64,000 bases of DNA. Source: a virus. The stretch's first letter is position 1; the number at the start of each line of letters is the position of its first letter. The DNA is taken from positions 62,001 to 126,000 of the IMG/VR virus record IMGVR_UViG_3300029319_009044; one strand, given 5' to 3'. The notes beneath the pieces were generated by a model. That model was not told where the DNA came from and made no database searches. It worked only from the letters and a program-made list of their open reading frames with translations. This document shows, one piece after another, positions 1-64,000 of this stretch. The translations under genes and the position numbers were made by a program.

Positions 1-744
1 TACTTCAAGTTGCTCTCTATAGTACTCCTTTTCTTCCGGAATAGTTTCGTATTTATCTAAACAAAATATATCTGCGTTTCGTTTAAATATTTTTTGCTGA
101 GATTCATTTAAAATAAATCCTGGATCGTTTAGGTATTTTTTTACTGAAGCTTGACCAAATCTTGGTATGCCTGGTACGTTATCAGATTTATCACCTGTTA
201 AACACTTAGCTATATACCACTCATCAACATCCTTATAACCAGTTTCCTTTTCAAAACAATTTATGTCAAAATACTTTTTTCTTATAGGGTCATATAAAGT
301 ACATTCTTCACTAACTAATTGTAAAAAGTCCCTATCTACTGATACTATAATCTTTTCACCTTGTTTTTCTCTACAAATATATGCTACTACATCATCTGCT
401 TCAAGTTGACAAGGAAAAATAGAATTAATACCCATTGATCTAAGAATAGATTTAATAACTTCATTATTTTGATGAGGTGAGGTATCTTTAGACCTATTAC
501 CTTTATAGCTTTCTAAAACATCCTTACGAATATTCTTTTTATAGATAGGCTTTTCATCCCATACAAAAATAGTATTATCCGGAACAAATAGCTTCACGTA
601 GGAGCTTACCGCATTAAGCGTAAAGTAAATATGAAAGTTATTAACCTTTTCTTGAGAATGAGTTTCGGTTTTTTTAGACTGATTCTTTGCTGTATAATAT
701 GTTCGGTGTATTAAATTGTTGCCGTCTATTATCAGAGTTTTCAT
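1..744 (-). CDS. rnh: RNase H / 5'-3' flap exonuclease (T4 Rnh-like), 3' end outside window
   Basis: FEN-1 family 5' nuclease that would remove RNA primers and 5' flaps during lagging-strand maturation. I translated it from the ATG at 744: it opens MKTLIIDGNNLIHR and has the metal-binding motifs EADD (about residue 140), DRDF (about 160) and TGDKSDNVPGI (about 200), followed by a helix-hairpin-helix region. About 248 codons are present and the frame is open at the window edge, so the C-terminus is missing; T4 Rnh is about 305 residues. The start lies 71 nt inside the upstream gene in another frame. It is the last visible gene of the minus-strand replication block. Confidence 0.88.
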   Translation of the reverse strand, partial: MKTLIIDGNNLIHRTYYTAKNQSKKTETHSQEKVNNFHIYFTLNAVSSYVKLFVPDNTIFVWDEKPIYKKNIRKDVLESYKGNRSKDTSPHQNNEVIKSILRSMGINSIFPCQLEADDVVAYICREKQGEKIIVSVDRDFLQLVSEECTLYDPIRKKYFDINCFEKETGYKDVDEWYIAKCLTGDKSDNVPGIPRFGQASVKKYLNDPGFILNESQQKIFKRNADIFCLDKYETIPEEKEYYREQLEV

Positions 745-979
745 TTTTATTATATTGAGACTCTACTACCTCATATACATCATTAGGAAGTTCTTCTACT
801 AATTTAATTATATCATTGTTCCTTCCGGAATCAAATGCTTCTAATGGTACTATTACATTATCCATTTTAGGTATAGAAAGACAACCTATAAAATCGTTTT
901 GTATATCAACAACAGCAAACATTTGACCAACATAGTCACCAGTTTGTACAGCATATATTTGTTGCTTAGAGTATTTCAT
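674..979 (-). CDS. Hypothetical protein, 101 aa
   Basis: I do not recognise a family. It begins MKYSKQQIYAVQTGDYVGQM and its first half looks like a small beta-rich fold (FAVVDIQNDFIGCLSIP); the second half is acidic then polar. It overlaps the start of the exonuclease gene by 71 nt and the end of its upstream neighbour by 14 nt, so it is translated within a tightly packed replication operon. A role tied to replication is only inferred from position. Confidence 0.6.
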   Translation of the reverse strand: MKYSKQQIYAVQTGDYVGQMFAVVDIQNDFIGCLSIPKMDNVIVPLEAFDSGRNNDIIKLVEELPNDVYEVVESQYNKNENSDNRRQQFNTPNILYSKESV

Positions 980-1286
980 CTGGACCAGGAGGATTTAATC
1001 CTTTAATAGTTTGTATTTCAGAAGCGAAATATTTCATTAAAAAGGAATTTAGAGCTTCTTTTTGTTGCGGTGTAGCTGCAGCTTTAATATCTATATGTTT
1101 ACCGGTAAAATCATAACCTAATAAAATATAACTATCTAAATATTCACTTAATATACTTGCGAGTCTATTTGCTAAGTCTTGACGTTTTTTAAATTTTTTT
1201 TTCTCTTTAAGGTTATCTTTAAGAGCGCGTTCGACCATCTCTCTTAATTCTTCATCTTCATGAGAGCTATGATCTTGATCTTCCAT
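966..1286 (-). CDS. Hypothetical protein, 106 aa, charged and helical
   Basis: Unrecognised. The N-terminal 45 residues are highly charged (SSHEDEELREMVERALKD, then a Lys-rich stretch) and probably helical; the middle (SEYLDSYILLGYDFTGKHID) looks more ordered. The C-terminus is proline-rich (GLNPPGPDEIL). It lies between two other small genes of the clamp/exonuclease operon, 4 nt downstream of the previous stop, and overlaps the next gene by 14 nt. Confidence 0.6.
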   Translation of the reverse strand: MEDQDHSSHEDEELREMVERALKDNLKEKKKFKKRQDLANRLASILSEYLDSYILLGYDFTGKHIDIKAAATPQQKEALNSFLMKYFASEIQTIKGLNPPGPDEIL

Positions 1287-1290
1287 ATGT

Positions 1291-1626
1291 TTATTTATTC
1301 AAAAAATTATTTTCATTCTTTTGTCTAACACCACTCTTAAGTAATTTTTGTACTACTACTTCAATAGAGTCAGTTTTTAAGCTAAAACTATTTTTGAACA
1401 TTTGATTACCGTCGTTAAATTGAAATAAATACTCACCTTTGAATGGGGTGTTTTCAAAACAAGTTACATATACAGATGCTCCAGAAGGGTCGATTAACAC
1501 TGTCCATTTACGAGGGTCGCTTTCACTATACTTATCAAAAATTCTTAAAGTAACAAAATCATTATCTTTAAGTCTTTTAATAAAATAACCGGGAGTTTTT
1601 AATTTATTCTTTTTTTGATTAATCAT
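1291..1626 (-). CDS. Hypothetical protein, 111 aa
   Basis: Not recognised with confidence. The sequence reads as a compact mixed alpha/beta domain with alternating hydrophobics (DFVTLRIFDKY, KWTVLIDPSGASVYVTCFEN, GEYLFQFNDG) and a basic C-terminus. The start codon overlaps the stop of the clamp gene (TAATG arrangement), so translation is probably coupled to the clamp. T4 has the RNA-polymerase-binding RpbA next to gp45, but I see no motif that identifies this protein as RpbA. Confidence 0.6.
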   Translation of the reverse strand: MINQKKNKLKTPGYFIKRLKDNDFVTLRIFDKYSESDPRKWTVLIDPSGASVYVTCFENTPFKGEYLFQFNDGNQMFKNSFSLKTDSIEVVVQKLLKSGVRQKNENNFLNK

Positions 1627-2348
1627 TACTGTGTTAAAGCTGAAATTATGTATCTTAATTTAATATCGTTTTCTTCAATATCAAATACTACTACACCATA
1701 TTCAGTATTAATTTTTACTCTAATATTATCATTTAGCAAAGATAGTAATCTAATATTGTCTAAGTTAATTGCGATAGGTTCTAAGCTAAAATTTACTTTA
1801 CCAAGACTTAAGGTAAAATTATCAGTATTATGACGAGCTCTATCAGTAAGTTCCGCCATTAAACTACCTTCTTCAGTATAAAAATATATCTTATTAGTTT
1901 CACTAGCAAACGTACTACCTTTAAAGAGTCTTTGAATAGTAGCTTTATTTAAATTAAAATTAGTATCGAATTTGAAACTATTAATTTTATCTATATTAAT
2001 ATTAGGCTTAGTTATAAAACCTTCTTCATATAAATGATATTTAAATTTTACGCCATTACCTTTATATTGTAAATTATTAGAATTAAGTTCAATATCTAAA
2101 GATTCTTCTTCAATAGTATCAAGAACATGTCTTAATTTTTTAACATCAGGTATATTAAGAGTTGTATTAAAGTTAAAATTAGATTTATATTCACTATGTA
2201 ATATTAAAGTACTATCTAAGCTAGATACTAAACTAACTAACTTATCATCTTTTATTTCAAAGATTACTCCAGTATCATTAATTTTTGATATCGTATCTAA
2301 ATACTTTAGATATTCACTCTTACTTTTTATTCTTAGCGCTCTTACCAT
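1626..2348 (-). CDS. 45: DNA polymerase sliding clamp (gp45-like)
   Basis: Probable trimeric ring clamp for gp43 and, with gp55 and gp33, late transcription. The 240-residue length fits T4 gp45 (228). The sequence alternates short beta strands and amphipathic helices as in clamp folds. The C-terminal part (FTLSLGKVNFSLEPIAINLDN, LLSLLNDNIRVKI, GVVVFDIEENDIKLRYIISAL) follows the order of the second gp45 domain. It sits between the gp32 gene and the exonuclease gene. The identity rests on fold-like pattern and synteny rather than a signature motif. It overlaps the upstream 154-aa gene by 29 nt. Confidence 0.72.
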   Translation of the reverse strand: MVRALRIKSKSEYLKYLDTISKINDTGVIFEIKDDKLVSLVSSLDSTLILHSEYKSNFNFNTTLNIPDVKKLRHVLDTIEEESLDIELNSNNLQYKGNGVKFKYHLYEEGFITKPNINIDKINSFKFDTNFNLNKATIQRLFKGSTFASETNKIYFYTEEGSLMAELTDRARHNTDNFTLSLGKVNFSLEPIAINLDNIRLLSLLNDNIRVKINTEYGVVVFDIEENDIKLRYIISALTQ

Positions 2349-2784
2349 TATCTAATAATAAGCTAATTTTTTCTAAAATCAAATTTTGTTTTTTAACTAG
2401 ATCTAAAAGCTCATCTATTTTTGAAGGTTCAGTTAAATTAAATTCCATTTGATTAGGGTCAACTTCATTAACAGCTGAAGGTTGTTCTGTCCTAATAGTA
2501 CGTTGTGCTGCAATTTCTTGAGCTGCTTGCTCTGGTGTAACAGTAGCTACTGGTTCAGCTGATTGCTGTACTTCAAGTGCAGGAGGATTAGGGACTACTT
2601 GTGGTGGTTGTTGATTATTTTGTGTAGTAGGTAATTGTGCAGTTTGTTCAAAAACTTGTCTCATATTATTTGATTGATGAGTTAGATTATTAGACTCACC
2701 TACTATCATTTGATCTTGCTTATGCATCTGCCCGTATGTTTGACCCATAAGTTGCATAACAGCTGCTTTTTCTTCAGGTGTCAT
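2320..2784 (-). CDS. Gln/Pro-rich linker protein with clamp-binding-like motif, 154 aa
   Basis: Unrecognised. Residues 1-50 are helical and Gln/Met-rich, 50-110 are a low-complexity Pro/Gln/Ala stretch that should be disordered, and 118-145 form a leucine heptad-like helix (KIDELLDLVKKQNLILEKIS). Between them lies DPNQMEFNL, which resembles the Q-x-x-hydrophobic-x-hydrophobic peptides that dock into sliding clamps. The gene is placed exactly between gp32 and the clamp, 2 nt after gp32 and overlapping the clamp gene by 29 nt, which fits an adaptor role; that role is inference. Confidence 0.6.
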   Translation of the reverse strand: MTPEEKAAVMQLMGQTYGQMHKQDQMIVGESNNLTHQSNNMRQVFEQTAQLPTTQNNQQPPQVVPNPPALEVQQSAEPVATVTPEQAAQEIAAQRTIRTEQPSAVNEVDPNQMEFNLTEPSKIDELLDLVKKQNLILEKISLLLDNGKSAKNKK

Positions 2785-2786
2785 TT

Positions 2787-3617
2787 TTAAAGATCTTTCA
2801 ATAATTCATCAATATCTTCTTCAACTGTATCATTTGATACTACAGCTGGCTCAGGTTCTACAGGAGTCTCACTTGGTACAGGAGCTGATGTAGTAGGAGC
2901 CGGCTCCTCAGTTCTACAATAGTAATGCTCATTAAGCATATCTTTAAGCTCATCGTATGACTTAATAGTAAACACTTCAGTTAAGTCATGAGCTCCATCA
3001 TAGATACCTTTTTGCTCATCTTCAGAAAGATCAATTTTACCAGCAGGAGTAAATCTAGAAGATACATAAGTAGGATAATCTCCTTGTTGCTCCACTTTAA
3101 TTTTAAAGTTTACACCTTCAGGTCCTAGATCAAAAATACGAGGACCAAACTCTTCTGCATCTTCACCTTCAATAGCTTCAGTAATAATTTTATGAAGCTG
3201 CTTACCATATCGAAGAATCTTTACAGTACCATTATTATCTGGATTAGTAGGATCATCAATAACGTATATATTTACTAACCACTTTTCTAAGCGGCGAACA
3301 ACACTCATTCTTTCTTTTTCTTCTTCACTACCAGTTCTAAGAACTTTAAAACGTTCTTCAGCAATAGGATCACGCTCACCAAAAGTTTGAGGACTAAGCG
3401 ATTGAACATATTGACCAGTAGCATAAGAAGTCCATCCATGATTATAGTAATGAAAGAAAGTCTTACTAGGATCTTTAGCAAAAGGTAAGAGTCTTACCGT
3501 GTATGTATTACCCGACTTAGTCGGCATAATCTCGTTAAACTTAGCTGACCCCTTACTATCAGAAGTAGCTAGTGCATCTTTTATTGATTGAAACATTGAA
3601 CTATTAAAAGTACTCAT
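2787..3617 (-). CDS. 32: Single-stranded DNA-binding protein gp32
   Basis: Coats ssDNA during replication, recombination and repair. The 276-residue protein has a basic N-terminal arm for cooperativity, an OB-fold core (KFNEIMPTKSGNTYTVRLLP, then FFHYYNHGWTSYATGQYV and WLVNIYVIDDPTNPDNNG) and an acidic tail ending VEEDIDELLKDL, used in the family to contact helicase loader and polymerase. Only one cysteine is present, in YYCRTEE, so the His/Cys zinc site of T4 gp32 is not visible. It directly follows the candidate gp59 gene, as in T4. Confidence 0.9.
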   Translation of the reverse strand: MSTFNSSMFQSIKDALATSDSKGSAKFNEIMPTKSGNTYTVRLLPFAKDPSKTFFHYYNHGWTSYATGQYVQSLSPQTFGERDPIAEERFKVLRTGSEEEKERMSVVRRLEKWLVNIYVIDDPTNPDNNGTVKILRYGKQLHKIITEAIEGEDAEEFGPRIFDLGPEGVNFKIKVEQQGDYPTYVSSRFTPAGKIDLSEDEQKGIYDGAHDLTEVFTIKSYDELKDMLNEHYYCRTEEPAPTTSAPVPSETPVEPEPAVVSNDTVEEDIDELLKDL

Positions 3618-3633
3618 ACGCTAATTATAATTA

Positions 3634-4293
3634 CTAAGAACTAAACTTCAATAGATTTTGTTCTATTATTTTGAGACCTTTTGTAGCTTTATGTTTTAAC
3701 TTTTTAGAACTAAGGAACTTAGCTCTAGTTTGTGCATATAGGTCATAAAAATCGGAAATTATCCATGTTAATGTTCCAGTTTGTTCCTTAATTACATGAT
3801 CAACTTTTAATGAATGAAGCAGATAAAAATTTATCTTATGATTTTTTAAATGTGTAAATATAATGGGTATAGAGTTAGGAGTATCTACACCTGTATATTG
3901 TTTATATTTTGCTAAAGTTATTTTTTCTTTATTACAATAATCAAATATAAACTTTAAACATTTTTTTAATGTATTGATACTTTCTTCGCTATCTGGGTTC
4001 TCTGTTTCTCTATCTTTACAAAAAATAGAATAACATTTTATTGCTCTTCTAGTATTAAAAAATGATAAATCAAAATAATTATCTGAACCATATACTTTAT
4101 AAGGTGCTATAAAAAAATCACTATAGTTTATATGATTATATTTTGATAAAAGTAAGTTTAGTTTTTTTAACGCAACTTCATCTTTGCTTTCTAAACCATC
4201 AAAATTTTGCCTTAGTCTAACTGGTTTATTTTTAGCCTTACGAGAAGCATATAGATAGCTATTATATATTGACTTCTCTTTTTCTGTAATCAT
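3634..4293 (-). CDS. 59: Candidate helicase loader gp59
   Basis: Likely the loader that places gp41 helicase on gp32-coated forks. The protein is 219 aa (T4 gp59 is 217), basic and all-helical. Its C-terminal half (IPIIFTHLKNHKINFYLLHSL, LTWIISDFYDLYAQTRAKFL) follows the T4 pattern of a helix pair, a LLDS-like segment and a Trp-containing helix. Gene order 33-59-32 matches T4. It overlaps the upstream gene by 4 nt. Sequence identity to T4 is low, so the call leans on length, fold pattern and synteny. Confidence 0.6.
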   Translation of the reverse strand: MITEKEKSIYNSYLYASRKAKNKPVRLRQNFDGLESKDEVALKKLNLLLSKYNHINYSDFFIAPYKVYGSDNYFDLSFFNTRRAIKCYSIFCKDRETENPDSEESINTLKKCLKFIFDYCNKEKITLAKYKQYTGVDTPNSIPIIFTHLKNHKINFYLLHSLKVDHVIKEQTGTLTWIISDFYDLYAQTRAKFLSSKKLKHKATKGLKIIEQNLLKFSS

Positions 4294-4586
4294 AAATTTA
4301 TATCTGAATGAGAATTAAGGAACTTCGTAATATATTTTGATTTAGTAATAGATGGCTCGAAGTCTATAAATAGTTTAACTACATCAAAATTAGTTTCAAT
4401 GGTTAAAAGCTCCTTAAGTACGTTCCTTATTTTTTCTTCTTGTAATACTAATATAAAAATATTTTGTAGAGATAATTTTTTACCTTTTAATTGAGAGCAA
4501 AAAGTACAAAAACATAATAATAGATGTTCAGTTTCATCTTTTATTAAAGTACTTGATGGAGCTTGATTTAAATTTTTATTTAGCAT
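4290..4586 (-). CDS. 33: Candidate late transcription co-activator gp33
   Basis: Small 98-residue protein in the position of T4 gp33, immediately upstream of gp59. In T4, gp33 binds the RNA polymerase flap and the sliding clamp to activate late promoters together with gp55. The sequence is helical with a conspicuous hydrophobic core (HLLLCFCTFCSQLKG, NIFILVLQEEKIRNVL). It ends SHSDINL, a short acidic/hydrophobic tail where T4 gp33 has its clamp-binding peptide. I see no decisive motif; the call is positional. Confidence 0.45.
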   Translation of the reverse strand: MLNKNLNQAPSSTLIKDETEHLLLCFCTFCSQLKGKKLSLQNIFILVLQEEKIRNVLKELLTIETNFDVVKLFIDFEPSITKSKYITKFLNSHSDINL

Positions 4587-5449
4587 GGTGTAAATTGTTT
4601 AGTTAGAGTTGCAAATCTGTTAGTTAGCTTACCTCCCGCAGAAGCTGTATGTCCCCCTCCATCACATAATTTTTTAGCTATTAAACTTACATCTACACTA
4701 CAATCCTTTTTTCTTCTAAAGGATACAGTTTTAGCTGTTGTATTTACTATAACACTAATATCAGCATTATACTTGCTAAGTAAAAAATGAGCTAATTCTC
4801 CTACTGCATAATTACCAAACGAAGCTATAACATTATAATCTTTAATTTTACCTTTAAAAACTCCGTTAGTATTAATTTGCTCTTTAAATTTTTTGAAAAA
4901 AAGTTTTATAGAGTTTTTTTGCTCTATAGTAAACTCTGTTAAACCATTATAAAAATTACTAATAAAATTTTCTGTTTTAGGAGCATTCAGGTTGTAGTAA
5001 ATTGCATTTAATTTTAAAGATTCATTGTTTGATTTATACCAATCATATTGACTTACTATATTAATTAGGTTCAACTGCTCTTTAGTTAACTTTAAATGTG
5101 TTTTAAATTTGCTATGAATTAACTTAATACAAGAAAAGAAACTATCATCAATTATAACTTTAGCTTTTTTATATAAATGTCTGTTTTTGTAATGATTTGC
5201 ATGCGTATCAATTACTACAACATTTTCTCTATCAGCCAACTCTATTTGTTCTGTATTAAGATCTAAGTCAATAATAAAAACTCTATCATAATGATCAAGA
5301 GATGTTGTAGCTCCTTTGAATCGTCCTGTAAAAGTAGACTCAGTAACGTCATTTATATTAAATGCTTTAGAGTTTTTATATAACCACTTTATCATTAGAG
5401 CACCACCGGCTCCATGAAGATCGGTATCAGTCCATATTTGGATATTCAC
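4580..5449 (-). CDS. DHH-family phosphoesterase
   Basis: Putative Mn-dependent phosphodiesterase or exonuclease of the DHH/DHHA1 superfamily (RecJ, NrnA and related). The N-terminus IQIWTDTDLHGAGGALM provides the first D-x-D-x-G-type metal motif, IIDLDL the second, and VVVIDTHANHY stands where DHH is usually found. The C-terminal DHHA1 domain has CDGGGHTASAGG (about 268-279). At 289 aa it is close to the size of NrnA-type enzymes. It sits between the helicase and gp33/59/32 genes and overlaps gp33 by 7 nt, so it is probably expressed early; its substrate (ssDNA, nanoRNA or a cyclic dinucleotide) cannot be told from sequence. Confidence 0.75.
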   Translation of the reverse strand: MNIQIWTDTDLHGAGGALMIKWLYKNSKAFNINDVTESTFTGRFKGATTSLDHYDRVFIIDLDLNTEQIELADRENVVVIDTHANHYKNRHLYKKAKVIIDDSFFSCIKLIHSKFKTHLKLTKEQLNLINIVSQYDWYKSNNESLKLNAIYYNLNAPKTENFISNFYNGLTEFTIEQKNSIKLFFKKFKEQINTNGVFKGKIKDYNVIASFGNYAVGELAHFLLSKYNADISVIVNTTAKTVSFRRKKDCSVDVSLIAKKLCDGGGHTASAGGKLTNRFATLTKQFTPC

Positions 5450-5472
5450 TTAATATATTTATAAAAAGTTCC

Positions 5473-6780
5473 TTATGTTGCAAGTCCTACTAACGCGCTA
5501 AGAGTCTCATTGCCATCATCTTCAAACTCCACATCATCTGCTTCTTCAATAGATAGAGTACTATAGTCTATACGCATAGCTTGAGTATTTCCTCGGGGAC
5601 CATACCGGTTTTTCATCATACCAAGTCTTATTATACCAAGTTCTCTATCTTCTTCATTTTGATATATAGATACAATAACATCAGCAGTAGCAGCTAATCC
5701 AATAGATTCAGATATAGTAGCAAGATCCGGATTATCAGTATCAAATCCTGATCTATTTAACTGAGTAGCAGATATAATAGGGCATTCAAATATATAACTC
5801 ATAGCACGCACTTGCTCGGTAACATGCTTAATACGTTCATAAGAATTATTACCCATAGTAGAATGCATTAAGTTAAGATAATCTAAAACTATTGCATCTA
5901 ATTTAATTCCTTTATCTTGAAACTTCTTTACAAACCCTTTTAGTTGACTAGGGGTAATAGTAGAAGGAGGAAACTCTTTAATAAAGATTTTACCTTCTTC
6001 ACTTTTAACGGCTTGTCTAATAGAAGGTGCATTACCAGCTAATTCCTTCATAGGAATTTTAGTTACGTTAGTACATATTCTACGAGCATATAACAGCTCT
6101 GACATCTCTAAAGTTACAAGTAATACATTTTTACCTTGCTGAGCTATATTAGTAGCTACATTACCTAAAAAGATAGACTTACCAATATTAGTTTCACCGG
6201 CAAATACGTATAAAGATTTACCAGCTTCGAGGAAGCCGCCACCTAAAGTTTCATCTAACCAGTCCCAAGTACTAGGAACATGTCGTTCAACAGAGTTAAT
6301 ATCATCAATAAGTAAGTCAATATCACTATAAAGATCTAAACCTAAATCAGTTACTAAATTAATATTACAAGATTTTTCAAATTTATCTAATACAACAGAT
6401 GTATCAACTTTGCCGCTTGATACATCTTCAGCTACATTAAGCATAGTATGATAAACAGCTTTTTCTTTAAGAAACTGTTCAGTATTATCATACAATTCGT
6501 CCTTATCTAAATCTTTATCAATATCATTAAACGATACTACTAACTCTTTAAAGGATTCTTTTTGTTCATCAGATACTAAATGCGACTTAATCTCAGTAGT
6601 AGTAGGGAGCTTGTTACGTTTTTCAGAAAACTCTTTAATAATAGCAAATATACTAGCTATAGATTTATTCTTAAAAAATTCAGGCTTTACAAAATCAGCT
6701 ACAGAAGCAAGATAAGTCCCGTCAGTAAGAGACTTATAGATTAAGACATTTTCAAAATAATCTAAGTCTAATTTACTCAC
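5473..6780 (-). CDS. 41: Replicative DNA helicase gp41 (DnaB-like)
   Basis: Hexameric 5'-3' fork helicase. The N-terminal helical domain (1-140) is followed by a RecA-like core: Walker A GETNIGKS (about 196-203), LEMSE, Walker B LDAIVLDYLNLM and the SATQLNRSG sensor loop, with an acidic C-terminal tail (DDVEFEDDGNETL). Length 435 is close to T4 gp41 (475). The start is a GTG at 6780; the next gene upstream ends about 20 nt away, and a candidate promoter lies just before the start. It heads the replication block that runs leftward. Confidence 0.92.
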   Translation of the reverse strand: MSKLDLDYFENVLIYKSLTDGTYLASVADFVKPEFFKNKSIASIFAIIKEFSEKRNKLPTTTEIKSHLVSDEQKESFKELVVSFNDIDKDLDKDELYDNTEQFLKEKAVYHTMLNVAEDVSSGKVDTSVVLDKFEKSCNINLVTDLGLDLYSDIDLLIDDINSVERHVPSTWDWLDETLGGGFLEAGKSLYVFAGETNIGKSIFLGNVATNIAQQGKNVLLVTLEMSELLYARRICTNVTKIPMKELAGNAPSIRQAVKSEEGKIFIKEFPPSTITPSQLKGFVKKFQDKGIKLDAIVLDYLNLMHSTMGNNSYERIKHVTEQVRAMSYIFECPIISATQLNRSGFDTDNPDLATISESIGLAATADVIVSIYQNEEDRELGIIRLGMMKNRYGPRGNTQAMRIDYSTLSIEEADDVEFEDDGNETLSALVGLAT

Positions 6781-6786
6781 AATAAT

Positions 6787-6814
6787 ATAATATATTCTTT
6801 TACTTAGTTTTCCA
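6787..6814 (-). promoter_or_regulatory. Candidate promoter for gp41
   Basis: On the minus strand TGGAAA and TATTAT are separated by 16 nt, and the -10-like box ends 6 nt before the GTG start. It is weaker than the other boxes of this type but has the same geometry. Confidence 0.35.
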
Positions 6815-7453
6815 CTTATTCAAAAACCACTCTTGACCTTTATTAAACTCTTCTGTAAAAGAAGTAAGACCGGGAGAGTTATGTGTCACTAAAATATCAC
6901 CAACACCTACTTTAAATCCAGCTTTATGACATTGCATAGAGTAATCTAAATCGTAAAAATGCCATTTTGAAGGGCATGATTCATCAAATTTAATTTTTGT
7001 AAATACTTTTCTTTTTATAGCCATAAAAACCCCATCAATAATAATAGTTCTATGTGGGTAAGAACCAAATGGGGTCATATGTTTTTCTTTTTCATCCCCA
7101 TGAGCTACTGCTCCATGTAAATTTTTAGATCCAAATCCACCACCCATAATATGCCAAAGTGCCGGTGGTGATAAGTTAACTTGAGAACAACCAGCACAAC
7201 CTATTAAGTCATATTTTTTAAATAATTTTTCTAGTCTTTCATCAGAAAAATTTTCTAAAATTAAATCATCATGTACTAATATTAAATTTTGAACATTTTC
7301 TTGAATAGCAAAATCAATAGCTTTATTATATACCTTATGTAAAGAGTCGGTATTATTTTGCTTAAATACTACTTGAGAGTTTTCAGAAGTTTTCCAAAGT
7401 AATGTATCTATGTCTTTACCAGCAGTAGCTGAAAATATCATATTTTGCATCAT
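6800..7453 (-). CDS. GT-A glycosyltransferase-like protein
   Basis: Putative family-2-like glycosyltransferase with the nucleotide-sugar region LILVHDDLIL (acidic DD as a DXD equivalent) and the acceptor-side segment SKWHFYDLDYSMQCHKAGFKVGV, typical of GT-A folds. The frame is open further upstream. I place the start at the ATG at 7453 because it overlaps the stop of the amidotransferase gene (ATGA), whereas the longer version would run 40 nt into it. The start ATGATG gives MMQNMIFSATAGKD. Together with the next gene it may modify a host or virion glycan; the acceptor is unknown. Confidence 0.65.
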   Translation of the reverse strand: MMQNMIFSATAGKDIDTLLWKTSENSQVVFKQNNTDSLHKVYNKAIDFAIQENVQNLILVHDDLILENFSDERLEKLFKKYDLIGCAGCSQVNLSPPALWHIMGGGFGSKNLHGAVAHGDEKEKHMTPFGSYPHRTIIIDGVFMAIKRKVFTKIKFDESCPSKWHFYDLDYSMQCHKAGFKVGVGDILVTHNSPGLTSFTEEFNKGQEWFLNKWKTK

Positions 7454-8121
7454 ATAAATGAAAAAGGTGAATCGTGTTGAAACTCGCAAACTTTATTCCA
7501 TCTTCGAGTTTTATTATTAAGTTTTACTAATACACCTTCTTGTAATTGTTTAAGACCTTCACCTGATAATGTAGAGTAATCTCCATTATTATTGTAATGC
7601 AATAAAGATCCAGAACGAGCTAAAAATACTTCATTCGTATCACAAAAAACTATACTTAACGCATATGTACCGGATAACTGCTCTAATGTTCTTTTAATTA
7701 TCTTTTTAGGGTTGACTAAAACTTTACCTTTCTTATGTTCAATGTGAGTAAAATACTCTAACATATTCACTATAGTCTCAGTATCTACTTTTGTTTTAAG
7801 ACCGTACATATTATTTAACTTTTTATGATTAGTTAAAACTCCATTATGTGATACAAGCCACGATAATGATTCAAATGGATGTGATGTATCGTAACTATAT
7901 TCTCTCATTGATGAGGTAGGAGCTTGTACGTGACCTAAGTAATAATTAGTTTTAGGTTGATGTGTATACTTATCGAAATCTATATCACCTTTTTTCTTTT
8001 TAATAAATTGATCGTCTTCAGACAGACTAATTATACTACTAGCAAAATTACCTCTTTGTTTATTTGCTTCGTACAAGACTTCAAACATAGAAGTATTAAA
8101 AGAACCAAAAATAGCGCACAT
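7450..8121 (-). CDS. Class II glutamine amidotransferase domain protein
   Basis: N-terminal nucleophile glutaminase fold: the protein starts MCAIFG, so Cys2 becomes the catalytic N-terminal cysteine after Met removal. Other expected elements are GHVQAPT and SHNGVLTNHKKL (the HNG loop). At 223 aa it is a stand-alone glutaminase domain, without the synthetase or isomerase partner of AsnB or GlmS. Its stop overlaps the glycosyltransferase start, so the two are probably coupled and could act on one amino-sugar pathway. The acceptor enzyme is not visible here. Confidence 0.75.
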   Translation of the reverse strand: MCAIFGSFNTSMFEVLYEANKQRGNFASSIISLSEDDQFIKKKKGDIDFDKYTHQPKTNYYLGHVQAPTSSMREYSYDTSHPFESLSWLVSHNGVLTNHKKLNNMYGLKTKVDTETIVNMLEYFTHIEHKKGKVLVNPKKIIKRTLEQLSGTYALSIVFCDTNEVFLARSGSLLHYNNNGDYSTLSGEGLKQLQEGVLVKLNNKTRRWNKVCEFQHDSPFSFI

Positions 8122-8150
8122 AATATATGTTATTATATTTTATGCAATAA

Positions 8151-8603
8151 TCAATCTTCCCATGGAAACTTAAAACCTTCTTCCCACATATACGAGTTAT
8201 CTACATACCTACTTCTTGGTCCATCAGGACCTTCAGCTCTAATTCGTTCACTCAATCTACGCATTTGTAATATCCATGATGTAGGTTCACTAATACTCTC
8301 TCTATTATCTTTATCTATACGCCAAAAGAAGTCAATAGTTCCGTAACGCTTGTCTTTAGATAAGCAATTATCAGGATAATCAATACCATCAATTGTATAC
8401 CATTTCTTTTTTTTCTTTTTAGTTTTCTGTATTCCTAAATTTTTTAAAGTCTTTATTCCAAGACCTTTTACCTTAAAAAGATCATCATTATTTCTAAAAG
8501 GTCTGAATCCCATTATTCTTGCAGCTGTGGTTCTACCTACTCCGGGTATTTTACACAGTTCTCTTCTATTCATCTTGTTAAAATCTTTATAATTCAGCTT
8601 CAT
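8151..8603 (-). CDS. Helix-hairpin-helix DNA-binding protein
   Basis: Residues 8-60 form two helix-hairpin-helix motifs of the ComEA type (CKIPGVGRTTAARIMGFRPF and LFKVKGLGIKTLKNLGI), followed by a lysine run. The C-terminal 80 residues are Trp/Arg-rich and not recognised. HhH pairs bind DNA backbone non-specifically, so a DNA-binding or nuclease-associated role is likely. It is divergent from the acidic late gene at 8621, only 17 nt away. Confidence 0.6.
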   Translation of the reverse strand: MKLNYKDFNKMNRRELCKIPGVGRTTAARIMGFRPFRNNDDLFKVKGLGIKTLKNLGIQKTKKKKKKWYTIDGIDYPDNCLSKDKRYGTIDFFWRIDKDNRESISEPTSWILQMRRLSERIRAEGPDGPRSRYVDNSYMWEEGFKFPWED

Positions 8604-8606
8604 AGA

Positions 8607-8614
8607 TATAAATA
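8607..8614 (+). promoter_or_regulatory. T4-type late promoter TATAAATA
   Basis: Exact match to the T4 late -10 octamer, ending 6 nt before the ATG at 8621. It marks the acidic protein as a late gene although its neighbours on the other strand are replication genes. Confidence 0.7.
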
Positions 8615-8620
8615 TATTAT

Positions 8621-9967
8621 ATGAGTTCCTTTAATATTTACGATAATTATAGCTCCTTTAATCATTTAATCAACAGAACTGAGTTATTAGAAGAAAAAAC
8701 TTACAAAGCAATGGTTAAAGGTGCTAATCTAGGACCAGAGCTTAAAAAATATAAGACAGAAGATGGTAAAGGTTTAAGTGCTACTTCAAGAATTAAAAAT
8801 CTTATTTTAATAAGTGCTTTAGTACGTATGGATATGTTGGATGAAGATGTAGCTAAAGCTTTAAGAAAGAAAGCTACTTCATCTACTTATATTACTAATA
8901 CACTAAAGGAACTCGCACCTAAGGTACATGCTGAATTATTTGATGGTGATAACCCGGGTAGTGAAAAAGTAGTAAAGTATGTTCAAGATAATATAGAACA
9001 GTTATTACCGTTTGCAGTAAAGAATGTTACTCGTGGAGAGTTTGAAATAAAGGAAGTTGATACAGAAGAGCCAGATGATAGTGAAGCTAAAGAGTTAGAA
9101 GATGAGGTATCTGATGAAGTTAAGATAGCTCAAGGCTTAATGAGTAGTGGTGCTGATCGAGTAAAGTTAGATTTTGATGATGTTGATGTAAACATTGAAG
9201 GGTTAAATAATAAGAATGAAGTAGCTGCTAAGGTTGTAGATTTAATTAATACTACTAATAACTTAAAAGCTGAACCTACAGGGGTTGGTCTTAATATAGA
9301 AGGACCGATCGGAGCATTTGGTTCCCAAACTGATATATCTGATATGTTAACTAGAATTATTACTAGTCATTTTCCTGATGTAAGTGAAAGTGAAGTTAAG
9401 GTTACTCTTAACACTAATGAAGAGGATTATGAAGAAGGCCCTGAGCCCATAGAGCCTGAAGGACCTACTAATGAGTACGAGGAAGATATAAATGATGTAG
9501 AGGAAGATGCAGAATATAAAGGAATAAAACAAAAGTTTTCACCAAAATATGCTAAGAAGGTTGAAGATGAGTTTAAGGATCATGTAAAGCTTAGAAAGGG
9601 TAATTTAGGTGTTAAGCTACCTCCTGGTAATAAAGATGAAATTGAAGATTACAAGAAAAGAGGATATGTTGAAGATAATGAGTTTGATGACTTTGATATT
9701 GGACCTCAGTCAGATGAAAATGTACCTGATGATTATGAAGAGGTTTTAAAAGCAATGATAACAAAAGATAAAGAGAATTTTGCTAAAAATATGATCGAAG
9801 ATGAAGAAGAACTTCAAGTTGAGAGTACTACTGCAGCTTACTTAACTGAGCAAAAGCAAAGTGACAAGCGTAATAAAAAAGCAGAAGTTAAAAATCAATC
9901 CTTTAAGGAAAGATATAAGCCTAAAACACATTGGCAGTTAGAAGAGCTTAGACGTTACGGTCTTTAA
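8621..9967 (+). CDS. Acidic late protein, 448 aa, possible capsid-internal protein
   Basis: No family recognised. The N-terminus has a helical stretch ending RTELLEE before a lysine, resembling a T4 gp21 cleavage site (hydrophobic-x-Glu). A helical domain follows to about residue 120, then a long Glu/Asp-rich region (140-380) and a basic C-terminus (RNKKAEVKNQSFKERYKPK). Near residue 293 it carries EEDAEYKG, an element shared with three proteins at 22-24 kb. A lone plus-strand gene behind a late octamer amid early minus-strand genes, it is likely virion-associated; this is inference. Confidence 0.7.
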   Translation: MSSFNIYDNYSSFNHLINRTELLEEKTYKAMVKGANLGPELKKYKTEDGKGLSATSRIKNLILISALVRMDMLDEDVAKALRKKATSSTYITNTLKELAPKVHAELFDGDNPGSEKVVKYVQDNIEQLLPFAVKNVTRGEFEIKEVDTEEPDDSEAKELEDEVSDEVKIAQGLMSSGADRVKLDFDDVDVNIEGLNNKNEVAAKVVDLINTTNNLKAEPTGVGLNIEGPIGAFGSQTDISDMLTRIITSHFPDVSESEVKVTLNTNEEDYEEGPEPIEPEGPTNEYEEDINDVEEDAEYKGIKQKFSPKYAKKVEDEFKDHVKLRKGNLGVKLPPGNKDEIEDYKKRGYVEDNEFDDFDIGPQSDENVPDDYEEVLKAMITKDKENFAKNMIEDEEELQVESTTAAYLTEQKQSDKRNKKAEVKNQSFKERYKPKTHWQLEELRRYGL

Positions 9968-10722
9968 GCGCATTTCTTACATTTGTTCTCATCATATAGT
10001 TTATCTATTTTATCTTGTTGAACATATGCTATAGGGTCTCTATAACCTGCACTTACAAAGCCTTTTACTCTCATACTACTTGATGGTGTAGTAGCATCTG
10101 CTAGTTTATCTTCTCTATCAGAATAACAAGTCCAGGTATCTCCAAACTTTACACCTAATCGAACACCTTCTTTAATAATTTCTTCTTTAGACATATCTAA
10201 TAGAGGTGCTTCTACTTTAATTCTATTCTCTCTATTAAGATCAGTTACATTATTAAGAGTATCAACAAACTCTTCACTACCATCCCAATAACCAGCAAGC
10301 GAATCAACTTGTGCTGCTCCATACCATACAGTATCAGCACCTACACTTTCTGCATAAGCAGAGCAAATAGATAAAAACATTAAGTTTCTAAACGGTACGT
10401 AAGATACAGGTTGAGCATCCCCAGCTATTTTACTAATATCAGGGTTATCAATATCGGTATTAGTTAAAGAAGATGTAGGAGCTATATCTCTAATATAATT
10501 TACATCAAGAACTTTATTAGTTACCTTTAAATTAAACCAACCACTAAACTGAACATTAAAGTTTGTTATCTGTTTCTTAACACAATCAAGCTCTCGTTTA
10601 TGTCTTTGACCGTAATCAAAGGTTACAGTATGTATTTCTTCAAAGCCTCTATCCTGTGCCATATACAACAGCACAGATGAGTCCATTCCTCCACTAAGAG
10701 TCAGTACTAGTTTCTTTTTCAT
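9964..10722 (-). CDS. queC: 7-cyano-7-deazaguanine synthase QueC (variant metal site)
   Basis: Converts 7-carboxy-7-deazaguanine to preQ0 with ATP and ammonia. The PP-loop LTLSGGMDSSVLL (8-20), FDYGQRH, YVPFRNLMFLS and VDSLAGYWDG are all present. The usual zinc site after TW(S/T)CY has a CxxC-x2-C cluster; here that segment is ADATTPSSSMR with no cysteine, while the extreme C-terminus ends CKKCA. Three cysteines could therefore form a rearranged site. With FolE2, QueD and QueE in the window the GTP-to-preQ0 route is complete. It overlaps uvsX by 29 nt and should be expressed with it. Confidence 0.88.
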   Translation of the reverse strand: MKKKLVLTLSGGMDSSVLLYMAQDRGFEEIHTVTFDYGQRHKRELDCVKKQITNFNVQFSGWFNLKVTNKVLDVNYIRDIAPTSSLTNTDIDNPDISKIAGDAQPVSYVPFRNLMFLSICSAYAESVGADTVWYGAAQVDSLAGYWDGSEEFVDTLNNVTDLNRENRIKVEAPLLDMSKEEIIKEGVRLGVKFGDTWTCYSDREDKLADATTPSSSMRVKGFVSAGYRDPIAYVQQDKIDKLYDENKCKKCA

Positions 10723-11824
10723 TAATTAAATTATCTAATTCACCTAATTCATCAGGTATTTCTTCTTCTTTATTACTATAAGACCATTCTTGGCTTATAC
10801 GTTTTTCAACTTTAGGTAAAATAGTATCTTCCCAAAGCTTAGTATCCTTTCTCCAATTTTTATAATAACCTAGCTTAGTACCATCTTCAAGCTGATAAGT
10901 AGCACCAGTTTGAATTACAGCACCTACACCAACAGCTAAGTCAACTAAACCGTAATATCTATCAAGACCAGAAGAGAAAGAGAGATACATTTCACCTTCT
11001 AAGTATTGCTTAATAAATCTATTCTTACGAGTAAGAGCTCTAATAATAATACCAGAGTATTTCTTTTGACCTACAGCTAACTCCCCGTCTACAGTCTTAC
11101 CACCGTCATCTTTCATTGGTTTACGAGCTAATTGTACAGTTACTGAAGGTAAATAGATACAAGACTTACCACCAGGCATATTCTTTTCAATAGAAGGAAA
11201 CAGAGCTGCGGGATCATCATAAACATGATTAGTACAAAGGATAGTAGTTTGAGTTACTGAACCTAAATTAGTACAAGTCTGCATTAACGTCTTCATAGCT
11301 CGAGCTTTAGTACCCATATCTGATGAAGTACTATCTTTACTCATACGAGTTAGTTCCAATTCAGATTGTAGGTTAGCAAGAGAGTCAATAGCTACGATAA
11401 ATTTACCTTCAAGACCTTTTTCTTTAACAGAAGTAAGAAACTTATACAACGAGTTTCTAGCTTGCTCAATGCTAGTACATGGAACATATTTTACCTTACT
11501 AATATCAAGACCAAGTCTTTCAGCGCCTTCAGGATCAATAGCATTTTCAGTATCAAAGATAACTGGAATAAGACCTTCTTCTTGAGCTTTAGCTAAAATC
11601 TTTTGAACAAACAATGACTTACCTGTCATAGACTCACCAGCAAGCATAGTTACTCTTCCCTTAGGAATACCACCATTAATAGAGCCAGAAATGATAGCGT
11701 TCAGTACATATGACCCTGTATCAATCCACTCTCCAACATGACTTAAAGTATTATTATCAAGGTAAGTAGCGAAAGGGTTAACTTTATCGATAGCGTCTAA
11801 AGCACTAGTAATATCTTTATCCAT
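10694..11824 (-). CDS. uvsX: Recombinase UvsX (RecA-like)
   Basis: Strand-exchange ATPase for recombination-dependent replication. Walker A is MLAGESMTGKSLF (about 60-70), followed by VIFDTENAIDPEGAERLG, Walker B FIVAIDSLANLQSE, the DNA-binding loop region with TKARAMKTLMQ, and QTTILCTNHVYDD. Length 376 matches T4 UvsX (391). The acidic C-terminal tail is typical. A promoter with 16-nt spacing sits 7 nt before the start, right behind the Hsp20 terminator, so uvsX-queC forms its own transcription unit. Confidence 0.93.
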   Translation of the reverse strand: MDKDITSALDAIDKVNPFATYLDNNTLSHVGEWIDTGSYVLNAIISGSINGGIPKGRVTMLAGESMTGKSLFVQKILAKAQEEGLIPVIFDTENAIDPEGAERLGLDISKVKYVPCTSIEQARNSLYKFLTSVKEKGLEGKFIVAIDSLANLQSELELTRMSKDSTSSDMGTKARAMKTLMQTCTNLGSVTQTTILCTNHVYDDPAALFPSIEKNMPGGKSCIYLPSVTVQLARKPMKDDGGKTVDGELAVGQKKYSGIIIRALTRKNRFIKQYLEGEMYLSFSSGLDRYYGLVDLAVGVGAVIQTGATYQLEDGTKLGYYKNWRKDTKLWEDTILPKVEKRISQEWSYSNKEEEIPDELGELDNLINEKETSTDS

Positions 11825-11831
11825 ATAGATG

Positions 11832-11859
11832 ATTATATAATATAAGTTTTAAATTTCAA
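11832..11859 (-). promoter_or_regulatory. Sigma70-type promoter for uvsX-queC
   Basis: Minus strand: TTGAAA, 16-nt spacer, TATAAT, then 7 nt to the uvsX ATG. Such spacing puts the predicted transcript start at or next to the A of the ATG. Confidence 0.65.
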
Positions 11860-11860
11860 T

Positions 11861-11891
11861 AAAAAAAGCCTCGGATTAATCCGAGGCTTTT
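11861..11891 (-). terminator. Intrinsic terminator after hsp20
   Basis: A perfect 20-nt self-complementary stem (arms GCCTCGGATT and AATCCGAGGC, 11868-11887) flanked by seven A on the plus strand, giving a U-tract on the minus strand. It lies 25 nt beyond the hsp20 stop and abuts the uvsX promoter. Confidence 0.85.
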
Positions 11892-11916
11892 AGTCGAGTT
11901 TTATCTCTGTTAATTG

Positions 11917-12327
11917 TTAAACTGTGTATGTTTTAATATACTCTTCTTTCTTTCTACGAGGTACATCTACCTCAAGAACTCCGTTAATATAAGTAAAGTT
12001 AATCTTATTAAGATCAAACTCTCTTCCAACTGAAAAGGATCTGTTATAAGTTTGTTCCTTTTCTCCGTCATGAGCTTTTACTTTACGCTTAGCTTTTATA
12101 TAAACTTCGCGTTGATCAGAGTCTGTAGAAAGATCTAAATCTTCTTTATTGACTCCTGGTAGATCAATCTGAACGCTAAGTGCATTCTCGTCTTGAGAAA
12201 AACGAACTTGATCTCCTGTTTTATATACTTCTTCCAGCTGGTGGAAGACTGGTGTTAGATTGAAAAATCCATCAAAGGCTCTTTCAATTTCTGCGATTGG
12301 ATTGTGTGTGTATTTAGTTAGTTTCAT
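11917..12327 (-). CDS. hsp20: Small heat-shock protein Hsp20
   Basis: Alpha-crystallin-domain holdase chaperone, common in T4-like marine phages. The domain spans roughly residues 40-130, with LSVQIDLPGVNKEDLDLS, YNRSFSVGREFDLNKINFTY and the signature NGVLEVDVPRRK. The protein ends KTYTV, without the usual I-x-I tail. An AATAAATA late-type octamer lies 8 nt upstream of the ATG and a strong terminator follows the stop, so it appears to be an independent late cassette inside an early block. Confidence 0.9.
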   Translation of the reverse strand: MKLTKYTHNPIAEIERAFDGFFNLTPVFHQLEEVYKTGDQVRFSQDENALSVQIDLPGVNKEDLDLSTDSDQREVYIKAKRKVKAHDGEKEQTYNRSFSVGREFDLNKINFTYINGVLEVDVPRRKKEEYIKTYTV

Positions 12328-12335
12328 AGTAAAAT

Positions 12336-12343
12336 TATTTATT
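12336..12343 (-). promoter_or_regulatory. Late-type octamer upstream of hsp20
   Basis: AATAAATA on the minus strand, ending 8 nt before the hsp20 ATG. Together with 54727-54734 it is one of two minus-strand examples noted in this window. Confidence 0.5.
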
Positions 12344-12368
12344 ACACAATACTGCTTTCTGCTACTAA

Positions 12369-12770
12369 TTAATTAGTAGCAGCAGTAGCAGTAGCTTCAA
12401 CGACTTCTTCTTCATCTTCGTCGTCAAACAGTTTTACAACTTCACCATCACCTACAGCTGGTTGAGTAAGCGGTGGTTTAGGATCATTAATATTTTCATA
12501 TTGCTGGATAATACGTTCATCAAGCTCTACATCTGAAATACTAATTGCGCTTTTTGAAAAAGTCCAATGATTCTTATCTTTATCTTTGAGAAATTCCATA
12601 AAGATATAAGGAAAGGATTGCACTTGAAGTTGGCCTGTTTGTTGATCAGGCTGTACGTGAATGATCACAGGATTAAAAAGAGTAATACTGTCTTTAGTAT
12701 CTTCTTTAACAACACCTAGTACAGTTCTACCAATGTGATCAACAATAGTTTTAATTTGTTTGTCTGCCAT
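12369..12770 (-). CDS. Conserved phage hypothetical protein with acidic tail, 133 aa
   Basis: The N-terminal 75 residues read as a small beta-barrel of the Sm-like kind found in T4-like marine phages (IVDHIGRTVLGVVKEDTKDSITLFNPVIIHV), then FPYIFMEFLKDK and a linker. The tail (KLFDDEDEEEVVEATATAATN) is strongly acidic. Function is unknown; an RNA- or protein-binding adaptor is possible. It has its own candidate promoter and lies between the polymerase region and hsp20. Confidence 0.6.
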   Translation of the reverse strand: MADKQIKTIVDHIGRTVLGVVKEDTKDSITLFNPVIIHVQPDQQTGQLQVQSFPYIFMEFLKDKDKNHWTFSKSAISISDVELDERIIQQYENINDPKPPLTQPAVGDGEVVKLFDDEDEEEVVEATATAATN

Positions 12771-12776
12771 GTCTTA

Positions 12777-12803
12777 ATTATAGTTAATTAAAATAAATTG
12801 CAA
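12777..12803 (-). promoter_or_regulatory. Sigma70-type promoter upstream of the 133-aa gene
   Basis: Minus strand: TTGCAA, 15-nt spacer, TATAAT, and 6 nt to the ATG at 12770. Confidence 0.5.
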
Positions 12804-13115
12804 CTATTGAAAACGTAAAGTATTTGCTATTTCAGTAGCTTGCTCTAGAGCCTCTTTACATTGTTTAGATAAGTAAGTAGATTTATCTTGTGCATGATCA
12901 AGAGTACTTCTCATTAAAAAAATCGCCCTTCTAATTTTTTCTAACTCTTCGTTATTGTTTGTACCTGAACCATTATCTGTTCCAACAATAACATTTCTTA
13001 AAATAGCTAATGTTTCCAAAATACCGTTAATTTTACCTCTATTAAATGCAGGATGTGCACGTGCTGTATTATCATCTTCAGGTCTGTCTGTATATCCGCC
13101 GGGTTGTAATGCCAT
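12804..13115 (-). CDS. Hypothetical helical protein, 103 aa
   Basis: Unrecognised. After a Pro/Gly/Asp-rich N-terminus it reads as three helices (INGILETLAILRNVIVG, NEELEKIRRAIFLMRSTLDHA, SKQCKEALEQATEIANTL), suggesting a small helical bundle or oligomer. It follows the polymerase gene by 8 nt and is probably co-transcribed with it. Confidence 0.55.
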   Translation of the reverse strand: MALQPGGYTDRPEDDNTARAHPAFNRGKINGILETLAILRNVIVGTDNGSGTNNNEELEKIRRAIFLMRSTLDHAQDKSTYLSKQCKEALEQATEIANTLRFQ

Positions 13116-13123
13116 GTGTCTAT

Positions 13124-15697
13124 TTAAGCAAAGAGGTCAAATAATTCAACTTGTACATTTTCCGCAGGCTTTCTTATCTTCCAGCCAACACAATCATAGA
13201 AACGTTCAATACCTTGAAAGAGAATCTTTTCAAACATCTTATCATAATCAATTTTAAAGATATCGTTAAACTCTTTCGGATAGTCATACTTGAATCCAAT
13301 ACTATCTAAACCATACTTATTAGGTTTTTCAACATACATATATCTTACCTTATCACCAGATCCGAGATCTTCATATCTGTTACCAGTATTGAGTTTATCT
13401 AATAGTAAGTTATAGAAGTAAGCAGACTTAACATGAATAGGCATGCTCTTTACAGTATTAAACTCATTACAAGCTACTGCATACTTTTCATACCCTTTTA
13501 CACCCATAACAAAAGCTAACTCTTCAGGAGTAAGCTTCTTAAAAATATCATAAGTTTTATTTAACACTCTATTAGTCTCCGTAAGAGACTGAGTACTAAG
13601 CATAGTCTCAATAATTTTCTTAGCATAAGGTTTAATAGCATTAGGCATAGTAGTACGTACTACTTCAACCCCAGTATACTTAAATTTATTTTCTTTAATA
13701 CCTTCGTCATCTAAAATATGCATCACATATCTTTTCTTCTGCAAGAATACTCCCACATCGGCAATGCATTCCCGTTTAAATACAAATCGACTATCTTGAG
13801 ATAATAAAGACTTTTTAGCCCATTCATGAACTCCTTCATTAAGATAGTTCTCAATCTCCTGAATCTTATCATGCGTATCTTGATGCACATCACTCCCGTC
13901 TAAAAAGTTTAAGCCCTTATTAACAAGAGGTGTAATAGAAACATAGGAAGAATCCGTATCATTATATATAATACAACCTTCAAGTTCTCTATCAGAGATA
14001 TCAGGGATTTCTTTTTTGATAAATTCCTTAATAAGCTCATTTGAATATTTAATAACTGCTTGACCAGTTAGCGTTACTGACGAAGCAATATCATCATCAC
14101 CAATAGGAGCATTTTTATTACCCATATAACCATAACAAGAGTTAATAAGAATTTTAATAACCATTTGCGAAGTATTAAGTCTTTCTACTTCATATTTAGC
14201 TTCAATATATTCAGGAGTATCTTTCTTAAGTTTCTTAAGTTTAGTTTTAGCCTTAAAAAGCTCTTTTTTAATAATTACACGTTGATTATAATAGTACTCT
14301 AAAAACTCGGGTATAATACCTTTTTTCTTTTGCGTAAATAAAAAACCAGCCTTAGACAAAGCACACTGCTCATCTTTTAAGAACTTAGCAAATGCAGGTC
14401 TATCAAGTTCGAACAACTTACCACTTACATGCTGTATAACTACTTTTTTATCAGTAGTATTTTCTACTTTACCTACTTTAGTTTCAGGCGAAGTATTTAA
14501 AGATATCATCACATTAGGATATAGAGAGTTAGCATCAAAAGAAACTATATGATTCTTAAATCCGTTCTTAGGTTCAGCAACATAAGCACCAGGATTTTTA
14601 CCAGTATCAGCATTACGTAAAAATGTAGCAATAACTTCACCTCGTTTTCTAGCTTTTATACATAGCGCACCATTAATTACTTGAATCGTACCCATCGCAC
14701 CTTCAAGCGTAGTTAAACCTACGTAAGATAATTTTCGTAGTAAAGGAACGTATTGTAGTTTTTCTTCTAAACGAACTAACAAATTAACGTCTTGAATATT
14801 ATAATCAATAAAAGTATCCCAGTCTTCATCAGATAAAGTAGCCAAGTTACTGTCACCATAGTCAATCTTTCGTTGACCTAATTCTACTTCACCAATAGCA
14901 TCAAGTTTATAAGACTCTCTAAGTTTAAGACAAAATCGCTTGTATACATCTAGATAATCTAAACATGCAACTCCGTCAATATAGTAACGTTTTTGCTCTT
15001 TACCAAACTTACCTTTTATAGCTCTAAAATGAACCCTACCTAAAGGTGAAAGTCTATTAACATAATCTTGACCTAAGATTCTTTCAATACGGTTAATAAT
15101 ATAAGGTATATCAAAAAATTCAGAGTTCCAACCACTTAAGATATCCGGGTAATCGCTTTCGAGATATTCAATAAATTTAATAAACATCTCACGTTCATCT
15201 CTACAATGAACGTAATTAAGATTATCAGCTCCTTTACCATTATAAGGCTTGATACCAAATGTATGAAACTTTTTACTAAAATTATCATAACAAGTTATTA
15301 CATTTACTACATGAGTAGGATCTTCAGGATCAGGAAATGTATCTGGAGAATAAGTCTCAATATCAAGTAAACACGTTTTAAGAGGGTGTGAACTAAACTC
15401 TTCTTGTTCGTTTTGCTCCCAATATAAATCAAGCAAGAACTGCTGAGCCGGGGGCATATTTTCAAATACTCTCTTAACGTTAGATTCTCTTACAAATCGT
15501 GACCTATCATAACTAGTATTAAACTTACGTTTTCTAATCTTAGTACCATATATTGATGTCTTATCTCCAGAGGGATTTTCTAAATACAAATAAGGTTCAA
15601 ACGAACATTCATGCATTACTCGTTTACCATCAGTATCCCAAGTAAATAGATTTACACTTCTATTTCTACCGTTATAAACAACATTACGATACGACAT
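13124..15697 (-). CDS. 43: DNA polymerase gp43 (family B)
   Basis: Replicative polymerase with proofreading. Exonuclease motifs are LLDIETYSPD (Exo I), GWNSEFFDIPYI (Exo II) and YNIQDVNLL (Exo III). Polymerase motif A is FDANSLYPNVMISL, motif B includes KILINSCYGYMGN, and motif C is YNDTDS. At 857 aa it is slightly shorter than T4 gp43 (898). The C-terminus QVELFDLFA matches the clamp-binding tail of T4-group polymerases. A perfect 22-nt palindrome (15698-15719) directly precedes the ATG. Confidence 0.95.
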   Translation of the reverse strand: MSYRNVVYNGRNRSVNLFTWDTDGKRVMHECSFEPYLYLENPSGDKTSIYGTKIRKRKFNTSYDRSRFVRESNVKRVFENMPPAQQFLLDLYWEQNEQEEFSSHPLKTCLLDIETYSPDTFPDPEDPTHVVNVITCYDNFSKKFHTFGIKPYNGKGADNLNYVHCRDEREMFIKFIEYLESDYPDILSGWNSEFFDIPYIINRIERILGQDYVNRLSPLGRVHFRAIKGKFGKEQKRYYIDGVACLDYLDVYKRFCLKLRESYKLDAIGEVELGQRKIDYGDSNLATLSDEDWDTFIDYNIQDVNLLVRLEEKLQYVPLLRKLSYVGLTTLEGAMGTIQVINGALCIKARKRGEVIATFLRNADTGKNPGAYVAEPKNGFKNHIVSFDANSLYPNVMISLNTSPETKVGKVENTTDKKVVIQHVSGKLFELDRPAFAKFLKDEQCALSKAGFLFTQKKKGIIPEFLEYYYNQRVIIKKELFKAKTKLKKLKKDTPEYIEAKYEVERLNTSQMVIKILINSCYGYMGNKNAPIGDDDIASSVTLTGQAVIKYSNELIKEFIKKEIPDISDRELEGCIIYNDTDSSYVSITPLVNKGLNFLDGSDVHQDTHDKIQEIENYLNEGVHEWAKKSLLSQDSRFVFKRECIADVGVFLQKKRYVMHILDDEGIKENKFKYTGVEVVRTTMPNAIKPYAKKIIETMLSTQSLTETNRVLNKTYDIFKKLTPEELAFVMGVKGYEKYAVACNEFNTVKSMPIHVKSAYFYNLLLDKLNTGNRYEDLGSGDKVRYMYVEKPNKYGLDSIGFKYDYPKEFNDIFKIDYDKMFEKILFQGIERFYDCVGWKIRKPAENVQVELFDLFA

Positions 15698-15732
15698 CTA
15701 TCTTATTATAATAAGATAGTTCCTAATTCCAC
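15698..15732 (-). promoter_or_regulatory. gp43 start-site palindrome and overlapping promoter
   Basis: The 22-nt palindrome at 15698-15719 has 11-nt arms (CTATCTTATTA and its complement) and touches the polymerase ATG. A TATAAT box sits in its centre, 7 nt before the ATG, with a TGGAAT/GTGGAA -35-like box 15-16 nt upstream. T4 gp43 represses its own translation by binding a hairpin at its start; this element is placed to do something similar or to act as an operator. The role is inference. Confidence 0.5.
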
Positions 15733-16937
15733 TTATTTAAAAATTTTCTTTCTGGGCTTCCCCACGGTGTATTTAGAGCTTCAAGGTGACAGCCAATATT
15801 TTCATCTATCTCTAATATTCTTTTTTCACCTATTCTTCTTAATCTATGAATATTTTGTATATACTTATTTTTCTTTCTAAGAGTACGTTCTATTTTATCT
15901 GCAAACTCTTCAACAGTATCAAATCTTAATTGCTTCGGAGCTGTAAAATATGTTTCAATGTTTTGACATAAACAAGGTATACCTAAAGTACATGCTTCAA
16001 TAAATTTAATATCAGATTTAGCTTTATTAAAATCATTAGGTAATAAAGGTGCAACCATTAATTGTGCATCTAAATTAGCAATAAAATATGGATACTTTAA
16101 TAATTGCTGCCAAGGATAAAACTCTATTTTTCTATCTTGTACTAAATCTACTAATTGGGGTGGAAAAGCACCAACGAAAATCCATTGATACTTATTAACT
16201 GTTTTTCTAATATAATCTCTTACCCCTGCTAAATCATCATTACCACCTACTTTATTATCAACATCATAATGTGCACCAGACCCAGTATATAATATTCTAG
16301 GTTTCTTTTTATTATTTTCATATGCTCTTTCAACCTTACTAGGGTTAAATAATTGACCCATCCAACTATTAGGAACAAAATTAGGTATAACTGTTATTTT
16401 TTGCTGGCCGGTCTTTTCAATATATAGCTGTTTCATAAAGTCACATGTAACAGTTACCTCATCAACCATATTAATTATATCTATACAATTTTGACGTACT
16501 TCATCATTATCAAACGCAAATTTAAATTTATTGTAATCGGGTATTACTTCTCTAAATACAACATCATCGACTTCATATATAATTTTAAAATCATGTTCTT
16601 TTTGTACTTCTTTAAGAAACTTTACAAATTCTTTCTGGGATGAGGAAGCCTGTCGTTGTAGCTTTACACACTTTACACCGGTATACCAAGGAGGCTGCGT
16701 AACCATAGCTGTGGTAGATTGTGACATTCCATCACCTCTAGCATTTATTACTGCTTCTGGCCATAAAATTCTCCAATGACCACAACCTGAATAATCAGCT
16801 AAATAATTTACATATCTAGGTAAATTAGCCTCGTTAGGTACAGGTATATCTTTAGGTTTTTCAGGTTCAATCTGAACGTGATTAACAGCGTATGGAGACG
16901 CAATAGGTGTAGGAAAAGGCGACGGACCTGTAATCAT
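15723..16937 (-). CDS. GT-B fold glycosyltransferase
   Basis: Putative family-4-like glycosyltransferase of 404 aa. A proline-rich N-terminus (1-40) precedes the domains. The N-domain contains FKIIYEVDDVVF, and the C-domain contains KKPRILYTGSGAHYD, WIFVGAFP and the donor-binding segment SDIKFIEACTLGIPCLCQNI, where the E-x7-E-type pattern of retaining GT-B enzymes is expected. It is embedded between polymerase and gp46, far from the main glycan cluster. The acceptor (virion protein, DNA base or host glycan) is unknown. Confidence 0.7.
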   Translation of the reverse strand: MITGPSPFPTPIASPYAVNHVQIEPEKPKDIPVPNEANLPRYVNYLADYSGCGHWRILWPEAVINARGDGMSQSTTAMVTQPPWYTGVKCVKLQRQASSSQKEFVKFLKEVQKEHDFKIIYEVDDVVFREVIPDYNKFKFAFDNDEVRQNCIDIINMVDEVTVTCDFMKQLYIEKTGQQKITVIPNFVPNSWMGQLFNPSKVERAYENNKKKPRILYTGSGAHYDVDNKVGGNDDLAGVRDYIRKTVNKYQWIFVGAFPPQLVDLVQDRKIEFYPWQQLLKYPYFIANLDAQLMVAPLLPNDFNKAKSDIKFIEACTLGIPCLCQNIETYFTAPKQLRFDTVEEFADKIERTLRKKNKYIQNIHRLRRIGEKRILEIDENIGCHLEALNTPWGSPERKFLNKWN

Positions 16938-16949
16938 AATATATATAGT

Positions 16950-18755
16950 TTAAATTTCTTTGTAATCTAGTCTCTTAGTTATACCATTTTCTTTCTCAAG
17001 GTATATTACATCACCAGTCACAGCTTTAATAGACTCTTTTCTATGAGAAATTACTATTGAACATTCATCTAACTCTTCAACTCTATCTTGTAATATATGA
17101 GTTATTAATTCGATTCCTTTTTCATCAAATGAAGAATCAAATAACTCATCATATATTGCAATATTATACTGTACTCCGCCTTGTAGTCTTCTTATGTCAG
17201 AAAATGTAAATAAGCATGCCAAATCTATTGACTTACGTTCAGCGCCTGAAAAGTTAAAATAAGAACATACCTTGTTTTTTTCATTTAATATTTCTTCCTC
17301 AAAATATTCATTGAAGATACAAATAGAGTTAGAATCTAATCTTTTAAGATAATGCAATAATTTATTATTAAGCAACTCGAGTAGTTTATTAACTATATAT
17401 GATTTTACCCCTTCTTCAGATACTATATATTTAACGATATCTAACTTAGCTAGCTCATCTCTATATTGCTTTACTTTTTTAGCTAATTTATCTACCCGTT
17501 TTTTAGTTTCAATAATTAAAGAATCAAAATCTGTATCTGTAGATTTTATAACTTCTAAATCGCCTTCGAGCTCAATTTGCCATTTATCTAATTGTTCTAT
17601 TCTTTGCTCAATGTTAATTTTATTTTGTTCTTGAAGTTTAGCTTCTGATAGCTTATTGCGGCATTCATTTATAGCTTTTAAGAATCTATCCTTTCTTACT
17701 TTTAACTCTTTTAAATCATCAGAATAATTTTTTATGTTACTAATAGCTTCATGAATATATTCTTTGAGATTTTTCTTTTCAGTGGCAATTAATTCAGCAT
17801 CATGTTCTTCCATAGGTCGGAGACATACAGGGCATTTTTCTTCTTCAGTTCCCATCTTCTTATATCTCTCTTTCCTTTCTGCTGCTATAGCTTTATTACG
17901 AGCTACTGCTTCTAAATTAGTTTCAATTTTTATATCTTGATTGTTAACAGCTTCTTCTAATGAGTTTATTTGACTTTCAATCTTATTAGTATCTATTTTT
18001 TTAACTTCACTAATTTCTTTTTGAAGTTTTTCCTTTTCTTTGGTATTATCTTCTTGACGTCCAAGGTATTTTTGTTTTTTCTCTTCCCTTGTTTGCAATA
18101 TCTTTTGCTTTTGATCTTCATAATTTTTATATGCTTTTTCGATTTCTTCTAATTTAGTTAAGCGAGTATCATGCTCTCTAGAGATTTCATTATATTCATT
18201 TCTAAGAGTAGATAGCATAGTACTAAATATTTCCATACCAAAAATATCTTCAATAAACTTTCGTTTTTCAATTTTATTTTTAGCCATAAAAGGAACAGCA
18301 TTATTTACTGTCATAATAACACAGTTTTGAAAGATAGAAGGTGAAGCACTTAGTACTTGATTAATATATGTAGTAGTATTTTTTATACTATCACGAGTTC
18401 TATCAACACCATCTTTAAAAATTAAAACTTTCGAAGGTGAGAGTGTTCTAATAATCTTATAGTTATTTGTACCCTTAGATGAGTCTAGTTCGAAGTCTAA
18501 TTCAACATGAGTCTTACCATTAGTAAGGTTATTAGGTATAAGATCTTTTTTGAGCTCACGCAACGTTTCACCAAATATAGCAAAGTATAAGGCATCTGCT
18601 ATAGTACTCTTACCAATAGCGTTTCTACGGTCAGGCTTGTCTTTATTTTTACCTGTAATAACATGTAAACCTTTTCGAAACTCAATAGTTACAGGCTCAT
18701 CACCAACTGATAAAAAATTTACTAAGCTTAGTTTTTTAAAGTTTACTCTTTTCAT
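16950..18755 (-). CDS. 46: Recombination nuclease ATPase subunit gp46 (Rad50/SbcC-like)
   Basis: Partner of gp47 in resecting double-strand ends. Walker A is in the segment ending RRNAIGKSTIAD (about 43-55). Two long coiled coils (170-270 and 320-420) flank a zinc hook CPVCLRPM at about residue 308. The ABC signature region NFSGAERKSIDLACLF and a Walker B-like AIYDELFD follow, with VISHRKESI as the switch histidine. Length 601 fits T4 gp46 (560). It overlaps gp47 by 20 nt. Confidence 0.93.
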   Translation of the reverse strand: MKRVNFKKLSLVNFLSVGDEPVTIEFRKGLHVITGKNKDKPDRRNAIGKSTIADALYFAIFGETLRELKKDLIPNNLTNGKTHVELDFELDSSKGTNNYKIIRTLSPSKVLIFKDGVDRTRDSIKNTTTYINQVLSASPSIFQNCVIMTVNNAVPFMAKNKIEKRKFIEDIFGMEIFSTMLSTLRNEYNEISREHDTRLTKLEEIEKAYKNYEDQKQKILQTREEKKQKYLGRQEDNTKEKEKLQKEISEVKKIDTNKIESQINSLEEAVNNQDIKIETNLEAVARNKAIAAERKERYKKMGTEEEKCPVCLRPMEEHDAELIATEKKNLKEYIHEAISNIKNYSDDLKELKVRKDRFLKAINECRNKLSEAKLQEQNKINIEQRIEQLDKWQIELEGDLEVIKSTDTDFDSLIIETKKRVDKLAKKVKQYRDELAKLDIVKYIVSEEGVKSYIVNKLLELLNNKLLHYLKRLDSNSICIFNEYFEEEILNEKNKVCSYFNFSGAERKSIDLACLFTFSDIRRLQGGVQYNIAIYDELFDSSFDEKGIELITHILQDRVEELDECSIVISHRKESIKAVTGDVIYLEKENGITKRLDYKEI

Positions 18756-19785
18756 ATAGATCTAGAGTGTAATTTATTATCTCCTTTTTATTCTTAATTT
18801 CAAGTAAGTTTACAAACTCTTCTATAGCTTGTGGTATATCAATACCTGATAAATCTTCCTTATTTTCAGTATCGTCAAGTAAGCGATTAAAATTTATATC
18901 ATAATCTATAGTAAGTACTTCAGGCTTTAGTAAAGTAAGCTTCTTAACTAATATATCCATATCTACTTGAGATATATTCATATCAACTTTTAGTTTAGCT
19001 ATATTACCAGAAAAATCATTAATAACTTTTTTAGTTATACTACCTTCCTGTACAAGTTCGCTTAAAGATACCTTTTTATAAGTAGGAGATACGTTATTAT
19101 AAGTAAAATCATACTCCATAGTATCTAAGTCAAGAATATAATAACCTTTACGATTACCCGCATCACCAAAATCCATTTGAAATGGATTACCTACATACAA
19201 TATAGTACCTTTACCAAACTTCTTTTCATGTCTAGTATGAAAATGCCCTGATATAACTAACGGGCTCTTATTAAGTAAATCTTTAACCTTAAGTCCTTCT
19301 TCACAAACCTTATACGAGTTCATCTTGAAAGTTTCTATCTCAAAATGGCCAAAGATAATATCACTTTCAGGTATGTCTTGTACTTTTGTATTCCAAGGAC
19401 AGAAGGTAATAGTACGATCAAATGCTTCGATCGTATCAAACCTATCTAAAATAGTAACATTTTTACGTTTTTTAAATATAGAAAGAGAGTTAACATCTGT
19501 TCTATGCTTATAATAGATATCATGATTACCAGTTATAGCTATAATATTAAAATCACATAATATATCTAATATATCTGCAGATACTTGCAGAGTATTAACT
19601 GATATCTCACTTCTGTTATGATGCCAATCACCACAAAAGATTAAATCTTTGATATTTTTTCTTTTACACTCTTCTTTAAACCAATGAGCCCATTCTATAG
19701 CGTAATTATGCCAATCAGAACTATTCGAATGAACGCCTAAATGAAGATCAGAAAAAATAGCAACTCTAGGCTTATTAATCTTCAA
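18736..19785 (-). CDS. 47: Recombination nuclease subunit gp47 (Mre11/SbcD-like)
   Basis: Metallophosphoesterase nuclease working with gp46. All family motifs are visible: FSDLHLG (9-15), FCGDWHHN, ITGNHDIY, FGHFEIE and ISGHFHTRHEKKFGKG. The protein has 349 residues, close to T4 gp47 (339). Its start overlaps the end of the gp55 gene by 11 nt, so late sigma factor and recombination genes form one operon. Confidence 0.93.
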   Translation of the reverse strand: MKINKPRVAIFSDLHLGVHSNSSDWHNYAIEWAHWFKEECKRKNIKDLIFCGDWHHNRSEISVNTLQVSADILDILCDFNIIAITGNHDIYYKHRTDVNSLSIFKKRKNVTILDRFDTIEAFDRTITFCPWNTKVQDIPESDIIFGHFEIETFKMNSYKVCEEGLKVKDLLNKSPLVISGHFHTRHEKKFGKGTILYVGNPFQMDFGDAGNRKGYYILDLDTMEYDFTYNNVSPTYKKVSLSELVQEGSITKKVINDFSGNIAKLKVDMNISQVDMDILVKKLTLLKPEVLTIDYDINFNRLLDDTENKEDLSGIDIPQAIEEFVNLLEIKNKKEIINYTLDLYEKSKL

Positions 19786-20212
19786 AAGAATTTTCTTCGT
19801 CTGCGGGTTTCACGTATACATGCCCATGTGTATTAGTTGGATCGGACATATAATCTTCATACACTCGTTCTTTATACTTCGTAACTGCTTCATGATGCTT
19901 TTTCTCTTTCTTTATACGGTTTATAAATGCATGATATGCTATAGTTGTAAAATAAGAAAAAGGATTAGTAGCTTTTTCGAAGTTAAACTTTTTATGTTTA
20001 AGAGCTGAATACATTTTAATTAAAGCGTCTCCTATCATATCGTCTTTATATGTATAATTGATAAAAGATGCATTATAACTTAGACCATAAGCAATTTTTT
20101 TAATATTTTCTGCTAGATCATCTGTTAATATATCAGTATCGTAATACTTTTGTAAAGACTCTTTAAAGACTTTAGGTTCTATATAATATGGTTTTTTCTC
20201 TTTTGCGGCCAT
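19775..20212 (-). CDS. 55: Late sigma factor gp55
   Basis: Minimal sigma70-family factor that directs host RNA polymerase to late promoters. The 145-residue length, DDMIGDALIKMYSALKHKKF (region 2-like helix) and NPFSYFTTIAYHAFINRIKKEKK (DNA-melting/-10-recognition helix) match the T4-group gp55 pattern. The acidic C-terminus EENSFED may bind the clamp. Its presence matches the (N)ATAAATA octamers in front of structural genes. A sigma70-type promoter sits 7 nt upstream. Confidence 0.88.
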   Translation of the reverse strand: MAAKEKKPYYIEPKVFKESLQKYYDTDILTDDLAENIKKIAYGLSYNASFINYTYKDDMIGDALIKMYSALKHKKFNFEKATNPFSYFTTIAYHAFINRIKKEKKHHEAVTKYKERVYEDYMSDPTNTHGHVYVKPADEENSFED

Positions 20213-20219
20213 TTGATAA

Positions 20220-20247
20220 ATTATAATATATGTTTATGATTTTTCAA
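20220..20247 (-). promoter_or_regulatory. Sigma70-type promoter for gp55-47-46
   Basis: Minus strand: TTGAAA, 16-nt spacer, TATAAT, then 7 nt to the gp55 ATG. The -35 box lies within the end of the uvsW coding region. Confidence 0.6.
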
Positions 20248-21670
20248 GAATTTTACTCTCTGTATACTTGATCTTCTCCGCCTTGTATATATCTTTACGT
20301 TTTTCACAATGACGTAATCCATATCTTAAGTTATCACATATATCAAATATAACTAGTTTATTTTTTGAAGCGTGTTTACGTAAACCACGACCTACAGACT
20401 GGACTGTTCTAATAAACGACTTTCCTCCCGCCGCAAATATAATATTGTGTAGATTTTTAATGTTAACCCCGGTAGAGAAGATAGAACTCATAGCTACACA
20501 TATTACATTATTATCTTTCTCCATTATTCTCTTTATATCTTCACGTGTCTCTACTTCTACTTCACCTCTAATAAAGTAGATTTGCTTATTTTCGCATTCA
20601 GTAAGATATTCTGATAGCTCCACCCCTTGAGAAATATGATTAACTAGTATTAATGTGTTATTCTCTAATTTACTGCATAGCTTAGTTAAAAATGTATTAC
20701 GAAAATGACTTTCATATATAAAATCTAACTCTTCTCTATAAGCATTGTCAGTAAGGTAGCGTGGAGGTGTGTTATATTCTAAATTTAGTATCTTAACAGT
20801 AACATTAGCTAGATAATCTTCTAATCTTAGTTCATAACTCGTTTTTTCGTATATAACTGGGCCTAATTTACCTATAATTGACCACTTATCTAAGTTATTT
20901 TCAGGTAAAGTACCTGTAAAGCCATATTTGTTATGTGTTCGTATGTTAGATACTATCTTACTAACCTTATTTGTTGCTTTTATCTTATGACACTCATCGA
21001 CTATAAGTAAATCTACATATTTCATCCAATCGTTGTTATCAAACTGACTTTGAACAATGCCTATATTACAAATTACAACATTTGACGTTAAGTCGGGCTT
21101 AGTTTTACCTGTCCATTTAGTCATTTTAAACGTAGTACCTACGTCATTAAACTCGTCATACGTCTGACTTACTAATCCTAAGTCTGGAACTAATACTATA
21201 CACTTAAAAGTATCTTTATCTGTGCAATTTTGAAAGTAATTTTCAATTAATGCTGCTGTAGTTAACGTTTTTCCAGCACCGGTGCCTAATACACATGTAC
21301 CTCTACCTAGTTTTAAAGCCTTTTTTATTACTTCTTCTTGATATTCACGTAGTTCCAGCGTAAAGTCTTTATACAACTCTACATCTTTACCTACATTTAG
21401 TATTTTTTTAAGTTTATCTGTTATCTTAATATCTACTTTAATCTGTTCTTGTATTAGATACTGTCTTATATCCCAATATAGCCCAGGTTCACAATTACCT
21501 GTACCAGTTATTGCATATTTTCTCCTAGCAGCAAAGCGACCTCTATATCTCGCAAAACGAGCGCCTTCATTTTCAACACTAAAATGCTCGCGTATCTTAT
21601 CAAATAAAGAACTATCTTCAGTTCTTATCTGAATCTTTCTATTGCTTGTATTATAATCAAAGGTTAACAT
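20234..21670 (-). CDS. uvsW: DNA/RNA helicase UvsW
   Basis: SF2 helicase that unwinds R-loops and branched recombination intermediates and shuts off origin replication in T4. Motifs in order: Q-region LREYQEEVIKKAL, Walker A LGTGAGKTLTTAAL (about 130), DECH box LLIVDECHKI, FTGTLPENNL, and motif VI QSVGRGLRKH. At 478 aa it is close to T4 UvsW (587 with an extra N-domain; the N-domain here is shorter). Its start abuts the uvsY stop. Confidence 0.92.
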   Translation of the reverse strand: MLTFDYNTSNRKIQIRTEDSSLFDKIREHFSVENEGARFARYRGRFAARRKYAITGTGNCEPGLYWDIRQYLIQEQIKVDIKITDKLKKILNVGKDVELYKDFTLELREYQEEVIKKALKLGRGTCVLGTGAGKTLTTAALIENYFQNCTDKDTFKCIVLVPDLGLVSQTYDEFNDVGTTFKMTKWTGKTKPDLTSNVVICNIGIVQSQFDNNDWMKYVDLLIVDECHKIKATNKVSKIVSNIRTHNKYGFTGTLPENNLDKWSIIGKLGPVIYEKTSYELRLEDYLANVTVKILNLEYNTPPRYLTDNAYREELDFIYESHFRNTFLTKLCSKLENNTLILVNHISQGVELSEYLTECENKQIYFIRGEVEVETREDIKRIMEKDNNVICVAMSSIFSTGVNIKNLHNIIFAAGGKSFIRTVQSVGRGLRKHASKNKLVIFDICDNLRYGLRHCEKRKDIYKAEKIKYTESKILEKS

Positions 21671-22065
21671 TAGAGTTGCTCCATTTTATTAATATCAATA
21701 ATATTTTTAATCTCCCAATGCATTTGACCCATAATCTTCTCTACCTTTTCTAAGTATTCGATAATAGAATCTTGTTCATGTATTGAATCATTAATTTTAC
21801 CAATTGAATCATGTCTTTCAGCTGCTGATTCAGCAGCAGATTGACTAATCTTTACTGGTGAATCGGCAATAACCTTTTTAACTACTTCTTTTTTAAGTTG
21901 TTTCTTTTTTCTTAACAAAGAGTTACGGTTAATTTTTGCATCCATAAGCCTTGCTACCCAGAAATGCTTCTTAGCTGGTAATCTCATTTGAGATTCTTTA
22001 ATATTGAAATCATCTAAATATAAATCTTTAGTAATTTCTTCAATATACTTTTTTAGCAATTCCAT
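21670..22065 (-). CDS. uvsY: Recombination mediator UvsY
   Basis: Loads UvsX on gp32-covered ssDNA. The 131-residue helical protein (T4: 137) has the conserved layout: an N-terminal EEITKDLYLDDFNIKESQM, a basic central helix RNSLLRKKKQLKKEVVKKVI, and the C-terminal oligomerisation helix DSIIEYLEKVEKIMGQMHWEIKN (given here in part). It shares its base with uvsW and has a promoter overlapping the late promoter of the divergent gene at 22090. Confidence 0.85.
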   Translation of the reverse strand: MELLKKYIEEITKDLYLDDFNIKESQMRLPAKKHFWVARLMDAKINRNSLLRKKKQLKKEVVKKVIADSPVKISQSAAESAAERHDSIGKINDSIHEQDSIIEYLEKVEKIMGQMHWEIKNIIDINKMEQL

Positions 22066-22071
22066 CCATAT

Positions 22072-22099
22072 ATTATAAATATATATAGAATGGAATCAA
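22072..22099 (-). promoter_or_regulatory. Sigma70-type promoter for uvsY-uvsW
   Basis: Minus strand: TTGATT (inside the opposing gene), 16-nt spacer, TATAAT, 6 nt to the uvsY ATG. The -10 box overlaps the late octamer at 22074-22081 on the other strand. Confidence 0.6.
22074..22081 (+). promoter_or_regulatory. T4-type late promoter TATAAATA
   Basis: Exact late octamer, 8 nt before the ATG at 22090, superimposed on the uvsY -10 box of the opposite strand. Confidence 0.7.
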
Positions 22100-22758
22100 T
22101 GGGTAAATTTGAAAAGATCTTTTATAAGTTACTGGAAAACAATATTGCTGGTGGTGGTGGAGCTTTAGGAGATACAGCAGCCGTATACGATCCTGCAGCA
22201 GGTAGAATATCTTCTAATGATGATGTTTATGCACCAGGAGACGCTAGGAGACCTAAAGTATTAGGAAAGGTCGTATCAAGAGCTGGTACAGTTGGAAGTA
22301 AGAAAAAGAAAAAGAAGAAGGAAAAAGACGGTTTAGATGGAGTATATTTAACTGGTGAGAATGAAGAAAATGAAGTGGTGAGTGAAATTGCTCCAGTAGT
22401 ATTAGGTCTTGCTAGAGGTGCTGCAGCAGCTGGTAGAGGTGTTGCTGCTACTGGTAAAGCTTTATCAAGGGGAGCTAGAGTGGTAGCTCCTAAAGTAAAA
22501 AGTGCTGTTAAAAAAGCCGGGGAGTTAGCTATGGCTTCTCCTGTAGATGATATAGCTGCTGCAGCTGTAGATAGTGTAGTTAAAAAATTTAAAAAGAAAG
22601 ATAAAGAAGAAGAGGTGCCTGAGGAAGATGCAGAAAAGAAAAAAGCTGATAGATGTAAGCGTAGAGCAGATTCAGTTTATGGTAAAAAGACATCAGCTTA
22701 CAAGTCTGGGGCCATTGTAAGATGTAGACAAGGTAAAATTTGGAAGAAGAAAAAATGA
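22090..22758 (+). CDS. Basic late protein with capsid-like N-terminal segment, 222 aa
   Basis: Function unknown. It begins MESMGKFEKIFYKLLE, similar in character to T4 capsid-targeting peptides with a hydrophobic-x-Glu cut site. The following NNIAGGGGALGDTAAVYDP and YAPGDARRPKVLG resemble the mature N-terminus of gp23 in this window (SAGNGGALG, YAAGDARLPKVL). The rest is Lys/Ala-rich (residues 70-80 a lysine run; 110-160 alanine-rich helices), with EEDAEKKK near 178 and a basic C-terminus. It heads a late operon; a virion or ejected DNA-binding protein is likely. Confidence 0.7.
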   Translation: MESMGKFEKIFYKLLENNIAGGGGALGDTAAVYDPAAGRISSNDDVYAPGDARRPKVLGKVVSRAGTVGSKKKKKKKEKDGLDGVYLTGENEENEVVSEIAPVVLGLARGAAAAGRGVAATGKALSRGARVVAPKVKSAVKKAGELAMASPVDDIAAAAVDSVVKKFKKKDKEEEVPEEDAEKKKADRCKRRADSVYGKKTSAYKSGAIVRCRQGKIWKKKK

Positions 22759-23501
22759 CCCAAAAAGAACTACTCGAAGCTAGCGACTCTCTTCGTCAAT
22801 GGTTTAAGAGAGGTGGGACTGATCCTAAGACTGGTAAAAAGTTTAAGGGTTGGATAAATTGTAAGACAGGAGGACCTTGTGGACGTAAGTCTAAAAAATC
22901 AGGAGGTAGTTACCCTGCTTGCAGACCTACTAAAGCTGCATGTAATAAGATAAAGGGTAAAATGTATAAAAAGAAAAGCTCAAAGAGAGTTAATTGGAAG
23001 AAAAAGAGTGAAAATGCTGAAGAGCCTAAAAAAGGTACTGGTAAAAAACCAAAGGGTTCAAGTAGAAGATTATATACTGATGAAAATCCTAAGGATACAG
23101 TAAGTGTAAAATATAGTACAGTGGGGGATATAAGAGAGACTCTTAACAAATCTTCGTTTAAGAGTAAGTCTCATGCAAGACAGTCACAAATAATTAATTT
23201 GATACATCAAAGAGTAAGAGCAGCTCGTGGTAGAGTAAAAGATCCACAAAAGAAAAAAAGTTTAGCTGCTGCTTTTGAATACATTACAAAGAAAAAAGAA
23301 GCTAGTAAGCGTAAGACTAAACGTATGAGAGAAGAAGATGCTGAAAAGAAAAATATACATAAGCCCGTAAAGCCCGGTATACTTAAAAAGCGTTTAGGTA
23401 GCTTATCATGTAGTAAGGTAAGAGGTGCTAAAAGTAAATTAAAAAATAAAGGTACACATTATGCAAAGGCTTTACAGCGCTATTTAAATTATCATTGTTA
23501 G
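22755..23501 (+). CDS. Lys/Cys-rich late protein, DUF5872-like segment
   Basis: I place the start at the ATG overlapping the previous stop (ATGA at 22755), giving MTQKELLEASDSLRQWF; an upstream in-frame start at 22740 would add five residues. The segment with GWINCKTGGPCGRKS and YPACRPTKAACN resembles a cysteine motif I recall from DUF5872-type proteins of phages and algal viruses. The remainder is very basic, with EEDAEKKN near residue 193. MTQKELLE before Ala could be a gp21 cleavage site. A DNA-condensing or capsid-internal role is inference. Confidence 0.65.
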   Translation: MTQKELLEASDSLRQWFKRGGTDPKTGKKFKGWINCKTGGPCGRKSKKSGGSYPACRPTKAACNKIKGKMYKKKSSKRVNWKKKSENAEEPKKGTGKKPKGSSRRLYTDENPKDTVSVKYSTVGDIRETLNKSSFKSKSHARQSQIINLIHQRVRAARGRVKDPQKKKSLAAAFEYITKKKEASKRKTKRMREEDAEKKNIHKPVKPGILKKRLGSLSCSKVRGAKSKLKNKGTHYAKALQRYLNYHC

Positions 23502-23509
23502 AATAAATA
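23502..23509 (+). promoter_or_regulatory. Late-type octamer AATAAATA
   Basis: Begins 1 nt after the TAG stop of the preceding gene and ends 5 nt before the ATG at 23515. Confidence 0.55.
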
Positions 23510-23514
23510 TTGTT

Positions 23515-24210
23515 ATGAAATTCGACGACCTAGTAAAGCGTATAATAGAAGAAAATTGGGAAAAGGGTACTTCTAAAGCTCCAAAAGGTAAATCATTTGA
23601 TATGGAAAGAGGTGGAGCTCCTAGTAATGTAGATGCAGCTAGGGATGGTTCGGGGGGTAGATACAGACGGACTCGTCCTCCTAGTGCACCTTCGAAAAAG
23701 ACCCATGGTGAAATGGAAGAATCACCTAAAGAGGATAATGAAAAGAAAAAATCTGATAAGGTAAAAATTTATAGAGGTAAAGATTATAAAGTAAAAGTCG
23801 AGAAGGGTAAAAGATTTACAAAGAATGGTATTTATATGAAAGTATATTATCAAAATCCTAGTCTATCTAAAGAGAGACATAAACAAATAGCTAATCAAAT
23901 ACATAGAGCTATATCAGATGAAGAGTCGCCTGAAGAAGATGCAGAATATAGAGGGAGAAAAGTAAAACTTAACAAACCTACGAGAGGTGATGTTAAAAAG
24001 TTTAAAGTATACGTTAAAGATCCGAAAACAGGTAACGTTAAAAAGGTAAACTTCGGTCATGGAGGTACATCTGCTAAAAGAAAGGGTGAAAAGACGATGA
24101 AGATTCGTAAAAGTAATCCAAAAGCTCGTAAATCATTTAGAGCTAGACATAATTGTGATAATCCTGGTCCAAAGACTAAAGCTAGGTATTGGTCTTGTAG
24201 AAAGTGGTAG
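23515..24210 (+). CDS. Basic late protein with RHNC/YWSC C-terminus, 231 aa
   Basis: Begins MKFDDLVKRIIEENWEKG, a short amphipathic leader with a possible cut after Ile-x-Glu. The middle is Lys/Glu-rich, with PEEDAEYRGRKVKL near residue 138. The C-terminal 90 residues look folded and end RKSFRARHNCDNPG ... YWSCRKW, a motif I recall from C-termini of other marine myovirus structural or scaffold proteins. Function is unknown; capsid-associated is the best guess. Confidence 0.65.
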   Translation: MKFDDLVKRIIEENWEKGTSKAPKGKSFDMERGGAPSNVDAARDGSGGRYRRTRPPSAPSKKTHGEMEESPKEDNEKKKSDKVKIYRGKDYKVKVEKGKRFTKNGIYMKVYYQNPSLSKERHKQIANQIHRAISDEESPEEDAEYRGRKVKLNKPTRGDVKKFKVYVKDPKTGNVKKVNFGHGGTSAKRKGEKTMKIRKSNPKARKSFRARHNCDNPGPKTKARYWSCRKW

Positions 24211-24602
24211 ATTTAGGTCATTGGGAGGGGGTTCTAGAGGAAAATGTGGACCTACCTTATGGTTTCATTTATAAGATAACTAATCTTACTAATGATAAAA
24301 AATATATTGGTAAGAAGCAGTGTCAATCAATAAAAAAACGACCTCCTTTGAAAGGTAAAAAGAATAAACGTCACGAAAAAATAGAAACAGATTGGAAAAC
24401 CTACACTTCTTCATCAAATGAACTTAATAAAGACTTAGAACAGTTAGGAAAGGATAATTTTAAGTTTGAAATACTTAGATGGTGTGATTCTAAGTGGGAG
24501 TTGAGTTATTACGAAGCTAGATTACAATTTAAAGAAGAAGTATTGCTACGTAATGACTACTATAACGGAATCATCAATGTTAGAATCGGAGGCCGTAAGT
24601 GA
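24204..24602 (+). CDS. GIY-YIG nuclease-domain protein
   Basis: The catalytic domain begins YGFIYKITNLTNDKKYIGKK (GFIY and YIG strands), followed by basic residues RPPLKGKKNKRH, a conserved WKTYTSSSNELNKDLEQLG, FKFEILRWCDS and a Glu-containing helix (SYYEARLQFKEEVLL). It ends in YYNGIINVRIGGR. The frame opens with GTG at 24204, overlapping the previous stop; a GTG at 24246 just after an AGAGGA sequence is an alternative start. There is no DNA-binding tail as in free-standing homing endonucleases, so this is probably a resident phage nuclease. Confidence 0.72.
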   Translation: MVDLGHWEGVLEENVDLPYGFIYKITNLTNDKKYIGKKQCQSIKKRPPLKGKKNKRHEKIETDWKTYTSSSNELNKDLEQLGKDNFKFEILRWCDSKWELSYYEARLQFKEEVLLRNDYYNGIINVRIGGRK

Positions 24603-25047
24603 TCCTGTACGTGGTTTTGAGTTTATTGATCTTAATAAGTGTCTAGCGAGGTCTTTTAACCAATATTTGTTGTATATTACTGAAAATGAGCTAAAATTAA
24701 CAAGAAAAGATAAGAATAAGCTTGGTATTCACTTTATTATAAAAGAGTTAGTTAAAGTTTGTAAAAAAACTAATAATAAAAAATGGTTTTACTACAAAAC
24801 TAACGGTAAATCTATTGAACATACGCTTATAAAACGTATTTTTAATGCTTTACCTACTAATATCACTTACAATGAAGGTAGTTTTAGTACATTTCTAGAA
24901 GAAAGAGATTACATTTCATTTGCTAAGAAGGATACATCAGCAGTTTCTTTCTATAAGTTTAGATTATTTCTTCGTAGATATGAATTACAACAAATAGAAA
25001 AAGAGTTTCTATCTAATATAAATATAAAACTCTCGTTACTTCCATAA
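24577..25047 (+). CDS. Hypothetical protein, about 157 aa
   Basis: Unrecognised. The reading frame is open from an ATG at 24553, but I prefer the ATG at 24577 because it shortens the overlap with the GIY-YIG gene to 26 nt; neither has a clear Shine-Dalgarno. The protein is basic and helical, with SFNQYLLYITENELKLTRKD, a KKWFYYKTNG beta-hairpin and a C-terminal FRLFLRRYELQQIEKEFL helix. No function can be assigned. Confidence 0.55.
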   Translation: MLESEAVSDPVRGFEFIDLNKCLARSFNQYLLYITENELKLTRKDKNKLGIHFIIKELVKVCKKTNNKKWFYYKTNGKSIEHTLIKRIFNALPTNITYNEGSFSTFLEERDYISFAKKDTSAVSFYKFRLFLRRYELQQIEKEFLSNINIKLSLLP

Positions 25048-25050
25048 ATA
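25043..25050 (+). promoter_or_regulatory. Late-type octamer CATAAATA
   Basis: Contains the TAA stop of the preceding gene and ends 5 nt before the ATG at 25056. Confidence 0.6.
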
Positions 25051-25055
25051 TATAC

Positions 25056-25403
25056 ATGAGTAAATTTTTGAATTTGGTTGAAGATAATAGACCAGAAAAA
25101 GACATTGATGAACTTACTAATGCTAAAAGATCTTTGCAGCGGCTTTTACTAAAAAATAAAATCGAAGCACATGGAATAGCTTTTCAAGATATATTACGAG
25201 TAAGATTAGATGATGGTCGAGTTGTTGAACTAGAGGTTAAAGATGTTCAACGTCCAGAGGATAATGAAATGCTCAATAAAGAATTTGAAAGTAAAGCAAA
25301 AACTGATCAAAGATATGCTAAGGCTTTAAAAGATAGAAAAGATGCTTTAGATAAAAAGTTAATGGACTTTGAAAAAGAAACGCAAGAAATAGAAACATCG
25401 TGA
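25056..25403 (+). CDS. Hypothetical late protein with possible capsid-targeting leader, 115 aa
   Basis: Begins MSKFLNLVEDNRP, a short hydrophobic leader with a potential gp21-type cut after Leu-Val-Glu. Residues 45-65 (FQDILRVRLDDGRVVELEVKDV) look like a small beta-hairpin domain, and the rest is a charged coiled-coil-like helix. First gene behind a late octamer and overlapping the next gene by 4 nt (GTGA). Function unknown. Confidence 0.6.
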   Translation: MSKFLNLVEDNRPEKDIDELTNAKRSLQRLLLKNKIEAHGIAFQDILRVRLDDGRVVELEVKDVQRPEDNEMLNKEFESKAKTDQRYAKALKDRKDALDKKLMDFEKETQEIETS

Positions 25404-25933
25404 AAACTTTAAAATTAATAGAAAGTTACATGCGTATACTTGAGCAGGATGATACTGAAGTAGAGGATGTAAAAATAGATGCTGAGGTTGATAAGTCTGA
25501 ACCTTCTCCTGGCGAACAATCTATCGCAGAGTTGATTGCCTCAGCTTTCGCTTATTTACCTACTGATCAAGAAGCTGAAACTGTAGAGGAATTAGAAATA
25601 AAAAAGGTTGGTACACATAATCAAGCTCCTCCAACTAAAGATATTAATCCTCGTTCTGTAATAAAGAGTGTTATTTCAAGATTACCTGTTGGTTTAAGAG
25701 CAGTATATACTAGAGGACCTGGTTTAGGTGGCATTACACCTGAATCGGAGATATATTTAGCTCAAATATTAGCTGATGCGTTTAGATATAAACCAACTTC
25801 ACAAGATGCTCATATAGCTAGTACAGTTAATAAACAATTTAATGATACTGAACCAATGAAAGTAATTGAAACTATTGAAAGATTACTTCAGTTTTCAGAT
25901 GAACCCTTAGAAGATGAACTTTTAGACAATTAA
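25400..25933 (+). CDS. Hypothetical late protein with possible capsid-targeting leader, 177 aa
   Basis: Starts with GTG overlapping the previous stop. The leader MKTLKLIESYMRILEQDD has the length and Met-Lys-Thr opening of T4 internal-protein leaders and a cut-like Ile-Leu-Glu. Two similar segments follow (IAELIASAFAYLPTDQEAETV at 41-61 and YLAQILADAFRYKPTSQDAH near 119), so the protein may be an internal duplication of a helical unit. Function unknown. Confidence 0.6.
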   Translation: MKTLKLIESYMRILEQDDTEVEDVKIDAEVDKSEPSPGEQSIAELIASAFAYLPTDQEAETVEELEIKKVGTHNQAPPTKDINPRSVIKSVISRLPVGLRAVYTRGPGLGGITPESEIYLAQILADAFRYKPTSQDAHIASTVNKQFNDTEPMKVIETIERLLQFSDEPLEDELLDN

Positions 25934-25937
25934 TATT

Positions 25938-26993
25938 ATGCAGTGGGAATTAGAAAAGATTTATAAAGAACAAGTTAAAGGTAATATACCTCCTCGTAAA
26001 CATTTACGTGTTATAGGAGAGAATGTAGGTTTATATACTAAAGGAGAAGAAGGTTATAATCATATTGGAGATGTTTCAGATGATAACTTTAAAAAAATTA
26101 CTAGATTAGCGTCAGACGGAAATGCTAAAGATGAAATAGAAGATTATTTAACTAAAAAATCTTATACTACAGATTCCTTTAAAGGTGAAGATGATTATAG
26201 AGTTTTGGTAGACTTACTTGATGATGGTGCTTTTGAAGAATATATTGGTCAAGATAAACCTTCACTAGAAAAAAATAAATTAGGTAATATTATTAACATA
26301 TCTTCTAAAGTGGGTTTAGATACAAAGATGGCAGAGCGCTTAGCAAGATTTACACCTATTGATAAAGGTGGTAGCAATGTAGGACCTGGAGAAATTTTAC
26401 TCGCGTTAACGTTTAATGATGTATCTAATTCAACTATTGGGGGTGATTTAATGTTAGGTGATCAAAAGCTTGAAGTTAAAGGTCAAGGAGGTAGATTTGG
26501 TCAACAACCTGGTAGAGGAGGAGTAGCTTTTTCTGTTAATCAAGTTGAGGAAGGGTTAGATAAGAAACTTGATCTCGATAATGTAGTTTCTTTAGAGAAA
26601 CTTATAAGTTCTTTATATAACGCTTATAAGCAAGAAGGAAAAGAAAAAGAGTTTATTCCTAGATTACATGAAACTTTAAAAACAGCTTACCCTGGAGCTG
26701 ATTTAAATTATTTAAACAATTCTACTGATTTTAACGACTTAGGTACAAGGCAAGGTAGACGAATTCTACCAGGAGCTATTAGAAAAGCTTTAGGTAAAAT
26801 TAATTTTGATTACTATTCATCTAAATATGATACTGATTTATATATTTTTATTGATAAGAAAAGTTTAAATTACGCTCTATTTACTAAAGATGATGTTTTA
26901 AAAGATGGGGGTTTAATAGATCAAAATATTTTAAAATCTGATAGTTTTTCTAGAAACACCTTATATCCAAACTTTATATACATTTTTAAATGA
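25938..26993 (+). CDS. Putative PD-(D/E)XK-type nuclease, 351 aa
   Basis: The central region shows an E...D...E-x-K arrangement: VGPGEILLAL (about 148), GGDLMLGDQKLEVKGQGGR (about 168-186). This fits the PD-(D/E)XK nuclease core seen in restriction-like enzymes. The N-terminal 130 residues are helical and acidic; the C-terminal 120 contain TRQGRRILPGAIRKALG and TDLYIFIDKKSL. It is linked by ATGA overlap to the KWDG protein downstream. It lacks an obvious capsid-targeting leader. The nuclease call is from motif spacing only. Confidence 0.5.
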   Translation: MQWELEKIYKEQVKGNIPPRKHLRVIGENVGLYTKGEEGYNHIGDVSDDNFKKITRLASDGNAKDEIEDYLTKKSYTTDSFKGEDDYRVLVDLLDDGAFEEYIGQDKPSLEKNKLGNIINISSKVGLDTKMAERLARFTPIDKGGSNVGPGEILLALTFNDVSNSTIGGDLMLGDQKLEVKGQGGRFGQQPGRGGVAFSVNQVEEGLDKKLDLDNVVSLEKLISSLYNAYKQEGKEKEFIPRLHETLKTAYPGADLNYLNNSTDFNDLGTRQGRRILPGAIRKALGKINFDYYSSKYDTDLYIFIDKKSLNYALFTKDDVLKDGGLIDQNILKSDSFSRNTLYPNFIYIFK

Positions 26994-28201
26994 AAAGCTT
27001 TAAACTATATTTCGAACAATACGAGCTTTTAAACGAAGCTAAGGCTAATACTCACCTTACACATTTAGAAGAGCTTATCCTTACTAAGGGAGAAGGCGGC
27101 TATAAGACTGCAAGAGGTTTTATAACCGATTTGCTTTCACATTTACAGGGTAAGAGTAAAAGAAAAGTAAATACATCAGTTAAATGGGATGGCGCTCCTG
27201 CTATTTTTGCTGGTAAGCATCCAGAGACTGGTAAATTTTTTGTAGGTACTAAATCTATATTCAATAGAGAGCCTAAAATTAATTATACAGATAACGACGT
27301 TGAGATGAATCATGGTCATGCTCCTGGTTTAGCAGATAAATTAAAGAAAGCTCTTAAGTATCTTCCTAAGCTTGGTATTAAAGGTATACTTCAAGGTGAT
27401 TTTATGTTTGATTCTTCATCTGTTAACAAGGAAGTTATTGATGGAGTAGATCATTTTACATTTAAACCAAACACTATTAAGTATGCTGTAGAGAAAGATT
27501 CTAAATTAGGTCGTGAAATAGCTAATTCAGTATTTGGTATTGTATTTCATACAGGATATGCTGACTTAAATAGTCCTCCACAATATGGTATTAATGTAAA
27601 AGGACTTAAAAAGGTACCAGGTGTATGGGTTGATGATGCTATATTTACTGATTCTACTGGAACAGTTACACTTACGACAGATGAAGCAAAACAAGTAAGA
27701 GATTATGTAAAGACAGCAGATTCAATAAAAGTTGATTATAGAGATTTACCTTTAGATTTACTAAACATTTACGCTAATTCTGAGATTCAAAAGGGTATGT
27801 TTTTAGAAGACCCTGAAGTTTCATTTAATAACTTTGTTGATTGGTTCAAAGGTAGAATGACTAAAGAGATTGAAAAGAGAAAGTCTAAAGCTGGAAAACT
27901 TAAAGTAGAAGAAAGTTTTAAGAAGAAAATGGCTGAATTCAATCAGCAAAAAGATGATATAGTAAATATTTTTAAGGTAAGTAAATTACTTTCACAAGCT
28001 AAACAAATCTTTATTAACAAGTATAATAATGCTGTATATAATACTAAGCATTTCTTAGATGCAGAAGATGGTACATTAAAAGTAACTTCACCAGAAGGTT
28101 ACGTAAGTGTATCTAAAGCTGGTGATGCTGTAAAGCTTGTAGATAGATTAGAGTTTAGTCGTGCTAACTTTAGTGGAGGTCAAACAAGTACAAAAAAATG
28201 A
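26990..28201 (+). CDS. KWDG protein: ligase-superfamily-like nucleotidyltransferase (DUF6267-like)
   Basis: Leader MKSFKLYFEQYELLNEA resembles a capsid-targeting peptide. The body contains VKWDGAPAIFAG (about 66-77), which fits motif I K-x-D-G of ATP-dependent ligases and capping enzymes, then FFVGTKSIFN, a KGILQGDFMFD strand in the place of motif III/IIIa, and GIVFHTGY. The C-terminal 150 residues are helical and charged. I recall this family as DUF6267 in marine phages, without known activity. Adenylylation of the motif lysine is a testable prediction, not an observation. Confidence 0.6.
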   Translation: MKSFKLYFEQYELLNEAKANTHLTHLEELILTKGEGGYKTARGFITDLLSHLQGKSKRKVNTSVKWDGAPAIFAGKHPETGKFFVGTKSIFNREPKINYTDNDVEMNHGHAPGLADKLKKALKYLPKLGIKGILQGDFMFDSSSVNKEVIDGVDHFTFKPNTIKYAVEKDSKLGREIANSVFGIVFHTGYADLNSPPQYGINVKGLKKVPGVWVDDAIFTDSTGTVTLTTDEAKQVRDYVKTADSIKVDYRDLPLDLLNIYANSEIQKGMFLEDPEVSFNNFVDWFKGRMTKEIEKRKSKAGKLKVEESFKKKMAEFNQQKDDIVNIFKVSKLLSQAKQIFINKYNNAVYNTKHFLDAEDGTLKVTSPEGYVSVSKAGDAVKLVDRLEFSRANFSGGQTSTKK

Positions 28202-28701
28202 AAACATTTAGAGAATATTTTGAAGAAAACAAAGCTATTGAGTCACTTAAAGGGTGGAAGCATGATGATGCTCAAAAATATGCAATAAAATTAATTAAGC
28301 AATTTGGTGAACCTGATGAGGTAACTGAAAGTATGCTACTTTGGAATAATATAGAGCCGCCATTTGAATCTGTTTATATAAAAGATGAAAGTATACCTCA
28401 TGATTTTCCAGCTTCTCATAGAGATTTTGTTTATTCAACTATGAATATAGACGTACCAGCTGATATGTTAGATACGTTAGGTCATGTTACTGGTAGTATT
28501 ATTTATGATGGTCTTAAAAAAGAAGTAACTGCAAGATGCGGTGACTTATATGCTAATGCAGCTACTTTAGGTTTTGTAAAAGATATGGTTGATGGTAAGA
28601 TTTCAACTGATTTTGAAGAAGCTAAAAAAGAGTATGCTAATAGGATTCAAAAAGCTCCTCTACCTGATTGGTATCCAGATAGTATGGAGGAAGATAAATG
28701 A
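28198..28701 (+). CDS. Conserved hypothetical protein with capsid-targeting-like leader, 167 aa
   Basis: Begins MKTFREYFEENKA, one of the closest matches here to T4 leaders (MKTYQEFIAE). The body has two conserved-looking parts: DDAQKYAIKLIKQFGEPDEV with SMLLWNN, and ESIPHDFPASHRDFVYSTMN. It then has CGDLYANAATLGFVKDMV. I recall similar proteins from marine bacteria and large viruses but no activity. ATGA overlaps on both sides tie it to the KWDG and NMNAT-like genes. Confidence 0.6.
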   Translation: MKTFREYFEENKAIESLKGWKHDDAQKYAIKLIKQFGEPDEVTESMLLWNNIEPPFESVYIKDESIPHDFPASHRDFVYSTMNIDVPADMLDTLGHVTGSIIYDGLKKEVTARCGDLYANAATLGFVKDMVDGKISTDFEEAKKEYANRIQKAPLPDWYPDSMEEDK

Positions 28702-29237
28702 AGACTTTTAAAGAATATTTTGAAGATCAAGAATCTACTTCAGAAAAAGTAGCTCTTTTACCTGGTGGGTTTAAACCTCCTACTAAAGGTCACTTTAATG
28801 CTTTAAGGTATTTGCTACAGGATACAGATAAAGGTGTTGTTTTTATAGGAGGTAAAGAGAGAGACGGTATAACCCCTGAGCAATCAGAAAAAATATGGAA
28901 CATATATTCTAACTACTTAGGTAAACCTGTTAACGTTGTAGATGTACCAAATCCAGTTAGAGCAGTATACGAGTTTGCAGATGATAACTTAGATAAGACT
29001 TTATTTGTAGGTGCAGGAGCAAAAGATGAAGATGTAAAACGATATGCTTACTTTATCAATAATGTTGATAAGTACCCATTAGTTAATGTTGTAAAAATAC
29101 CTATGCAAGAAGGTGGTATTTCCGGAAGTCAAACACGTGAATTAATTAGTAAAGATATAGATAAAGCTTTAAATTATTTTGTTCCAGAAGAAGTTTCGTC
29201 TGATGATAAAGAACGAATAAAAAACATACTTGCATAA
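28698..29237 (+). CDS. NMNAT/cytidylyltransferase-fold protein with capsid-targeting-like leader
   Basis: Nucleotidyltransferase of the HxGH family. After the leader MKTFKEYFEDQ the fold begins VALLPGGFKPPTKGHFNALRYL; TKGH stands for the usual HxGH, with Thr in the first position. The distal motif GISGSQTREL matches ISGTxxR. At 179 aa it is the size of NadM or PPAT-type enzymes. The substrate may be NMN or a phospho-sugar; in NAD-depleting host defence an injected NMNAT would make sense, but that is inference. Confidence 0.7.
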   Translation: MKTFKEYFEDQESTSEKVALLPGGFKPPTKGHFNALRYLLQDTDKGVVFIGGKERDGITPEQSEKIWNIYSNYLGKPVNVVDVPNPVRAVYEFADDNLDKTLFVGAGAKDEDVKRYAYFINNVDKYPLVNVVKIPMQEGGISGSQTRELISKDIDKALNYFVPEEVSSDDKERIKNILA

Positions 29238-29240
29238 ATA
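29233..29240 (+). promoter_or_regulatory. Late-type octamer CATAAATA
   Basis: Includes the TAA stop of the NMNAT-like gene and ends 5 nt before the ATG at 29246. Confidence 0.6.
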
Positions 29241-29245
29241 TTAAT

Positions 29246-29620
29246 ATGAGAGATCAAAAGCGTAAAGAAATGGCTTTAATGGAAGCTGCATATATGAATG
29301 TAGGGCATGGCTCAGATTGTCAATGCTCTAGTTGTATGGGTGAACATGATCAATCTGAAATAGATATGGCAGGTCGCGATCTTCTTAAAGCTAGAGAGTA
29401 CGCTGAAAAATTAAGTATGATGGTTCAACAATTACCTGGTCTCGAAGGGTGGGTAGCTTCTAAAATTACTAAAGCATCTGATTATCTTTCTTCTGTATTT
29501 CATTATCTAGATTATGAAATGAACGAAAAGGGTCATCATCAAAATGATCATGAGCAACAAATAGCTATAGTAGTTAAACCAGATCAAGGTAATTTTAACA
29601 AAGGATATGAAGAAGTTTAA
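29246..29620 (+). CDS. Conserved late hypothetical protein, 124 aa
   Basis: N-terminus KRKEMALMEAAYMN includes Leu-Met-Glu before Ala, a possible gp21 cut. A CQCSSC cluster (about 27-32) could bind metal. The helix LPGLEGWVASKITKASDYLSSV with HYLDYEM resembles a segment I recall from head or scaffold-associated marine phage proteins. The C-terminus is His/Gln-rich. It overlaps the next gene by 14 nt. Confidence 0.6.
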   Translation: MRDQKRKEMALMEAAYMNVGHGSDCQCSSCMGEHDQSEIDMAGRDLLKAREYAEKLSMMVQQLPGLEGWVASKITKASDYLSSVFHYLDYEMNEKGHHQNDHEQQIAIVVKPDQGNFNKGYEEV

Positions 29621-30047
29621 ACAGTTCTTTGCAGAAAAGACTGTATTAGGTCTTATTGAATTTTTTGATGTAGATGGTGTAGGTAAGATTCCATCTAAAT
29701 TAGATTCTGGTAATGGTGCATTTAACGTTATACATGGTGAAGATATCCAAATACAAGGTAATAAGGTTCATTTCAAGACTGTTAATAATAAACGTCTAAT
29801 GAAAGATAAGGTTGACGATATTACTATTAATGTTGGAGCAGGTCATACTGAAGATAGACCTGTAGTTAATTTTGATTTAAAAATTGGTAACAAGGAATAT
29901 AAAGATATTCCATTTTCTGTAGGAGATAGAACTACTAACCTATTTAAAATATTAGTTAGTAAAGATTTTATTGAAAAAGAGCTTGACGCTCTAATAGATG
30001 TCAGTAAAGAAAATATAGCCCATAAGGATATAGAGGCAAATTATTAA
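29607..30047 (+). CDS. Retropepsin-like aspartic protease domain with capsid-targeting-like leader
   Basis: Leader MKKFKQFFAEK closely parallels T4 MKTYQEFIAE. The body has VGKIPSKLDSGNGAFNVIHG with a D-S-G motif at the position of the catalytic aspartate in retropepsins and the RimB/'ATP-dependent zinc protease' family, followed by RPVVNFDLKIGNKEYKDIPF and a FKILVSKDFI strand. At 146 aa it is single-domain, so it would act as a dimer. Its activity is untested; a non-proteolytic role is possible. Confidence 0.6.
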   Translation: MKKFKQFFAEKTVLGLIEFFDVDGVGKIPSKLDSGNGAFNVIHGEDIQIQGNKVHFKTVNNKRLMKDKVDDITINVGAGHTEDRPVVNFDLKIGNKEYKDIPFSVGDRTTNLFKILVSKDFIEKELDALIDVSKENIAHKDIEANY

Positions 30048-30574
30048 TACCAAGTTGGCTTCCATCTTGTAGTCCAGGTTGCGAAAGGTTTATCATAACG
30101 AATATATTCTCTATATTTGTCAATCGTTGAAAGATTATCAAAATTATCTATAAGTCTACAATCACAATCATTACTGATAGCTAGAGCATAACTAGTTAAA
30201 CCAGTCTTACTCATAATAGTATTATGAATATTTTTACCACACCATTCAATAAACGTTTTTGTAAAATGCTCTTTTGATTCAGGCCATCTATACATACGCT
30301 CATTAAACATTTCTAACGTGTGATCAACTAACCATTTAAAGTTATCTTTAGTTTCTCTAGCCCATATAGAGCATTGATGGTTAAAATAACCTTTACCTCT
30401 ACGTCTAGGTTTACCAGTAGAAGTTCTAGGTGTAGATGAATGATCTAATACTTCTTGCGGAAATGCATGCGCTAACATGATAGCACCTTCAATTTGCATT
30501 TTAGATCTTACGTGTTGATCACACAGATTATATGTAGAGACGATAGGATCGTCATCCGTCACAAAAATATTCAT
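30044..30574 (-). CDS. Conserved phage hypothetical protein, 176 aa
   Basis: Begins MNIFVTDDDPIVSTYNLCDQHVRSK (in part), followed by a histidine- and tryptophan-rich helical body (YFNHQCSIWARETKDNFKWL) and a C-terminus FATWTTRWKPTWY. I recall this layout from a widespread family of phage proteins of unknown function. His and Cys at conserved positions suggest a metal-dependent enzyme, but I cannot name a reaction. It ends against the plus-strand protease-like gene with overlapping stop codons. Confidence 0.6.
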   Translation of the reverse strand: MNIFVTDDDPIVSTYNLCDQHVRSKMQIEGAIMLAHAFPQEVLDHSSTPRTSTGKPRRRGKGYFNHQCSIWARETKDNFKWLVDHTLEMFNERMYRWPESKEHFTKTFIEWCGKNIHNTIMSKTGLTSYALAISNDCDCRLIDNFDNLSTIDKYREYIRYDKPFATWTTRWKPTWY

Positions 30575-30596
30575 TCCTTTATTGTAAAAATGTTCC

Positions 30597-31646
30597 TTAT
30601 CTTAATCCAGTAGATTCGAAAACATCTCTAGTAACACCAGCTTTAAAGCCACCTTCAATACCTTTTACTATAACTGATACAGCATTATGACTATGTAAGC
30701 TTTCGTTATGAGAAGCAACAATCTTAAAGTCTAAAATACGAGATTCATTAGTAAGCTTTTCATAAAGCAATCTAACAGCATCTTCTACAAACTTTAGATA
30801 AGCACCATTTTTCTCTGCAAATGCTTGCTCATCTTCTCTCTTAACCATAACTTGCGTTTCAGTTTGTAAAGCAGCTAAACATAACTCTTGAATATCTTCA
30901 ATCCAAAGCATATCTTCAAATCTAACACTTACACGAGCAACACTTCTTTGACTATGAGGTACAGTAGCTCTATTGCGATACTTTTCTGCATGCTCACTTA
31001 ACTCGAAGCTACAAGGACAAGCAGATGAATAAACAAAATCGAAATGAATATACTTTTTAAATTCACCTTCTTTAGTTAAATCACCTTCAAATACTACATC
31101 GTAATATTGATAACCTTCTAACCCGCTGCGTAAACTATTTTGTTTAATAGGGTAAGAAATCTTAAGCATTATTCTAGAATCAAAACATTTAAGATTATTT
31201 TTATAAGTTTCTAAAACATCTTTGATCTTATCAATACTAAATGTCTCATCTTTATGATCGTAAAAACTTCTCATAATACGTGACATATTGATACCTTTCT
31301 TATGAGCTTCTAAACTAACACTACCGGTAACACTTGTTTCTAGTTCAATAGTTTTACCGTTTCGCTTTTTATAAGTAAGAGGTAATTTAAAGTTATGAAT
31401 ACCTACTTGTTGTATAGGTACTGCTGCTCCTTGAATTAAACTAGAAGGTCCATTTTGTAGATCAGGTAAAGAGGAAATATATTTTTTAGTAGCATTAACT
31501 TTATCATCATAAACTCTAATAGGAGGAAAATAACTCTTACTATATTCACTACCCATTATTTCTTTTGCTACAATATCCTTTTCACCAGTTAGTTCATCAT
31601 CTTCACCTAACCACTCATAATTAGAATCTTCTTTACTTTTACTCAT
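30597..31646 (-). CDS. folE2: GTP cyclohydrolase FolE2 (type IB)
   Basis: First step of the 7-deazaguanine route: GTP to dihydroneopterin triphosphate. Family motifs are visible: LPLTYKKRNG, TGSVSLEAHKKGINMSRIMR, the metal-binding cysteine in SSACPCSFELS, HSQRSVARVSV, and NESLHSHNAVSV. The 349-residue length is slightly above FolE2 norms because of an acidic N-terminal extension (1-45). It has a promoter 10 nt upstream and is divergent from the late gene at 31699. Confidence 0.9.
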   Translation of the reverse strand: MSKSKEDSNYEWLGEDDELTGEKDIVAKEIMGSEYSKSYFPPIRVYDDKVNATKKYISSLPDLQNGPSSLIQGAAVPIQQVGIHNFKLPLTYKKRNGKTIELETSVTGSVSLEAHKKGINMSRIMRSFYDHKDETFSIDKIKDVLETYKNNLKCFDSRIMLKISYPIKQNSLRSGLEGYQYYDVVFEGDLTKEGEFKKYIHFDFVYSSACPCSFELSEHAEKYRNRATVPHSQRSVARVSVRFEDMLWIEDIQELCLAALQTETQVMVKREDEQAFAEKNGAYLKFVEDAVRLLYEKLTNESRILDFKIVASHNESLHSHNAVSVIVKGIEGGFKAGVTRDVFESTGLR

Positions 31647-31656
31647 TTATAGCTAT

Positions 31657-31683
31657 ATTATAGTTACAATATTTTATTTTCAA
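31657..31683 (-). promoter_or_regulatory. Sigma70-type promoter for folE2
   Basis: Minus strand: TTGAAA, 15-nt spacer, TATAAT, 10 nt to the ATG. Confidence 0.6.
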
Positions 31684-31684
31684 G

Positions 31685-31692
31685 ACTAAATA
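31685..31692 (+). promoter_or_regulatory. Degenerate late octamer ACTAAATA
   Basis: Differs from (N)ATAAATA at the second base; ends 6 nt before the ATG at 31699, the same geometry as the other late sites. Confidence 0.35.
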
Positions 31693-31698
31693 TTGTAT

Positions 31699-32124
31699 AT
31701 GGCTAAATTGTCACAAAAAGAATTAGTACAGGAAGGCATAACTAGCCTTATTAGTAAGGGTTTAAAGAAGGGTGCCCAGGCAGTAGGTGCTGTAGGTGGT
31801 GCTCTTAAAGCAGTTTCTGATGCTGGTATAGATGCAGGAGTAGGTAATGTTGTAAGAGGAGCAAAAGCTGGTTCGGAAGGAACTAAAAAATTTTTAACAG
31901 GTAAAGATAAAAAGCTTAATGATACTATAGAAGATTTAGGTTACTATAAAGATGAAGATTCTATAGTTAAAGGTAAAGGCGATATAAGGGTTGTAGATGT
32001 AAATGATTTAGATTATGATTCTGAAGGTAAACAAAAAGCAGGTAAAAATAATTACAATCTTATTATTAAGTGGGATAAAGACTCTAAATCATGGTCGTTA
32101 GTTAGAGCTAAAAAAACTTCCTAG
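31699..32124 (+). CDS. Hypothetical late protein with possible capsid-targeting leader, 141 aa
   Basis: I start it at the ATG at 31699; a TTG two codons upstream is less likely. MAKLSQKELVQEG has a cut-like Val-x-Glu before Gly and is similar to MTQKELLEA at 22755. Residues 12-65 are Gly/Ala/Lys-rich helices (KGLKKGAQAVGAVGGALKAV), and the C-terminal half looks like a small beta domain (YNLIIKWDKDSKSWSLVRAK). It is the only late-type plus gene in the deazaguanine region. Confidence 0.6.
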   Translation: MAKLSQKELVQEGITSLISKGLKKGAQAVGAVGGALKAVSDAGIDAGVGNVVRGAKAGSEGTKKFLTGKDKKLNDTIEDLGYYKDEDSIVKGKGDIRVVDVNDLDYDSEGKQKAGKNNYNLIIKWDKDSKSWSLVRAKKTS

Positions 32125-32204
32125 TAAAAGTTGCAATCGAAAAAATAAGATATAATTATCCGAGATTGGGACGAGGGAGACTACTTTAAATTTCTTCAAG
32201 GTAG
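32125..32204 (+). other. Non-coding spacer with weak stem before queD
   Basis: Contains TATAAT at about 32150, the odd GC-richer stretch GATTGGGACGAGGGAGAC, and a weak hairpin (ACTAC ... GTAGT) followed by a T-rich run. The hairpin could be a poor terminator for the upstream gene or a leader element for queD. It does not match a preQ1 riboswitch as I know that consensus. Confidence 0.3.
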
Positions 32205-32232
32205 TTGATTTATTTTTTATTCTTACTATAAT
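32205..32232 (+). promoter_or_regulatory. Sigma70-type promoter for queD
   Basis: TTGATT, 16-nt spacer, TATAAT, 6 nt to the ATG at 32239. Confidence 0.6.
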
Positions 32233-32238
32233 ACCTGT

Positions 32239-32850
32239 ATGACTTATACTTCATCAAAAGTAATTGAACTAGGATCTGCAGCTTTTCGTCAACCTAATGC
32301 TAGTTCACATTGCAAATATTTACATGGATATCAATTAAAAGCAGAGTTAACATTTGGTTGTAAAGAACTAGATGATAATAATTGGGTATACGACTTTGGT
32401 GGTTTAAAAGATCTCAAAACTATTTTCAATAATCAATTTGATCATACTACTGTTATATCAGGTAGTGATCCTGAGTTAGATACATTTAAAGAATTAGCTA
32501 ATAAAGATATTATTCAATTAAGAATTATGGATGGTGGTGTAGGTATTGAAAAATTTGCTGAATGGTGTTTTAAGACTGCAGATACTTTCGTTGATGAAGC
32601 TTCTGAAGGTCGTGTTTGGGTAGAAAATGTTACAGTATATGAGCATAGTAATAATTTTGCTTCTATTGGTAAAAGGCCTAAAGCTTCAACATTATATGTA
32701 AATGAAGAAGGTACCAAAACATATGTAGAAGTTGAAGAAGAAGCAACTGAAGAAACTTCAGCTCATAACCCTCGCGCTGCTAGAGTAGGTTCAGATGTAA
32801 GAGAAGGTAACTTTAGCGATCCCTTTGCAGGTACTTCATGGGGTAATTAA
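32239..32850 (+). CDS. queD: 6-carboxytetrahydropterin synthase QueD-like
   Basis: Second step to preQ0: converts dihydroneopterin triphosphate to 6-carboxytetrahydropterin. The T-fold pattern is clear: SSHCKYLHGYQLKAEL (catalytic Cys, metal His), DFGGLKDLK, QFDHTTVI and the VYEHSNN strand near the end. The usual HGH metal motif is HGY here; I recall this HGY form in alphaproteobacterial relatives, so it is probably functional. A 50-residue polar C-terminal tail (VEEEATEETSAHNPRAAR) is extra. Its end overlaps the phoH stop. Confidence 0.82.
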   Translation: MTYTSSKVIELGSAAFRQPNASSHCKYLHGYQLKAELTFGCKELDDNNWVYDFGGLKDLKTIFNNQFDHTTVISGSDPELDTFKELANKDIIQLRIMDGGVGIEKFAEWCFKTADTFVDEASEGRVWVENVTVYEHSNNFASIGKRPKASTLYVNEEGTKTYVEVEEEATEETSAHNPRAARVGSDVREGNFSDPFAGTSWGN

Positions 32851-33575
32851 GCACCTAATACTGAGCAAATAAATCTTAGTATTTTACTTCTCGCTATTTC
32901 GGTATTACCAAACTTAAAAGAATATATATTATTTTCAGCACATTTATCTGTATTAAAAGAATTGAATATTTCTTTGTAGCCTGATTTATTAACATCAGCT
33001 TGGTTACAATCACCAATAACTACATATCTAGAATCTCTTCCAAATCTAGTTAATATAGTAGTAAGCTCTTTACGTGATAAATTTTGCGCTTCGTCTACAA
33101 TTACTAAAGATTTATTGAATGTTAAACCTCTTACAAAATTTACTGGTATAGCTTCAATCAAGCCTTGCTTCTTTAAATTGCTACATACACCTGGACCAGC
33201 TATTTCAGATACCTTTTCATCTAAAGGTATAGCATAAGGTGAAAATTTATCATCTATTTCACCAGGTAATGAACCTAAACTCTTCTCTGCTGATTCAGCT
33301 ATGGATCTAATATAGACTAATCTGCTAAAAGATTCATCTCTTATTAATTCTAAACCAGCATATACAGCGATATATGTTTTCATGCTACCTGCTGGACCAT
33401 CTACAAAAGCCATTTTAGTATTTGTATCTTTTAAACAGTTATAAAATTGCTTATGTGCAGGATTAAAATAAAACGGTCGCTTTATTTTAAAGGAGAAAAG
33501 ATGATTATGTTCAAATGCTTCCGCGAGATCTAAATCAGAACTCGCCCGACGTTTACGAACGGTCTTTATACTCAT
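32847..33575 (-). CDS. phoH: PhoH-like ATPase
   Basis: P-loop NTPase widespread in marine phages. Walker A region VDGPAGSMKTYIAVYAGLEL (about 57-76), GSLPGEIDDKFSPYAIPL, Walker B SLVIVDEAQNLSRKEL, and the sensor segment RYVVIGDCNQADV are all present. Length 242 fits the family. Its function in infection is unresolved; links to RNA metabolism and phosphate stress have been suggested for homologues. The start is 52 nt from the divergent queE gene. Confidence 0.88.
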   Translation of the reverse strand: MSIKTVRKRRASSDLDLAEAFEHNHLFSFKIKRPFYFNPAHKQFYNCLKDTNTKMAFVDGPAGSMKTYIAVYAGLELIRDESFSRLVYIRSIAESAEKSLGSLPGEIDDKFSPYAIPLDEKVSEIAGPGVCSNLKKQGLIEAIPVNFVRGLTFNKSLVIVDEAQNLSRKELTTILTRFGRDSRYVVIGDCNQADVNKSGYKEIFNSFNTDKCAENNIYSFKFGNTEIARSKILRFICSVLGA

Positions 33576-33591
33576 ATATATTATTATTTAG

Positions 33592-33619
33592 TTGAAAACT
33601 CCCTCTAACCCTATATAAT
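33592..33619 (+). promoter_or_regulatory. Sigma70-type promoter for queE
   Basis: TTGAAA, 16-nt spacer, TATAAT, 7 nt to the queE ATG at 33627; one of the cleanest examples of the pattern. Confidence 0.7.
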
Positions 33620-33626
33620 TTTATAT

Positions 33627-34385
33627 ATGTCTATAGATTGTGATAAAGAAACGTTACTAGTATCTGATGATAAAGCCTTTTATACTTTAGAGGGTGAAGG
33701 TGAATTTGTGGGTATGCCTTCAGTATTCTTTAGGTTATCGATGTGTAATCTTACATGTAAGGGATTTGCTTCTGAAGATTCACCTCATGGTTGTGATTCT
33801 TATATTTCATGGTCAGTAAAGAATAAAATGACCTTTAATGAGATATTCGAATACTTTGAAAAACATAATCTGGTAGAGAAGTTAAAGAATGGGGCTATTT
33901 TTAAATTAACTGGTGGTGAACCTATGGTACAGCAAAAGCAATTGCTTAAGTTTATTGGTGCATTTATTGAAAAGTATGATTTTCATCCGTTAATTGACTT
34001 TGAAACTAATGCTACTATTAAGCCTGATGAAAAATGGATCGAACTTTATAGAGCTACTTTTACTACTTCACCTAAGTTAACTTCAAATGGTGACCCTGAA
34101 AGTAGAACGTATAAGCCCGAAGTATTAAAATGGCATAAAGAAGTAGGTTCAGGTTTTAAGTTTGTTATTACTACTGATAAAGATATAGAGGAGATTTGGC
34201 AAAAATATGTTGAAGATGATGTAGTACAAGTTCCTAAATCGAGAATTTGGTTTATGCCTTGTAGTGGTAGTAGAGCTGAGCATGTTGAAAAAGCTCCTGC
34301 AGTAGCTGAATATGCTAAAGCTATGAACGTTAATTTTTCACCGAGGCTACATCTACTATTATGGGATATGGCATTAAAGGTTTAA
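33627..34385 (+). CDS. queE: 7-carboxy-7-deazaguanine synthase QueE (radical SAM)
   Basis: Third step: ring contraction to 7-carboxy-7-deazaguanine. The opening FYTLEGEGEFVGMPSVFFRL is diagnostic. The cluster-binding cysteines follow as MCNLTCKGF ... HGCDSY, i.e. C-x3-C with a third cysteine 12 residues later instead of the usual C-x2-C; the loop SEDSP is an insertion. KLTGGEPMVQ and DFETNAT provide SAM and substrate contacts. At 252 aa it is longer than minimal QueE. Together with FolE2, QueD and QueC it completes preQ0 synthesis. Confidence 0.88.
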   Translation: MSIDCDKETLLVSDDKAFYTLEGEGEFVGMPSVFFRLSMCNLTCKGFASEDSPHGCDSYISWSVKNKMTFNEIFEYFEKHNLVEKLKNGAIFKLTGGEPMVQQKQLLKFIGAFIEKYDFHPLIDFETNATIKPDEKWIELYRATFTTSPKLTSNGDPESRTYKPEVLKWHKEVGSGFKFVITTDKDIEEIWQKYVEDDVVQVPKSRIWFMPCSGSRAEHVEKAPAVAEYAKAMNVNFSPRLHLLLWDMALKV

Positions 34386-34400
34386 TAACCTATATATAAT

Positions 34401-35147
34401 ATGAGAATAGCATTTTCGGGAACGGGTAATAGTGGTAAATCTGAAACTATAAGAAGTTTCTTATATACATGGACACAATATAAACAACCAAAAAAGACTT
34501 ATAGGGATATTTTAAAGGAAGAAAATTTAGATCATTCTACTAAGACTTCAAAAGATACACAAATTAAAATTTTAGAATCTCTTATAGAACAAGTTGAAGG
34601 TTATACGGCAGAAGATTTAGTAGTTCATGATAGATGTCCTTTAGATAATATTGCATATACTATGTGGTGTTATGATAAAAATAAAGAAGACTTTACAAAA
34701 GATTTCGTTGGAGAGCAAATTGCTTTAATGAGAGAATCAATGAGACATTTAGATATTATTTTCTTATGTCGTTTTGACCCTAGTTTATCTAATGAGGATC
34801 CTGGACCAGATATGTTTATCGGTGATAATATTAAAAAAATAGATAAGCAATATATCACCGAAGTAGATAATATTTTTAACTCAATACTAAATCAGTATAT
34901 GCAAAATCCTGAAGCTGATATATTTTTTCCAAAGGGTGATTCGCCTGTGTTAATAGATTTACCTAATAGTGCACAAGAAAGAATAGATTTAATTCAACAA
35001 TATCTTGGTAACGACGGTACTTTAATTGAAGATGAACCATCTATTTTAAGTAATGTTGATGAATTAGAAAAACTTTTGTTACAACAAGAAAATGCTTTAG
35101 GAGCAGAAAAGAAAGAACAAGAATTATATAAGAGATTTGGTATATGA
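34401..35147 (+). CDS. P-loop nucleotide/nucleoside kinase-like ATPase
   Basis: N-terminus MRIAFSGTGNSGKSETIRSFL is a Walker A with the G-x4-GKS pattern. LVVHDRCPLDNIAYTMWCYD is a lid/DR segment as in the AAA_28/NadR-like and dNMP kinase groups, and DIIFLCRFDPSL is an apparent Walker B strand. The C-terminal 50 residues are a helical extension. Substrate unknown. It precedes the glycan cluster with an ATGA overlap, but kinases of this type also occur elsewhere in T4-like genomes. Confidence 0.6.
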   Translation: MRIAFSGTGNSGKSETIRSFLYTWTQYKQPKKTYRDILKEENLDHSTKTSKDTQIKILESLIEQVEGYTAEDLVVHDRCPLDNIAYTMWCYDKNKEDFTKDFVGEQIALMRESMRHLDIIFLCRFDPSLSNEDPGPDMFIGDNIKKIDKQYITEVDNIFNSILNQYMQNPEADIFFPKGDSPVLIDLPNSAQERIDLIQQYLGNDGTLIEDEPSILSNVDELEKLLLQQENALGAEKKEQELYKRFGI

Positions 35148-36730
35148 GTATAGGAGTAGGTATAATTACATGCAATAGACCTGACTTTTTTGGAAAATGT
35201 CACAAGTCAATAAAGAGAGAGTGGTATGATTATTTAGTTGTTGTAAATGATGGTGAGGATGTAGATTATAAAAAAAATGATCAATTCCACCATTATATAA
35301 AAACTAAAGGAGGTGAAGGTGTCGGTAAGGCTAAAAATAAAGCTTTGAGACATTTATTAGGAAAGGAGTGTGATTACATCATATTAGTTGAAGATGATAT
35401 GCTTTTTAAAGGTGATATATTTAAAGAGTATATAAATGCTTATAAAAAAACAGGCATAGAGCATTTTATGTTTGGTTATCACGGTCCTGCTAATAAAGGT
35501 ATGGTAAGTAAAGGTGAGCCAATGCCTCGAAAAATTATAGACTATTATGGGGGATTACAAATAGCTTTGAACGAACATTGTGTTGGTGCAGTTTGTTTTT
35601 ATACTAAAGAAAGTTTAGAGAAGGTTGGTTTATATGATGAATCATACACTAATGCTTTCGAGCATGTAGATCATTCCTTCAAGTTAGCTAAGCAAGGTTA
35701 TACCTTACCATACTGGTGGTGGCCTGATATAGCTAATAGTTTAGATTTTGTAGAAGAACAAGCATGCTCAGAAGAGAGTTCTGCTATAAGACCGAGAAAA
35801 GATTGGCAAAACAATATTAACGATTCGTGGTCTATATTTGAAAATAAGCATGGTATAGGACCTACAGATATTCCAGATACACCTTTTAATCAAGTTGCAG
35901 ATTTTTTAAAAGTTAAAAAACCTAAATCAAATATTTCTTTTATAGTTCATTTTAGAAAAGATACACAACATAGAATGGATAATTTAGATATTGTATACAA
36001 CTATTATAAGTCTATATATCCAAGAAGTGAGTTTATTTTTGTAGAAGATGATTCAGAAGAGAGAATTAAAGATTTAGTTAGACCGGAAGATAAGTATATA
36101 TTCTTTAAAAATGATAGTACTTATAATAAATGTATTGGTTATAACAAAGGATTAAAACAAGCTTCTAATGATATAATATGCTTTTTAGATATAGATTGTT
36201 TAGTTAGTATTGATAGCTTAATTAAGGGAGTTAGTTTAGCTAAAAAGGGAATGATTATAATTGGTTATAATGGAACAGCAATTTACGTAGAGCATCCATT
36301 AAAAGATAAAATTAATAATAATGGTACTGAATTGTTTAAATTTTTATCAAGTTATATTGATGAAGATAATGTTGTAACTGGTTATTATGATAGACAAACT
36401 TACTGTGTTGGTAATACAAATGCCGTAGGTGGCTGTTTAATAGGTAGCAAAGAGACATTTAAAAAGATAAATGGATTTAATCCTAACTTTATAGGGTGGG
36501 GATATGAAGATAATGAAATTATTTCAAGAGCTGGTGCATTAGGAGTACCGGTAGCTAAAGTCGGTAATAATAACCCTAACTGGTTTTTATTCCATCTACC
36601 TCATGAAGAGGGTGGCGTCGCAATAAAAGACAAAGATAAACATGATTATTATCTTCATAATGAAAAAGAAGTTCAAAAAGTTGAAGCAATGAGTCAAGAA
36701 CAATTAAAAGAGTATATTAAGTCATGGTAG
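35144..36730 (+). CDS. Bifunctional (two-domain) GT-A glycosyltransferase
   Basis: Two GT-A domains in one 528-residue chain. Domain 1 (1-240): GVGIITCNRPDFF, DYIILVEDDMLF, and a WWWP acceptor segment. Domain 2 (about 265-528): FIVHFRKDTQHR, FLDIDC as DXD (about 346), and GFNPNFIGWGYEDNEI (about 443), typical of the galactosyltransferase C-terminal region. Such tandem enzymes usually add two sugars in sequence. It opens the glycosyltransferase run of the cluster and overlaps both neighbours by a few bases. Confidence 0.75.
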   Translation: MSIGVGIITCNRPDFFGKCHKSIKREWYDYLVVVNDGEDVDYKKNDQFHHYIKTKGGEGVGKAKNKALRHLLGKECDYIILVEDDMLFKGDIFKEYINAYKKTGIEHFMFGYHGPANKGMVSKGEPMPRKIIDYYGGLQIALNEHCVGAVCFYTKESLEKVGLYDESYTNAFEHVDHSFKLAKQGYTLPYWWWPDIANSLDFVEEQACSEESSAIRPRKDWQNNINDSWSIFENKHGIGPTDIPDTPFNQVADFLKVKKPKSNISFIVHFRKDTQHRMDNLDIVYNYYKSIYPRSEFIFVEDDSEERIKDLVRPEDKYIFFKNDSTYNKCIGYNKGLKQASNDIICFLDIDCLVSIDSLIKGVSLAKKGMIIIGYNGTAIYVEHPLKDKINNNGTELFKFLSSYIDEDNVVTGYYDRQTYCVGNTNAVGGCLIGSKETFKKINGFNPNFIGWGYEDNEIISRAGALGVPVAKVGNNNPNWFLFHLPHEEGGVAIKDKDKHDYYLHNEKEVQKVEAMSQEQLKEYIKSW

Positions 36731-37542
36731 AGGTAAATATTAGAGATAAAAATTTTGGTGGTGAGCCTTCATCGTGTCATCAAGGTGTTAATAAGTATGT
36801 AAAATGGAACTTTGGTAACAAGCCGGTAAGTGATACTTGCTTTATTACAGACATGTGTTTAGACGACGTGCATAAAGCATCTGGTGTTAAGAGAAAAGTA
36901 GCTTGGTTATTAGAACCACGAGCAATTCATCCACATATCTATCAATGGATAGAGCAAAACAACAAATTATATGATTTTGTTTTAACTTTTGATGAATATC
37001 TTTTATTAAAAGGTCAAAATTATCTTTATTACCCACATGGAAGATGTTGGATTAATCACTATAAAGAAACAAAAAAAGAAAATAAAATATCAACAATAGC
37101 TTCCGGTAAAAATACTACTGAGGGTCATCAATTAAGACATAAAATTATCTCAAAGTATAGAGACGATATTAGTGTGTATGGCCATGGCTACAATCCAGTT
37201 GAGTTTAAAGAAGAATCTTTACTAAAGTATATGTATTCTATAACTATAGAGAACTGCAGACAGCCTGGTTACTGGACAGAAAAAATTGTTGATTGTTTCG
37301 CGAGTAAAAGTATTCCCTTATTTTGGGGAGACGATGCTGTAAACGATTATTTTGATAAAGAAGGTATTATATATTTTGAGAACGAAGAAGAATTAGGTAA
37401 CATAATAAAAGATCTTAAAGAGAATGGTAAAGAAATTTATAATTCAAAGAAAGAAGCTATTGAATATAATTTCAAAAAGGTTGAAGAGTACAGAATCCCG
37501 GAAGATTGGATGTATTTAAATTACCCATTTTTATTTAAATAA
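36724..37542 (+). CDS. GT10-like (fucosyltransferase-type) glycosyltransferase
   Basis: The segment SITIENCRQPGYWTEKIVD followed by KSIPLFWGDDAVNDYF is the donor-binding signature of family GT10 alpha-1,3/4-fucosyltransferases (FEN...YxTEK...PV). Length 272 is at the small end. A GDP-mannose 4,6-dehydratase gene lies 1.1 kb downstream, consistent with a GDP-deoxyhexose donor, although no GDP-fucose synthase (reductase) is visible here, so the actual donor could differ. Confidence 0.72.
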   Translation: MVEVNIRDKNFGGEPSSCHQGVNKYVKWNFGNKPVSDTCFITDMCLDDVHKASGVKRKVAWLLEPRAIHPHIYQWIEQNNKLYDFVLTFDEYLLLKGQNYLYYPHGRCWINHYKETKKENKISTIASGKNTTEGHQLRHKIISKYRDDISVYGHGYNPVEFKEESLLKYMYSITIENCRQPGYWTEKIVDCFASKSIPLFWGDDAVNDYFDKEGIIYFENEEELGNIIKDLKENGKEIYNSKKEAIEYNFKKVEEYRIPEDWMYLNYPFLFK

Positions 37543-38294
37543 TGAATAAAATTTGTATTATAAGGCAGCCAGCAGGATTAGGAGATATTTTACATCTCTT
37601 TAAAGTTGCTGTAAAACTTCTAGAGCAAAATAAGGTGAAAGAAGTTATATGGCCTGTTTATAGCGGCTACAACTATATAGGTGATTATATAAAGCACCCG
37701 GGTATTACATTTATAGATAGTAACGAGGACTACCCATTTAAAGATTTTTTAGAATCTAATGAACCTCGTGAGATTATTAATAATGATGAGCTTATCTATA
37801 TACCTTTTCAGATTGCTGATCAATTAGTTAGAAGTAATAAACCAGGTCCGTTGTACTGTAAATATGAGTTTGTAGGTCTAGACTATACAGATTGGTATAA
37901 GTACCCTAAGATTGAACGTAATTTAGAACGCGAGCAAGAATTAGAAAATTTTTTACAAAAAGAAAATTCATTTGATGTAGAAGATTTTATTTTAGTAAAT
38001 AGATTTTACGGAACAACTCATCAGGAACGACGTGAAGCTAATATACCAAAATTTAATAATGAAATTACTATAAAAGAATATGATTTTGATAGACCTTTTG
38101 ATTGGATAGGGTTAGCTCTTAAAGCTAAAGAGATACATACAGTAGATACTTCATTTTGTTGGTTATTTAGATTATTCAATATTACTAATTTAACTCTATA
38201 TGGTAGAGGAATAAAGACAAATTTTGAGTATTGCAGAGGTTATTGTGATGATAGATGGGAGTTTTGTGGAGATTATTTTGGTCATGTAGATTGA
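37542..38294 (+). CDS. Glycosyltransferase-9-like protein (heptosyltransferase fold)
   Basis: MNKICIIRQPAGLGDILHLFKVA matches the glycine-rich N-terminus of GT9-like enzymes (GDxL). The C-domain has FILVNRFYGTTHQERR and IHTVDTSFCWLFRLF, where GT9 proteins recognise the nucleotide. At 250 aa it is shorter than true heptosyltransferases. The stop of the GT10 gene overlaps its start. It may transfer the sugar made by the activation module further downstream; this is inference. Confidence 0.6.
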   Translation: MNKICIIRQPAGLGDILHLFKVAVKLLEQNKVKEVIWPVYSGYNYIGDYIKHPGITFIDSNEDYPFKDFLESNEPREIINNDELIYIPFQIADQLVRSNKPGPLYCKYEFVGLDYTDWYKYPKIERNLEREQELENFLQKENSFDVEDFILVNRFYGTTHQERREANIPKFNNEITIKEYDFDRPFDWIGLALKAKEIHTVDTSFCWLFRLFNITNLTLYGRGIKTNFEYCRGYCDDRWEFCGDYFGHVD

Positions 38295-38317
38295 TTTTAT
38301 AAACTTTATACTATAAT
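38291..38317 (+). promoter_or_regulatory. Sigma70-type promoter upstream of the DUF6165-like gene
   Basis: TTGATT, 15-nt spacer, TATAAT, 5 nt to the ATG at 38323. Confidence 0.5.
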
Positions 38318-38322
38318 ATTAT

Positions 38323-38679
38323 ATGGTAAATTTACTTGTGGATGAAGCTTTTGCTTTCGACTATATTGCTATTTTAAAGCTTAAAGCTGATAAAGGTTAT
38401 ATAAGTGAAGAAAGTATTGAACAAAACTTTAACCATTTGAGAGACCAAATTGGTAGTGATCTATTTGATACAATTATTAATTCTAATCAATTTAAAAAAT
38501 TATATGATGCTAATAGTGTAACTTTTGATGCTGTGGATGCCGCTAAAGAAGATAAAATGCTAGCTAGTGAAGTAGATAAAACAAATTACTTTAGAATGTT
38601 AGCTAAGACTGAATTGCAAAAACATTTTTTTGAAACTGATTTACAAGAAGTTAAAATCGGTTATGAGAGATTAAAATGA
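38323..38679 (+). CDS. DUF6165-like small protein
   Basis: 118 residues, helical: MVNLLVDEAFAFDYIAILKL, an interrupted Asn/Asp-rich middle (YDANSVTFDAVDAAKED), and LAKTELQKHFF near the end. I recall this pattern as DUF6165, which accompanies polysaccharide genes in bacteria; no activity is known. It overlaps the Gmd gene by 4 nt. Confidence 0.55.
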   Translation: MVNLLVDEAFAFDYIAILKLKADKGYISEESIEQNFNHLRDQIGSDLFDTIINSNQFKKLYDANSVTFDAVDAAKEDKMLASEVDKTNYFRMLAKTELQKHFFETDLQEVKIGYERLK

Positions 38680-39722
38680 AAAAAAATATTATAGTAACAG
38701 GAGTAACTGGTCAGGATGGTAGCTATATGGTAGAGCATCTTTTAGCTAATACTGATTATAATATATTAGGAGGAGTAAGAAGATTAAGTGTACCTAATTA
38801 TAAAAATATTCAACATATAAAAAATAAAAGATTTAAGCTAATAGATTTAGATCTTTCAGATGTTCATAGTATACACGAGTCTATTACTAAATATGTTCCA
38901 AGTTATTTTATTAATTTTGCCGCACAATCATTTGTAGGAGCTAGCTGGTCATTTCCACAACAAACTTTTGATGTTAATGCAACTGCAGTTTTACATATAC
39001 TAGAGTGTTTAAGAAAACATGCACCTGATTGCAGACTCTATAATGCAGGATCAAGTGAAGAATTTGGAAATATTAAATATGTTCCACAAGATGAAAAACA
39101 CCCATCTGAACCAAGAAATCCTTATGCTGTTTCAAAATGCTCAGCTAGGCAGTTTATAAAGATATATAGAGATTCATTTAATTTATTTGCTATTCAATGT
39201 TGGTTGTTTAATCATGAAAGTCCTAGAAGAGGAATTGAATTCGTTACGCGTAAAATTACTAACGGTGTAGCAAAAATACATTTAGCTTATAAAAATAAAA
39301 AAGCTGTAGAACCTATAACATTAGGTAATTTGAATGCACAGAGAGATTGGACTGATGCTCGTGATTGTGTAAGGCTTATTTGGGATATTCTTAATTTAAG
39401 AAGTCCTAATGAATATGTTATTGGTAGTGGTATATCTTATACCATAAAAGACTTTATTAATCCTTCTTTTGAATCTGTTGGTATTAAAGGTAAGTGGGTA
39501 GGAGAAGGTATAAATGAGAAATATATATATAAAGACGATGTATTAATACAGGTCTCTCCAGAGTTTTATAGGCCGGATGCTATTAATTCGTGGCAAGATA
39601 TACGTACAGCTGATATAAGCAAAGCACAAGCTGATTTAAACTGGAACTTAGATTCAAGTTTAAAGGATTTAGCCTATAGTATGGTAGAGAATGATATTAG
39701 CCTTTTACAAAATCTTGATTAA
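38676..39722 (+). CDS. gmd: GDP-mannose 4,6-dehydratase
   Basis: Short-chain dehydrogenase of the extended class making GDP-4-keto-6-deoxy-D-mannose. Rossmann motif VTGVTGQDGSYMVEHLL, catalytic NAGSSEEFG and YAVSK, and the Gmd-specific LFNHESPRRGIEFVTRKI are intact. Length 348 is normal. It supplies a precursor for fucose, perosamine or branched sugars; the C-methyltransferase directly downstream suggests the last. Confidence 0.9.
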   Translation: MKKNIIVTGVTGQDGSYMVEHLLANTDYNILGGVRRLSVPNYKNIQHIKNKRFKLIDLDLSDVHSIHESITKYVPSYFINFAAQSFVGASWSFPQQTFDVNATAVLHILECLRKHAPDCRLYNAGSSEEFGNIKYVPQDEKHPSEPRNPYAVSKCSARQFIKIYRDSFNLFAIQCWLFNHESPRRGIEFVTRKITNGVAKIHLAYKNKKAVEPITLGNLNAQRDWTDARDCVRLIWDILNLRSPNEYVIGSGISYTIKDFINPSFESVGIKGKWVGEGINEKYIYKDDVLIQVSPEFYRPDAINSWQDIRTADISKAQADLNWNLDSSLKDLAYSMVENDISLLQNLD

Positions 39723-39742
39723 AAATTTATAGTAGCTAATTA
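39715..39742 (+). promoter_or_regulatory. Weak sigma70-type promoter candidate
   Basis: TTGATT at the end of gmd, 16-nt spacer, TAATTA, 6 nt to the ATG at 39749. The -10 box is poor, but the geometry matches the other sites. Confidence 0.3.
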
Positions 39743-39748
39743 ATATAT

Positions 39749-41017
39749 ATGTTAGTACATAAACAAAAATGTCGTGTTTGTGGTAATACAAATCTTAAAG
39801 AGGTTATTGATTTAGGAGAGCAATACTTTCAAGGTTGCTTTGTAAAGGATGGTGTACAACCACCACCTCGAAGACCGATGCCTAATGTTATTGTACGTTG
39901 TTGCCCAGAAAGTTATGAAGATGCTTGCGGATTAGTTCAGACGCTGCACAGTATCGACACAGATTTATTATATTGCAATTATTGGTATGAAAGTGGAATA
40001 AGCCAAACTATGCGCGATCATTTAAAGAGTATAGTTGATACTGCGTTAAATATTACTGGATCTACTTCCGGTAAAGTTTTAGATATTGCTTCAAATGATA
40101 ATACTCTTCTTAGAAACTACCCTAAAGAATTTACAAAGATAGGTATTGATCCATCAAGTATTGCAGCGAGACAAACTGATAAAGATATTGAAGTTATTAA
40201 TACAACCTTTCCTTCTAAACAAGTTAATAATTTAATTGAAGATAATTCTGCTGATATAATTACTTCAATTGCTTGTTATTATGATATTGACGACCCTGTA
40301 CATTTTGCAAAAGAAATAAAAAACCTTCTTTCAGAAAAAGGAATCTGGATTTTTGAAGTAGCGTATTGGAAGTCTTTATTAGATAATTTAGCTTATGATT
40401 CTATAGTAAATGAGCATATAGTACATTACCATTTACAACCATTGCAGAAAATTATGGAGTTAGCAGATCTTAAACTTTTTGATGTGCAAAAAACTCCTAC
40501 AAATGGAGGAGCTATTATGTGTTATGTTACGCATAAAGATAATTTTGAATATGATAATCGTGAAAGAAAGCAAAATATACTTAATTTAAAAATTGAAGAA
40601 TATGAAGCATATTTAGATACAGATAAGCCATATATAGAGTTTAGAAATAAAGTCGAAAAGCATAAAGAAGACCTTACAAAATTAGTAGATGATATTGTTA
40701 ATAGACAAAATAAAACTATTCATATATGCGGTGCTTCAACTAAATTGAACACTATTTTAAATTACTGTGGTATAGGGCCTGAATTAATTCCATATGCTTC
40801 TGAGCGCAGTCCAGAAAAACATGGAGCTGAAACTATAAGTGGTATTAAGCTCATATCTGAAGAAGAGAGTAGAGCTATGAAGCCTGATTATTACTTAGTT
40901 GGGCCCTACCACTTTAAAGATGAAATAATAAAAAGAGAGACTGAATTTATAGAAAACGGTGGAGGTTTTATATTCCCATTACCAGAATTAACAGTAGTAA
41001 CTAAAGATAATATATGA
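39749..41017 (+). CDS. NDP-sugar C-methyltransferase
   Basis: Three-part protein typical of deoxysugar C-methyltransferases. It has an N-terminal zinc-binding domain (CRVCGNTNL, later RCCPESYEDACG), a SAM-binding domain (GKVLDIASNDNTLL, IGIDPSS), and a C-terminal Rossmann-like domain (IHICGASTKLNTILNY). Length 422 is standard. These enzymes methylate C3 of 4-keto-6-deoxy sugars; the Gmd product is the obvious substrate in this cluster, which would yield a branched methyl sugar. Substrate is inferred from context. Confidence 0.82.
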   Translation: MLVHKQKCRVCGNTNLKEVIDLGEQYFQGCFVKDGVQPPPRRPMPNVIVRCCPESYEDACGLVQTLHSIDTDLLYCNYWYESGISQTMRDHLKSIVDTALNITGSTSGKVLDIASNDNTLLRNYPKEFTKIGIDPSSIAARQTDKDIEVINTTFPSKQVNNLIEDNSADIITSIACYYDIDDPVHFAKEIKNLLSEKGIWIFEVAYWKSLLDNLAYDSIVNEHIVHYHLQPLQKIMELADLKLFDVQKTPTNGGAIMCYVTHKDNFEYDNRERKQNILNLKIEEYEAYLDTDKPYIEFRNKVEKHKEDLTKLVDDIVNRQNKTIHICGASTKLNTILNYCGIGPELIPYASERSPEKHGAETISGIKLISEEESRAMKPDYYLVGPYHFKDEIIKRETEFIENGGGFIFPLPELTVVTKDNI

Positions 41018-41742
41018 AACACGATAAAAAATTATTAAAAACAGTTCATGGATCGCATGAAGGTATAGATAAGCAAGTATATACTAACAGCGTTATACCG
41101 TTAGAAGACATGAAAAAGATAGGTCGTCGGTTTATGGGAGCTGGAATGTCGCAAAGCTATTCAGCTATTTATTGGCAAGAATATTTTATTGAGTCGAATA
41201 GATTTCAATATATAGTAGAATTAGGAAGTCAAAAAGGAGCTTTAAGTACATACTTAGCTAATATGGCAGCAATTACAGAATCTTATTTCTTTGATACTTA
41301 TGAAGCTTTTCCTTATCCACAAGAAGAAACTGATGGAAGTGATATGCAAGCCCGGGCTCATTATAATGGTACAGGTCATTGGTTTAGTAGAGAGCATGAA
41401 GGAGTAGGTCATTGGTTTGAAAAATTAGCTGAAATATCACCATATATAAATATTCACTATAAAAATGTTTTTGATAAAAAGACTTTTAAGCACATCGAAG
41501 AAAATATTAAAGAGTATAAAACTTATATTTTTTGCGATGGAGGTAATAAATTAAGAGAATTAAATTTATATGCAAGATTACTTAAAAGTGGAGATAGAAT
41601 AGCAGTACATGATTGGGGTGTTGAGATTCACCCTGAGCAAGTACAACCAATTCTAGATAAATTTGATTTAGTTTATGATGAACCTTTTGCAAAATCTGCT
41701 ACTGATTTAGGTACATGGATAATGCCTTTTCGGAAAAAATAA
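41014..41742 (+). CDS. Class I SAM methyltransferase, CmcI-like
   Basis: Rossmann methyltransferase of 242 aa with YIVELGSQKGALSTYLANMA as motif I, YFFDTYEAF, and IFCDGGNKLRELNLYARLL followed by DRIAVHDWG (motif IV/V). This layout resembles the cephalosporin-hydroxylase/rhamnosyl O-methyltransferase group. It likely O-methylates a sugar in the glycan made by the cluster. ATGA overlap with the preceding gene. Confidence 0.65.
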   Translation: MKHDKKLLKTVHGSHEGIDKQVYTNSVIPLEDMKKIGRRFMGAGMSQSYSAIYWQEYFIESNRFQYIVELGSQKGALSTYLANMAAITESYFFDTYEAFPYPQEETDGSDMQARAHYNGTGHWFSREHEGVGHWFEKLAEISPYINIHYKNVFDKKTFKHIEENIKEYKTYIFCDGGNKLRELNLYARLLKSGDRIAVHDWGVEIHPEQVQPILDKFDLVYDEPFAKSATDLGTWIMPFRKK

Positions 41743-42482
41743 TGAAATATAATCTTAATGATATTTGTTCTGAAGAAGAAGATTTATGGCAAGATCCTTT
41801 AAAGACAAAAATATTTTCATCACTACCAACTAACAGTATCATAATTGATGGAGGTTGCAGAGACGGAGATTGGATTCATGCAGTTACTCACTACTTAAAA
41901 TTAAATTTAAATATAGAAAAAGAAAAATTTATTCTGGTTGGGATAGATCCTATTTACTCACCGAGTATTTTTAGATATAACTTTTATGTAGAGGGAGCAA
42001 TATCTAATGAAAATAAAAAACAGGCTTCCTTTTTTATAGTAGAAAACGAACCTGGTTGTAATTCTCTTAAAAGACCGAGTGATTGTTTACAAGAAAGTAT
42101 ATACGGTAATAAAAAAAGAGAAATTTCTAAAGTAGAAAAAATTAAAACATATAGATTAGATAAAATTATTAGTAATATAATTAATAGAACAGAAGGCTCC
42201 CCCGGTTATCTTAAATTAGATGTACAAGGGTCGGAACTTGAGTGCTTAGAAGGAGCTGGAAAATTTTTAAAAGAATTTATGTTTATTGAAACAGAAATAG
42301 GTTTAGATAAAAATAAAAATTTTTATGATCAAGGTAGTAAATTAGATGAAGTAATAGAAGTATTAAATAATAAAAATTTTGAACCTATACTATATACTAA
42401 ATACTCTAGCAGCCCATTGCCAGAAGGTGAAATAATATTTAAAAATAAAAATTGGAATTTAGATAAAAAGAAATGGATATAG
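41742..42482 (+). CDS. FkbM-family methyltransferase
   Basis: I place the start at the ATG that shares one base with the previous stop (TAATG); an in-frame ATG at 41715 would add nine residues inside the upstream gene. Motifs: NSIIIDGGCRDGDW, LVGIDPIYS, and the FkbM signature GYLKLDVQGSELECLEGA. FkbM enzymes O-methylate sugars or polyketides. It is the third methyltransferase in a row, suggesting a heavily capped glycan. Confidence 0.8.
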   Translation: MKYNLNDICSEEEDLWQDPLKTKIFSSLPTNSIIIDGGCRDGDWIHAVTHYLKLNLNIEKEKFILVGIDPIYSPSIFRYNFYVEGAISNENKKQASFFIVENEPGCNSLKRPSDCLQESIYGNKKREISKVEKIKTYRLDKIISNIINRTEGSPGYLKLDVQGSELECLEGAGKFLKEFMFIETEIGLDKNKNFYDQGSKLDEVIEVLNNKNFEPILYTKYSSSPLPEGEIIFKNKNWNLDKKKWI

Positions 42483-43258
42483 TTATACAAGGTAAAGTAT
42501 TTCCAAATACTTACGAAACTGCTAAATGTTATACTACATTAGATTTTATAGATAAAGTAATTATATCTACTTGGGATAATGAAACGTTAGAATCAGATAA
42601 TAAAAATGTAGTAGTTGTTAAGAGCCCTGTGCCTTATACTCCACCTATGAATTTAAATTTGCAATTAGTATCTGTCAATGAAGGACTAAAACATGTCACT
42701 TCTGAATATACTATGAAGTTTAGAAGTGATCAAATGGTCATGAAAAGTAGTATGAAAATGCTAAAGAGATTTGTAGATAAAAAAGGTTTTGATTGCGATA
42801 TAAAATATACTGATGGTTCAGGTCCTAAAGGTAAAATTTATGCGGTGGGTATGGGTAGTCATTTTCCTTACCACCCTCAGGATCATATCTTTTGGGGTCA
42901 TACTGAAGATATTAAATCTCTATATAGTTGCCCTCTTTATAAAGAAGGGGAGCCAATAACACCAACATGGGAAGGTGGTTTTGAAAATGAAACAGTAAGA
43001 ATACCTTGTTATTTTGGATCACATTATTTTGCTAAATTTAATTCTGAAGTATATGAGCATATAGAAAATTATAAAGATTTTTTATTAGATACATCTCCAA
43101 GTAGATATAGAGCTATGCAAATATCAGAAGAATTAAGAGATAAAATTTTTGGTGTGTTTCCTAGAATTAAAATGTGGTGGGAGAAATACAATACAGGATA
43201 CAAGTATGATCTATATGAACCACAAGGAGAATATTATTATGACGAAGAGTGGGAATAA
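42473..43258 (+). CDS. WavE-like glycosyltransferase
   Basis: Begins MDIVIQGKVFPNTYETAKCY and continues with KVIISTWDNE, NLNLQLVSVNEGLK and YTMKFRSDQMVM, the order of motifs in WavE-type LPS core biosynthesis proteins. A later FGSHYFAKF segment and a very acidic C-terminus (PQGEYYYDEEWE) complete it. 261 residues. It probably contributes one linkage of the glycan; acceptor unknown. Confidence 0.65.
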   Translation: MDIVIQGKVFPNTYETAKCYTTLDFIDKVIISTWDNETLESDNKNVVVVKSPVPYTPPMNLNLQLVSVNEGLKHVTSEYTMKFRSDQMVMKSSMKMLKRFVDKKGFDCDIKYTDGSGPKGKIYAVGMGSHFPYHPQDHIFWGHTEDIKSLYSCPLYKEGEPITPTWEGGFENETVRIPCYFGSHYFAKFNSEVYEHIENYKDFLLDTSPSRYRAMQISEELRDKIFGVFPRIKMWWEKYNTGYKYDLYEPQGEYYYDEEWE

Positions 43259-43724
43259 GCTTATTGCACATAGAGGTAATACTACTGGAAAATCAAAGCA
43301 CGAGAATGACCCTCAATATATTTTAAATGCTTTAGATCAAGGTTATGATGTAGAAGTGGATGTAAGTTATAGAGATAAAAACTTTTGGTTAGGTCATGAC
43401 AATAATAAATATAGAGTAAATTTAGATTTTTTAAGCGATGAAAGAATATGGTGTCATTTAAAAGATAAAGAAAGTTTAAAGCAAATAATTGACATTATAG
43501 GTAGCGAAGAAATAAATTACTTTTGGCATACTTCTGAAGATTTTGTAATAACTTCAAAAGGATTTTTATGGCATCATTCTAAATGCCCTCTTTCAGATCT
43601 TACAAGTAAATCTATTATAGTACTTCCGGAAAATAAAAAAATATTTCCAAGAAGAAATAAACTATACAAAAAAATAAATCATTGCTATGGCATATGTAGT
43701 GATTATATTAAGATGTATGTTTAA
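43239..43724 (+). CDS. Glycerophosphodiesterase-like TIM-barrel protein, short
   Basis: The start at 43239 (MTKSGNKLIAHRGNTTG) is chosen because the longer frame lies entirely inside the preceding gene. HRGN and ENDPQYILNALDQGYDVEVDVSYRD reproduce the H-R-G and E-x-D metal motifs of GDPD enzymes, then FWLGHD and a HHSKCPLSDL segment. At 161 aa it is much shorter than typical GDPD (about 250), so part of the barrel is missing or the fold is minimal. It begins the sugar-phosphate gene run. Confidence 0.6.
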   Translation: MTKSGNKLIAHRGNTTGKSKHENDPQYILNALDQGYDVEVDVSYRDKNFWLGHDNNKYRVNLDFLSDERIWCHLKDKESLKQIIDIIGSEEINYFWHTSEDFVITSKGFLWHHSKCPLSDLTSKSIIVLPENKKIFPRRNKLYKKINHCYGICSDYIKMYV

Positions 43725-44184
43725 GCTTTTAATTTTAGATGTAGATGGGGTACTTACAACAGGCTGTAAAACATATGACCTCGAAGGTAATGTTATTAGT
43801 AAGGAATTTAACGATAAAGACTTTACTGCAATAAAACGTTTTAAAGAGAAGGGATTAAAGGTATGTTTCTTAACTGCTGATGATAGAGTTAATCGTATAG
43901 TAGCAAAAAATAGAAATATTGATTTCTACTACGTAAGAGAAATGACTAAAAAAAATAAAGTTGAGACACTTCCTTATCTTACTAGTAAATATAAAGTTAC
44001 TTTAGATGAGATAGCATATATAGGTGATGATCTACCTGATTTTGATATTATAAAAAAATTAAAACATACTTACTGTCCAAGTGATGCAATACTAAAAATT
44101 AAAAACCAAGTTAAAACGATCCTCGAAAGAAGGGGTGGTACTGGAGTTATTGCAGAACTATATGATAATATATTTAATGAATAG
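43717..44184 (+). CDS. KdsC-like HAD phosphatase
   Basis: Start at the ATG at 43717, giving MFKLLILDVDGVLTTG; the longer frame has no HAD function upstream. HAD motifs: DVDGVLT (nucleophile Asp8), FLTADD, KVETLPYL and IGDDLPDFDIIKK. Length 155 equals capless KdsC phosphatases, which release phosphate from Kdo-8-P or other sugar phosphates. In this module it would be the phosphatase step between kinase and nucleotidyltransferase. Overlaps on both sides are 8 nt. Confidence 0.82.
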   Translation: MFKLLILDVDGVLTTGCKTYDLEGNVISKEFNDKDFTAIKRFKEKGLKVCFLTADDRVNRIVAKNRNIDFYYVREMTKKNKVETLPYLTSKYKVTLDEIAYIGDDLPDFDIIKKLKHTYCPSDAILKIKNQVKTILERRGGTGVIAELYDNIFNE

Positions 44185-44866
44185 TATCTCTCTATATGGG
44201 CATTTAACTACTGATACTATTTTTGATGGTAATACAACTTATAATTCGGTAGGAGGTTTAGGTAATGTATGGTTTATGTTATCTAAAATCTGTAAGAATT
44301 ATCAAGTAAATGTTGAGCCTACAAATGTTGGAGAAGCATTAATTTTAGTCAATAAAGATAAAGCAGAAAGATCATCAATAGCAAATTTAAATAAAATAAA
44401 AAGAACACCAGTCATTAAAGATTCAGAATGGTCACATATACTTTACGTAAATGAATTAGATGATATATCATTTATTAAAGATGTAAGAAATAAAAGTAAG
44501 ATAGTTTCTATAGATATTTGTAAAGGTAGACCATTTAAACAGTTTGATATTTTAAAATATATTGATTACTTTTTTATATCTGATGAAGATTTATTTATGG
44601 ATGTAAATGAGTTAGCTAAAAAAGTTAAGGGTTGGGTTATCTTACATCATAAAGGCGGTAGTAGTTGTTTAAGTAAAGATAAAGTATTTGATACATCTAC
44701 ACCAGTTATTGATGGTATAAATGTTTTAGGAGCAGGGGATATGTTTGCTGCAGCAACAATAAACTGCATTCTCAATACAGTTGATAAATCTAATTTGCAG
44801 TATAATATAAAAGAAGCGCACTCTATTACTTCAAAAATTTTAGCTGAAATAAATGAAAAAAACTAA
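44177..44866 (+). CDS. PfkB-family sugar kinase
   Basis: Start at 44177 (MNSISLYGHLTTDTIF), which overlaps the phosphatase by 8 nt; the longer frame is less plausible. The ribokinase-fold signatures are TYNSVGGLGNVWF (substrate glycines) and NVLGAGDMFAAATI (anion hole and catalytic Asp, about 183-196). At 229 aa it is compact compared with about 300 for ribokinase or HldA. It would phosphorylate the anomeric carbon of a sugar phosphate in an HldA-like step. Confidence 0.75.
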   Translation: MNSISLYGHLTTDTIFDGNTTYNSVGGLGNVWFMLSKICKNYQVNVEPTNVGEALILVNKDKAERSSIANLNKIKRTPVIKDSEWSHILYVNELDDISFIKDVRNKSKIVSIDICKGRPFKQFDILKYIDYFFISDEDLFMDVNELAKKVKGWVILHHKGGSSCLSKDKVFDTSTPVIDGINVLGAGDMFAAATINCILNTVDKSNLQYNIKEAHSITSKILAEINEKN

Positions 44867-46019
44867 TATACTAATTCCTATAGCTGGTAGAGGTCAACGT
44901 TTTGTTGATCAAGGCTATGTAATGCCTAAACAACTTATAATGGTTGATGATAAGCAAATGATTGATTGGAGTTTAGATTCAATTCTTAAGAAAGAAGAAT
45001 GTAATCTTATATTTGCTATAAGAAGGGATCATATAAGTAACTTTTCATTAGATAAAATTTTAAAGAGTAGGTATGGAGATGATATTAAAATTATTATTAT
45101 AGATAAGATTACTAGAGGGTCAGTAGAGACCTGCTTACAAGCAGAAAAATATATTGATAATGATAATCCTTTAATAGTATATACTCTAGATGTTTTCTTT
45201 GAACCATCTTTTGATCCTACAAAAATAGATCATAATATTAATGGTTCAATTTTAACATTTAAAAGTAACAACCCTGCTTACAGTTATGCATCACTAGATA
45301 AAAATAAAAACGTAATAAAAACAGCTGAAAAAGAAGTTATCAGTGAAAATGCTGCTGTTGGTGTATATACGTTTACTAAAGGTAGTGAATTTGTAAAGTA
45401 TGCTAAGTTAATGATAGACTTAGATCTTACTACAAATAATGAATTTTATATTTGCCCATTATATAATTTAATGATTGAGGATGGTTGTACTATCAAGACT
45501 AAAGATGTAGAAAAAATGCATCTCATGGGAACGCCTGAAGAGCTAAATTTTTTCGTAACTCATACATTAAAAACTTTTGGTGATAAACCAATCGCTCTCT
45601 GTGCAGATCATTCAGGATGGGATCTTAAAGAACAAGCTAAATCTATTTTAGATAAATACGAGTTACCATATACTGATTTTGGTACTTTTGTTAATAAAGA
45701 TTGCGATTATAATGATTACGTTTTTCAGGTTACAGATTTTATTAATAAAGGTAATTGTGATTTTGCTTTAGCTTTTTGTAGAACTGGTCAAGGTATGAAT
45801 ATATCTGGTAATAAGCAAAAAGGTATCCGAAGTGCTTTAGTATTTAATGAATACACAGCTGAATATGCTGTTAGGCATAATTGCGCAAATTATTTTTCTA
45901 TACCAAGTAAATTTGTAGATAAAGAGTTATTAGATGATATGATTTATATCTGGATAACTACTACTTTTGATGGAGGTAGACATGCGACCCGTATTCAAAA
46001 AGCAGAAACTGGTAAGTAA
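44853..46019 (+). CDS. Fusion of sugar nucleotidyltransferase and RpiB-type isomerase
   Basis: Residues 1-235: NTP-transferase fold, ILIPIAGRGQRFVDQGYVM with PKQLIMVDD, then VYTLDVFFEP, NAAVGVYTF and TPEELNFF. Residues 245-388: RpiB/LacAB fold, ALCADHSGWDLKEQAK, FCRTGQGMNISGNKQKGIR with the Cys at the RpiB catalytic position, EYAVRHNCANY with the matching His, and FDGGRHATRIQKAE. Both active sites look intact. The chain unites the isomerase that would open the pathway with the nucleotidyltransferase that would close it. I know of no standard family with this fusion. Confidence 0.82.
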   Translation: MKKTNILIPIAGRGQRFVDQGYVMPKQLIMVDDKQMIDWSLDSILKKEECNLIFAIRRDHISNFSLDKILKSRYGDDIKIIIIDKITRGSVETCLQAEKYIDNDNPLIVYTLDVFFEPSFDPTKIDHNINGSILTFKSNNPAYSYASLDKNKNVIKTAEKEVISENAAVGVYTFTKGSEFVKYAKLMIDLDLTTNNEFYICPLYNLMIEDGCTIKTKDVEKMHLMGTPEELNFFVTHTLKTFGDKPIALCADHSGWDLKEQAKSILDKYELPYTDFGTFVNKDCDYNDYVFQVTDFINKGNCDFALAFCRTGQGMNISGNKQKGIRSALVFNEYTAEYAVRHNCANYFSIPSKFVDKELLDDMIYIWITTTFDGGRHATRIQKAETGK

Positions 46020-46363
46020 TGGAAGTAAAGCATATAGATAATTTTACTAATGGTTGGTTTATTGGTGATTTTGAACCATCATTATTTAAAAATCCTTTTT
46101 TTGAGGTCGCTCATCAACACCATAAAAAAGGTAAAATAGGTGATAAACATTTTCATAAACTTACAACTGAGGTTACGTATATTGTTACTGGTTCAATGAA
46201 GATAAATGATCTTGCACTTAATAGAGAGCGATTTTTAAAAGCTGGTAATATGTTTACTTTCTTTCCTAACGAAGTATCTGATGTAGAGTTTTTAGAGGAT
46301 TCTGATCTTATAGTAGTAAGATGGCCATCTATACCTACTGATAAATATATGGTTGAACTATAA
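46019..46363 (+). CDS. Cupin-fold protein
   Basis: 114-residue single-domain cupin: VAHQHHKKGKIGDKHFHKLTTEVTYIVTG carries the cupin-1 histidines (written here only as positions 33-60 with HQHH, HFH, E), and AGNMFTFFPNEVSDVEFL is the second motif. It begins on the last base of the fusion gene's stop. Sugar-isomerising or epimerising cupins are common in NDP-sugar clusters, so a tailoring step is likely; the exact reaction is unknown. Confidence 0.65.
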   Translation: MEVKHIDNFTNGWFIGDFEPSLFKNPFFEVAHQHHKKGKIGDKHFHKLTTEVTYIVTGSMKINDLALNRERFLKAGNMFTFFPNEVSDVEFLEDSDLIVVRWPSIPTDKYMVEL

Positions 46364-46380
46364 TAACCAGTTACTATAAT
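46353..46380 (+). promoter_or_regulatory. Sigma70-type promoter for the epimerase gene
   Basis: TTGAAC, 16-nt spacer, TATAAT, 6 nt to the ATG at 46387. Confidence 0.6.
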
Positions 46381-46386
46381 AATTGT

Positions 46387-47463
46387 ATGAAGAAAGCTTT
46401 AGTTTTAGGTGCCGGTGGCTTTATCGGTAATCATTTAGTATCACGTCTTAAAAAAGAAGGTTATTGGGTAAGAGGAGTTGATTTAAAAACTCCTGATTAT
46501 TGTGAATCTGAAGCAGATGAATTTATCTATGGTGCTGCTGGTGATTTAAGAGATCAAAATAACTGTAAACGTTTAGTAAAGTTTGATGGTGAGCAAGGTA
46601 ATTATTATAAAAGTGTACCTGAGCAATATAAAAGACCATTTGATGAAATTTATCAACTAGCTGCTGATATGGGCGGTGCTGGTTTTATTTTTACTGGAGA
46701 AAATGATGCTGATATTATGCATAATTCTGCTTCTATAAATCTTAATATTTTAAATGCAGTAAAAGAATTTAATGAACATAGATTTAATGATAATGTAGAT
46801 AATGCTGATGCATATAATAAAAGCAAAACTAATGACACTAAAATATTTTATAGTAGTAGTGCTTGTATGTATCCTGAACATAATCAGTTAGATCCTGATA
46901 ATCCTAATTGTGAGGAATCATCAGCATACCCCGCTAACCCGGATTCAGAATATGGTTGGGAAAAACTATTTAGCGAACGACTTTATTTAACTTATAATAG
47001 AAATCATGGCATACCAGTTCGCGTAGCTAGATTTCATAATATTTTTGGACCACTAGGTACATGGAATGGTGGTAGAGAAAAAGCACCAGCTGCTATTTGC
47101 AGAAAGGTAATTGAAAGTAGTGGTGAAATTGAAATATGGGGTGACGGAAAACAAACTAGAAGCTTTCTATACGTAGATGAATGTGTTGAAGGTATTAGAC
47201 GTTTAATGGATTCTGATTTTACTGGTCCTGTTAATATTGGTTCAGATGAAATGGTAACTATTAACGAGTTAGTAGATATAGCCTGTTCAGTAGAAAATAA
47301 ACAAATTACTAAAAAGCATATTGATGGTCCATTGGGTGTAGCTGGTAGAAATTCTGATAATAAGCTTATTAGTGAAAAGGTTGGCTGGGCTCCAAATTAC
47401 CCTTTAGCTAAAGGTATTGAAAAAACATATAAGTGGATTAAAGAGCAAGTTAATTTAAAATAA
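46387..47463 (+). CDS. GDP-mannose 3,5-epimerase-like
   Basis: Extended SDR with VLGAGGFIGNHLVSRL (NAD site), IYQLAADMGGAGFI, IFYSSSACMYPEHNQL, AYPANPDSEYGWEKLFSE and FHNIFGPLGTWNGGREKAPA; these segments are characteristic of plant-type GDP-mannose 3,5-epimerase. Length 358 fits. With GDP-mannose from the host it would give GDP-L-galactose or GDP-L-gulose. It has its own promoter at the end of the sugar cluster. Confidence 0.85.
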   Translation: MKKALVLGAGGFIGNHLVSRLKKEGYWVRGVDLKTPDYCESEADEFIYGAAGDLRDQNNCKRLVKFDGEQGNYYKSVPEQYKRPFDEIYQLAADMGGAGFIFTGENDADIMHNSASINLNILNAVKEFNEHRFNDNVDNADAYNKSKTNDTKIFYSSSACMYPEHNQLDPDNPNCEESSAYPANPDSEYGWEKLFSERLYLTYNRNHGIPVRVARFHNIFGPLGTWNGGREKAPAAICRKVIESSGEIEIWGDGKQTRSFLYVDECVEGIRRLMDSDFTGPVNIGSDEMVTINELVDIACSVENKQITKKHIDGPLGVAGRNSDNKLISEKVGWAPNYPLAKGIEKTYKWIKEQVNLK

Positions 47464-47466
47464 GAT

Positions 47467-48048
47467 ATGGTTATTAAGCAAGGAGTATACGACGGTAATT
47501 TTATTCATAATAGATTTGCATACGAACAATTTCGTAAAGAAGTTTCTCCGTATGGTAATATTGTAGCTTTTAGAGCTCCGATGTATGTAAAAGATGCTTT
47601 AATAGATCTTGAAGATACACTGAGTAACGACTTTATTCATAGTCAAGATGCGGTTAATTTTTGTTGGGAAATACCTGGCTTGTGTCCATTAGGTGCAGTA
47701 TCTTTTCAAAGACTTTTTAATACAGCAGTAGCTAATATATTGGCTGGTTATATTAATAAAGGTATCGTAATTGATGGTGATGATCTTATGGTGCAAGATG
47801 AGTTTGTGGGTATAGATAATAAAGTTAGACAGTCCGGTAAGGTAAGCGTTTCTATTACTTACTCTAAAGATAATGTTACTCTTGGTCATACTGGTATTAA
47901 TATTACAGCTGGAGATAAAGCGCCGGCTTTTGCTTATTCTTCGAATCTAAGTGATAATGAAGTAAATGATTTTATGCTTAATGTTATTGACTATTTTAAC
48001 GCTGAGGTAAAGGATCAGTTTATTGCGACTACTAAAATTATTGTATGA
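47467..48048 (+). CDS. DUF366-like conserved protein
   Basis: 193 residues; MVIKQGVYDGNFIHNRFAY, IVAFRAPMYVKDALIDLED and FCWEIPGLCPLGAVSFQRL follow the DUF366 pattern as I recall it (a family shared by archaea and marine phages). No activity is known. A short membrane-associated ORF begins inside its stop codon. Confidence 0.6.
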   Translation: MVIKQGVYDGNFIHNRFAYEQFRKEVSPYGNIVAFRAPMYVKDALIDLEDTLSNDFIHSQDAVNFCWEIPGLCPLGAVSFQRLFNTAVANILAGYINKGIVIDGDDLMVQDEFVGIDNKVRQSGKVSVSITYSKDNVTLGHTGINITAGDKAPAFAYSSNLSDNEVNDFMLNVIDYFNAEVKDQFIATTKIIV

Positions 48049-48197
48049 CAATTTGGAGACTTTGGGCTAAAGCATTAGGTGAAAAATCAGGATCTAATAA
48101 CGAAGCAGATATAATTGCTTTAATACGTACATTAATTATATTACAAGCTATATTATGTAACTTTTTTATTGTAGCTAATATTGTAAAAAATTGGTAA
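48045..48197 (+). CDS. Small membrane protein, 50 aa
   Basis: Found by reading the gap: ATG overlaps the previous stop (ATGA). The product starts MTIWRLWAKALGEKSGSNNE and has one likely membrane helix (IIALIRTLIILQAILCNFF, about 24-42), ending IVKNW. I recall near-identical short proteins in T4-like marine phages. Function unknown; holin-like or membrane-anchoring roles are possible. Confidence 0.7.
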   Translation: MTIWRLWAKALGEKSGSNNEADIIALIRTLIILQAILCNFFIVANIVKNW

Positions 48198-48571
48198 TGA
48201 ACTTTTTTCAATTACAAAATAAATTATTTTATTCTAAAAAGAATGAAGCTGGTGAATTAGACTCAGAAGGCGAGCAAGCTTTTGTACCGTTCCTTTTTAA
48301 TAGATGGCTTTCCTTTTATAGTAAGGAACTACCTGGTTTTGTTAATGAGACTTTAAATAAATTTGGAAATATATTTGACGATAAACAAGAAGTATATAAA
48401 TTATATTATTATCTTATACCTCGTCTAAAATGGAAGCGCATTTCCTATATTAAGAAAAAGAAAAAAGATAAAGAAGAGATTGAAGGTCTATATAATATAG
48501 CAAAAAATAAAAATATATCTACAAGAGAGATAGAGCAATACGTTGAATTAGATAAAATTTTATGTAAATAG
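48197..48571 (+). CDS. Conserved phage protein, 124 aa (possible clamp-loader small subunit)
   Basis: Start at the ATG at 48197, which shares a base with the upstream stop. The sequence FVPFLFNRWLSFYSKELPGF with VNETLNKFG, YKLYYYLIPRLKWKRISYI and a lysine cluster resembles the order of motifs in T4 gp62 (clamp loader A subunit: NR-LS, then a basic PK-x-W segment), but it is shorter than T4 gp62 (187). Function is tentative. Confidence 0.45.
   Translation: MNFFQLQNKLFYSKKNEAGELDSEGEQAFVPFLFNRWLSFYSKELPGFVNETLNKFGNIFDDKQEVYKLYYYLIPRLKWKRISYIKKKKKDKEEIEGLYNIAKNKNISTREIEQYVELDKILCK
48563..48570 (+). promoter_or_regulatory. Degenerate late octamer TGTAAATA
   Basis: One mismatch to (N)ATAAATA; includes the stop-codon region of the preceding gene and ends 5 nt before the ATG at 48576. 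Confidence 0.35.
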
Positions 48572-48575
48572 CTGT

Positions 48576-48995
48576 ATGGCGATGGCAAGTATTGATAATT
48601 TAGCACCTACAAAAAGCTTAATCGACTTAACTCAAAAAGATAAAGGAGATTTTGGACTTGATGATTATGATTTAGACTTTATTTTTGATGATATTCTTTT
48701 AGTTGAATATGTAGATGAAACTGATGAAGGCGATGAAGTTATTCGTAATGGAATTGTAGTACCTACAAATGCTTTAACTAAAGCTTGGCGAAAGGGTAGA
48801 GTTATTCTTGCAGGTCCAGATACTAAACACGCAAAAGAAGGTGATATTGTAATCTTTCCAAATAATATGGGTGTTACTATTTCTAACATTTCAGTACGTG
48901 GCAAAGGTAAAGTTGCTAAAGGTATTTTCTTAAACGAAGAGAGAATGTTTGGTATTTGTAAACATAAAGATGATAATACAAAAAGCAACTCTTGA
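48576..48995 (+). CDS. GroES-like co-chaperonin (gp31 counterpart)
   Basis: GroES fold from about residue 28: FDDILLVEYVDETDEGDEVI, a mobile-loop region IRNGIVVPTNALTKAWRKG, RVILAGPDTKHAKEGDIVIF and GKVAKGIFLNEERMFGI. T4 encodes gp31 to let host GroEL fold gp23; this protein should do the same job. An N-terminal 25-residue acidic extension is present (139 aa against 111 in T4 gp31). Confidence 0.75.
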   Translation: MAMASIDNLAPTKSLIDLTQKDKGDFGLDDYDLDFIFDDILLVEYVDETDEGDEVIRNGIVVPTNALTKAWRKGRVILAGPDTKHAKEGDIVIFPNNMGVTISNISVRGKGKVAKGIFLNEERMFGICKHKDDNTKSNS

Positions 48996-49347
48996 TACCC
49001 TTCTTCAGAATAACGTACTTGAAGTGAGATTTCCTAGAAGAATAGTTAAAGCTGGTTTAGCTGCTACTAGAAGAATGCTTTGTACCAACTCTTTAACTTT
49101 ACTTAATTCAGTTAATGGTAGGATATCTTTAAATTATTTTGCACCTAAAGGACCTCCTAAGCCGTATCTCGGGCCTGATAATTTATCTGTTGCTTGGGAT
49201 ATTATAATGCAAGATTATAGAAATATAAATTGTAATCAAGTAGATTTAATACAAGAAATACCAGCAAATGATGACTTTTGGGTTTATTTTAACGAAAATA
49301 TATATCCAATGTCAGCACAGCAAAAATTAAATTTTATGAATTCATGA
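48970..49347 (+). CDS. Sm/WYL_2-like SH3-barrel protein (DUF2693-like)
   Basis: Start placed at the ATG at 48970 (MIIQKATLDTLLQNNVLEV), which leaves a 26-nt overlap; the frame is open from 48949. VRFPRRIVKAGLAATRRMLCTNSL is given as two parts, VRFPRR and RRMLCTNSL; KPYLGPDNLSVAWDIIMQDY and RNINCNQVDLIQ follow. This matches the DUF2693/WYL_2 family common in T4-like phages, believed to be a small beta-barrel; function unknown. Confidence 0.65.
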   Translation: MIIQKATLDTLLQNNVLEVRFPRRIVKAGLAATRRMLCTNSLTLLNSVNGRISLNYFAPKGPPKPYLGPDNLSVAWDIIMQDYRNINCNQVDLIQEIPANDDFWVYFNENIYPMSAQQKLNFMNS

Positions 49348-49697
49348 ACGTAAGTTTAGAAAGAGTATCAGATTTTTTAAAGCCCTTTTTATTAAAAGAT
49401 ATAATTATTAGAACTAATAAGAAAGTTCTTAAAAAAGGTAAATTTAAAATATTTCAAATTAAGCAATATTATATTAATTTTACTCTTGAAATAAACGGTG
49501 TTAATAAGAATTACGAAATTCCATATCCTTATAGCTTACAAAATGAAGAAGATATTGGTGTTTTAAATTACCATTTAAGCTCTTTTATACCTAAAGGACA
49601 AATGACAAGAGTAAAATTTTTAGATAGTTCTTCTAAATCAAAACTATATGACAGCCTTGTATATATATTGCCTTCAGATGGAAATATTATAAAATAA
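49344..49697 (+). CDS. Hypothetical protein, 117 aa
   Basis: Unrecognised beta-rich protein: SDFLKPFLLKDIIIRTNKKV, KIFQIKQYYINFTLEING, NYEIPYPYSLQNEEDIG, TRVKFLDSSSKSKLYDSLVYIL. Starts within the previous stop (ATGA) and ends 3 nt before the helicase GTG. Probably translated with both. Confidence 0.55.
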   Translation: MNVSLERVSDFLKPFLLKDIIIRTNKKVLKKGKFKIFQIKQYYINFTLEINGVNKNYEIPYPYSLQNEEDIGVLNYHLSSFIPKGQMTRVKFLDSSSKSKLYDSLVYILPSDGNIIK

Positions 49698-49700
49698 AGT

Positions 49701-51335
49701 GTGATAGGTGGTTTATTAAAAAGCTTTCCGGATAAGTATAATCCGAATCCCGCTCAAATAAAATTGCTTAAAAATATTGATCAAGCATTTACTGATGGTT
49801 ATAAATTTGTTATTTGTAATGCCCCTACAGGATCTGGGAAGTCATTTATATCAAAAACTATAGGTAATGTATCTAGAGAACCAACAAAAGAGTTTAGAGA
49901 GATTGTAACAAATTATTTAGTATATAAGAGATCCCATGGAGGTGGGTATATGTATGAAGATGAATGTAATAGTGAGCAAGCTTTTGGATGTACAGCTTTA
50001 ACTATAACTAAGGCATTACAAGATCAATATAAAGAGTTATTTAATGATATAAAGATTTTAAAAGGAAAATCAAACTATCAATGCGAAGTGGATGATAGAT
50101 TTACTGTTGAGCTAGCTCCTTGCTTGCATTTACCTAAAATTAAAGAAGAATGTTGGGCTAAAAATAAGTGTCCTTATTATGAGGATAGAAATACTGCACT
50201 AACTTCAACTTTTAGTACTTTAAATTATAATATGTTTTTCTCTTTACCGGATCATTTAAAAAAGAGACAATACATTATATGTGATGAAGCTGCTGAATTA
50301 GAAGATCAATTAGTAAAAGAATTTTCTTGTTCTATTAATTTTGAAAGCTTAACTAGAATGGAAGTTAACATTAGACCTTTTTATTCTAGAAATAGTTTAC
50401 AAGTAGTAAAGTGGATAAATGAACTTATTTTAGATTTAAATGATAGAATAGAAGAATTAAAAGATGTAACAAACAATAATAAAATAAGTAAAAAATTTAT
50501 TATTGAGTCAAAGAAGAATTTGATTTCGTTGAGAAATTTACATTCAAAACTATCGCTTATAATAGATACTTGGAATGAAAGTGAATACCTATATGAAACT
50601 GATAAAAAAGGTATCAATTTTATGCCTTTAAAGGTTGATAAATTGGCTAATCATTTATTTAAACATGCTGATAAGGTAATATTAATGTCAGCTACTATTA
50701 TTGATCCTAATAATTTTAGTAAAAGTTTAGGTATTAAAAAATTTAAATATATAGAAGCTGAATCTTCATTTGATTCTAAAAATGCTCCTATCTACTGTAA
50801 TACTAAAGTTAAATTAAATTACCATAATTTAAAACGCAGTCTACCTAAAGTTGTAAAACAAATAGAAGAAATTTGCGATTTTCATAAAAGTGATAAAGGT
50901 ATTATTCATACTCATAATAATATTATTACATCTTTCTTATCAGATAAATTAACTGATTCAAGATTTTTAATAAGAGAGCCCGGAGTTAGAAATGAAGTTA
51001 TATTAGAGCAACATTTTTTAAATAATGACCCTACTGTTTTAATATCCCCTTCTATGTCTCATGGTGTTGATTTAAGAGATGATCTTGCAAGATTTCAAAT
51101 CATAGTTAAAGCTCCATTTTTACCTACTAAAGATAAACGAATAGAAAAATTAATGAAAGATAACTTTGATTGGTATATCAATAAGATGCTTTGTTCGTTA
51201 ATTCAATCATGTGGAAGAGGTGTAAGATCTCATAAAGATCACTGTGTTACTTATATTTTAGATGGTTCTATTGCTGAGAGTGTAGTTAATAATAGACATA
51301 AGCTACCTAAATATTTCATTGATAGGTTTTTGTAA
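49701..51335 (+). CDS. DinG/XPD-type DNA helicase with iron-sulfur cysteines
   Basis: SF2 helicase of 544 aa starting at GTG. Walker A ICNAPTGSGKSFISK (about 38-52), four cysteines between motifs I and II in YQCEV, APCLHL, EECWAKNKCPYY that should hold an Fe-S cluster, a DEAA box YIICDEAAELEDQ, KVILMSATI, and motif VI SLIQSCGRGVRSHKDHC. It would unwind 5'-3' and act in repair or recombination. It is distinct from gp41, UvsW and T4 Dda. Confidence 0.82.
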   Translation: MIGGLLKSFPDKYNPNPAQIKLLKNIDQAFTDGYKFVICNAPTGSGKSFISKTIGNVSREPTKEFREIVTNYLVYKRSHGGGYMYEDECNSEQAFGCTALTITKALQDQYKELFNDIKILKGKSNYQCEVDDRFTVELAPCLHLPKIKEECWAKNKCPYYEDRNTALTSTFSTLNYNMFFSLPDHLKKRQYIICDEAAELEDQLVKEFSCSINFESLTRMEVNIRPFYSRNSLQVVKWINELILDLNDRIEELKDVTNNNKISKKFIIESKKNLISLRNLHSKLSLIIDTWNESEYLYETDKKGINFMPLKVDKLANHLFKHADKVILMSATIIDPNNFSKSLGIKKFKYIEAESSFDSKNAPIYCNTKVKLNYHNLKRSLPKVVKQIEEICDFHKSDKGIIHTHNNIITSFLSDKLTDSRFLIREPGVRNEVILEQHFLNNDPTVLISPSMSHGVDLRDDLARFQIIVKAPFLPTKDKRIEKLMKDNFDWYINKMLCSLIQSCGRGVRSHKDHCVTYILDGSIAESVVNNRHKLPKYFIDRFL

Positions 51336-51341
51336 TAAATA
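51334..51341 (+). promoter_or_regulatory. Late-type octamer AATAAATA
   Basis: Includes part of the helicase TAA stop; 11 nt before the ATG at 51353, a longer distance than at the other sites. Confidence 0.5.
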
Positions 51342-51352
51342 TATAAGACGGT

Positions 51353-52525
51353 ATGAAGAATAGAGCTTTTCATTTTGAAATTAAAAATTTACTAACCCAG
51401 TTTGTTGCTGCATTTGATGATACAGTAATAAGTAGGTTTGATAAAAACAGAAATGCGAAGTCAAATATAGAGGTTAGATATGTCTTTGCGCCTAAGCAGC
51501 GCGTTATGTACGATATAGTAAATAAAGCTCAAAATTTAACCCTTCCAGTTGTAGCAATTAATTTAGATAGTGTATCACGAGATGAAACAAGAGTTTTTAA
51601 TAAACTAGCTACTTCAATGATACCTGCTCAAGAAAAAGATGATCCTAAATCCTCTACTAAATTTCTAATGCCGGTACCAGTAAATCTTGAAGTTAGTATG
51701 TCTATTCTTGCAAGATACATGCAAGATGTAGATCAAATAGTTTCAAATTTTGTTCCATATAATAATCCTTATATTATACTTTCTTGGAAAGTACCCGAAG
51801 ATATAGGTGCAGAGTATGATCAAGAGATAAGAAGTGAAGTTCTTTGGAATGGAAATTTAACTTACTCTACTCCAACAGATACAACTTATTCCGAAAAATT
51901 TAGAATAACAGTTGATACATCTTTTACTATAAAGGGTTGGTTATTTCCAGAAGAAAAAAGTAACGTTGGTAATATATATCAAATCGATAATAATTTTATA
52001 GCAGTAGATTTACAAAATAGAATATACTCTCCTCTTGAAGAGCAGATATCAGTAGAATCTTATACCAATCAAGGTTATGGAGCTTTATCGGGTTATGATA
52101 ATAGTGTACCTACTAATTATTCAGAAACTATATCTATATCAGGTGTACCTACATTTACAAATATATTTTATACTACTTCAGGTGTTTTTGAACAATTAAG
52201 AAATGAAACATCTGTACTATCCTCTCAAACTAATAATTTTATATTATATGGAAAATCATTAAATTATAGTAATTCACTTTACATAAGTGCTAATAGATTA
52301 AATTTCTTTACAGATTTCCAAAAAGTAACTTCTGCTAAATTAGATACTATAAGCGCATATAAACTTGATGATAGTCTTTATAATATAGCTACTGATAATA
52401 TAGTAAGTATATTCTTACCAACTTCTACTTTAAGTGGTACCGGTAAGTTTACTTTTGTAACAGCTAACGAAGCTGGATGGGCTTCTTCTTATCAAGCTGC
52501 TAGCTCTATCCTTAACTTAGAATAA
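51353..52525 (+). CDS. 15: Tail terminator/sheath stabiliser gp15-like protein
   Basis: 390 aa. The first 230 residues follow T4 gp15: an N-terminal helix pair, VRYVFAPKQRVMYDIV, VNLEVSMSILARYMQDVDQI, FVPYNNPYIIL, and the closing FRITVDTSFTIKGWLFPEE. A 150-residue Ser/Thr/Tyr-rich C-terminal domain absent from T4 gp15 follows (FYTTSGVFEQLRNET). It is placed directly before the portal gene and behind a late octamer. gp15 caps the tail at the neck junction. Confidence 0.6.
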   Translation: MKNRAFHFEIKNLLTQFVAAFDDTVISRFDKNRNAKSNIEVRYVFAPKQRVMYDIVNKAQNLTLPVVAINLDSVSRDETRVFNKLATSMIPAQEKDDPKSSTKFLMPVPVNLEVSMSILARYMQDVDQIVSNFVPYNNPYIILSWKVPEDIGAEYDQEIRSEVLWNGNLTYSTPTDTTYSEKFRITVDTSFTIKGWLFPEEKSNVGNIYQIDNNFIAVDLQNRIYSPLEEQISVESYTNQGYGALSGYDNSVPTNYSETISISGVPTFTNIFYTTSGVFEQLRNETSVLSSQTNNFILYGKSLNYSNSLYISANRLNFFTDFQKVTSAKLDTISAYKLDDSLYNIATDNIVSIFLPTSTLSGTGKFTFVTANEAGWASSYQAASSILNLE

Positions 52526-52528
52526 ATA
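52521..52528 (+). promoter_or_regulatory. Late-type octamer AATAAATA before the portal gene
   Basis: Overlaps the stop of the previous gene, 6 nt before the portal ATG. A second copy, TATAAATA at 52527-52534, directly abuts the ATG. Confidence 0.6.
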
Positions 52529-52534
52529 TAAATA

Positions 52535-54346
52535 ATGGCAAGACCTGATTCATCAACATCATCTCCTACTAATCGTTCTTATGTAACGAACGATGGGCGG
52601 GCATCTACATTTGGTAGAAATTTAATTCAATATATTCAAAATAGATTACCATATTCAAATGTAGCTCCTGAACAAGATAATCTCAATCCTAAGTATAATA
52701 TATTTAAAAAGACAGGAATGAAGAGAGCAGAAGCTTTAGCAAAAGCTTCAGTTTCTTCTTCTAATCCATACAACAATATACCTATAGGTGATTTCGCAAA
52801 AGACTCGTCTTTTGGCGATGTAATGTATGCTAATATACAAGAAGATAAACAAGGTAGGTTAAGAGATTATAGAATAATTGCTGCTTATTCTGAAGTAGCT
52901 GATGCATTAGATGAAATTTGTGATGAAACAATTAATCCAGATGAATCTGGGTGGGTTACAAAATTACATTTAAAAGAAATTGATTTAACTATAGAAGAAA
53001 AAGCTGAACTAGATAAACAGTTTCATAGATATGTAGAATATTATGATTTAAAAAATAAAGGCTGGCAATATTTTAGACAGCTTCTTGTAGAAGGAGAGTT
53101 ATTTTTTGAACAAATAGTTCATGAAGGGTATTTAGAGGATGGTATATTAGGGGTAATTAATTTACCTGCTGAGATAATTGACCCGGTTTATAACAATATT
53201 CAAAATATGCTAGTAAAGGGCTTTATTTACAGAAAGCCTATTTTTAGTATAGATAAACCTAATAAGATTGAAAAAATTGAATTTATTCCTATGGATCAAA
53301 ACCAGATTACTTATGTTAACTCTGGTGTATATAATGAAACTAAAAACTTTGTTGTACCATTTTTAGAAAATGCTAGAAGACCTTATAGGCAATTATCTTT
53401 AATTGAAGATGCTATTGTAATATATAGATTAGTAAGAGCGCCAGAGAGATTAGTTTTTAATGTTGACGTAGGAAACATGGCACCTCCTAAAGCAGAAGCT
53501 TATCTAAGAAAACTCATATCAAATTATTGGTCAAAGAAAACTTTTGATTTGGATCAAGATAATGTAGTTAAAAAATTTAACCCTCAATCAATGCTTGATG
53601 CATTTTGGTTTGCTAGGAGACAAGGTTCTGAAGGTACAACTGTATCACAATTAGCTGGAGGTGCTAATTTAGGAGAACTATCTGACTTAATGTATTTTAT
53701 TAAAAAGCTTTATAGAGCTCTTAAAGTACCTTCAACTAGACTTGATCCTAATGACCAGGCTTCTGCTGACGGATCAACTATATTAAGAGAGGAGTTAAAA
53801 TTTGCTCGTTTTGTAATGAGACAGCAACAAAGATTTGGAGCTGGTCTTAAAAAAGGGTTTATTACACATTTAACATTAATGGGTCTATTTAAGAAATATG
53901 ACTTAAATGAGCAAAATTTAGAAATAGAGTTTAATGTACCTACTAATTTTTATGAATTAAGAGAAAATCAAAGATTAGAATTAAAAGCAGGTAATTTTAA
54001 CAATCTAGCCTCATCAGAATTTGTATCAGCTACATATGCACAAAAAAAATATCTTGGTTGGAGAGATAAGGATATTCTAGCTAATAGAGAGTTTTTAAGA
54101 AAAGATGCTGAATTACAGTGGGAGTTATCTCAAATACAAGCAGCAGGACCGGCATGGAAAGAGCAAGCAGTAGCTGGAGAAGTAGCAGGAGGTGAAGCTG
54201 CTGTTGGCGGTGAAGGTGCTGGGGTAGGAGCTAGTGGAGGAGAAGGTGGTATTCCTGAGTTTGGTGGAGGACCAGCAGATACAGGAGATAATGTAGAAGT
54301 AGCAGCTGAAGCTGAACCTGATACAGCTGAAACAGCTGAGATTTAA
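52535..54346 (+). CDS. 20: Portal protein gp20
   Basis: 603-residue T4-type portal. Recognisable blocks are DYRIIAAYSEVADALDEICD, GWQYFRQLLVEGELFFEQIV, DAIVIYRLVRAPERLVFNVD, DAFWFARRQGSEGTTVSQLA with GANLGELSDLMYF, and PSTRLDPNDQASADGSTI. The last 70 residues are a Gly/Ala/Glu-rich tail (GGEAAVGGEGAGVGASGG) that looks flexible. It forms the dodecameric DNA gate at the head vertex and nucleates head assembly. Confidence 0.93.
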   Translation: MARPDSSTSSPTNRSYVTNDGRASTFGRNLIQYIQNRLPYSNVAPEQDNLNPKYNIFKKTGMKRAEALAKASVSSSNPYNNIPIGDFAKDSSFGDVMYANIQEDKQGRLRDYRIIAAYSEVADALDEICDETINPDESGWVTKLHLKEIDLTIEEKAELDKQFHRYVEYYDLKNKGWQYFRQLLVEGELFFEQIVHEGYLEDGILGVINLPAEIIDPVYNNIQNMLVKGFIYRKPIFSIDKPNKIEKIEFIPMDQNQITYVNSGVYNETKNFVVPFLENARRPYRQLSLIEDAIVIYRLVRAPERLVFNVDVGNMAPPKAEAYLRKLISNYWSKKTFDLDQDNVVKKFNPQSMLDAFWFARRQGSEGTTVSQLAGGANLGELSDLMYFIKKLYRALKVPSTRLDPNDQASADGSTILREELKFARFVMRQQQRFGAGLKKGFITHLTLMGLFKKYDLNEQNLEIEFNVPTNFYELRENQRLELKAGNFNNLASSEFVSATYAQKKYLGWRDKDILANREFLRKDAELQWELSQIQAAGPAWKEQAVAGEVAGGEAAVGGEGAGVGASGGEGGIPEFGGGPADTGDNVEVAAEAEPDTAETAEI

Positions 54347-54721
54347 TTATCTTATTGGATTAGAGCTAAAGAACTGAGTCCTATAATAAAGAGTACCAGC
54401 TCCAGTACCAGTTTTAGCTGAAACTTGATTAACGTTAGTTAAACCTCTTAAAGTAATACTGTCATTATCATCAAGTAAAAAACCTCTGCTTACATTTATA
54501 GCTTCGGCATCACCCCAAGCATCTGATCTATCAAATAAAGTAACTGTTTGACCTGTCTTATTTACTATGTATACTTCTGAGCATAATTGACCTAAAAATG
54601 GTTTAACTGAATCAACACCTGATAAACGAGTCATACCTGTAGTTACACGAATATTAAATGATCTACACTCATTATTATTAAAATATGTACTTCCGTTATT
54701 AGTAGTTAGAGCTTCTGGCAT
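54347..54721 (-). CDS. Late minus-strand hypothetical protein, 124 aa
   Basis: Unrecognised, beta-rich: FNIRVTTGMTRLSG, CSEVYIVNKTGQTVTLFD, GFLLDDNDSITLRGLTNVN, GAGTLYYRTQFFSSNPIR. Reads like a small virion decoration or fibre domain. It lies on the opposite strand between portal and neck genes with its own late octamer (54727-54734, minus), back-to-back with the plus octamer of the next gene. Its stop meets the portal stop. Confidence 0.65.
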   Translation of the reverse strand: MPEALTTNNGSTYFNNNECRSFNIRVTTGMTRLSGVDSVKPFLGQLCSEVYIVNKTGQTVTLFDRSDAWGDAEAINVSRGFLLDDNDSITLRGLTNVNQVSAKTGTGAGTLYYRTQFFSSNPIR

Positions 54722-54726
54722 ATTAT

Positions 54727-54734
54727 TATTTATG
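54727..54734 (-). promoter_or_regulatory. Late-type octamer CATAAATA (minus)
   Basis: 5 nt before the ATG at 54721, divergent from the plus-strand octamer 5 nt away. Confidence 0.6.
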
Positions 54735-54738
54735 CTAG

Positions 54739-54746
54739 AATAAATA
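54739..54746 (+). promoter_or_regulatory. Late-type octamer AATAAATA (plus)
   Basis: 5 nt before the ATG at 54752; partner of the divergent site at 54727-54734. Confidence 0.6.
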
Positions 54747-54751
54747 ATTTT

Positions 54752-55984
54752 ATGGCACTTGCATGTACTATTCAGCCTCTTTCAGCATTTTTATCTACTA
54801 ATTTAAATTCTAAAGTAGAGACTTACGATAGACTCGGAGATAGAATTAAAAGAGCTCTAGGTTACCCGATAGTAAGTTTAGAGATTCATACTGATCAATT
54901 AAGAGAAAATATTCAAATAGCAGTAGAATATTTTACTAAATATGCTGGGTTTACACAAGAATATCTAATCTTTGATTCTAATATGTATGAAAAAAATAAA
55001 GGTATTCGTTTAGATTTATTATATACGTTAGCTAATACAAATTTAACTACTAATGCAAGAAAAGTAGCTGGTACTAATCCATTAGGACCGGGGCCTGAAT
55101 TTATAGGCTCAACTCCTGAATCAGTTTATGTAAGTACATCATCAATATTATCAGGTAATTTTCATACATCAAAGTACCCAGTATATTCTGGTAGTACTGC
55201 AGTTTTATCAGGCTCTCTTTCAGCCACATTTACTCCTTTAACTGGAGGTCAAAACGGTATTAGGAAATTTGAATTGTTTGATCAAACATTAGTCTCAACT
55301 ATTACATCTCTTAAAACAACAAGTGGTTCACTTTTAGGTCAATCGCTATCGAGTCACTTTACAAAAACCACTAGACAAACTATAACTCAACAAGGATCAG
55401 CTTCAGAAGCTGTTTCTTTTCAAAATGTATTTGATTACGATATTATGGATTATAGAAAAGTAGTTGATGTTACTGACTTTGAAGAAGGTTCCACTACTGG
55501 TATTAATACATTGTTTACATTAGAGCAAACTCTAGCTCAACAAACGTATTTTAGTTATGCTATGGGTAATTATGGATTTGATTTAATTTCGTGGTATACA
55601 TTAAAAAATTGGATAGATACTCGTGAAAAGGTATTAGCTATAAAAAGAGACGTAAAATTTGATGCTCGAACTCAGTATATGACAATGTACCCACAACCTG
55701 GTAACGAAAGATTTTACGGAGTCGTTTCATGTTATTTAGAAAAACCTATAAGAAATGTTATTATGGAACAATGGGTTTATGAATATTCACTAGCTCTTTC
55801 AATGATAACTATAGGAAGAGTAAGAGGTAAGTTTGGTTCAGTTAATCTTTTAGGTGGAGGTGCTCTTAATTATGATTTACTTCAAGAAGGTCAGCAGAAA
55901 AAAGCTGAATTAGAGCAAAAATTATTAGATGGAGCATCACCTGGACTTGGCGATTCTGATCCTACAATGTTCTTTGTCGGGTAA
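54752..55984 (+). CDS. Neck/head-tail connector-like structural protein
   Basis: 410 aa. The segment RIKRALGYPIVSLEIHTDQL with RENIQIAVEYFTKYAGF is the helical pattern of connector proteins (T4 gp13-like and related marine proteins). The centre is Ser/Thr-rich, followed by YDIMDYRKVVDVTDFEEG, an aromatic LISWYTLKNWIDTREKV and RFYGVVSCYLEKPIRNVIM. The C-terminus is KKAELEQKLLDG. Assignment to gp13 or another neck protein is uncertain; a virion role is likely from location and late octamer. Confidence 0.6.
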   Translation: MALACTIQPLSAFLSTNLNSKVETYDRLGDRIKRALGYPIVSLEIHTDQLRENIQIAVEYFTKYAGFTQEYLIFDSNMYEKNKGIRLDLLYTLANTNLTTNARKVAGTNPLGPGPEFIGSTPESVYVSTSSILSGNFHTSKYPVYSGSTAVLSGSLSATFTPLTGGQNGIRKFELFDQTLVSTITSLKTTSGSLLGQSLSSHFTKTTRQTITQQGSASEAVSFQNVFDYDIMDYRKVVDVTDFEEGSTTGINTLFTLEQTLAQQTYFSYAMGNYGFDLISWYTLKNWIDTREKVLAIKRDVKFDARTQYMTMYPQPGNERFYGVVSCYLEKPIRNVIMEQWVYEYSLALSMITIGRVRGKFGSVNLLGGGALNYDLLQEGQQKKAELEQKLLDGASPGLGDSDPTMFFVG

Positions 55985-56421
55985 TGAACAAGTGGCGACA
56001 AGGTATATTTATACCTAAAAATTCTCATAAATTTATAGGTGATAAAGCTATTTATAGATCCGGATTAGAATTAAAATTTTTTCGATTCTGTGATAATAAT
56101 AATAATGTTAAAAAATGGGGTAGCGAAAATGTAATAGTACCATATTATAACCCTTTAGATAATAAAGGTCATAAGTATTACGTTGATAATTATATTGAAA
56201 TTTTAGAAGGTAATAAATTAGTTAAATACTTAGTAGAAATAAAACATTCAAGGGAAACAAAACCACCAAGAACGAAGTATAGAAACCGTAAACATCTAAT
56301 TTATGAACAAAAAACTTTTGTAACTAATCAAGCAAAATGGAAAGCAGCTAAAGAATATAGTAAAAAAAGAGGGTATAAGTTTATTATTTTAACAGAAAAA
56401 GAGCTTATTTTTAAAAGATGA
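55984..56421 (+). CDS. 4: Head completion protein gp4
   Basis: 145 aa (T4 gp4 is 150). KAIYRSGLELKFFRFCDNNN, VIVPYYNPLDNKGHKYYVDN, YLVEIKHSRETKPPR and FVTNQAKWKAAKEYSKKRGY match the T4 gp4 layout, which has a nuclease-like PD...E-x-K core (here D in YYVDNY and E-I-K). It acts on packaged DNA ends or head stabilisation. Starts within the stop of the neck gene (TAATGA). Confidence 0.85.
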   Translation: MNKWRQGIFIPKNSHKFIGDKAIYRSGLELKFFRFCDNNNNVKKWGSENVIVPYYNPLDNKGHKYYVDNYIEILEGNKLVKYLVEIKHSRETKPPRTKYRNRKHLIYEQKTFVTNQAKWKAAKEYSKKRGYKFIILTEKELIFKR

Positions 56422-56428
56422 ATAAATA
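56421..56428 (+). promoter_or_regulatory. Late-type octamer AATAAATA
   Basis: Just after the TGA stop of gp4, 5 nt before the gp21 ATG. Confidence 0.6.
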
Positions 56429-56433
56429 ATTGT

Positions 56434-57099
56434 ATGGCTTTAAAACTTAATTTAGTTGTAGAAAAACCTGACATAAACGATGAGTTCGAATATATTGAAG
56501 AACAAGCAGATAGAAATGCTGAATCGAGTCTTTTTATAAAAGGTCCTTATATGATGGCAGAAGGTGTAAATCGTAATAATAGGCTTTACCCTTTAGATGA
56601 ATTAAAAAGAGAAACTGAACGTTATATTGAAGAAATGGTTAAACCGGGAAGAGCTATGGGAGAACTTAATCACCCAACTACAGCAGATGTAGATCTAGAA
56701 AGAGCATGTCATATGGTTACTGAATTAACACAAGAAGGTAATATATTCTATGGTAAATCTAAAGTTCTATCAACTCCTTGCGGGCAGGTAGTAAGATCGC
56801 TTATAAATGATGGAGTAAAAGTAGGTATGTCTTCAAGAGCTTTGGGAACTTTAGAAGAGGGATCAGATCACAGTACAGTTAAAAATATGAAACTGGTTGC
56901 TATTGATTGTGTAGCTGATCCATCTTATCCAAGTGCTTTTGTAGATGGAATTTTAGAATCTAAACAATGGGTTGTCACAGGTGATAATAGATATGAAGAA
57001 ATATATGAAGATTTTGAAAAATCTATAAAAACATTACCTAAAAAAGAAGTAGATTCATTTTTACGTAACAGAATTTTAAACTTTATTAAATCTTTATAA
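56434..57099 (+). CDS. 21: Prohead core protease gp21
   Basis: Serine protease that matures the prohead by cutting scaffold, capsid and internal proteins after hydrophobic-x-Glu. Motifs: GPYMMAEGVNRNNRLYP, GRAMGELNHPTTADVDLERA (catalytic His in ELNHP) and GVKVGMSSRALGTLEE (catalytic Ser in GMSSR). Length 221 equals T4 gp21. Its presence supports reading the short leaders at 22-32 kb as cleavable capsid-targeting peptides. Confidence 0.93.
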   Translation: MALKLNLVVEKPDINDEFEYIEEQADRNAESSLFIKGPYMMAEGVNRNNRLYPLDELKRETERYIEEMVKPGRAMGELNHPTTADVDLERACHMVTELTQEGNIFYGKSKVLSTPCGQVVRSLINDGVKVGMSSRALGTLEEGSDHSTVKNMKLVAIDCVADPSYPSAFVDGILESKQWVVTGDNRYEEIYEDFEKSIKTLPKKEVDSFLRNRILNFIKSL

Positions 57100-57105
57100 T
57101 AAATA
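57098..57105 (+). promoter_or_regulatory. Late-type octamer AATAAATA
   Basis: Overlaps the gp21 TAA stop; 5 nt before the ATG at 57111. Probably drives the small core gene, gp22 and gp23. Confidence 0.6.
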
Positions 57106-57110
57106 ATATT

Positions 57111-57257
57111 ATGGCTAATCAAAAAAACAAAATTATAAAGTTTATTCAAGAACTTTCTAGTAAAAATTATGCCGAGGCACATAAATATTTAAAGAGCGTA
57201 ATTGAAGACAAGATTACAAAGAAAATCAATAACGCTACAGAAAAACCACTCTTTTAA
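57111..57257 (+). CDS. Small prohead-core-like protein, 48 aa
   Basis: Read from the gap between gp21 and gp22: MANQKNKIIKFIQELSSKNY, then AEAHKYLKSVIEDKITKKIN and ending ATEKPLF. Short, basic and helical, in the position where T4-like phages carry small core or chaperone-like head genes (T4 has gp67/gp68 near 21). It has a late octamer 5 nt upstream and ends 1 nt before the gp22 ATG. The family name is uncertain. Confidence 0.7.
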   Translation: MANQKNKIIKFIQELSSKNYAEAHKYLKSVIEDKITKKINNATEKPLF

Positions 57258-57258
57258 T

Positions 57259-58113
57259 ATGAAAAACGAAAAATCATTACCCGAGCAGGCAGAAGAAGTA
57301 CTTACTGAAGATTCAGTAAAAGAAATAGAAACTGCCATTGAAGAAAAAATTCAATTATCAGTTGAAGCAGCACTGACTAATCAAGACGAGTTATATGCAG
57401 AAAAACTTGAAGAGTTAGTAACAGCAATTGATAAAGATCATACTGATAAATTAAAAAGAGTGGTTGAAGCAGTAGATCATAATAACGCTAATAAGCTTGT
57501 ACATGTAGTTAAAAAGTATGAAAATGAACTTAACGATAAAGCAGATTCATTTAAAAATACTTTAGTAGAAAGTGTTTCAGATTATTTAGATGAATATCTA
57601 GAAGAGTCAGTTCCAACACAAGCTATTGAAGAAGCTACTAAAAATAGAACAGCTAGAGAAGTTCTTTCTAATTTAAGAAAGGTACTTGCTGTTGATTCAA
57701 GTCTTATGAGTGAGTCAGTCAAAGAAGCGGTATTAGATGGTAAAACTCAAATTGATGAATTAACCTCTAAAGTTGATGAATTACATAAAGAAAATGTACT
57801 TCTAAAAGAAGCTTATGATAAGCAAACTTCTACTTTACTGTTAGAAAATAAAACTGCAGGTATAAATGGTAAGAAGAAAGAATATCTACTTAAGATTTTA
57901 AGTGATAAATCGCCTAAGTTTATTGAAGAGAATTTCGAATATACTTGTAAATTGTTTGATAAAAAAGAAAATGAAAGACTTTCAGTACTAAAAGAGGAAG
58001 CATACAAAAAGCGTAAAGTTAAAACAGATGCTCCAGTACAACCAATTACAGAGGAGAAAAAGCCTGAGATTTCTAACCCTTATTTAGCGGAATTAAAAAG
58101 ATCTCACAAATAA
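57259..58113 (+). CDS. 22: Prohead scaffold protein gp22
   Basis: Start at the ATG at 57259 (MKNEKSLPEQAEEVLTEDSV); an open frame extends upstream to 57202 but would cross the small core gene. The 284-residue protein is acidic and almost wholly coiled-coil-like (KIQLSVEAALTNQDELYAEK, VDELHKENVLLKEAYDK), as scaffold proteins are, with many Glu residues in potential gp21 sites. It ends NPYLAELKRSHK. T4 gp22 is 269. Confidence 0.85.
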   Translation: MKNEKSLPEQAEEVLTEDSVKEIETAIEEKIQLSVEAALTNQDELYAEKLEELVTAIDKDHTDKLKRVVEAVDHNNANKLVHVVKKYENELNDKADSFKNTLVESVSDYLDEYLEESVPTQAIEEATKNRTAREVLSNLRKVLAVDSSLMSESVKEAVLDGKTQIDELTSKVDELHKENVLLKEAYDKQTSTLLLENKTAGINGKKKEYLLKILSDKSPKFIEENFEYTCKLFDKKENERLSVLKEEAYKKRKVKTDAPVQPITEEKKPEISNPYLAELKRSHK

Positions 58114-58131
58114 TTTCACCCCTGAACAATG

Positions 58132-58169
58132 AGGTGCTTGCCACCTGAGTAACTTGGGACTAGATCCCA
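58132..58169 (+). promoter_or_regulatory. Structured 5' leader of the major capsid gene
   Basis: Two small hairpins, AGGTG-cttgc-CACCT (58132-58146) and TGGGA-ctaga-TCCCA (58155-58169), lie between gp22 and gp23. They are followed by AAAGGAAA about 10 nt before the gp23 ATG, the clearest Shine-Dalgarno noted in this window. No late octamer is visible in the 82-nt gap. Confidence 0.5.
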
Positions 58170-58195
58170 TGAGGTAAAATGAAAGGAAACGTCTA

Positions 58196-59692
58196 ATGAA
58201 TAAACCACAATCATTTATTGATAGAGATAGAGCAGATTCACTTCTTGAGAAGTGGGCACCTGTTCTTGAGTACTCTTCCGATAGTGTTAAGCCCATTGAA
58301 GACGATCACACCCGCCTTAATACTGCTATTCTTCTTGAGAACCAAGAGCAGTGGTGTATTGAGGAAGCCAATTCCGCTGGTAACGGCGGAGCTCTTGGTA
58401 GTGGTGGTACTAACTCTGGTATTTATAATCCAACAGCTGCTGGTAACTCCTATGTAGGAGCTCCTAACGCTGATACTTATGCTGCTGGAGATGCTCGTCT
58501 TCCTAAAGTGCTTATCCCAATGATTCGTCGTACGTTCCCTGAGCTTATTACTAACGAAATCGTCGGTGTTCAGCCAATGTCTGGTCCTGTTGGATTAGCA
58601 TTTGCTCTTCGCTACGCTTATCAGTCTACTACTCTTGGTAGTGGTATTGATGGTGGTGCTTCCGGCGGTGGAAGTGGTGCTGGTATTTCGCATGCTAAGT
58701 ATGCGGGAGCTGGTGGACTTCCTGGTGATGAGCTTGGATACCAGCTTCTTGATACTCGCTTTACTGGTTCATCTGCTCACAATCTTAGTGGTGTAGGTGG
58801 TTACTGGGAATTCGCAGATCAAGATAAAGGTGTTGCGCAAATTCTTTCTGCTTTTGAAATCACTGGATCCATTCCTCAGGTTGAGGTTAAGTTCGAAAAG
58901 ACCGCAGTTGAGGCCGGTACACGCCGCCTTGGTGCTCGCTGGTCTGTTGAACTTGAGCAAGACCTTAAGAACATGAACGGTATTGATATTGATGCTGAGA
59001 TCACGAATGCTATGTCATACGAGATTCAAGCTGAGATCGACCGTGAAATGCTCATGAGAATGATTCAAGCTGCTTTCAGTGGTGGACTGAACAAAGGCTA
59101 CTCCGTATGGTCACCTGCTTCTGCAGATGGTCGTTGGATGGTCGAGCGTAATAGGGACTTTTATCAGCGTCTTATCATTGAAGCCAATCGTATTGCTGTA
59201 CGTAACAGACGTGGAGCTGCTAACTTTATTGTTGCTACTCCTCGTGTTTGCGCCATCCTTGAGATGCTCCCTGAATTCCAGTGGGTACCTGTACAGGGTG
59301 ATGTAAATACCCAGCCTGTTGGTATTGCTAAGGTTGGTTCGCTTGGTGGAAGATTCAACGTTTACCGTGATACTCGTACAGAGGTTCAGAATAGCACTAA
59401 CTACGGAGGTGACAACGCTGGTGAATACAGCGGTGGTACATCTGGAGTTGAATATGCACTCCTTGGTTACAAGGGACCTGAATTCTACGATACTGGTATC
59501 ATTTATTGTCCTTACATTCCTGTCATGGTTCAGAGAACTATCGGTCCTAACGACTTCGCTCCACGTGTTGGATTGCTTACTCGTTATGGTGTTGTTGACA
59601 ACATCTTCGGTGCTGATCTCTACTACCATGTCATTATTGTTCAGGGACTTGGTACTGCGTTTACGCCAGCTTCACAGTCGGTGTACTTCTAA
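58196..59692 (+). CDS. 23: Major capsid protein gp23
   Basis: 498 aa. The propeptide ends at a likely gp21 site CIEE before ANSAGNGGALG (cut after residue about 57; T4 cuts after 65). Further landmarks: YAAGDARLPKVLIPMIRRTF, KSFE-type strand IPQVEVKFEKTAVEAGTRRL, ARWSVELEQDLKNMNGID, LEMLPEFQWVPVQG and FAPRVGLLTRYGVV. Codon use differs from all neighbours (CTT Leu, CGT/CGC Arg, GGT Gly), as expected for a very highly expressed gene. It is followed by a strong terminator. Confidence 0.96.
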   Translation: MNKPQSFIDRDRADSLLEKWAPVLEYSSDSVKPIEDDHTRLNTAILLENQEQWCIEEANSAGNGGALGSGGTNSGIYNPTAAGNSYVGAPNADTYAAGDARLPKVLIPMIRRTFPELITNEIVGVQPMSGPVGLAFALRYAYQSTTLGSGIDGGASGGGSGAGISHAKYAGAGGLPGDELGYQLLDTRFTGSSAHNLSGVGGYWEFADQDKGVAQILSAFEITGSIPQVEVKFEKTAVEAGTRRLGARWSVELEQDLKNMNGIDIDAEITNAMSYEIQAEIDREMLMRMIQAAFSGGLNKGYSVWSPASADGRWMVERNRDFYQRLIIEANRIAVRNRRGAANFIVATPRVCAILEMLPEFQWVPVQGDVNTQPVGIAKVGSLGGRFNVYRDTRTEVQNSTNYGGDNAGEYSGGTSGVEYALLGYKGPEFYDTGIIYCPYIPVMVQRTIGPNDFAPRVGLLTRYGVVDNIFGADLYYHVIIVQGLGTAFTPASQSVYF

Positions 59693-59738
59693 TAGGAGTC
59701 ATCGCTGGTTGAAGCAGCAGTCGCAAGACACAATCACT

Positions 59739-59772
59739 AAACAGCAGAGCGAAAGCTCTGCTGTTTTTTTTT
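59739..59772 (+). terminator. Intrinsic terminator after gp23
   Basis: Stem ACAGCAGAGC / GCTCTGCTGT closed by a GAAA tetraloop (59741-59764, extendable by A-T pairs) followed by a run of nine or more T. It ends the gp20-23 head region. Confidence 0.92.
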
Positions 59773-59812
59773 ATTTTTATTGACATAAAGCTTATAAAAG
59801 AAGTTAAAAAGC

Positions 59813-59820
59813 TATAAATA
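59813..59820 (+). promoter_or_regulatory. T4-type late promoter TATAAATA
   Basis: Exact late octamer, 5 nt before the ATG at 59826, just downstream of the gp23 terminator. Confidence 0.7.
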
Positions 59821-59825
59821 TTCAT

Positions 59826-60425
59826 ATGGCCGATTACACAGACATTAATAAAGCTTTTACAGACGCACTATACGGACAGCGTATTTCAGCAGATTCAACA
59901 AACACAGGTTTATCTGCATTTGGTTCTCCAGCACCACTTAACAATACTGATAGAAGTGATGGTAGAGGAGGATTTTTCTCTCTAAGTGCAGCTAATAATT
60001 CAATGCAACTATTATCTTCTTCTGAATATCATACATTTGCTGATGATCCGGTAGTTGGTCTACTTTATAACTTAGTTCCAACTGCTAGTGGTGCTCATAA
60101 ATTTACTCATCACCTTGCTGATCCAGTAACCGGAGGTGGTACTGCTGGCACTAACAAGCATGCTGCTGCTACTATTAAATTTGCAGGTACTTACTTTAAC
60201 GGTGGGTTCCATGGCAAACATAGAAAACTCGCTTTAGTTACTAAAAAGGGTAATACTATTTTCTATACTATTAATAAGCATGAAACAGCACATGGTAGAC
60301 ATACTTTCACACCTACTGGTTCAGCAGGATCAGACTTCAACCTAGGCCTTGGAGCTGGTGCAACTGGTGATCCTCCAGCTATTGGTGATAATATGCGTAG
60401 ATTAGTACAATTAGGTTATCGCTAA
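59826..60425 (+). CDS. Late structural-type protein, 199 aa
   Basis: Unrecognised. Gly/Ser/Thr/His-rich: STNTGLSAFGSPAPLNNTDR, HKFTHHLADPVTGGGTAGTN, YFNGGFHGKHRKLALVTKKG, FYTINKHETAHGRHTF. The composition suits a beta-rich capsid decoration or fibre-associated protein. It has its own late octamer after the capsid terminator, so it is expressed independently of gp23. Confidence 0.65.
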   Translation: MADYTDINKAFTDALYGQRISADSTNTGLSAFGSPAPLNNTDRSDGRGGFFSLSAANNSMQLLSSSEYHTFADDPVVGLLYNLVPTASGAHKFTHHLADPVTGGGTAGTNKHAAATIKFAGTYFNGGFHGKHRKLALVTKKGNTIFYTINKHETAHGRHTFTPTGSAGSDFNLGLGAGATGDPPAIGDNMRRLVQLGYR

Positions 60426-60459
60426 GCGTCTCCCTTATTCTCCACGTAATAAAGTATAT
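60426..60459. other. Convergent junction without clear terminator
   Basis: The plus head region and the minus fibre region converge here. I see no stem-loop with a T-run in the 34-nt gap. Confidence 0.4.
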
Positions 60460-60708
60460 TTACAGCTGTTGATCTCGAGCTTGTCTTACTATCTCTATTT
60501 CATTATATAAAATATAATGATCTTGTTTATTACTGTCCCAATATGCTGATGCTGTAGCATAATCGCTAAAGTGATGCTCTTGCAAGAAGTTATCTGATAC
60601 TCTAAAGCCAGTATCATCTACTGTATATTCTACTAGATCTACGTAATAACCACTTAAAGGCTCTCTACGAGGATCGCATTTTGTTATATTCCAATCGTAT
60701 TCTTTCAT
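60460..60708 (-). CDS. Hypothetical fibre-operon protein, 82 aa
   Basis: Unrecognised: MKEYDWNITKCDPRREPLSG, YYVDLVEYTVDDTGFRVSDN, YATASAYWDSNKQDHYILYN, ending IVRQARDQQL. Its ATG overlaps the stop of the adhesin gene (TAATG). By position it could be a fibre assembly chaperone, but nothing in the sequence proves it. Confidence 0.55.
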   Translation of the reverse strand: MKEYDWNITKCDPRREPLSGYYVDLVEYTVDDTGFRVSDNFLQEHHFSDYATASAYWDSNKQDHYILYNEIEIVRQARDQQL

Positions 60709-61553
60709 TAGCTTATATTATAAAAGTCCATTATATTTTTTTCTAGAGCTGATTTTACAGTACTACAGTCTTCTCTATATACTAGTACCTCAGCAACCCT
60801 ACCATCAAGTGGATAAGCTGCGACACTACTAGCACCTCCTATACCATACACACCACCAGAATCATTACTCTCTAGAGGAGTGGTTCCAATAGAAGAACCG
60901 TCAATAGAAGGTTGCCAGTTACCTTGTGTAGAACCAGCTATACCTGTAAATAGATGTACATTTGTATCAGCTGTTTGATCTTCTGCATCAAAATCATCTG
61001 CGTATCCAAAGTTAAAATTACCTTGCCACCCACTAGGCATAAACCATCTACCATTATTATTAGTCCACCCTAAAGAAAGCATCATCTGCTGTGCACTAAA
61101 AGTTGTTGTATCAAATTGACCTACACAAAAAGAACTACATTCTCCAACGTTAATATCAGGTAATGCACTATTCAAAGGCATAAAATCATTACCACCATCA
61201 AAATCCATTGCTGGTAAGCCATTACACGTTTGTAATGTACCAGATGAATTTACAATTTCCGGCATGTTAAATCTAGAAGTTTGTGAGGCATCGTTACCGT
61301 TTCCACTCTGATCATATAATATTTTAACTCGAACTTTTCCTCCCCCACCAAATGTTGTTAATGTACCATCAATAATGTCAGTAACACTCATATCTTGTGT
61401 TGCTCCATTACTATCTTTATACGCCTGAATGATTGGCCCGTTATACGCTCTATTTAAATATCTTGCAGTACTATACATACCATACGCATCAGTAGAAAAT
61501 ATATCCATTAAAAGATCTCTCCTAGAACTAAGTATACCTGCTTTACTTCTCAT
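60708..61553 (-). CDS. Concanavalin-like lectin-domain adhesin/fibre protein
   Basis: 281 aa. ILYDQSGNGNDASQTS followed by GLPAMDFDGGNDFMPLNS and a GRVAEVLVYREDCSTVKSAL end-piece is the pattern of LamG/concanavalin-like domains that bind or cleave glycans. The N-terminal 50 residues resemble the start of phage fibre proteins (TDAYGMYSTARYLNRAYNGP). It likely takes part in host recognition. It follows the long fibre gene by 3 nt. Confidence 0.7.
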   Translation of the reverse strand: MRSKAGILSSRRDLLMDIFSTDAYGMYSTARYLNRAYNGPIIQAYKDSNGATQDMSVTDIIDGTLTTFGGGGKVRVKILYDQSGNGNDASQTSRFNMPEIVNSSGTLQTCNGLPAMDFDGGNDFMPLNSALPDINVGECSSFCVGQFDTTTFSAQQMMLSLGWTNNNGRWFMPSGWQGNFNFGYADDFDAEDQTADTNVHLFTGIAGSTQGNWQPSIDGSSIGTTPLESNDSGGVYGIGGASSVAAYPLDGRVAEVLVYREDCSTVKSALEKNIMDFYNIS

Positions 61554-61556
61554 ATT

Positions 61557-64000
61557 TTATGCTGTTAAATCACCTGCTATTAGCCATTCGTCAGTAGCTA
61601 TTTTAGTTAACACTGCTGTACTATATTGGACACGAGTTTTTAATTCATTATCAGCTGAACGTGCTGTTACTCCAGAACCTGCTAATATTGTAACTTGACC
61701 TGCTCCTCCTTGAAATAGTGTAACTTCAGCTCCAACAGGGAAAGCTACCGAACTATTAGGAGGTATTGTCACGCATACTGCACTTGATTTATTCATTTCT
61801 ACTAATTTACCATGATCAGCTAATGCTAATGTATAATCAGCAGTATTACAGCTAATACCAACTGCTTGCCTTACCATTCCAGTAACACATACATTATTGT
61901 TAAATGTTGCAGTACCAGCATCAGAACCATCGATTGTGAGAGCAGTTATACCACTACCACCATCGTTAACTTGAAATTTTATATCACCGTTCAATATTGG
62001 ATTTTTTAAAAAGAAATGATCACTAGATTTGAATAAGTCAGCAAAATTTGTACCATCAGCTAGTAAGCAAATATTATTACCTGCAGCATCTAGATTAATA
62101 TCTCCACCTACATCAATATAAAAATCCCCAGCATCAGTAATATTAGACCCATTAAAAGTCATATCATCTACAACTAAAGAACCAGTTATAGTTGCATCTG
62201 CAACTACACTTAATCCATCTGCTGTAACAGTACCATCAAAGTATGCATCTTTAAATTCATTACTTGAACTACCTAAATCTATGCTATCATCAGCAACAGG
62301 TAGTATAGCTCCATCTGTAATTTTTAACTGTGTATCACCATCTGTACCACCAGAACCTAGATGTACTTCACCGCTAACAGAGGTTAAAATTAAATCACCG
62401 CTAGTAGTTTCATTTCTAATAACTACATCACCTAAAGCTGCACCATTAGAAAAGGCACCACCACCGCTAGGTATACCAATTCTAAGAACACCACTATCTG
62501 TAACACTACAGTTACAACCAGTAAGAATTGTACAGTTACCGCTACCTGCTGGATTTAATTGAAGAGATGTATTCCCTCCTGTAACACAAAGACGACCGGT
62601 TACTACTGTACCAGACGCATCTGTGTTAAGCATTGTTGATCCATTATGCATTAAGAAAGATGAACCACCATCGGTGAACTGTGCCATTGCATTACCATCA
62701 GTATCTTGCAAATAAATTGCAGGGCCATCTGTTTGTAGGTATAAACCTCCATCACCTATATCTTTTATATAACTATGGCTTCCATCGTGGTAAAGTTGTA
62801 GATCATTCCCACCACCTAAAGATAACCTTGTATTATCCGTCAGTTTTAACCTATCCTCTGACTGAACCCATCTTAAAAAACGATCTGCAGTAGCTCCATA
62901 AAACTTTACATCATAGCCTGTATCATTAACACCAACGGTTAGGGTACCATCTAGTTGTACATTCCCATCAATATCAACTGCATCAAGATTAGTAGTACCG
63001 TCGACGTCTAAATCAGTTCCAACATATAATTTTTTAGCTATTCCTACTCCACCTAGGAAACGAGCTGCTCCTGTAGATGAACTTGATGCATCAGTTGCAG
63101 TACAAACGCAAAATAATCCTGTTTCAACATCTAAGTTTCCAACTGATACATCATTCAAAGTTGAATTACTAACAACAGTAATATTGTCTAAGTGACCGGA
63201 TTTCCATCTAGCAGAACTAGTACCTAAATCTACATCACTATCTGTTTCAGGACCAAAAACACCATCAGAAACATAGACTTGTTCGGCGTTAGCAGCATAA
63301 AAATGTATTTCATCAGCTGTCTCGAAGTCAATCTTGGTCTGATCATCTTCACCTATCTTAAGATCAGTTGCAAGGATAGATGTTATACCTGTTTGAGCTG
63401 CAGTAACAGCAACATCGTTTGCATTAACTGTTATACCAGTTCCTGCACCAACTGCTAAATTACCCGATGAAGTAACAGAACCTGTTAATCCATCTCCGCC
63501 TCCTACACATGTTACTAAAGAAGATTTTCCATCTAATAAGTTAAGCTCTGCTGCTGTAGCATCAACTGCTGTACCATTAAGAACCAGCTTACTGTTACCC
63601 ATACAAACTTCATCTGCGAAAGTTGCCTTTTGTGTAGGAGATAAAGTTAAAGCATGAGTATCATTAGTAAATATAACAACTTCGCCATCGCTCTGACAAG
63701 ATCCTATATAAAACCCGTCGGCTCCTCCACCACTAGTTGGATCAGTTGTTCTTATTTCATAATCTACGGCACCAGTGTTATTCACAAATTGAATACTATG
63801 ATCATCATCATCTGTAGAATCAATTAAACATAACTTAGGTCCCCCGTTCTCAATACAAATATTACCACCGGTATGAATTGTATTATTAAAGCATGCCATA
63901 CCGGCATTAGACATATCTAATGTTAAAGCTGTTATAGTTGCCCCATCATCATTACCTTTAAATAATATGTCTTTATTGCTTGTTGCAGATTTGATAACGA
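61557..64000 (-). CDS. Long tail-fibre-like protein, 5' end outside window
   Basis: An internal ATG lies at 63914, but the frame stays open to the window edge (ATSNKDILFKGNDDGATITA is encoded upstream), so the N-terminus lies beyond 64000. At least 814 codons. The text is repetitive: ITALTLDMSNAGMACFNNTI, TAAELNLLDGKSSLVT, LGTSSARWKSGHLDNITV, IDLGSSSNEFKDAYFDGTV, typical of marine T4-like fibre or baseplate-wedge proteins built from beta repeats. The C-terminus has PNSSVAFPVGAEVTLFQGGA and ends EWLIAGDLTA. Confidence 0.82.
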   Translation of the reverse strand, partial: VIKSATSNKDILFKGNDDGATITALTLDMSNAGMACFNNTIHTGGNICIENGGPKLCLIDSTDDDDHSIQFVNNTGAVDYEIRTTDPTSGGGADGFYIGSCQSDGEVVIFTNDTHALTLSPTQKATFADEVCMGNSKLVLNGTAVDATAAELNLLDGKSSLVTCVGGGDGLTGSVTSSGNLAVGAGTGITVNANDVAVTAAQTGITSILATDLKIGEDDQTKIDFETADEIHFYAANAEQVYVSDGVFGPETDSDVDLGTSSARWKSGHLDNITVVSNSTLNDVSVGNLDVETGLFCVCTATDASSSSTGAARFLGGVGIAKKLYVGTDLDVDGTTNLDAVDIDGNVQLDGTLTVGVNDTGYDVKFYGATADRFLRWVQSEDRLKLTDNTRLSLGGGNDLQLYHDGSHSYIKDIGDGGLYLQTDGPAIYLQDTDGNAMAQFTDGGSSFLMHNGSTMLNTDASGTVVTGRLCVTGGNTSLQLNPAGSGNCTILTGCNCSVTDSGVLRIGIPSGGGAFSNGAALGDVVIRNETTSGDLILTSVSGEVHLGSGGTDGDTQLKITDGAILPVADDSIDLGSSSNEFKDAYFDGTVTADGLSVVADATITGSLVVDDMTFNGSNITDAGDFYIDVGGDINLDAAGNNICLLADGTNFADLFKSSDHFFLKNPILNGDIKFQVNDGGSGITALTIDGSDAGTATFNNNVCVTGMVRQAVGISCNTADYTLALADHGKLVEMNKSSAVCVTIPPNSSVAFPVGAEVTLFQGGAGQVTILAGSGVTARSADNELKTRVQYSTAVLTKIATDEWLIAGDLTA

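Follow-up and report, generated by a model that had tools for sequence, protein, structure and literature searches.

Gene organization of the locus

The window analysed here is a stretch of 64,000 nt from the IMG/VR virus record IMGVR_UViG_3300029319_009044. It carries five consecutive genes on the plus strand, coding for a GDPD-like protein (43239-43724, 161 aa, PHROG 34507), a capless (C0) KdsC-type HAD phosphatase (43717-44184, 155 aa), a short sugar kinase of the PfkB/ribokinase fold (44177-44866, 229 aa), a fusion of an RmlA-like nucleotidyltransferase (NT, aa 1 to ~240) with an RpiB domain (aa 245-388; gene 44853-46019) and a small cupin (46019-46363, 114 aa, PHROG 24762). The open reading frames of HAD, PfkB, NT-RpiB and cupin were confirmed, and neighbouring genes overlap by 1-14 nt. 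For the HAD gene, the ORF list gives an ATG at 43687, while the homologue alignments begin at 43717. The initial annotation described four consecutive overlapping genes. All four were recovered, but the range assigned to them, from 43239, also holds the GDPD-like gene, which was not mentioned.

The module is embedded in a cluster with glycosyltransferases, a WavE protein and GDP-mannose dehydratase and epimerase genes. On the same strand, it is preceded by a GDP-mannose 4,6-dehydratase homologue (38676-39722; PF16363, 1e-90), a sugar-type C-methyltransferase (39749-41017; PF08421, PF13489 and PF08484) and a WavE-family LPS protein (42473-43258; PF07507, 8e-14), and is followed by a GDP-mannose 3,5-epimerase homologue (46387-47463; PDB 2c59, 8e-91). 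For related marine myophages, it has been proposed that LPS genes of the host-recognition cluster serve to change the host surface (PMC7029224). In the genome of this phage, no match was found for the photosynthesis gene PF00124, 6PGD/gnd, SIS_2 or transketolase. The T4-type late promoter TATAAATA gave 12 matches versus 22 expected.

Distribution and co-occurrence of the module genes

A search for the gene set in other marine viruses revealed strong co-occurrence. The module was detected on 131 distinct viral contigs and is shared by two cultured cyanophages, Bellamy and SynMITS9220M01. When PfkB served as bait, all 56 testable loci had HAD and NT within 3.5 kb, and 47 had the NT-RpiB fusion; when HAD served as bait, 61 of 62 loci had PfkB and 60 had NT. 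These bait counts may include duplicate loci, the deduplicated figure being the 131 contigs. The HAD-PfkB-NT association exceeds chance. The computed gene order is operon-like: from HAD through PfkB and NT to cupin, the median gaps lie between -1 and -4 nt, and the PfkB-NT distance is at most 60 nt in 93.8% of the 113 RpiB-bearing contigs. A cupin gene lies at most 5 kb away in 74 of the 131 contigs.

RpiB and transketolase, which both act on sugars of the pentose phosphate pathway, vary around the constant HAD-PfkB-NT core. RpiB is absent from 14 rows that form one supported clade, and a split transketolase lies alongside nine of them. Therefore, the isomerase step is either not obligatory or otherwise supplied. 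Since 11 loci harbor both RpiB and transketolase, the one does not simply stand in for the other.

No cellular copy was found in the genome contigs scanned with two RpiB-derived peptide patterns. Two relatives in metagenome-assembled genomes (L027 and L028) are located on short phage-like contigs and were taken as misbinned phage DNA. At its end, the L028 contig has ferredoxin-like and high-light-inducible-like ORFs, and it seems identical to a 15,998-base contig listed as viral in IMG/VR (L058); the kinase occurs in only one of 114 genomes of the L028 family. Literature searches retrieved no description of the module.

Protein families and active sites

The families initially assigned to HAD, PfkB, NT and RpiB were supported by profile, PHROG and fold matches, and HMM searches did not place the genes in unrelated pathways. 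On alignment, no catalytic residue was lost and every motif tested was intact. The alignments used for structure models contained no rows from named phage records.

The HAD protein best matched the NCBIfam models of KDN-9-phosphate phosphatase (8e-26) and KdsC/YrbI (1e-22), in both cases below the curated equivalog cut-off (91 versus 180 bits and 81 versus 107 bits, respectively). Despite these scores, the C0 fold class and the HAD motifs are present, with D8, D10, K81 and G103-D104-D105 invariant in the homologue alignment. PDB matches were 2p9j, 3e81 and 1j8d.

The kinase matched Pfam PF00294 weakly (6e-4, under the gathering score). However, its model (pLDDT 96.4) has the ribokinase fold, with PDB fold matches to fructokinase, ketohexokinase, ribokinase and YdjH (E ~1e-11 to 1e-10), and the GAGD catalytic motif is present; D13, G26, N30, D113 and GxGD are invariant in 75 homologues. 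An RpiB-family isomerase and a PfkB kinase also make up the LacAB/LacC pair, and fructokinase, ketohexokinase and YdjH are among the nearest folds. A ketose route might be considered, in which RpiB converts an aldose phosphate to a ketose phosphate, PfkB phosphorylates the latter and a ketose linked to a nucleotide results. We regard this route as quite unlikely, since the fold matches, at 9-17% identity, are to the ribokinase fold in general and nucleotide-linked ketoses of this type are rare.

The fusion of NT to RpiB, as initially annotated, was borne out: PF00483 (9e-7, above gathering) and PF02502 (9e-37) match within one ORF. The entire protein corresponds to PHROG 3980 (1.9e-81), annotated as 'unknown function', and its Bellamy counterpart gp206 is annotated as 'phosphatase', which its domains do not support. 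The NT domain possesses the G-x-G-x-R...PK signature, the metal-binding Asp and the EK motif, and G12, R16, P25-K26, D113 and E159-K160 are invariant. This family also covers enzymes acting on non-sugar phosphates. The RpiB domain is full length, with the catalytic Cys and His and the phosphate-binding GGRH..R (TIGR00689 above cut-off); D252-H253, C309, T311, H342-N343, G374-G375-R376-H377 and R380 are invariant. Against the ribose-5-phosphate isomerase equivalog TIGR01120 it scored 99.6 bits, under the cut-off of 138.65. NT-RpiB is a single open frame in 113 of the 131 contigs, and the presence of both domains in one protein is direct evidence of a link between the NT and RpiB activities. In other cyanophages, a different HAD (HAD_2) is fused to a related NT.

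An enrichment of the gene rpiB (K01808) was previously reported for a viral metagenome, in which the scaffolds that carry it were attributed to cyanophages; the gene was published as a nucleotide-synthesis gene, with the puzzle that cyanobacteria use rpiA (Enav et al., PMC4022391). According to this explanation, viral rpiB raises the supply of ribose-5-phosphate and PRPP for phage nucleotide synthesis (PMC4022391). For the genes studied here it is highly improbable: in the T4-like marine phages examined, RpiB is the C-terminal half of an NT in a surface-glycan cluster, and among the CRTGQG loci analysed, 64 of the 70 with an RpiB match are fused (five of the remaining six are truncated at a sequence edge). 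As rpiB is half of a predicted sugar-activating enzyme in these phages and not a stand-alone gene of the pentose phosphate pathway, some inferences on how viruses control the nucleotide metabolism of the host may need revision.

The protein encoded at 43239 had no Pfam match. Its AlphaFold2 model (pLDDT 92.8) shows a minimal barrel whose best PDB folds are GDPDs, with a Foldseek E of only 3e-3, and H11-R12, E39, D41 and H53, which agree with the HR..E.D..H active site of TIM-barrel glycerophosphodiester phosphodiesterases, are invariant in 66 homologues. On this basis, the protein, a conserved partner of the module, may be a minimal GDPD-like phosphodiesterase. Its gene lies near PfkB/NT in 117 of the 131 contigs. 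The pathway proposed below gives it no step, which counts against the scheme.

The cupin assignment held in part. It rests on PHROG matches (PHROG 24762, 3.7e-42; phrog_7851, cysteine dioxygenase, 0.001), an HxH...E motif and plasmid-borne bacterial relatives (E 1e-23 and 3e-26) whose genes adjoin those of NTs, but no Pfam or NCBIfam match was obtained at E 0.01. Like the GDPD-like protein, the cupin is a conserved partner to which the proposed pathway assigns no step.

A proposed pathway to a nucleotide-activated sugar

We consider it probable that this phage operon converts a sugar phosphate of the pentose phosphate pathway to a nucleotide-activated sugar for the glycosyltransferases of the cluster, most likely altering the host surface glycan during infection. 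The RpiB domain would interconvert ketose phosphate and aldose phosphate, PfkB would attach a further phosphate, probably to C1, the terminal phosphate would be cleaved off by the KdsC-type HAD, and the NT domain would join the sugar-1-phosphate to an NTP. We infer that the proteins share a single pathway with this reaction order, and also the nature of the sugar (C5-C7, and not the ADP-heptose of HldE) and of the nucleotide.

The initial annotation equated the gene set with the four steps of NDP-heptose synthesis, RpiB and a KdsC-like phosphatase replacing GmhA and GmhB. The logic of the steps matches, but the equation is weakened by separate heptose genes, by the misses of TIGR02198 and by the RpiB-less clade. 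In such a variant route, RpiB would isomerise sedoheptulose-7-phosphate, PfkB would phosphorylate C1, the HAD would act in place of GmhB and NT would yield a nucleotide-linked heptose that may differ from ADP-heptose, being GDP-linked or of the altro/allo type. Transketolase beside some modules could supply sedoheptulose-7-phosphate; the HldE kinase has the PfkB fold, and the GDP-heptose enzyme HddC is likewise of the NTP_transferase type. Nevertheless, a heptose route appears unlikely. A canonical split HldE is encoded ~50 kb away in the same phage genome (TIGR02199 adenylyltransferase, 1.8e-47; TIGR02198 kinase, 1.7e-38), and SynMITS9220M01 has, ~8 kb from the module, genes with heptose kinase, GmhA and HldD annotations. 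None of the 75 module kinases matched the heptose-7-phosphate kinase model TIGR02198 at E 1e-3, the HAD matched GmhB (NF006506, PRK08942) at 0.0016 against 8e-26 for KDN-9-phosphate phosphatase, and in place of a SIS-fold GmhA the isomerase is RpiB-type, the phage genome having no SIS_2 match. Moreover, the nearby dehydratase at 38676 is closer to GDP-mannose enzymes (PDB 2z1m, 7e-71) than to heptose 4,6-dehydratase (7us5, 2e-26).

A pentose-specific version is possible, although we rate it as rather doubtful. Here, RpiB, or elsewhere transketolase, would provide ribose-5-phosphate, PfkB would form ribose-1,5-bisphosphate, the HAD would release ribose-1-phosphate and NT would generate an NDP-pentose donor. 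Ribose-5-phosphate is made or used by both canonical RpiB and transketolase, MJ0406 is the nearest solved kinase by profile, 27 of the 75 module kinases match a ribose-1-phosphate kinase model, and gnd and zwf lie 5-7 kb upstream of the module in SynMITS9220M01. However, the kinase matches are neither strong nor specific, and the phage studied here lacks a gnd or transketolase match. Furthermore, 112 of 117 RpiB domains of the subfamily carry CR[TS]GQG in place of the usual CGTG motif, a replacement that may indicate a different RpiB substrate.

Returning to the operon as a source of activated sugar for surface glycans, we tentatively extend the proposal, with clearly less confidence, to a mobile pathway of T4-like marine phages, not found in cells by the searches used, that leads to an undescribed nucleotide sugar. 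The CR[TS]GQG RpiB-NT protein might isomerise and activate a sugar phosphate derived from the pentose phosphate pathway, the minimal PfkB bis-phosphorylate it, the KdsC-type HAD trim it and the GDPD-like enzyme help to build a phage-specific surface glycan. If true, many 'rpiB' counts in marine viral metagenomes would represent surface-glycan genes. The operon proposal itself provides a defined, widespread phage gene set, with its core fusion in PHROG 3980, with a concrete pathway that can be tested.

Comparison with known systems

The fusion protein shares with the RpiB/LacA/LacB isomerases the whole domain, the catalytic Cys, Thr and His and GGRH..R, but the phage domain sits behind an NT and has CR[TS]GQG instead of CGTG-x-G. 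Among solved structures, 4EVW (1.5e-30) comes closest to the NT domain; it is an uncharacterised sugar nucleotidyltransferase from Vibrio cholerae to which, to our knowledge, no function has been assigned; unlike the phage fusion, its 255-aa chain has no RpiB domain. With KdsC and KDN-9-phosphate phosphatase the module HAD shares a full-length match and the HAD motifs, whereas it scores under the curated cut-offs and the module genes include no KdsA/KdsB-type partner.

An alphaproteobacterial plasmid cassette is composed of GDPD-like, HAD_2 and NT-NT genes, in some cases with cupin and/or WavE. Its NT (~35% identity), its weakly related GDPD-like protein and, in some, a related cupin and WavE resemble the phage proteins, but its HAD is of another type, and a KdsC-type HAD, PfkB or fused RpiB were not detected in it. 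An RpiB near NT on a Rhizobium plasmid was rejected as a counterpart; it belongs to an adjoining operon resembling erythritol catabolism and not to the NT cassette. Finally, the ADP-/GDP-heptose pathway (GmhA, HldE or HddA, GmhB, HldE or HddC) and the phage module have in common the logic of isomerase, kinase, phosphatase and nucleotidyltransferase, with the phage module using RpiB rather than a SIS-fold GmhA and a KdsC-type HAD rather than GmhB.

Gene set of the phage

The source virus record is 170,908 bases long, with the window spanning its bases 62001-126000, and its portal protein shares ~29% identity with portals from T4-like phages, cyanophages among them. Outside the window (stretch L260), this T4-like genome encodes a DUF1549/DUF1553 (PSCyt2/PSD1) protein (L260:9565-11304) followed by a DUF1501 protein (L260:11306-12508). 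This pair is associated with Planctomycetes and Verrucomicrobia and may hint at the host.

Five genes with short overlaps, all on the plus strand, occupy 43239-46363 and encode a GDPD-like protein, a HAD protein, a PfkB kinase, a fusion of nucleotidyltransferase (NT) and RpiB isomerase domains, and a cupin. The initial annotation named the last four genes and left out the GDPD-like one. The HAD protein and both domains of the fusion are directly supported by Pfam, NCBIfam and PHROGs; among solved structures, the NT domain comes closest to 4EVW, an uncharacterised protein. The kinase matched Pfam weakly (6e-4), and its model (pLDDT 96.4; alignment of 74 sequences) best matched fructokinase, a pyrophosphate-dependent ribokinase-family kinase, YdjH and ketohexokinase in the PDB. 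For the GDPD-like protein a Pfam search gave no match; its model (pLDDT 92.8) had GDPDs as top structural matches with modest E-values, and no variation was seen at its HR, E, D and H positions. The motifs of HAD and the GxGD of PfkB do not vary either, nor do the NT signature and RpiB catalytic residues across nine fusions. The RpiB motif reads CR[TS]GQG in 112 of 117 contigs, and GGRH..R is present in 112 of 117.

Conservation and variation

IMG/VR was searched with three separate baits (fusion, PfkB and HAD), neighbouring genes being mapped by profiles; these contig and locus counts are samples drawn from at most 80 matches per bait. Among the matches listed, not deduplicated, PfkB had HAD and NT within 3.5 kb in 56/56 testable loci and the NT-RpiB fusion in 47/56, while HAD was accompanied by PfkB in 61/62 loci and by NT in 60/62. 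After merging of overlapping loci, PfkB and NT occurred together in at least 131 distinct contigs among the matches listed, with HAD in 127 of these 131, the GDPD-like gene in 117, fused RpiB in 113 and the cupin in 74. The same gene order is found in the cultured cyanophages Bellamy (genes 204-207) and SynMITS9220M01 (genes 190-192, followed by a cupin open frame at L021:13152-13469 annotated only as a shorter hypothetical gene). The module is a real, conserved, phage-borne gene set.

GenBank names the fusion 'phosphatase' in Bellamy (gene 206; MF351863.1 162488-163645) and SynMITS9220M01 (gene 192), a label unsupported by their domains. Tandem NT-NT fusions occur in the Synechococcus phages Bellamy (L022:14223-15797) and S-SM2 (L025:7995-9563), and a HAD_2 domain is fused to NT in S-CAM9, B23 and relatives.

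In a kinase tree of 99 sequences, 14 rows lacking RpiB form one supported clade (99/91), and in 9 of these 14 a split transketolase (TktN PF00456, TktC PF02779) lies within 5 kb of NT. RpiB is also missing from four other rows, dispersed among relatives that carry the fusion; of these four, at least L017 stops inside the NT gene. Both RpiB and transketolase are present in 11 rows from two other parts of the tree; the clade containing the window and Bellamy has RpiB without transketolase. RpiB absence was associated with transketolase presence (Fisher p 2.6e-4 on contigs, uncorrected for kinship). Five loci (L203, L206, L220, L240, L246) carry the phage-encoded split transketolase (~210 + 160 aa) beside HAD-PfkB-NT.

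Potential pathway

It had been proposed that the module constitutes an NDP-heptose-like route, with RpiB and a KdsC-type HAD in place of GmhA and GmhB. Outside the window, the same phage genome (G000) encodes a putative heptose-1-P adenylyltransferase (C1:157860-158252, L260:7861-8253; TIGR02199, 1.8e-47) and heptose-7-P kinase (C1:158242-158988, L260:8243-8989; TIGR02198, 1.7e-38), which make up a split HldE with its two activities on separate genes. Neither match reaches its curated cut-off, yet each is by far the best. About 8 kb from its module, SynMITS9220M01 carries an annotated heptose kinase, of GHMP type according to Pfam, along with genes labelled phosphoheptose isomerase and heptose epimerase. 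None of 75 module kinases matched TIGR02198 at 1e-3. Because of these three observations, the module is unlikely to replace this phage's own ADP-heptose route. It is possible that it leads to some other heptose nucleotide; overall, a heptose reading is unlikely. The more general reading, in which the module activates a sugar of some kind, is likely.

Comparison with known systems

Limited scans of cells found no KdsC-HAD/PfkB/NT-RpiB set. Relatives of the NT domain (~35% identity) are encoded on alphaproteobacterial plasmids, in cassettes that also encode a GDPD-like protein and a HAD_2 phosphatase; some of these cassettes have a cupin or WavE as well. On four plasmids (L249, L250, L252, L253) the NT genes are labelled 'glycosyltransferase family 2', and adjoining hypothetical proteins resemble larger GDPD-type enzymes. 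Two MAG contigs (L027, DIAL01000084.1; L028, PACT01000001.1) are apparently misbinned phage DNA.

In a marine viral metagenome, rpiB enrichment was taken as support for nucleotide synthesis, and rpiB on cyanophage scaffolds was called striking given the cyanobacterial use of rpiA (PMC4022391). In our IMG/VR searches, at least 120 stretches contained the CRTGQG pattern and 11 the canonical CGTGIGM-type pattern, a ratio that is only indicative because the two patterns differ in degeneracy. All 11 had a stand-alone RpiB and none of the module genes. Two 65-kb Synechococcus phages have RpiB annotated as a separate isomerase. Of 70 additional CRTGQG loci in which RpiB was matched, 64 had it fused to NT, and five of the remaining six were truncated at the end of the retrieved sequence.

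Follow-up and report, generated by a model that had tools for sequence, protein, structure and literature searches.

What does a virus gain from a single protein that is a nucleotidyltransferase (NT) over its first half and an RpiB-type isomerase over its second? The window considered here, a stretch of 64,000 nucleotides, belongs to a source record of 170,908 bases that encodes a T4-type portal, major head protein, tail sheath stabilizer and DNA polymerase; the carrier is a marine virus of bacteria with T4-like genes. The original prediction, made from the sequence of the window, was that the two halves form a fusion with both active sites apparently intact, that they represent the first and last enzymes of a sugar activation pathway and that their union in one chain suggests channelling. 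No NT–RpiB fusion was found described in the open-licence papers searched.

A single gene for two enzyme domains

The fusion itself is confirmed. The gene (Table 1) is one intact open reading frame of 388 codons with an ATG start and no stop between the halves, and both Pfam domains score above cut-off in the one chain: PF00483 (NTP_transferase) at residues 11–177 (29.1 bits, Pfam cut-off 21.2) and PF02502 (LacAB_rpiB) at residues 247–383 (126.5 bits, Pfam cut-off 24.7). The motifs on which the prediction drew are found at residues 11–17 (AGRGQRF), 25–28 (PKQL), 308–314 (FCRTGQG), 340–343 (VRHN) and 374–377 (GGRH).

Table 1 Features of the fusion gene and its neighbours (positions in the window)
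Feature	Position	Strand	Basis
NT–RpiB fusion gene	44853..46019	+	ORF, Pfam, PHROG and NCBIfam scans, AlphaFold model
NT half, residues 1–236	44853..45560	+	PF00483; 4evw_A structural match; conserved columns
RpiB/LacAB half, residues 244–384	45582..46004	+	PF02502 and TIGR00689 above cut-off; PDB relatives 3ph3, 3he8
D252–H253 (LdRpiB Asp10–His11)	45606..45611	+	113/113 phage domains; equivalence by alignment here
C309 (catalytic base position, LdRpiB Cys69) and R310 replacing the usual Gly	45777..45782	+	C 113/113, R 108/113 phage domains
H342 (LdRpiB His102 position)	45876..45878	+	113/113 phage domains
R376, H377, R380 (LdRpiB Arg137, His138, Arg141 positions)	45978..45992	+	R376 and R380 113/113; H377 111/113
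Small 'HRGN' protein, recurrent neighbour	43236..43724	+	phrog_34507; no Pfam match
KdsC/YrbI-like HAD phosphatase	43687..44184 (start may be 43717)	+	PF08282 32.9 bits (cut-off 20.9)
Short PfkB/ribokinase-fold kinase, 229 aa, GAGDMFAA motif	44177..44866	+	Overlaps both neighbours
Small presumed cupin, usually after fusion	46019..46363	+	phrog_24762; no Pfam match

An AlphaFold2 model of the whole fusion, computed from 23 sequences (the window protein and 22 viral relatives), has a mean pLDDT of 90.4 and a pTM of 0.83. The best structural match is that of the NT half to 4evw_A (Z 27.8, rmsd 2.1, 228 residues aligned), and the matches listed for the fusion model all begin in the NT half. As this one domain dominates them, the RpiB half is absent from the matches listed and its assignment is based on sequence: profile comparison places it among solved RpiBs, with 3ph3 the best (3.8e-34) and 3he8 also found. 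A search of BFVD gave no full-length two-domain match among the matches listed.

Open reading frames spanning both halves number 84. Scanning IMG/VR with the single protein yielded 20 loci and with an alignment 136 confirmed matches (80 kept), whilst a scan with the RpiB half yielded 183 (80 kept); both halves lie in one open reading frame in 79 of these last 80, the other being cut by a contig end. Measured between the window gene and five relatives of 91–96% identity, dN/dS is 0.036–0.058 for the NT half, 0.010–0.085 for the RpiB half and 0.033–0.056 for the whole gene, values that indicate strong purifying selection on each half. With 84 such frames and so low a dN/dS, the fusion is neither chance nor assembly error, and a false join or stop between the halves can be set aside. 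At one locus (L221, 5691 and 6248) the fusion reads as two overlapping frames; in its near relative L222 it is one.

The family has in fact already been catalogued, as PHROG 3980 ('unknown function'), whose profile spans fusion residues 3–381 (E 1.9e-81). Among isolates, the fusion is carried by the Synechococcus phages SynMITS9220M01 and Bellamy, in three records of 53–54% identity annotated 'phosphatase'.

The nucleotidyltransferase half

Conserved positions in the NT half comprise G12, R16, P25–K26, D113 and E159–K160. Alongside its Pfam score, the GxGxR...PK signature and the metal-binding Asp (D113, 84/84) place it in the NTP_transferase family, and the NCBIfam equivalogs listed for named specificities (RmlA, GalU and others) all fall below cut-off. 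The claim of an intact active site stands here for D113, E159 and K160 but not for the Asp of DxGTP, a position that we take to belong to the NT signature. An Asp two residues before GTP is uncommon in phage and bacterial NT relatives alike, and since the bacterial relatives also lack it, its absence is a family trait.

In a tree of NT domains, those linked to HAD and PfkB genes form one viral clade (100/99) separate from the bacterial NTs. A five-member clade lacking RpiB sits past an open fork (85/83), so that this tree speaks neither for nor against a single origin of the fusion with one loss; L019, counted as unfused in this tree, is actually truncated by a contig end. Other architectures also occur: a tandem NT–NT protein of 524 aa in phage Bellamy (L002, 11223–12794), and HAD–NT fusions of ~455 aa in phage, Pelagibacter and Prochlorococcus records (L021, 5159–6517; L094, 5347–6723; L096, 2855–4225).

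A phage fusion rather than a bacterial one

Were the fusion a well-known bacterial family, it should be evident in bacterial genomes. Genomes sampled from three phyla (194, 296 and 299, 789 in all) gave no match across both halves at E ≤ 1e-40, 1e-40 and 1e-50, respectively; fused copies in two MAGs score near 1e-200. Those two copies (L089 and L090) are the only fusions among the 80 matches kept, of 538 confirmed, in a scan of a species-genome collection, a scan that divergent bacterial fusions might escape since it used two short peptide patterns only. Both lie on MAG contigs in the phage-type order HAD–PfkB–fusion–cupin–GDPD, and the L090 contig, 15,998 long, is identical in size to an IMG/VR contig. 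On these samples and pattern scans a bacterial origin of the fusion is rejected. The contigs that carry the phage-type modules L089, L090 and L092 had been binned into Flavobacteriaceae/Crocinitomicaceae MAGs.

The NT half also has bacterial relatives, and these recur in a cluster of their own, together with a cupin, a second NT and a HAD of another kind. In its widespread form (L099, L118, L131, L180–L184) this comprises GDPD-like, PGM-like HAD, NT, cupin and second NT genes; the parts vary by locus, the NT and cupin are related to those of the phage module, and RpiB and PfkB are absent. A scan of cyanobacterial genomes for lone RpiBs of the CRxGQG subfamily matched 3 of 194 (E ≤ 1e-33); two of the matches, both complete proteins, have the CGTGxG form, and only part of the third was obtained.

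The operon

In the window, the HAD, PfkB, fusion and cupin frames overlap end to end. The nearest models to the HAD protein, NF058599 and TIGR01670, both score below cut-off; its profile match in the PDB (2p9j, 2.6e-28) confirms the predicted KdsC-like subfamily. For the kinase PF00294 reaches 19.7 bits, below the Pfam cut-off of 25.8; the PfkB family profile finds 2c49 (2.8e-11) and the predicted structure (pLDDT 93.4) has ribokinase matches up to Z 21.8, confirming the modelled PfkB fold. The small protein after the fusion is called a cupin from what we take to be its fold, and the 'HRGN' protein presumably a GDPD from its motif. Elsewhere in the window, a FolE2 GTP cyclohydrolase (30597–31646, minus strand), a PTPS/QueD-type protein (32239–32850, plus strand) and a Fer4_12 protein (33627–34385, plus strand) are grouped, presumably a sign of a 7-deazaguanine (DNA modification) pathway.

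Across 173 viral stretches, the order HAD–PfkB–fusion is found in 126 (9 of them accompanied by a split transketolase, 117 not) and HAD–PfkB–NT without RpiB in 28 (17 without and 11 with it). Two stretches have an NT plus a separate NT+RpiB frame, 17 are incomplete within the stretch, and a free RpiB of the fused kind was seen in none of the 173. One fused locus (L041) has no HAD gene in several kb of flanking sequence.

The transketolase, whose halves pass Pfam (PF00456, 44.3 against a cut-off of 22; PF02779, 33.2 against 27), is encoded by two short adjacent genes beside HAD–PfkB–NT, for example at L092 (6722–7838) and L169 (5722–6844), and further at L192–L196, L200–L203, L209, L238, L241, L254 and L269. 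Once ten repeats of a single contig and two loci truncated at contig ends are left out (the two sets overlap in part), it is present in 10 of 25 RpiB-less modules and absent from 15, against 7 and 111 of 118 fused modules (Fisher p 4e-5, indicative only, the contigs being related). The enrichment suggests substrates drawn from the pentose-phosphate pool. That transketolase is a strict substitute for RpiB is rejected, as seven fused modules hold both. As 15 RpiB-less modules lack a transketolase in the stretch examined, and a Pfam scan of the neighbours tried names no isomerase, the kinase, HAD and NT are not invariably accompanied by an isomerase gene.

A candidate sugar-nucleotide pathway

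Heptose-type activation requires an isomerase, a C1 kinase, a phosphatase and a nucleotidyltransferase. With a kinase and phosphatase conserved in the operon and catalytic positions kept, the idea that the fusion joins the first and last enzymes of such a pathway is plausible, and we think it probable that the fusion is a bifunctional enzyme in a phage-encoded four-step sugar-nucleotide route, heptose-like in layout but built from other families. In the step order that we infer, the RpiB half would convert a ketose phosphate to an aldose phosphate, the PfkB kinase would phosphorylate it, presumably at C1, the KdsC-like HAD enzyme would strip the terminal phosphate and the NT half would couple a nucleotide with the sugar-1-phosphate. 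The resulting NDP-sugar might then pass to glycosyltransferases of the same cluster, the acceptor perhaps being the virion, DNA or the host surface.

Channelling between the halves finds no support: the kinase and phosphatase steps intervene between steps 1 and 4, which share no intermediate. Co-expression at a fixed ratio or co-assembly would be enough to explain the fusion. E. coli HldE, which carries out steps 2 and 4 of heptose activation, is likewise a union of activities that do not follow one another directly.

NDP-sugar synthesis is the likeliest predicted role, with NDP-ribose, perhaps, as product, a first guess prompted by ribose 5-phosphate (R5P) being a possible product of RpiB and of transketolase alike. 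A route in marine T4-like phages to NDP-ribose or another pentose (Ru5P to R5P to ribose 1,5-bisphosphate to ribose 1-phosphate to NDP-ribose) is offered tentatively, as a possibility that falls well short of an even chance. R5P would come from the RpiB half, or from the split transketolase in RpiB-less relatives; the PfkB kinase would make ribose 1,5-bisphosphate, the HAD enzyme ribose 1-phosphate and the NT half NDP-ribose. If this is true, the phages would be making an unusual donor.

The main alternative to an NDP-ribose product keeps the four steps and makes the sugar a heptose, with transketolase supplying sedoheptulose 7-phosphate and the RpiB half replacing GmhA. It would account for the split transketolase that adjoins some modules, and the step order fits the heptose route; however, it would leave the RpiB-less transketolase modules without an isomerase. 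It is weakened further by SynMITS9220M01, reported to have a phosphoheptose isomerase and heptose genes of its own besides the fusion (PMC7378029), such that the module probably serves a second, different sugar. We regard a heptose product as unlikely.

The isomerase half

Does the RpiB half retain catalysis? In addition to PF02502, the family model TIGR00689 is matched above cut-off (115.7 against 88.3), and in 113 distinct phage RpiB halves, compared with 11 bacterial domains, D252, H253, C309, H342, R376 and R380 are invariant, comprising the Asp–His pair, the catalytic Cys and His and the phosphate-binding Arg positions. N316 and S254 are also invariant across the phage halves, and C344 nearly so. 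The residue roles are those given for the Leishmania enzyme in PMC4783025, according to which activity required Cys69 and His102, whilst Thr71 and the NH groups of Gly70–Gly74 help to stabilise the intermediate.

The prediction of an intact site thus stands for the catalytic positions but not for the residue after the catalytic Cys: the window has Arg there, as do 108 of 113 phage domains. The bacterial domains have Cys in 10/11 and Gly in 9/11 at these two columns, and PMC3212906 calls this Gly 'universally conserved'. Q313, found in all 113 phage domains, is absent from the 11 bacterial ones. The ribose-5-phosphate isomerase B equivalogs are likewise missed (TIGR01120, 99.6 against 138.65; PRK05571, 118 against 135). 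The label 'RpiB' is therefore to be read at family level only, and missed equivalogs together with an oxyanion-loop Gly changed to Arg suggest that the substrate may differ from Ru5P/R5P. The same Arg and Gln might instead signal that catalysis has been lost or changed and that the half serves the NT as a dimerisation or sensing domain. We consider this improbable, since a binding-only domain could dispense with both the Cys and the His, yet all six positions are invariant and dN/dS is low. The phage domain also supplies a natural variant of RpiB whose active-site loop is altered.

Stand-alone viral RpiBs

Canonical bacterial RpiB queries against viral contigs gave 139 confirmed matches. Of the 80 kept, none has an NT half and none has an NT, HAD or PfkB of the fusion-module kind within ~3 kb, which makes the kinase/phosphatase link particular to the fused subfamily. 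These 80, and two ~65 kb Synechococcus phages with a partial match annotated as isomerase, reject the notion that all viral rpiB is the fusion. Two of the canonical viral RpiBs (L390, L391) are 256 aa long and carry an additional N-terminal stretch.

Viral rpiB, reported from cyanophage scaffolds and interpreted there as boosting nucleotide synthesis (PMC4022391), has together with tkt been assigned to pentose-phosphate and nucleotide metabolism (PMC4022391, PMC3877843, PMC4053976); rpiB is also among the pentose-phosphate genes in PMC10653327, and the table of a 2025 review has viral rpiB as 'Not validated' (PMC12713726). That the RpiB half is such an auxiliary gene, supplying ribose 5-phosphate for nucleotides as those virome papers take viral rpiB to do, with the NT incidental, is very unlikely given that the subfamily is fused in 79 of 80 matches, sits in sugar clusters where examined and is distinct from the stand-alone viral RpiBs. 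The fusion offers another reading for some 'ribose isomerase' genes of marine viruses: at least one entire class of viral RpiB forms half of a sugar-NT-type protein encoded in a glycan cluster, so K01808 counts may mix two things. If the NDP-ribose route is correct, part of the 'rpiB'/'tkt' auxiliary signal in marine viromes would reflect glycan rather than nucleotide metabolism. The case also supplies a directly testable four-enzyme pathway.

Comparison with known systems

Among solved structures, the nearest to the NT half by both fold comparison and profile (E 9.4e-31) is 4evw, a structural-genomics entry labelled as a Vibrio cholerae nucleoside-diphosphate-sugar pyrophosphorylase, which differs in being a 255-residue chain without an RpiB half. 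PHROG 3980 covers nearly the whole fusion, and of the Bellamy and SynMITS9220M01 proteins that align with it, the latter matches the PHROG profile; its listing, however, mentions neither a described function nor a domain fusion. RpiB/LacA/LacB isomerases share the family models and the catalytic Cys/His and phosphate Arg positions, whereas the phage domain is fused C-terminal to an NT, has CRxGQG in place of the usual CGxGxG and falls below the equivalog cut-offs. Stand-alone viral RpiBs share the isomerase superfamily and likewise occur on viral contigs, but lack the NT, HAD and PfkB and, among those listed, the CRxGQG loop.

The nearest parallel at pathway level is ADP-/GDP-heptose activation (GmhA, HldE or HddA/HddC, GmhB), with all four activities in common, a PfkB kinase as in HldE and two steps on one polypeptide. 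The PfkB-fold kinase is matched by profile and model (Pfam alone being below cut-off), but the other parts differ: an RpiB in place of a SIS isomerase, with no SIS match in the 10 window proteins scanned; a KdsC/KDN-9-P-phosphatase-like rather than GmhB-like HAD (NF006506, 17.9 against 178); and an NT of the PF00483 family.
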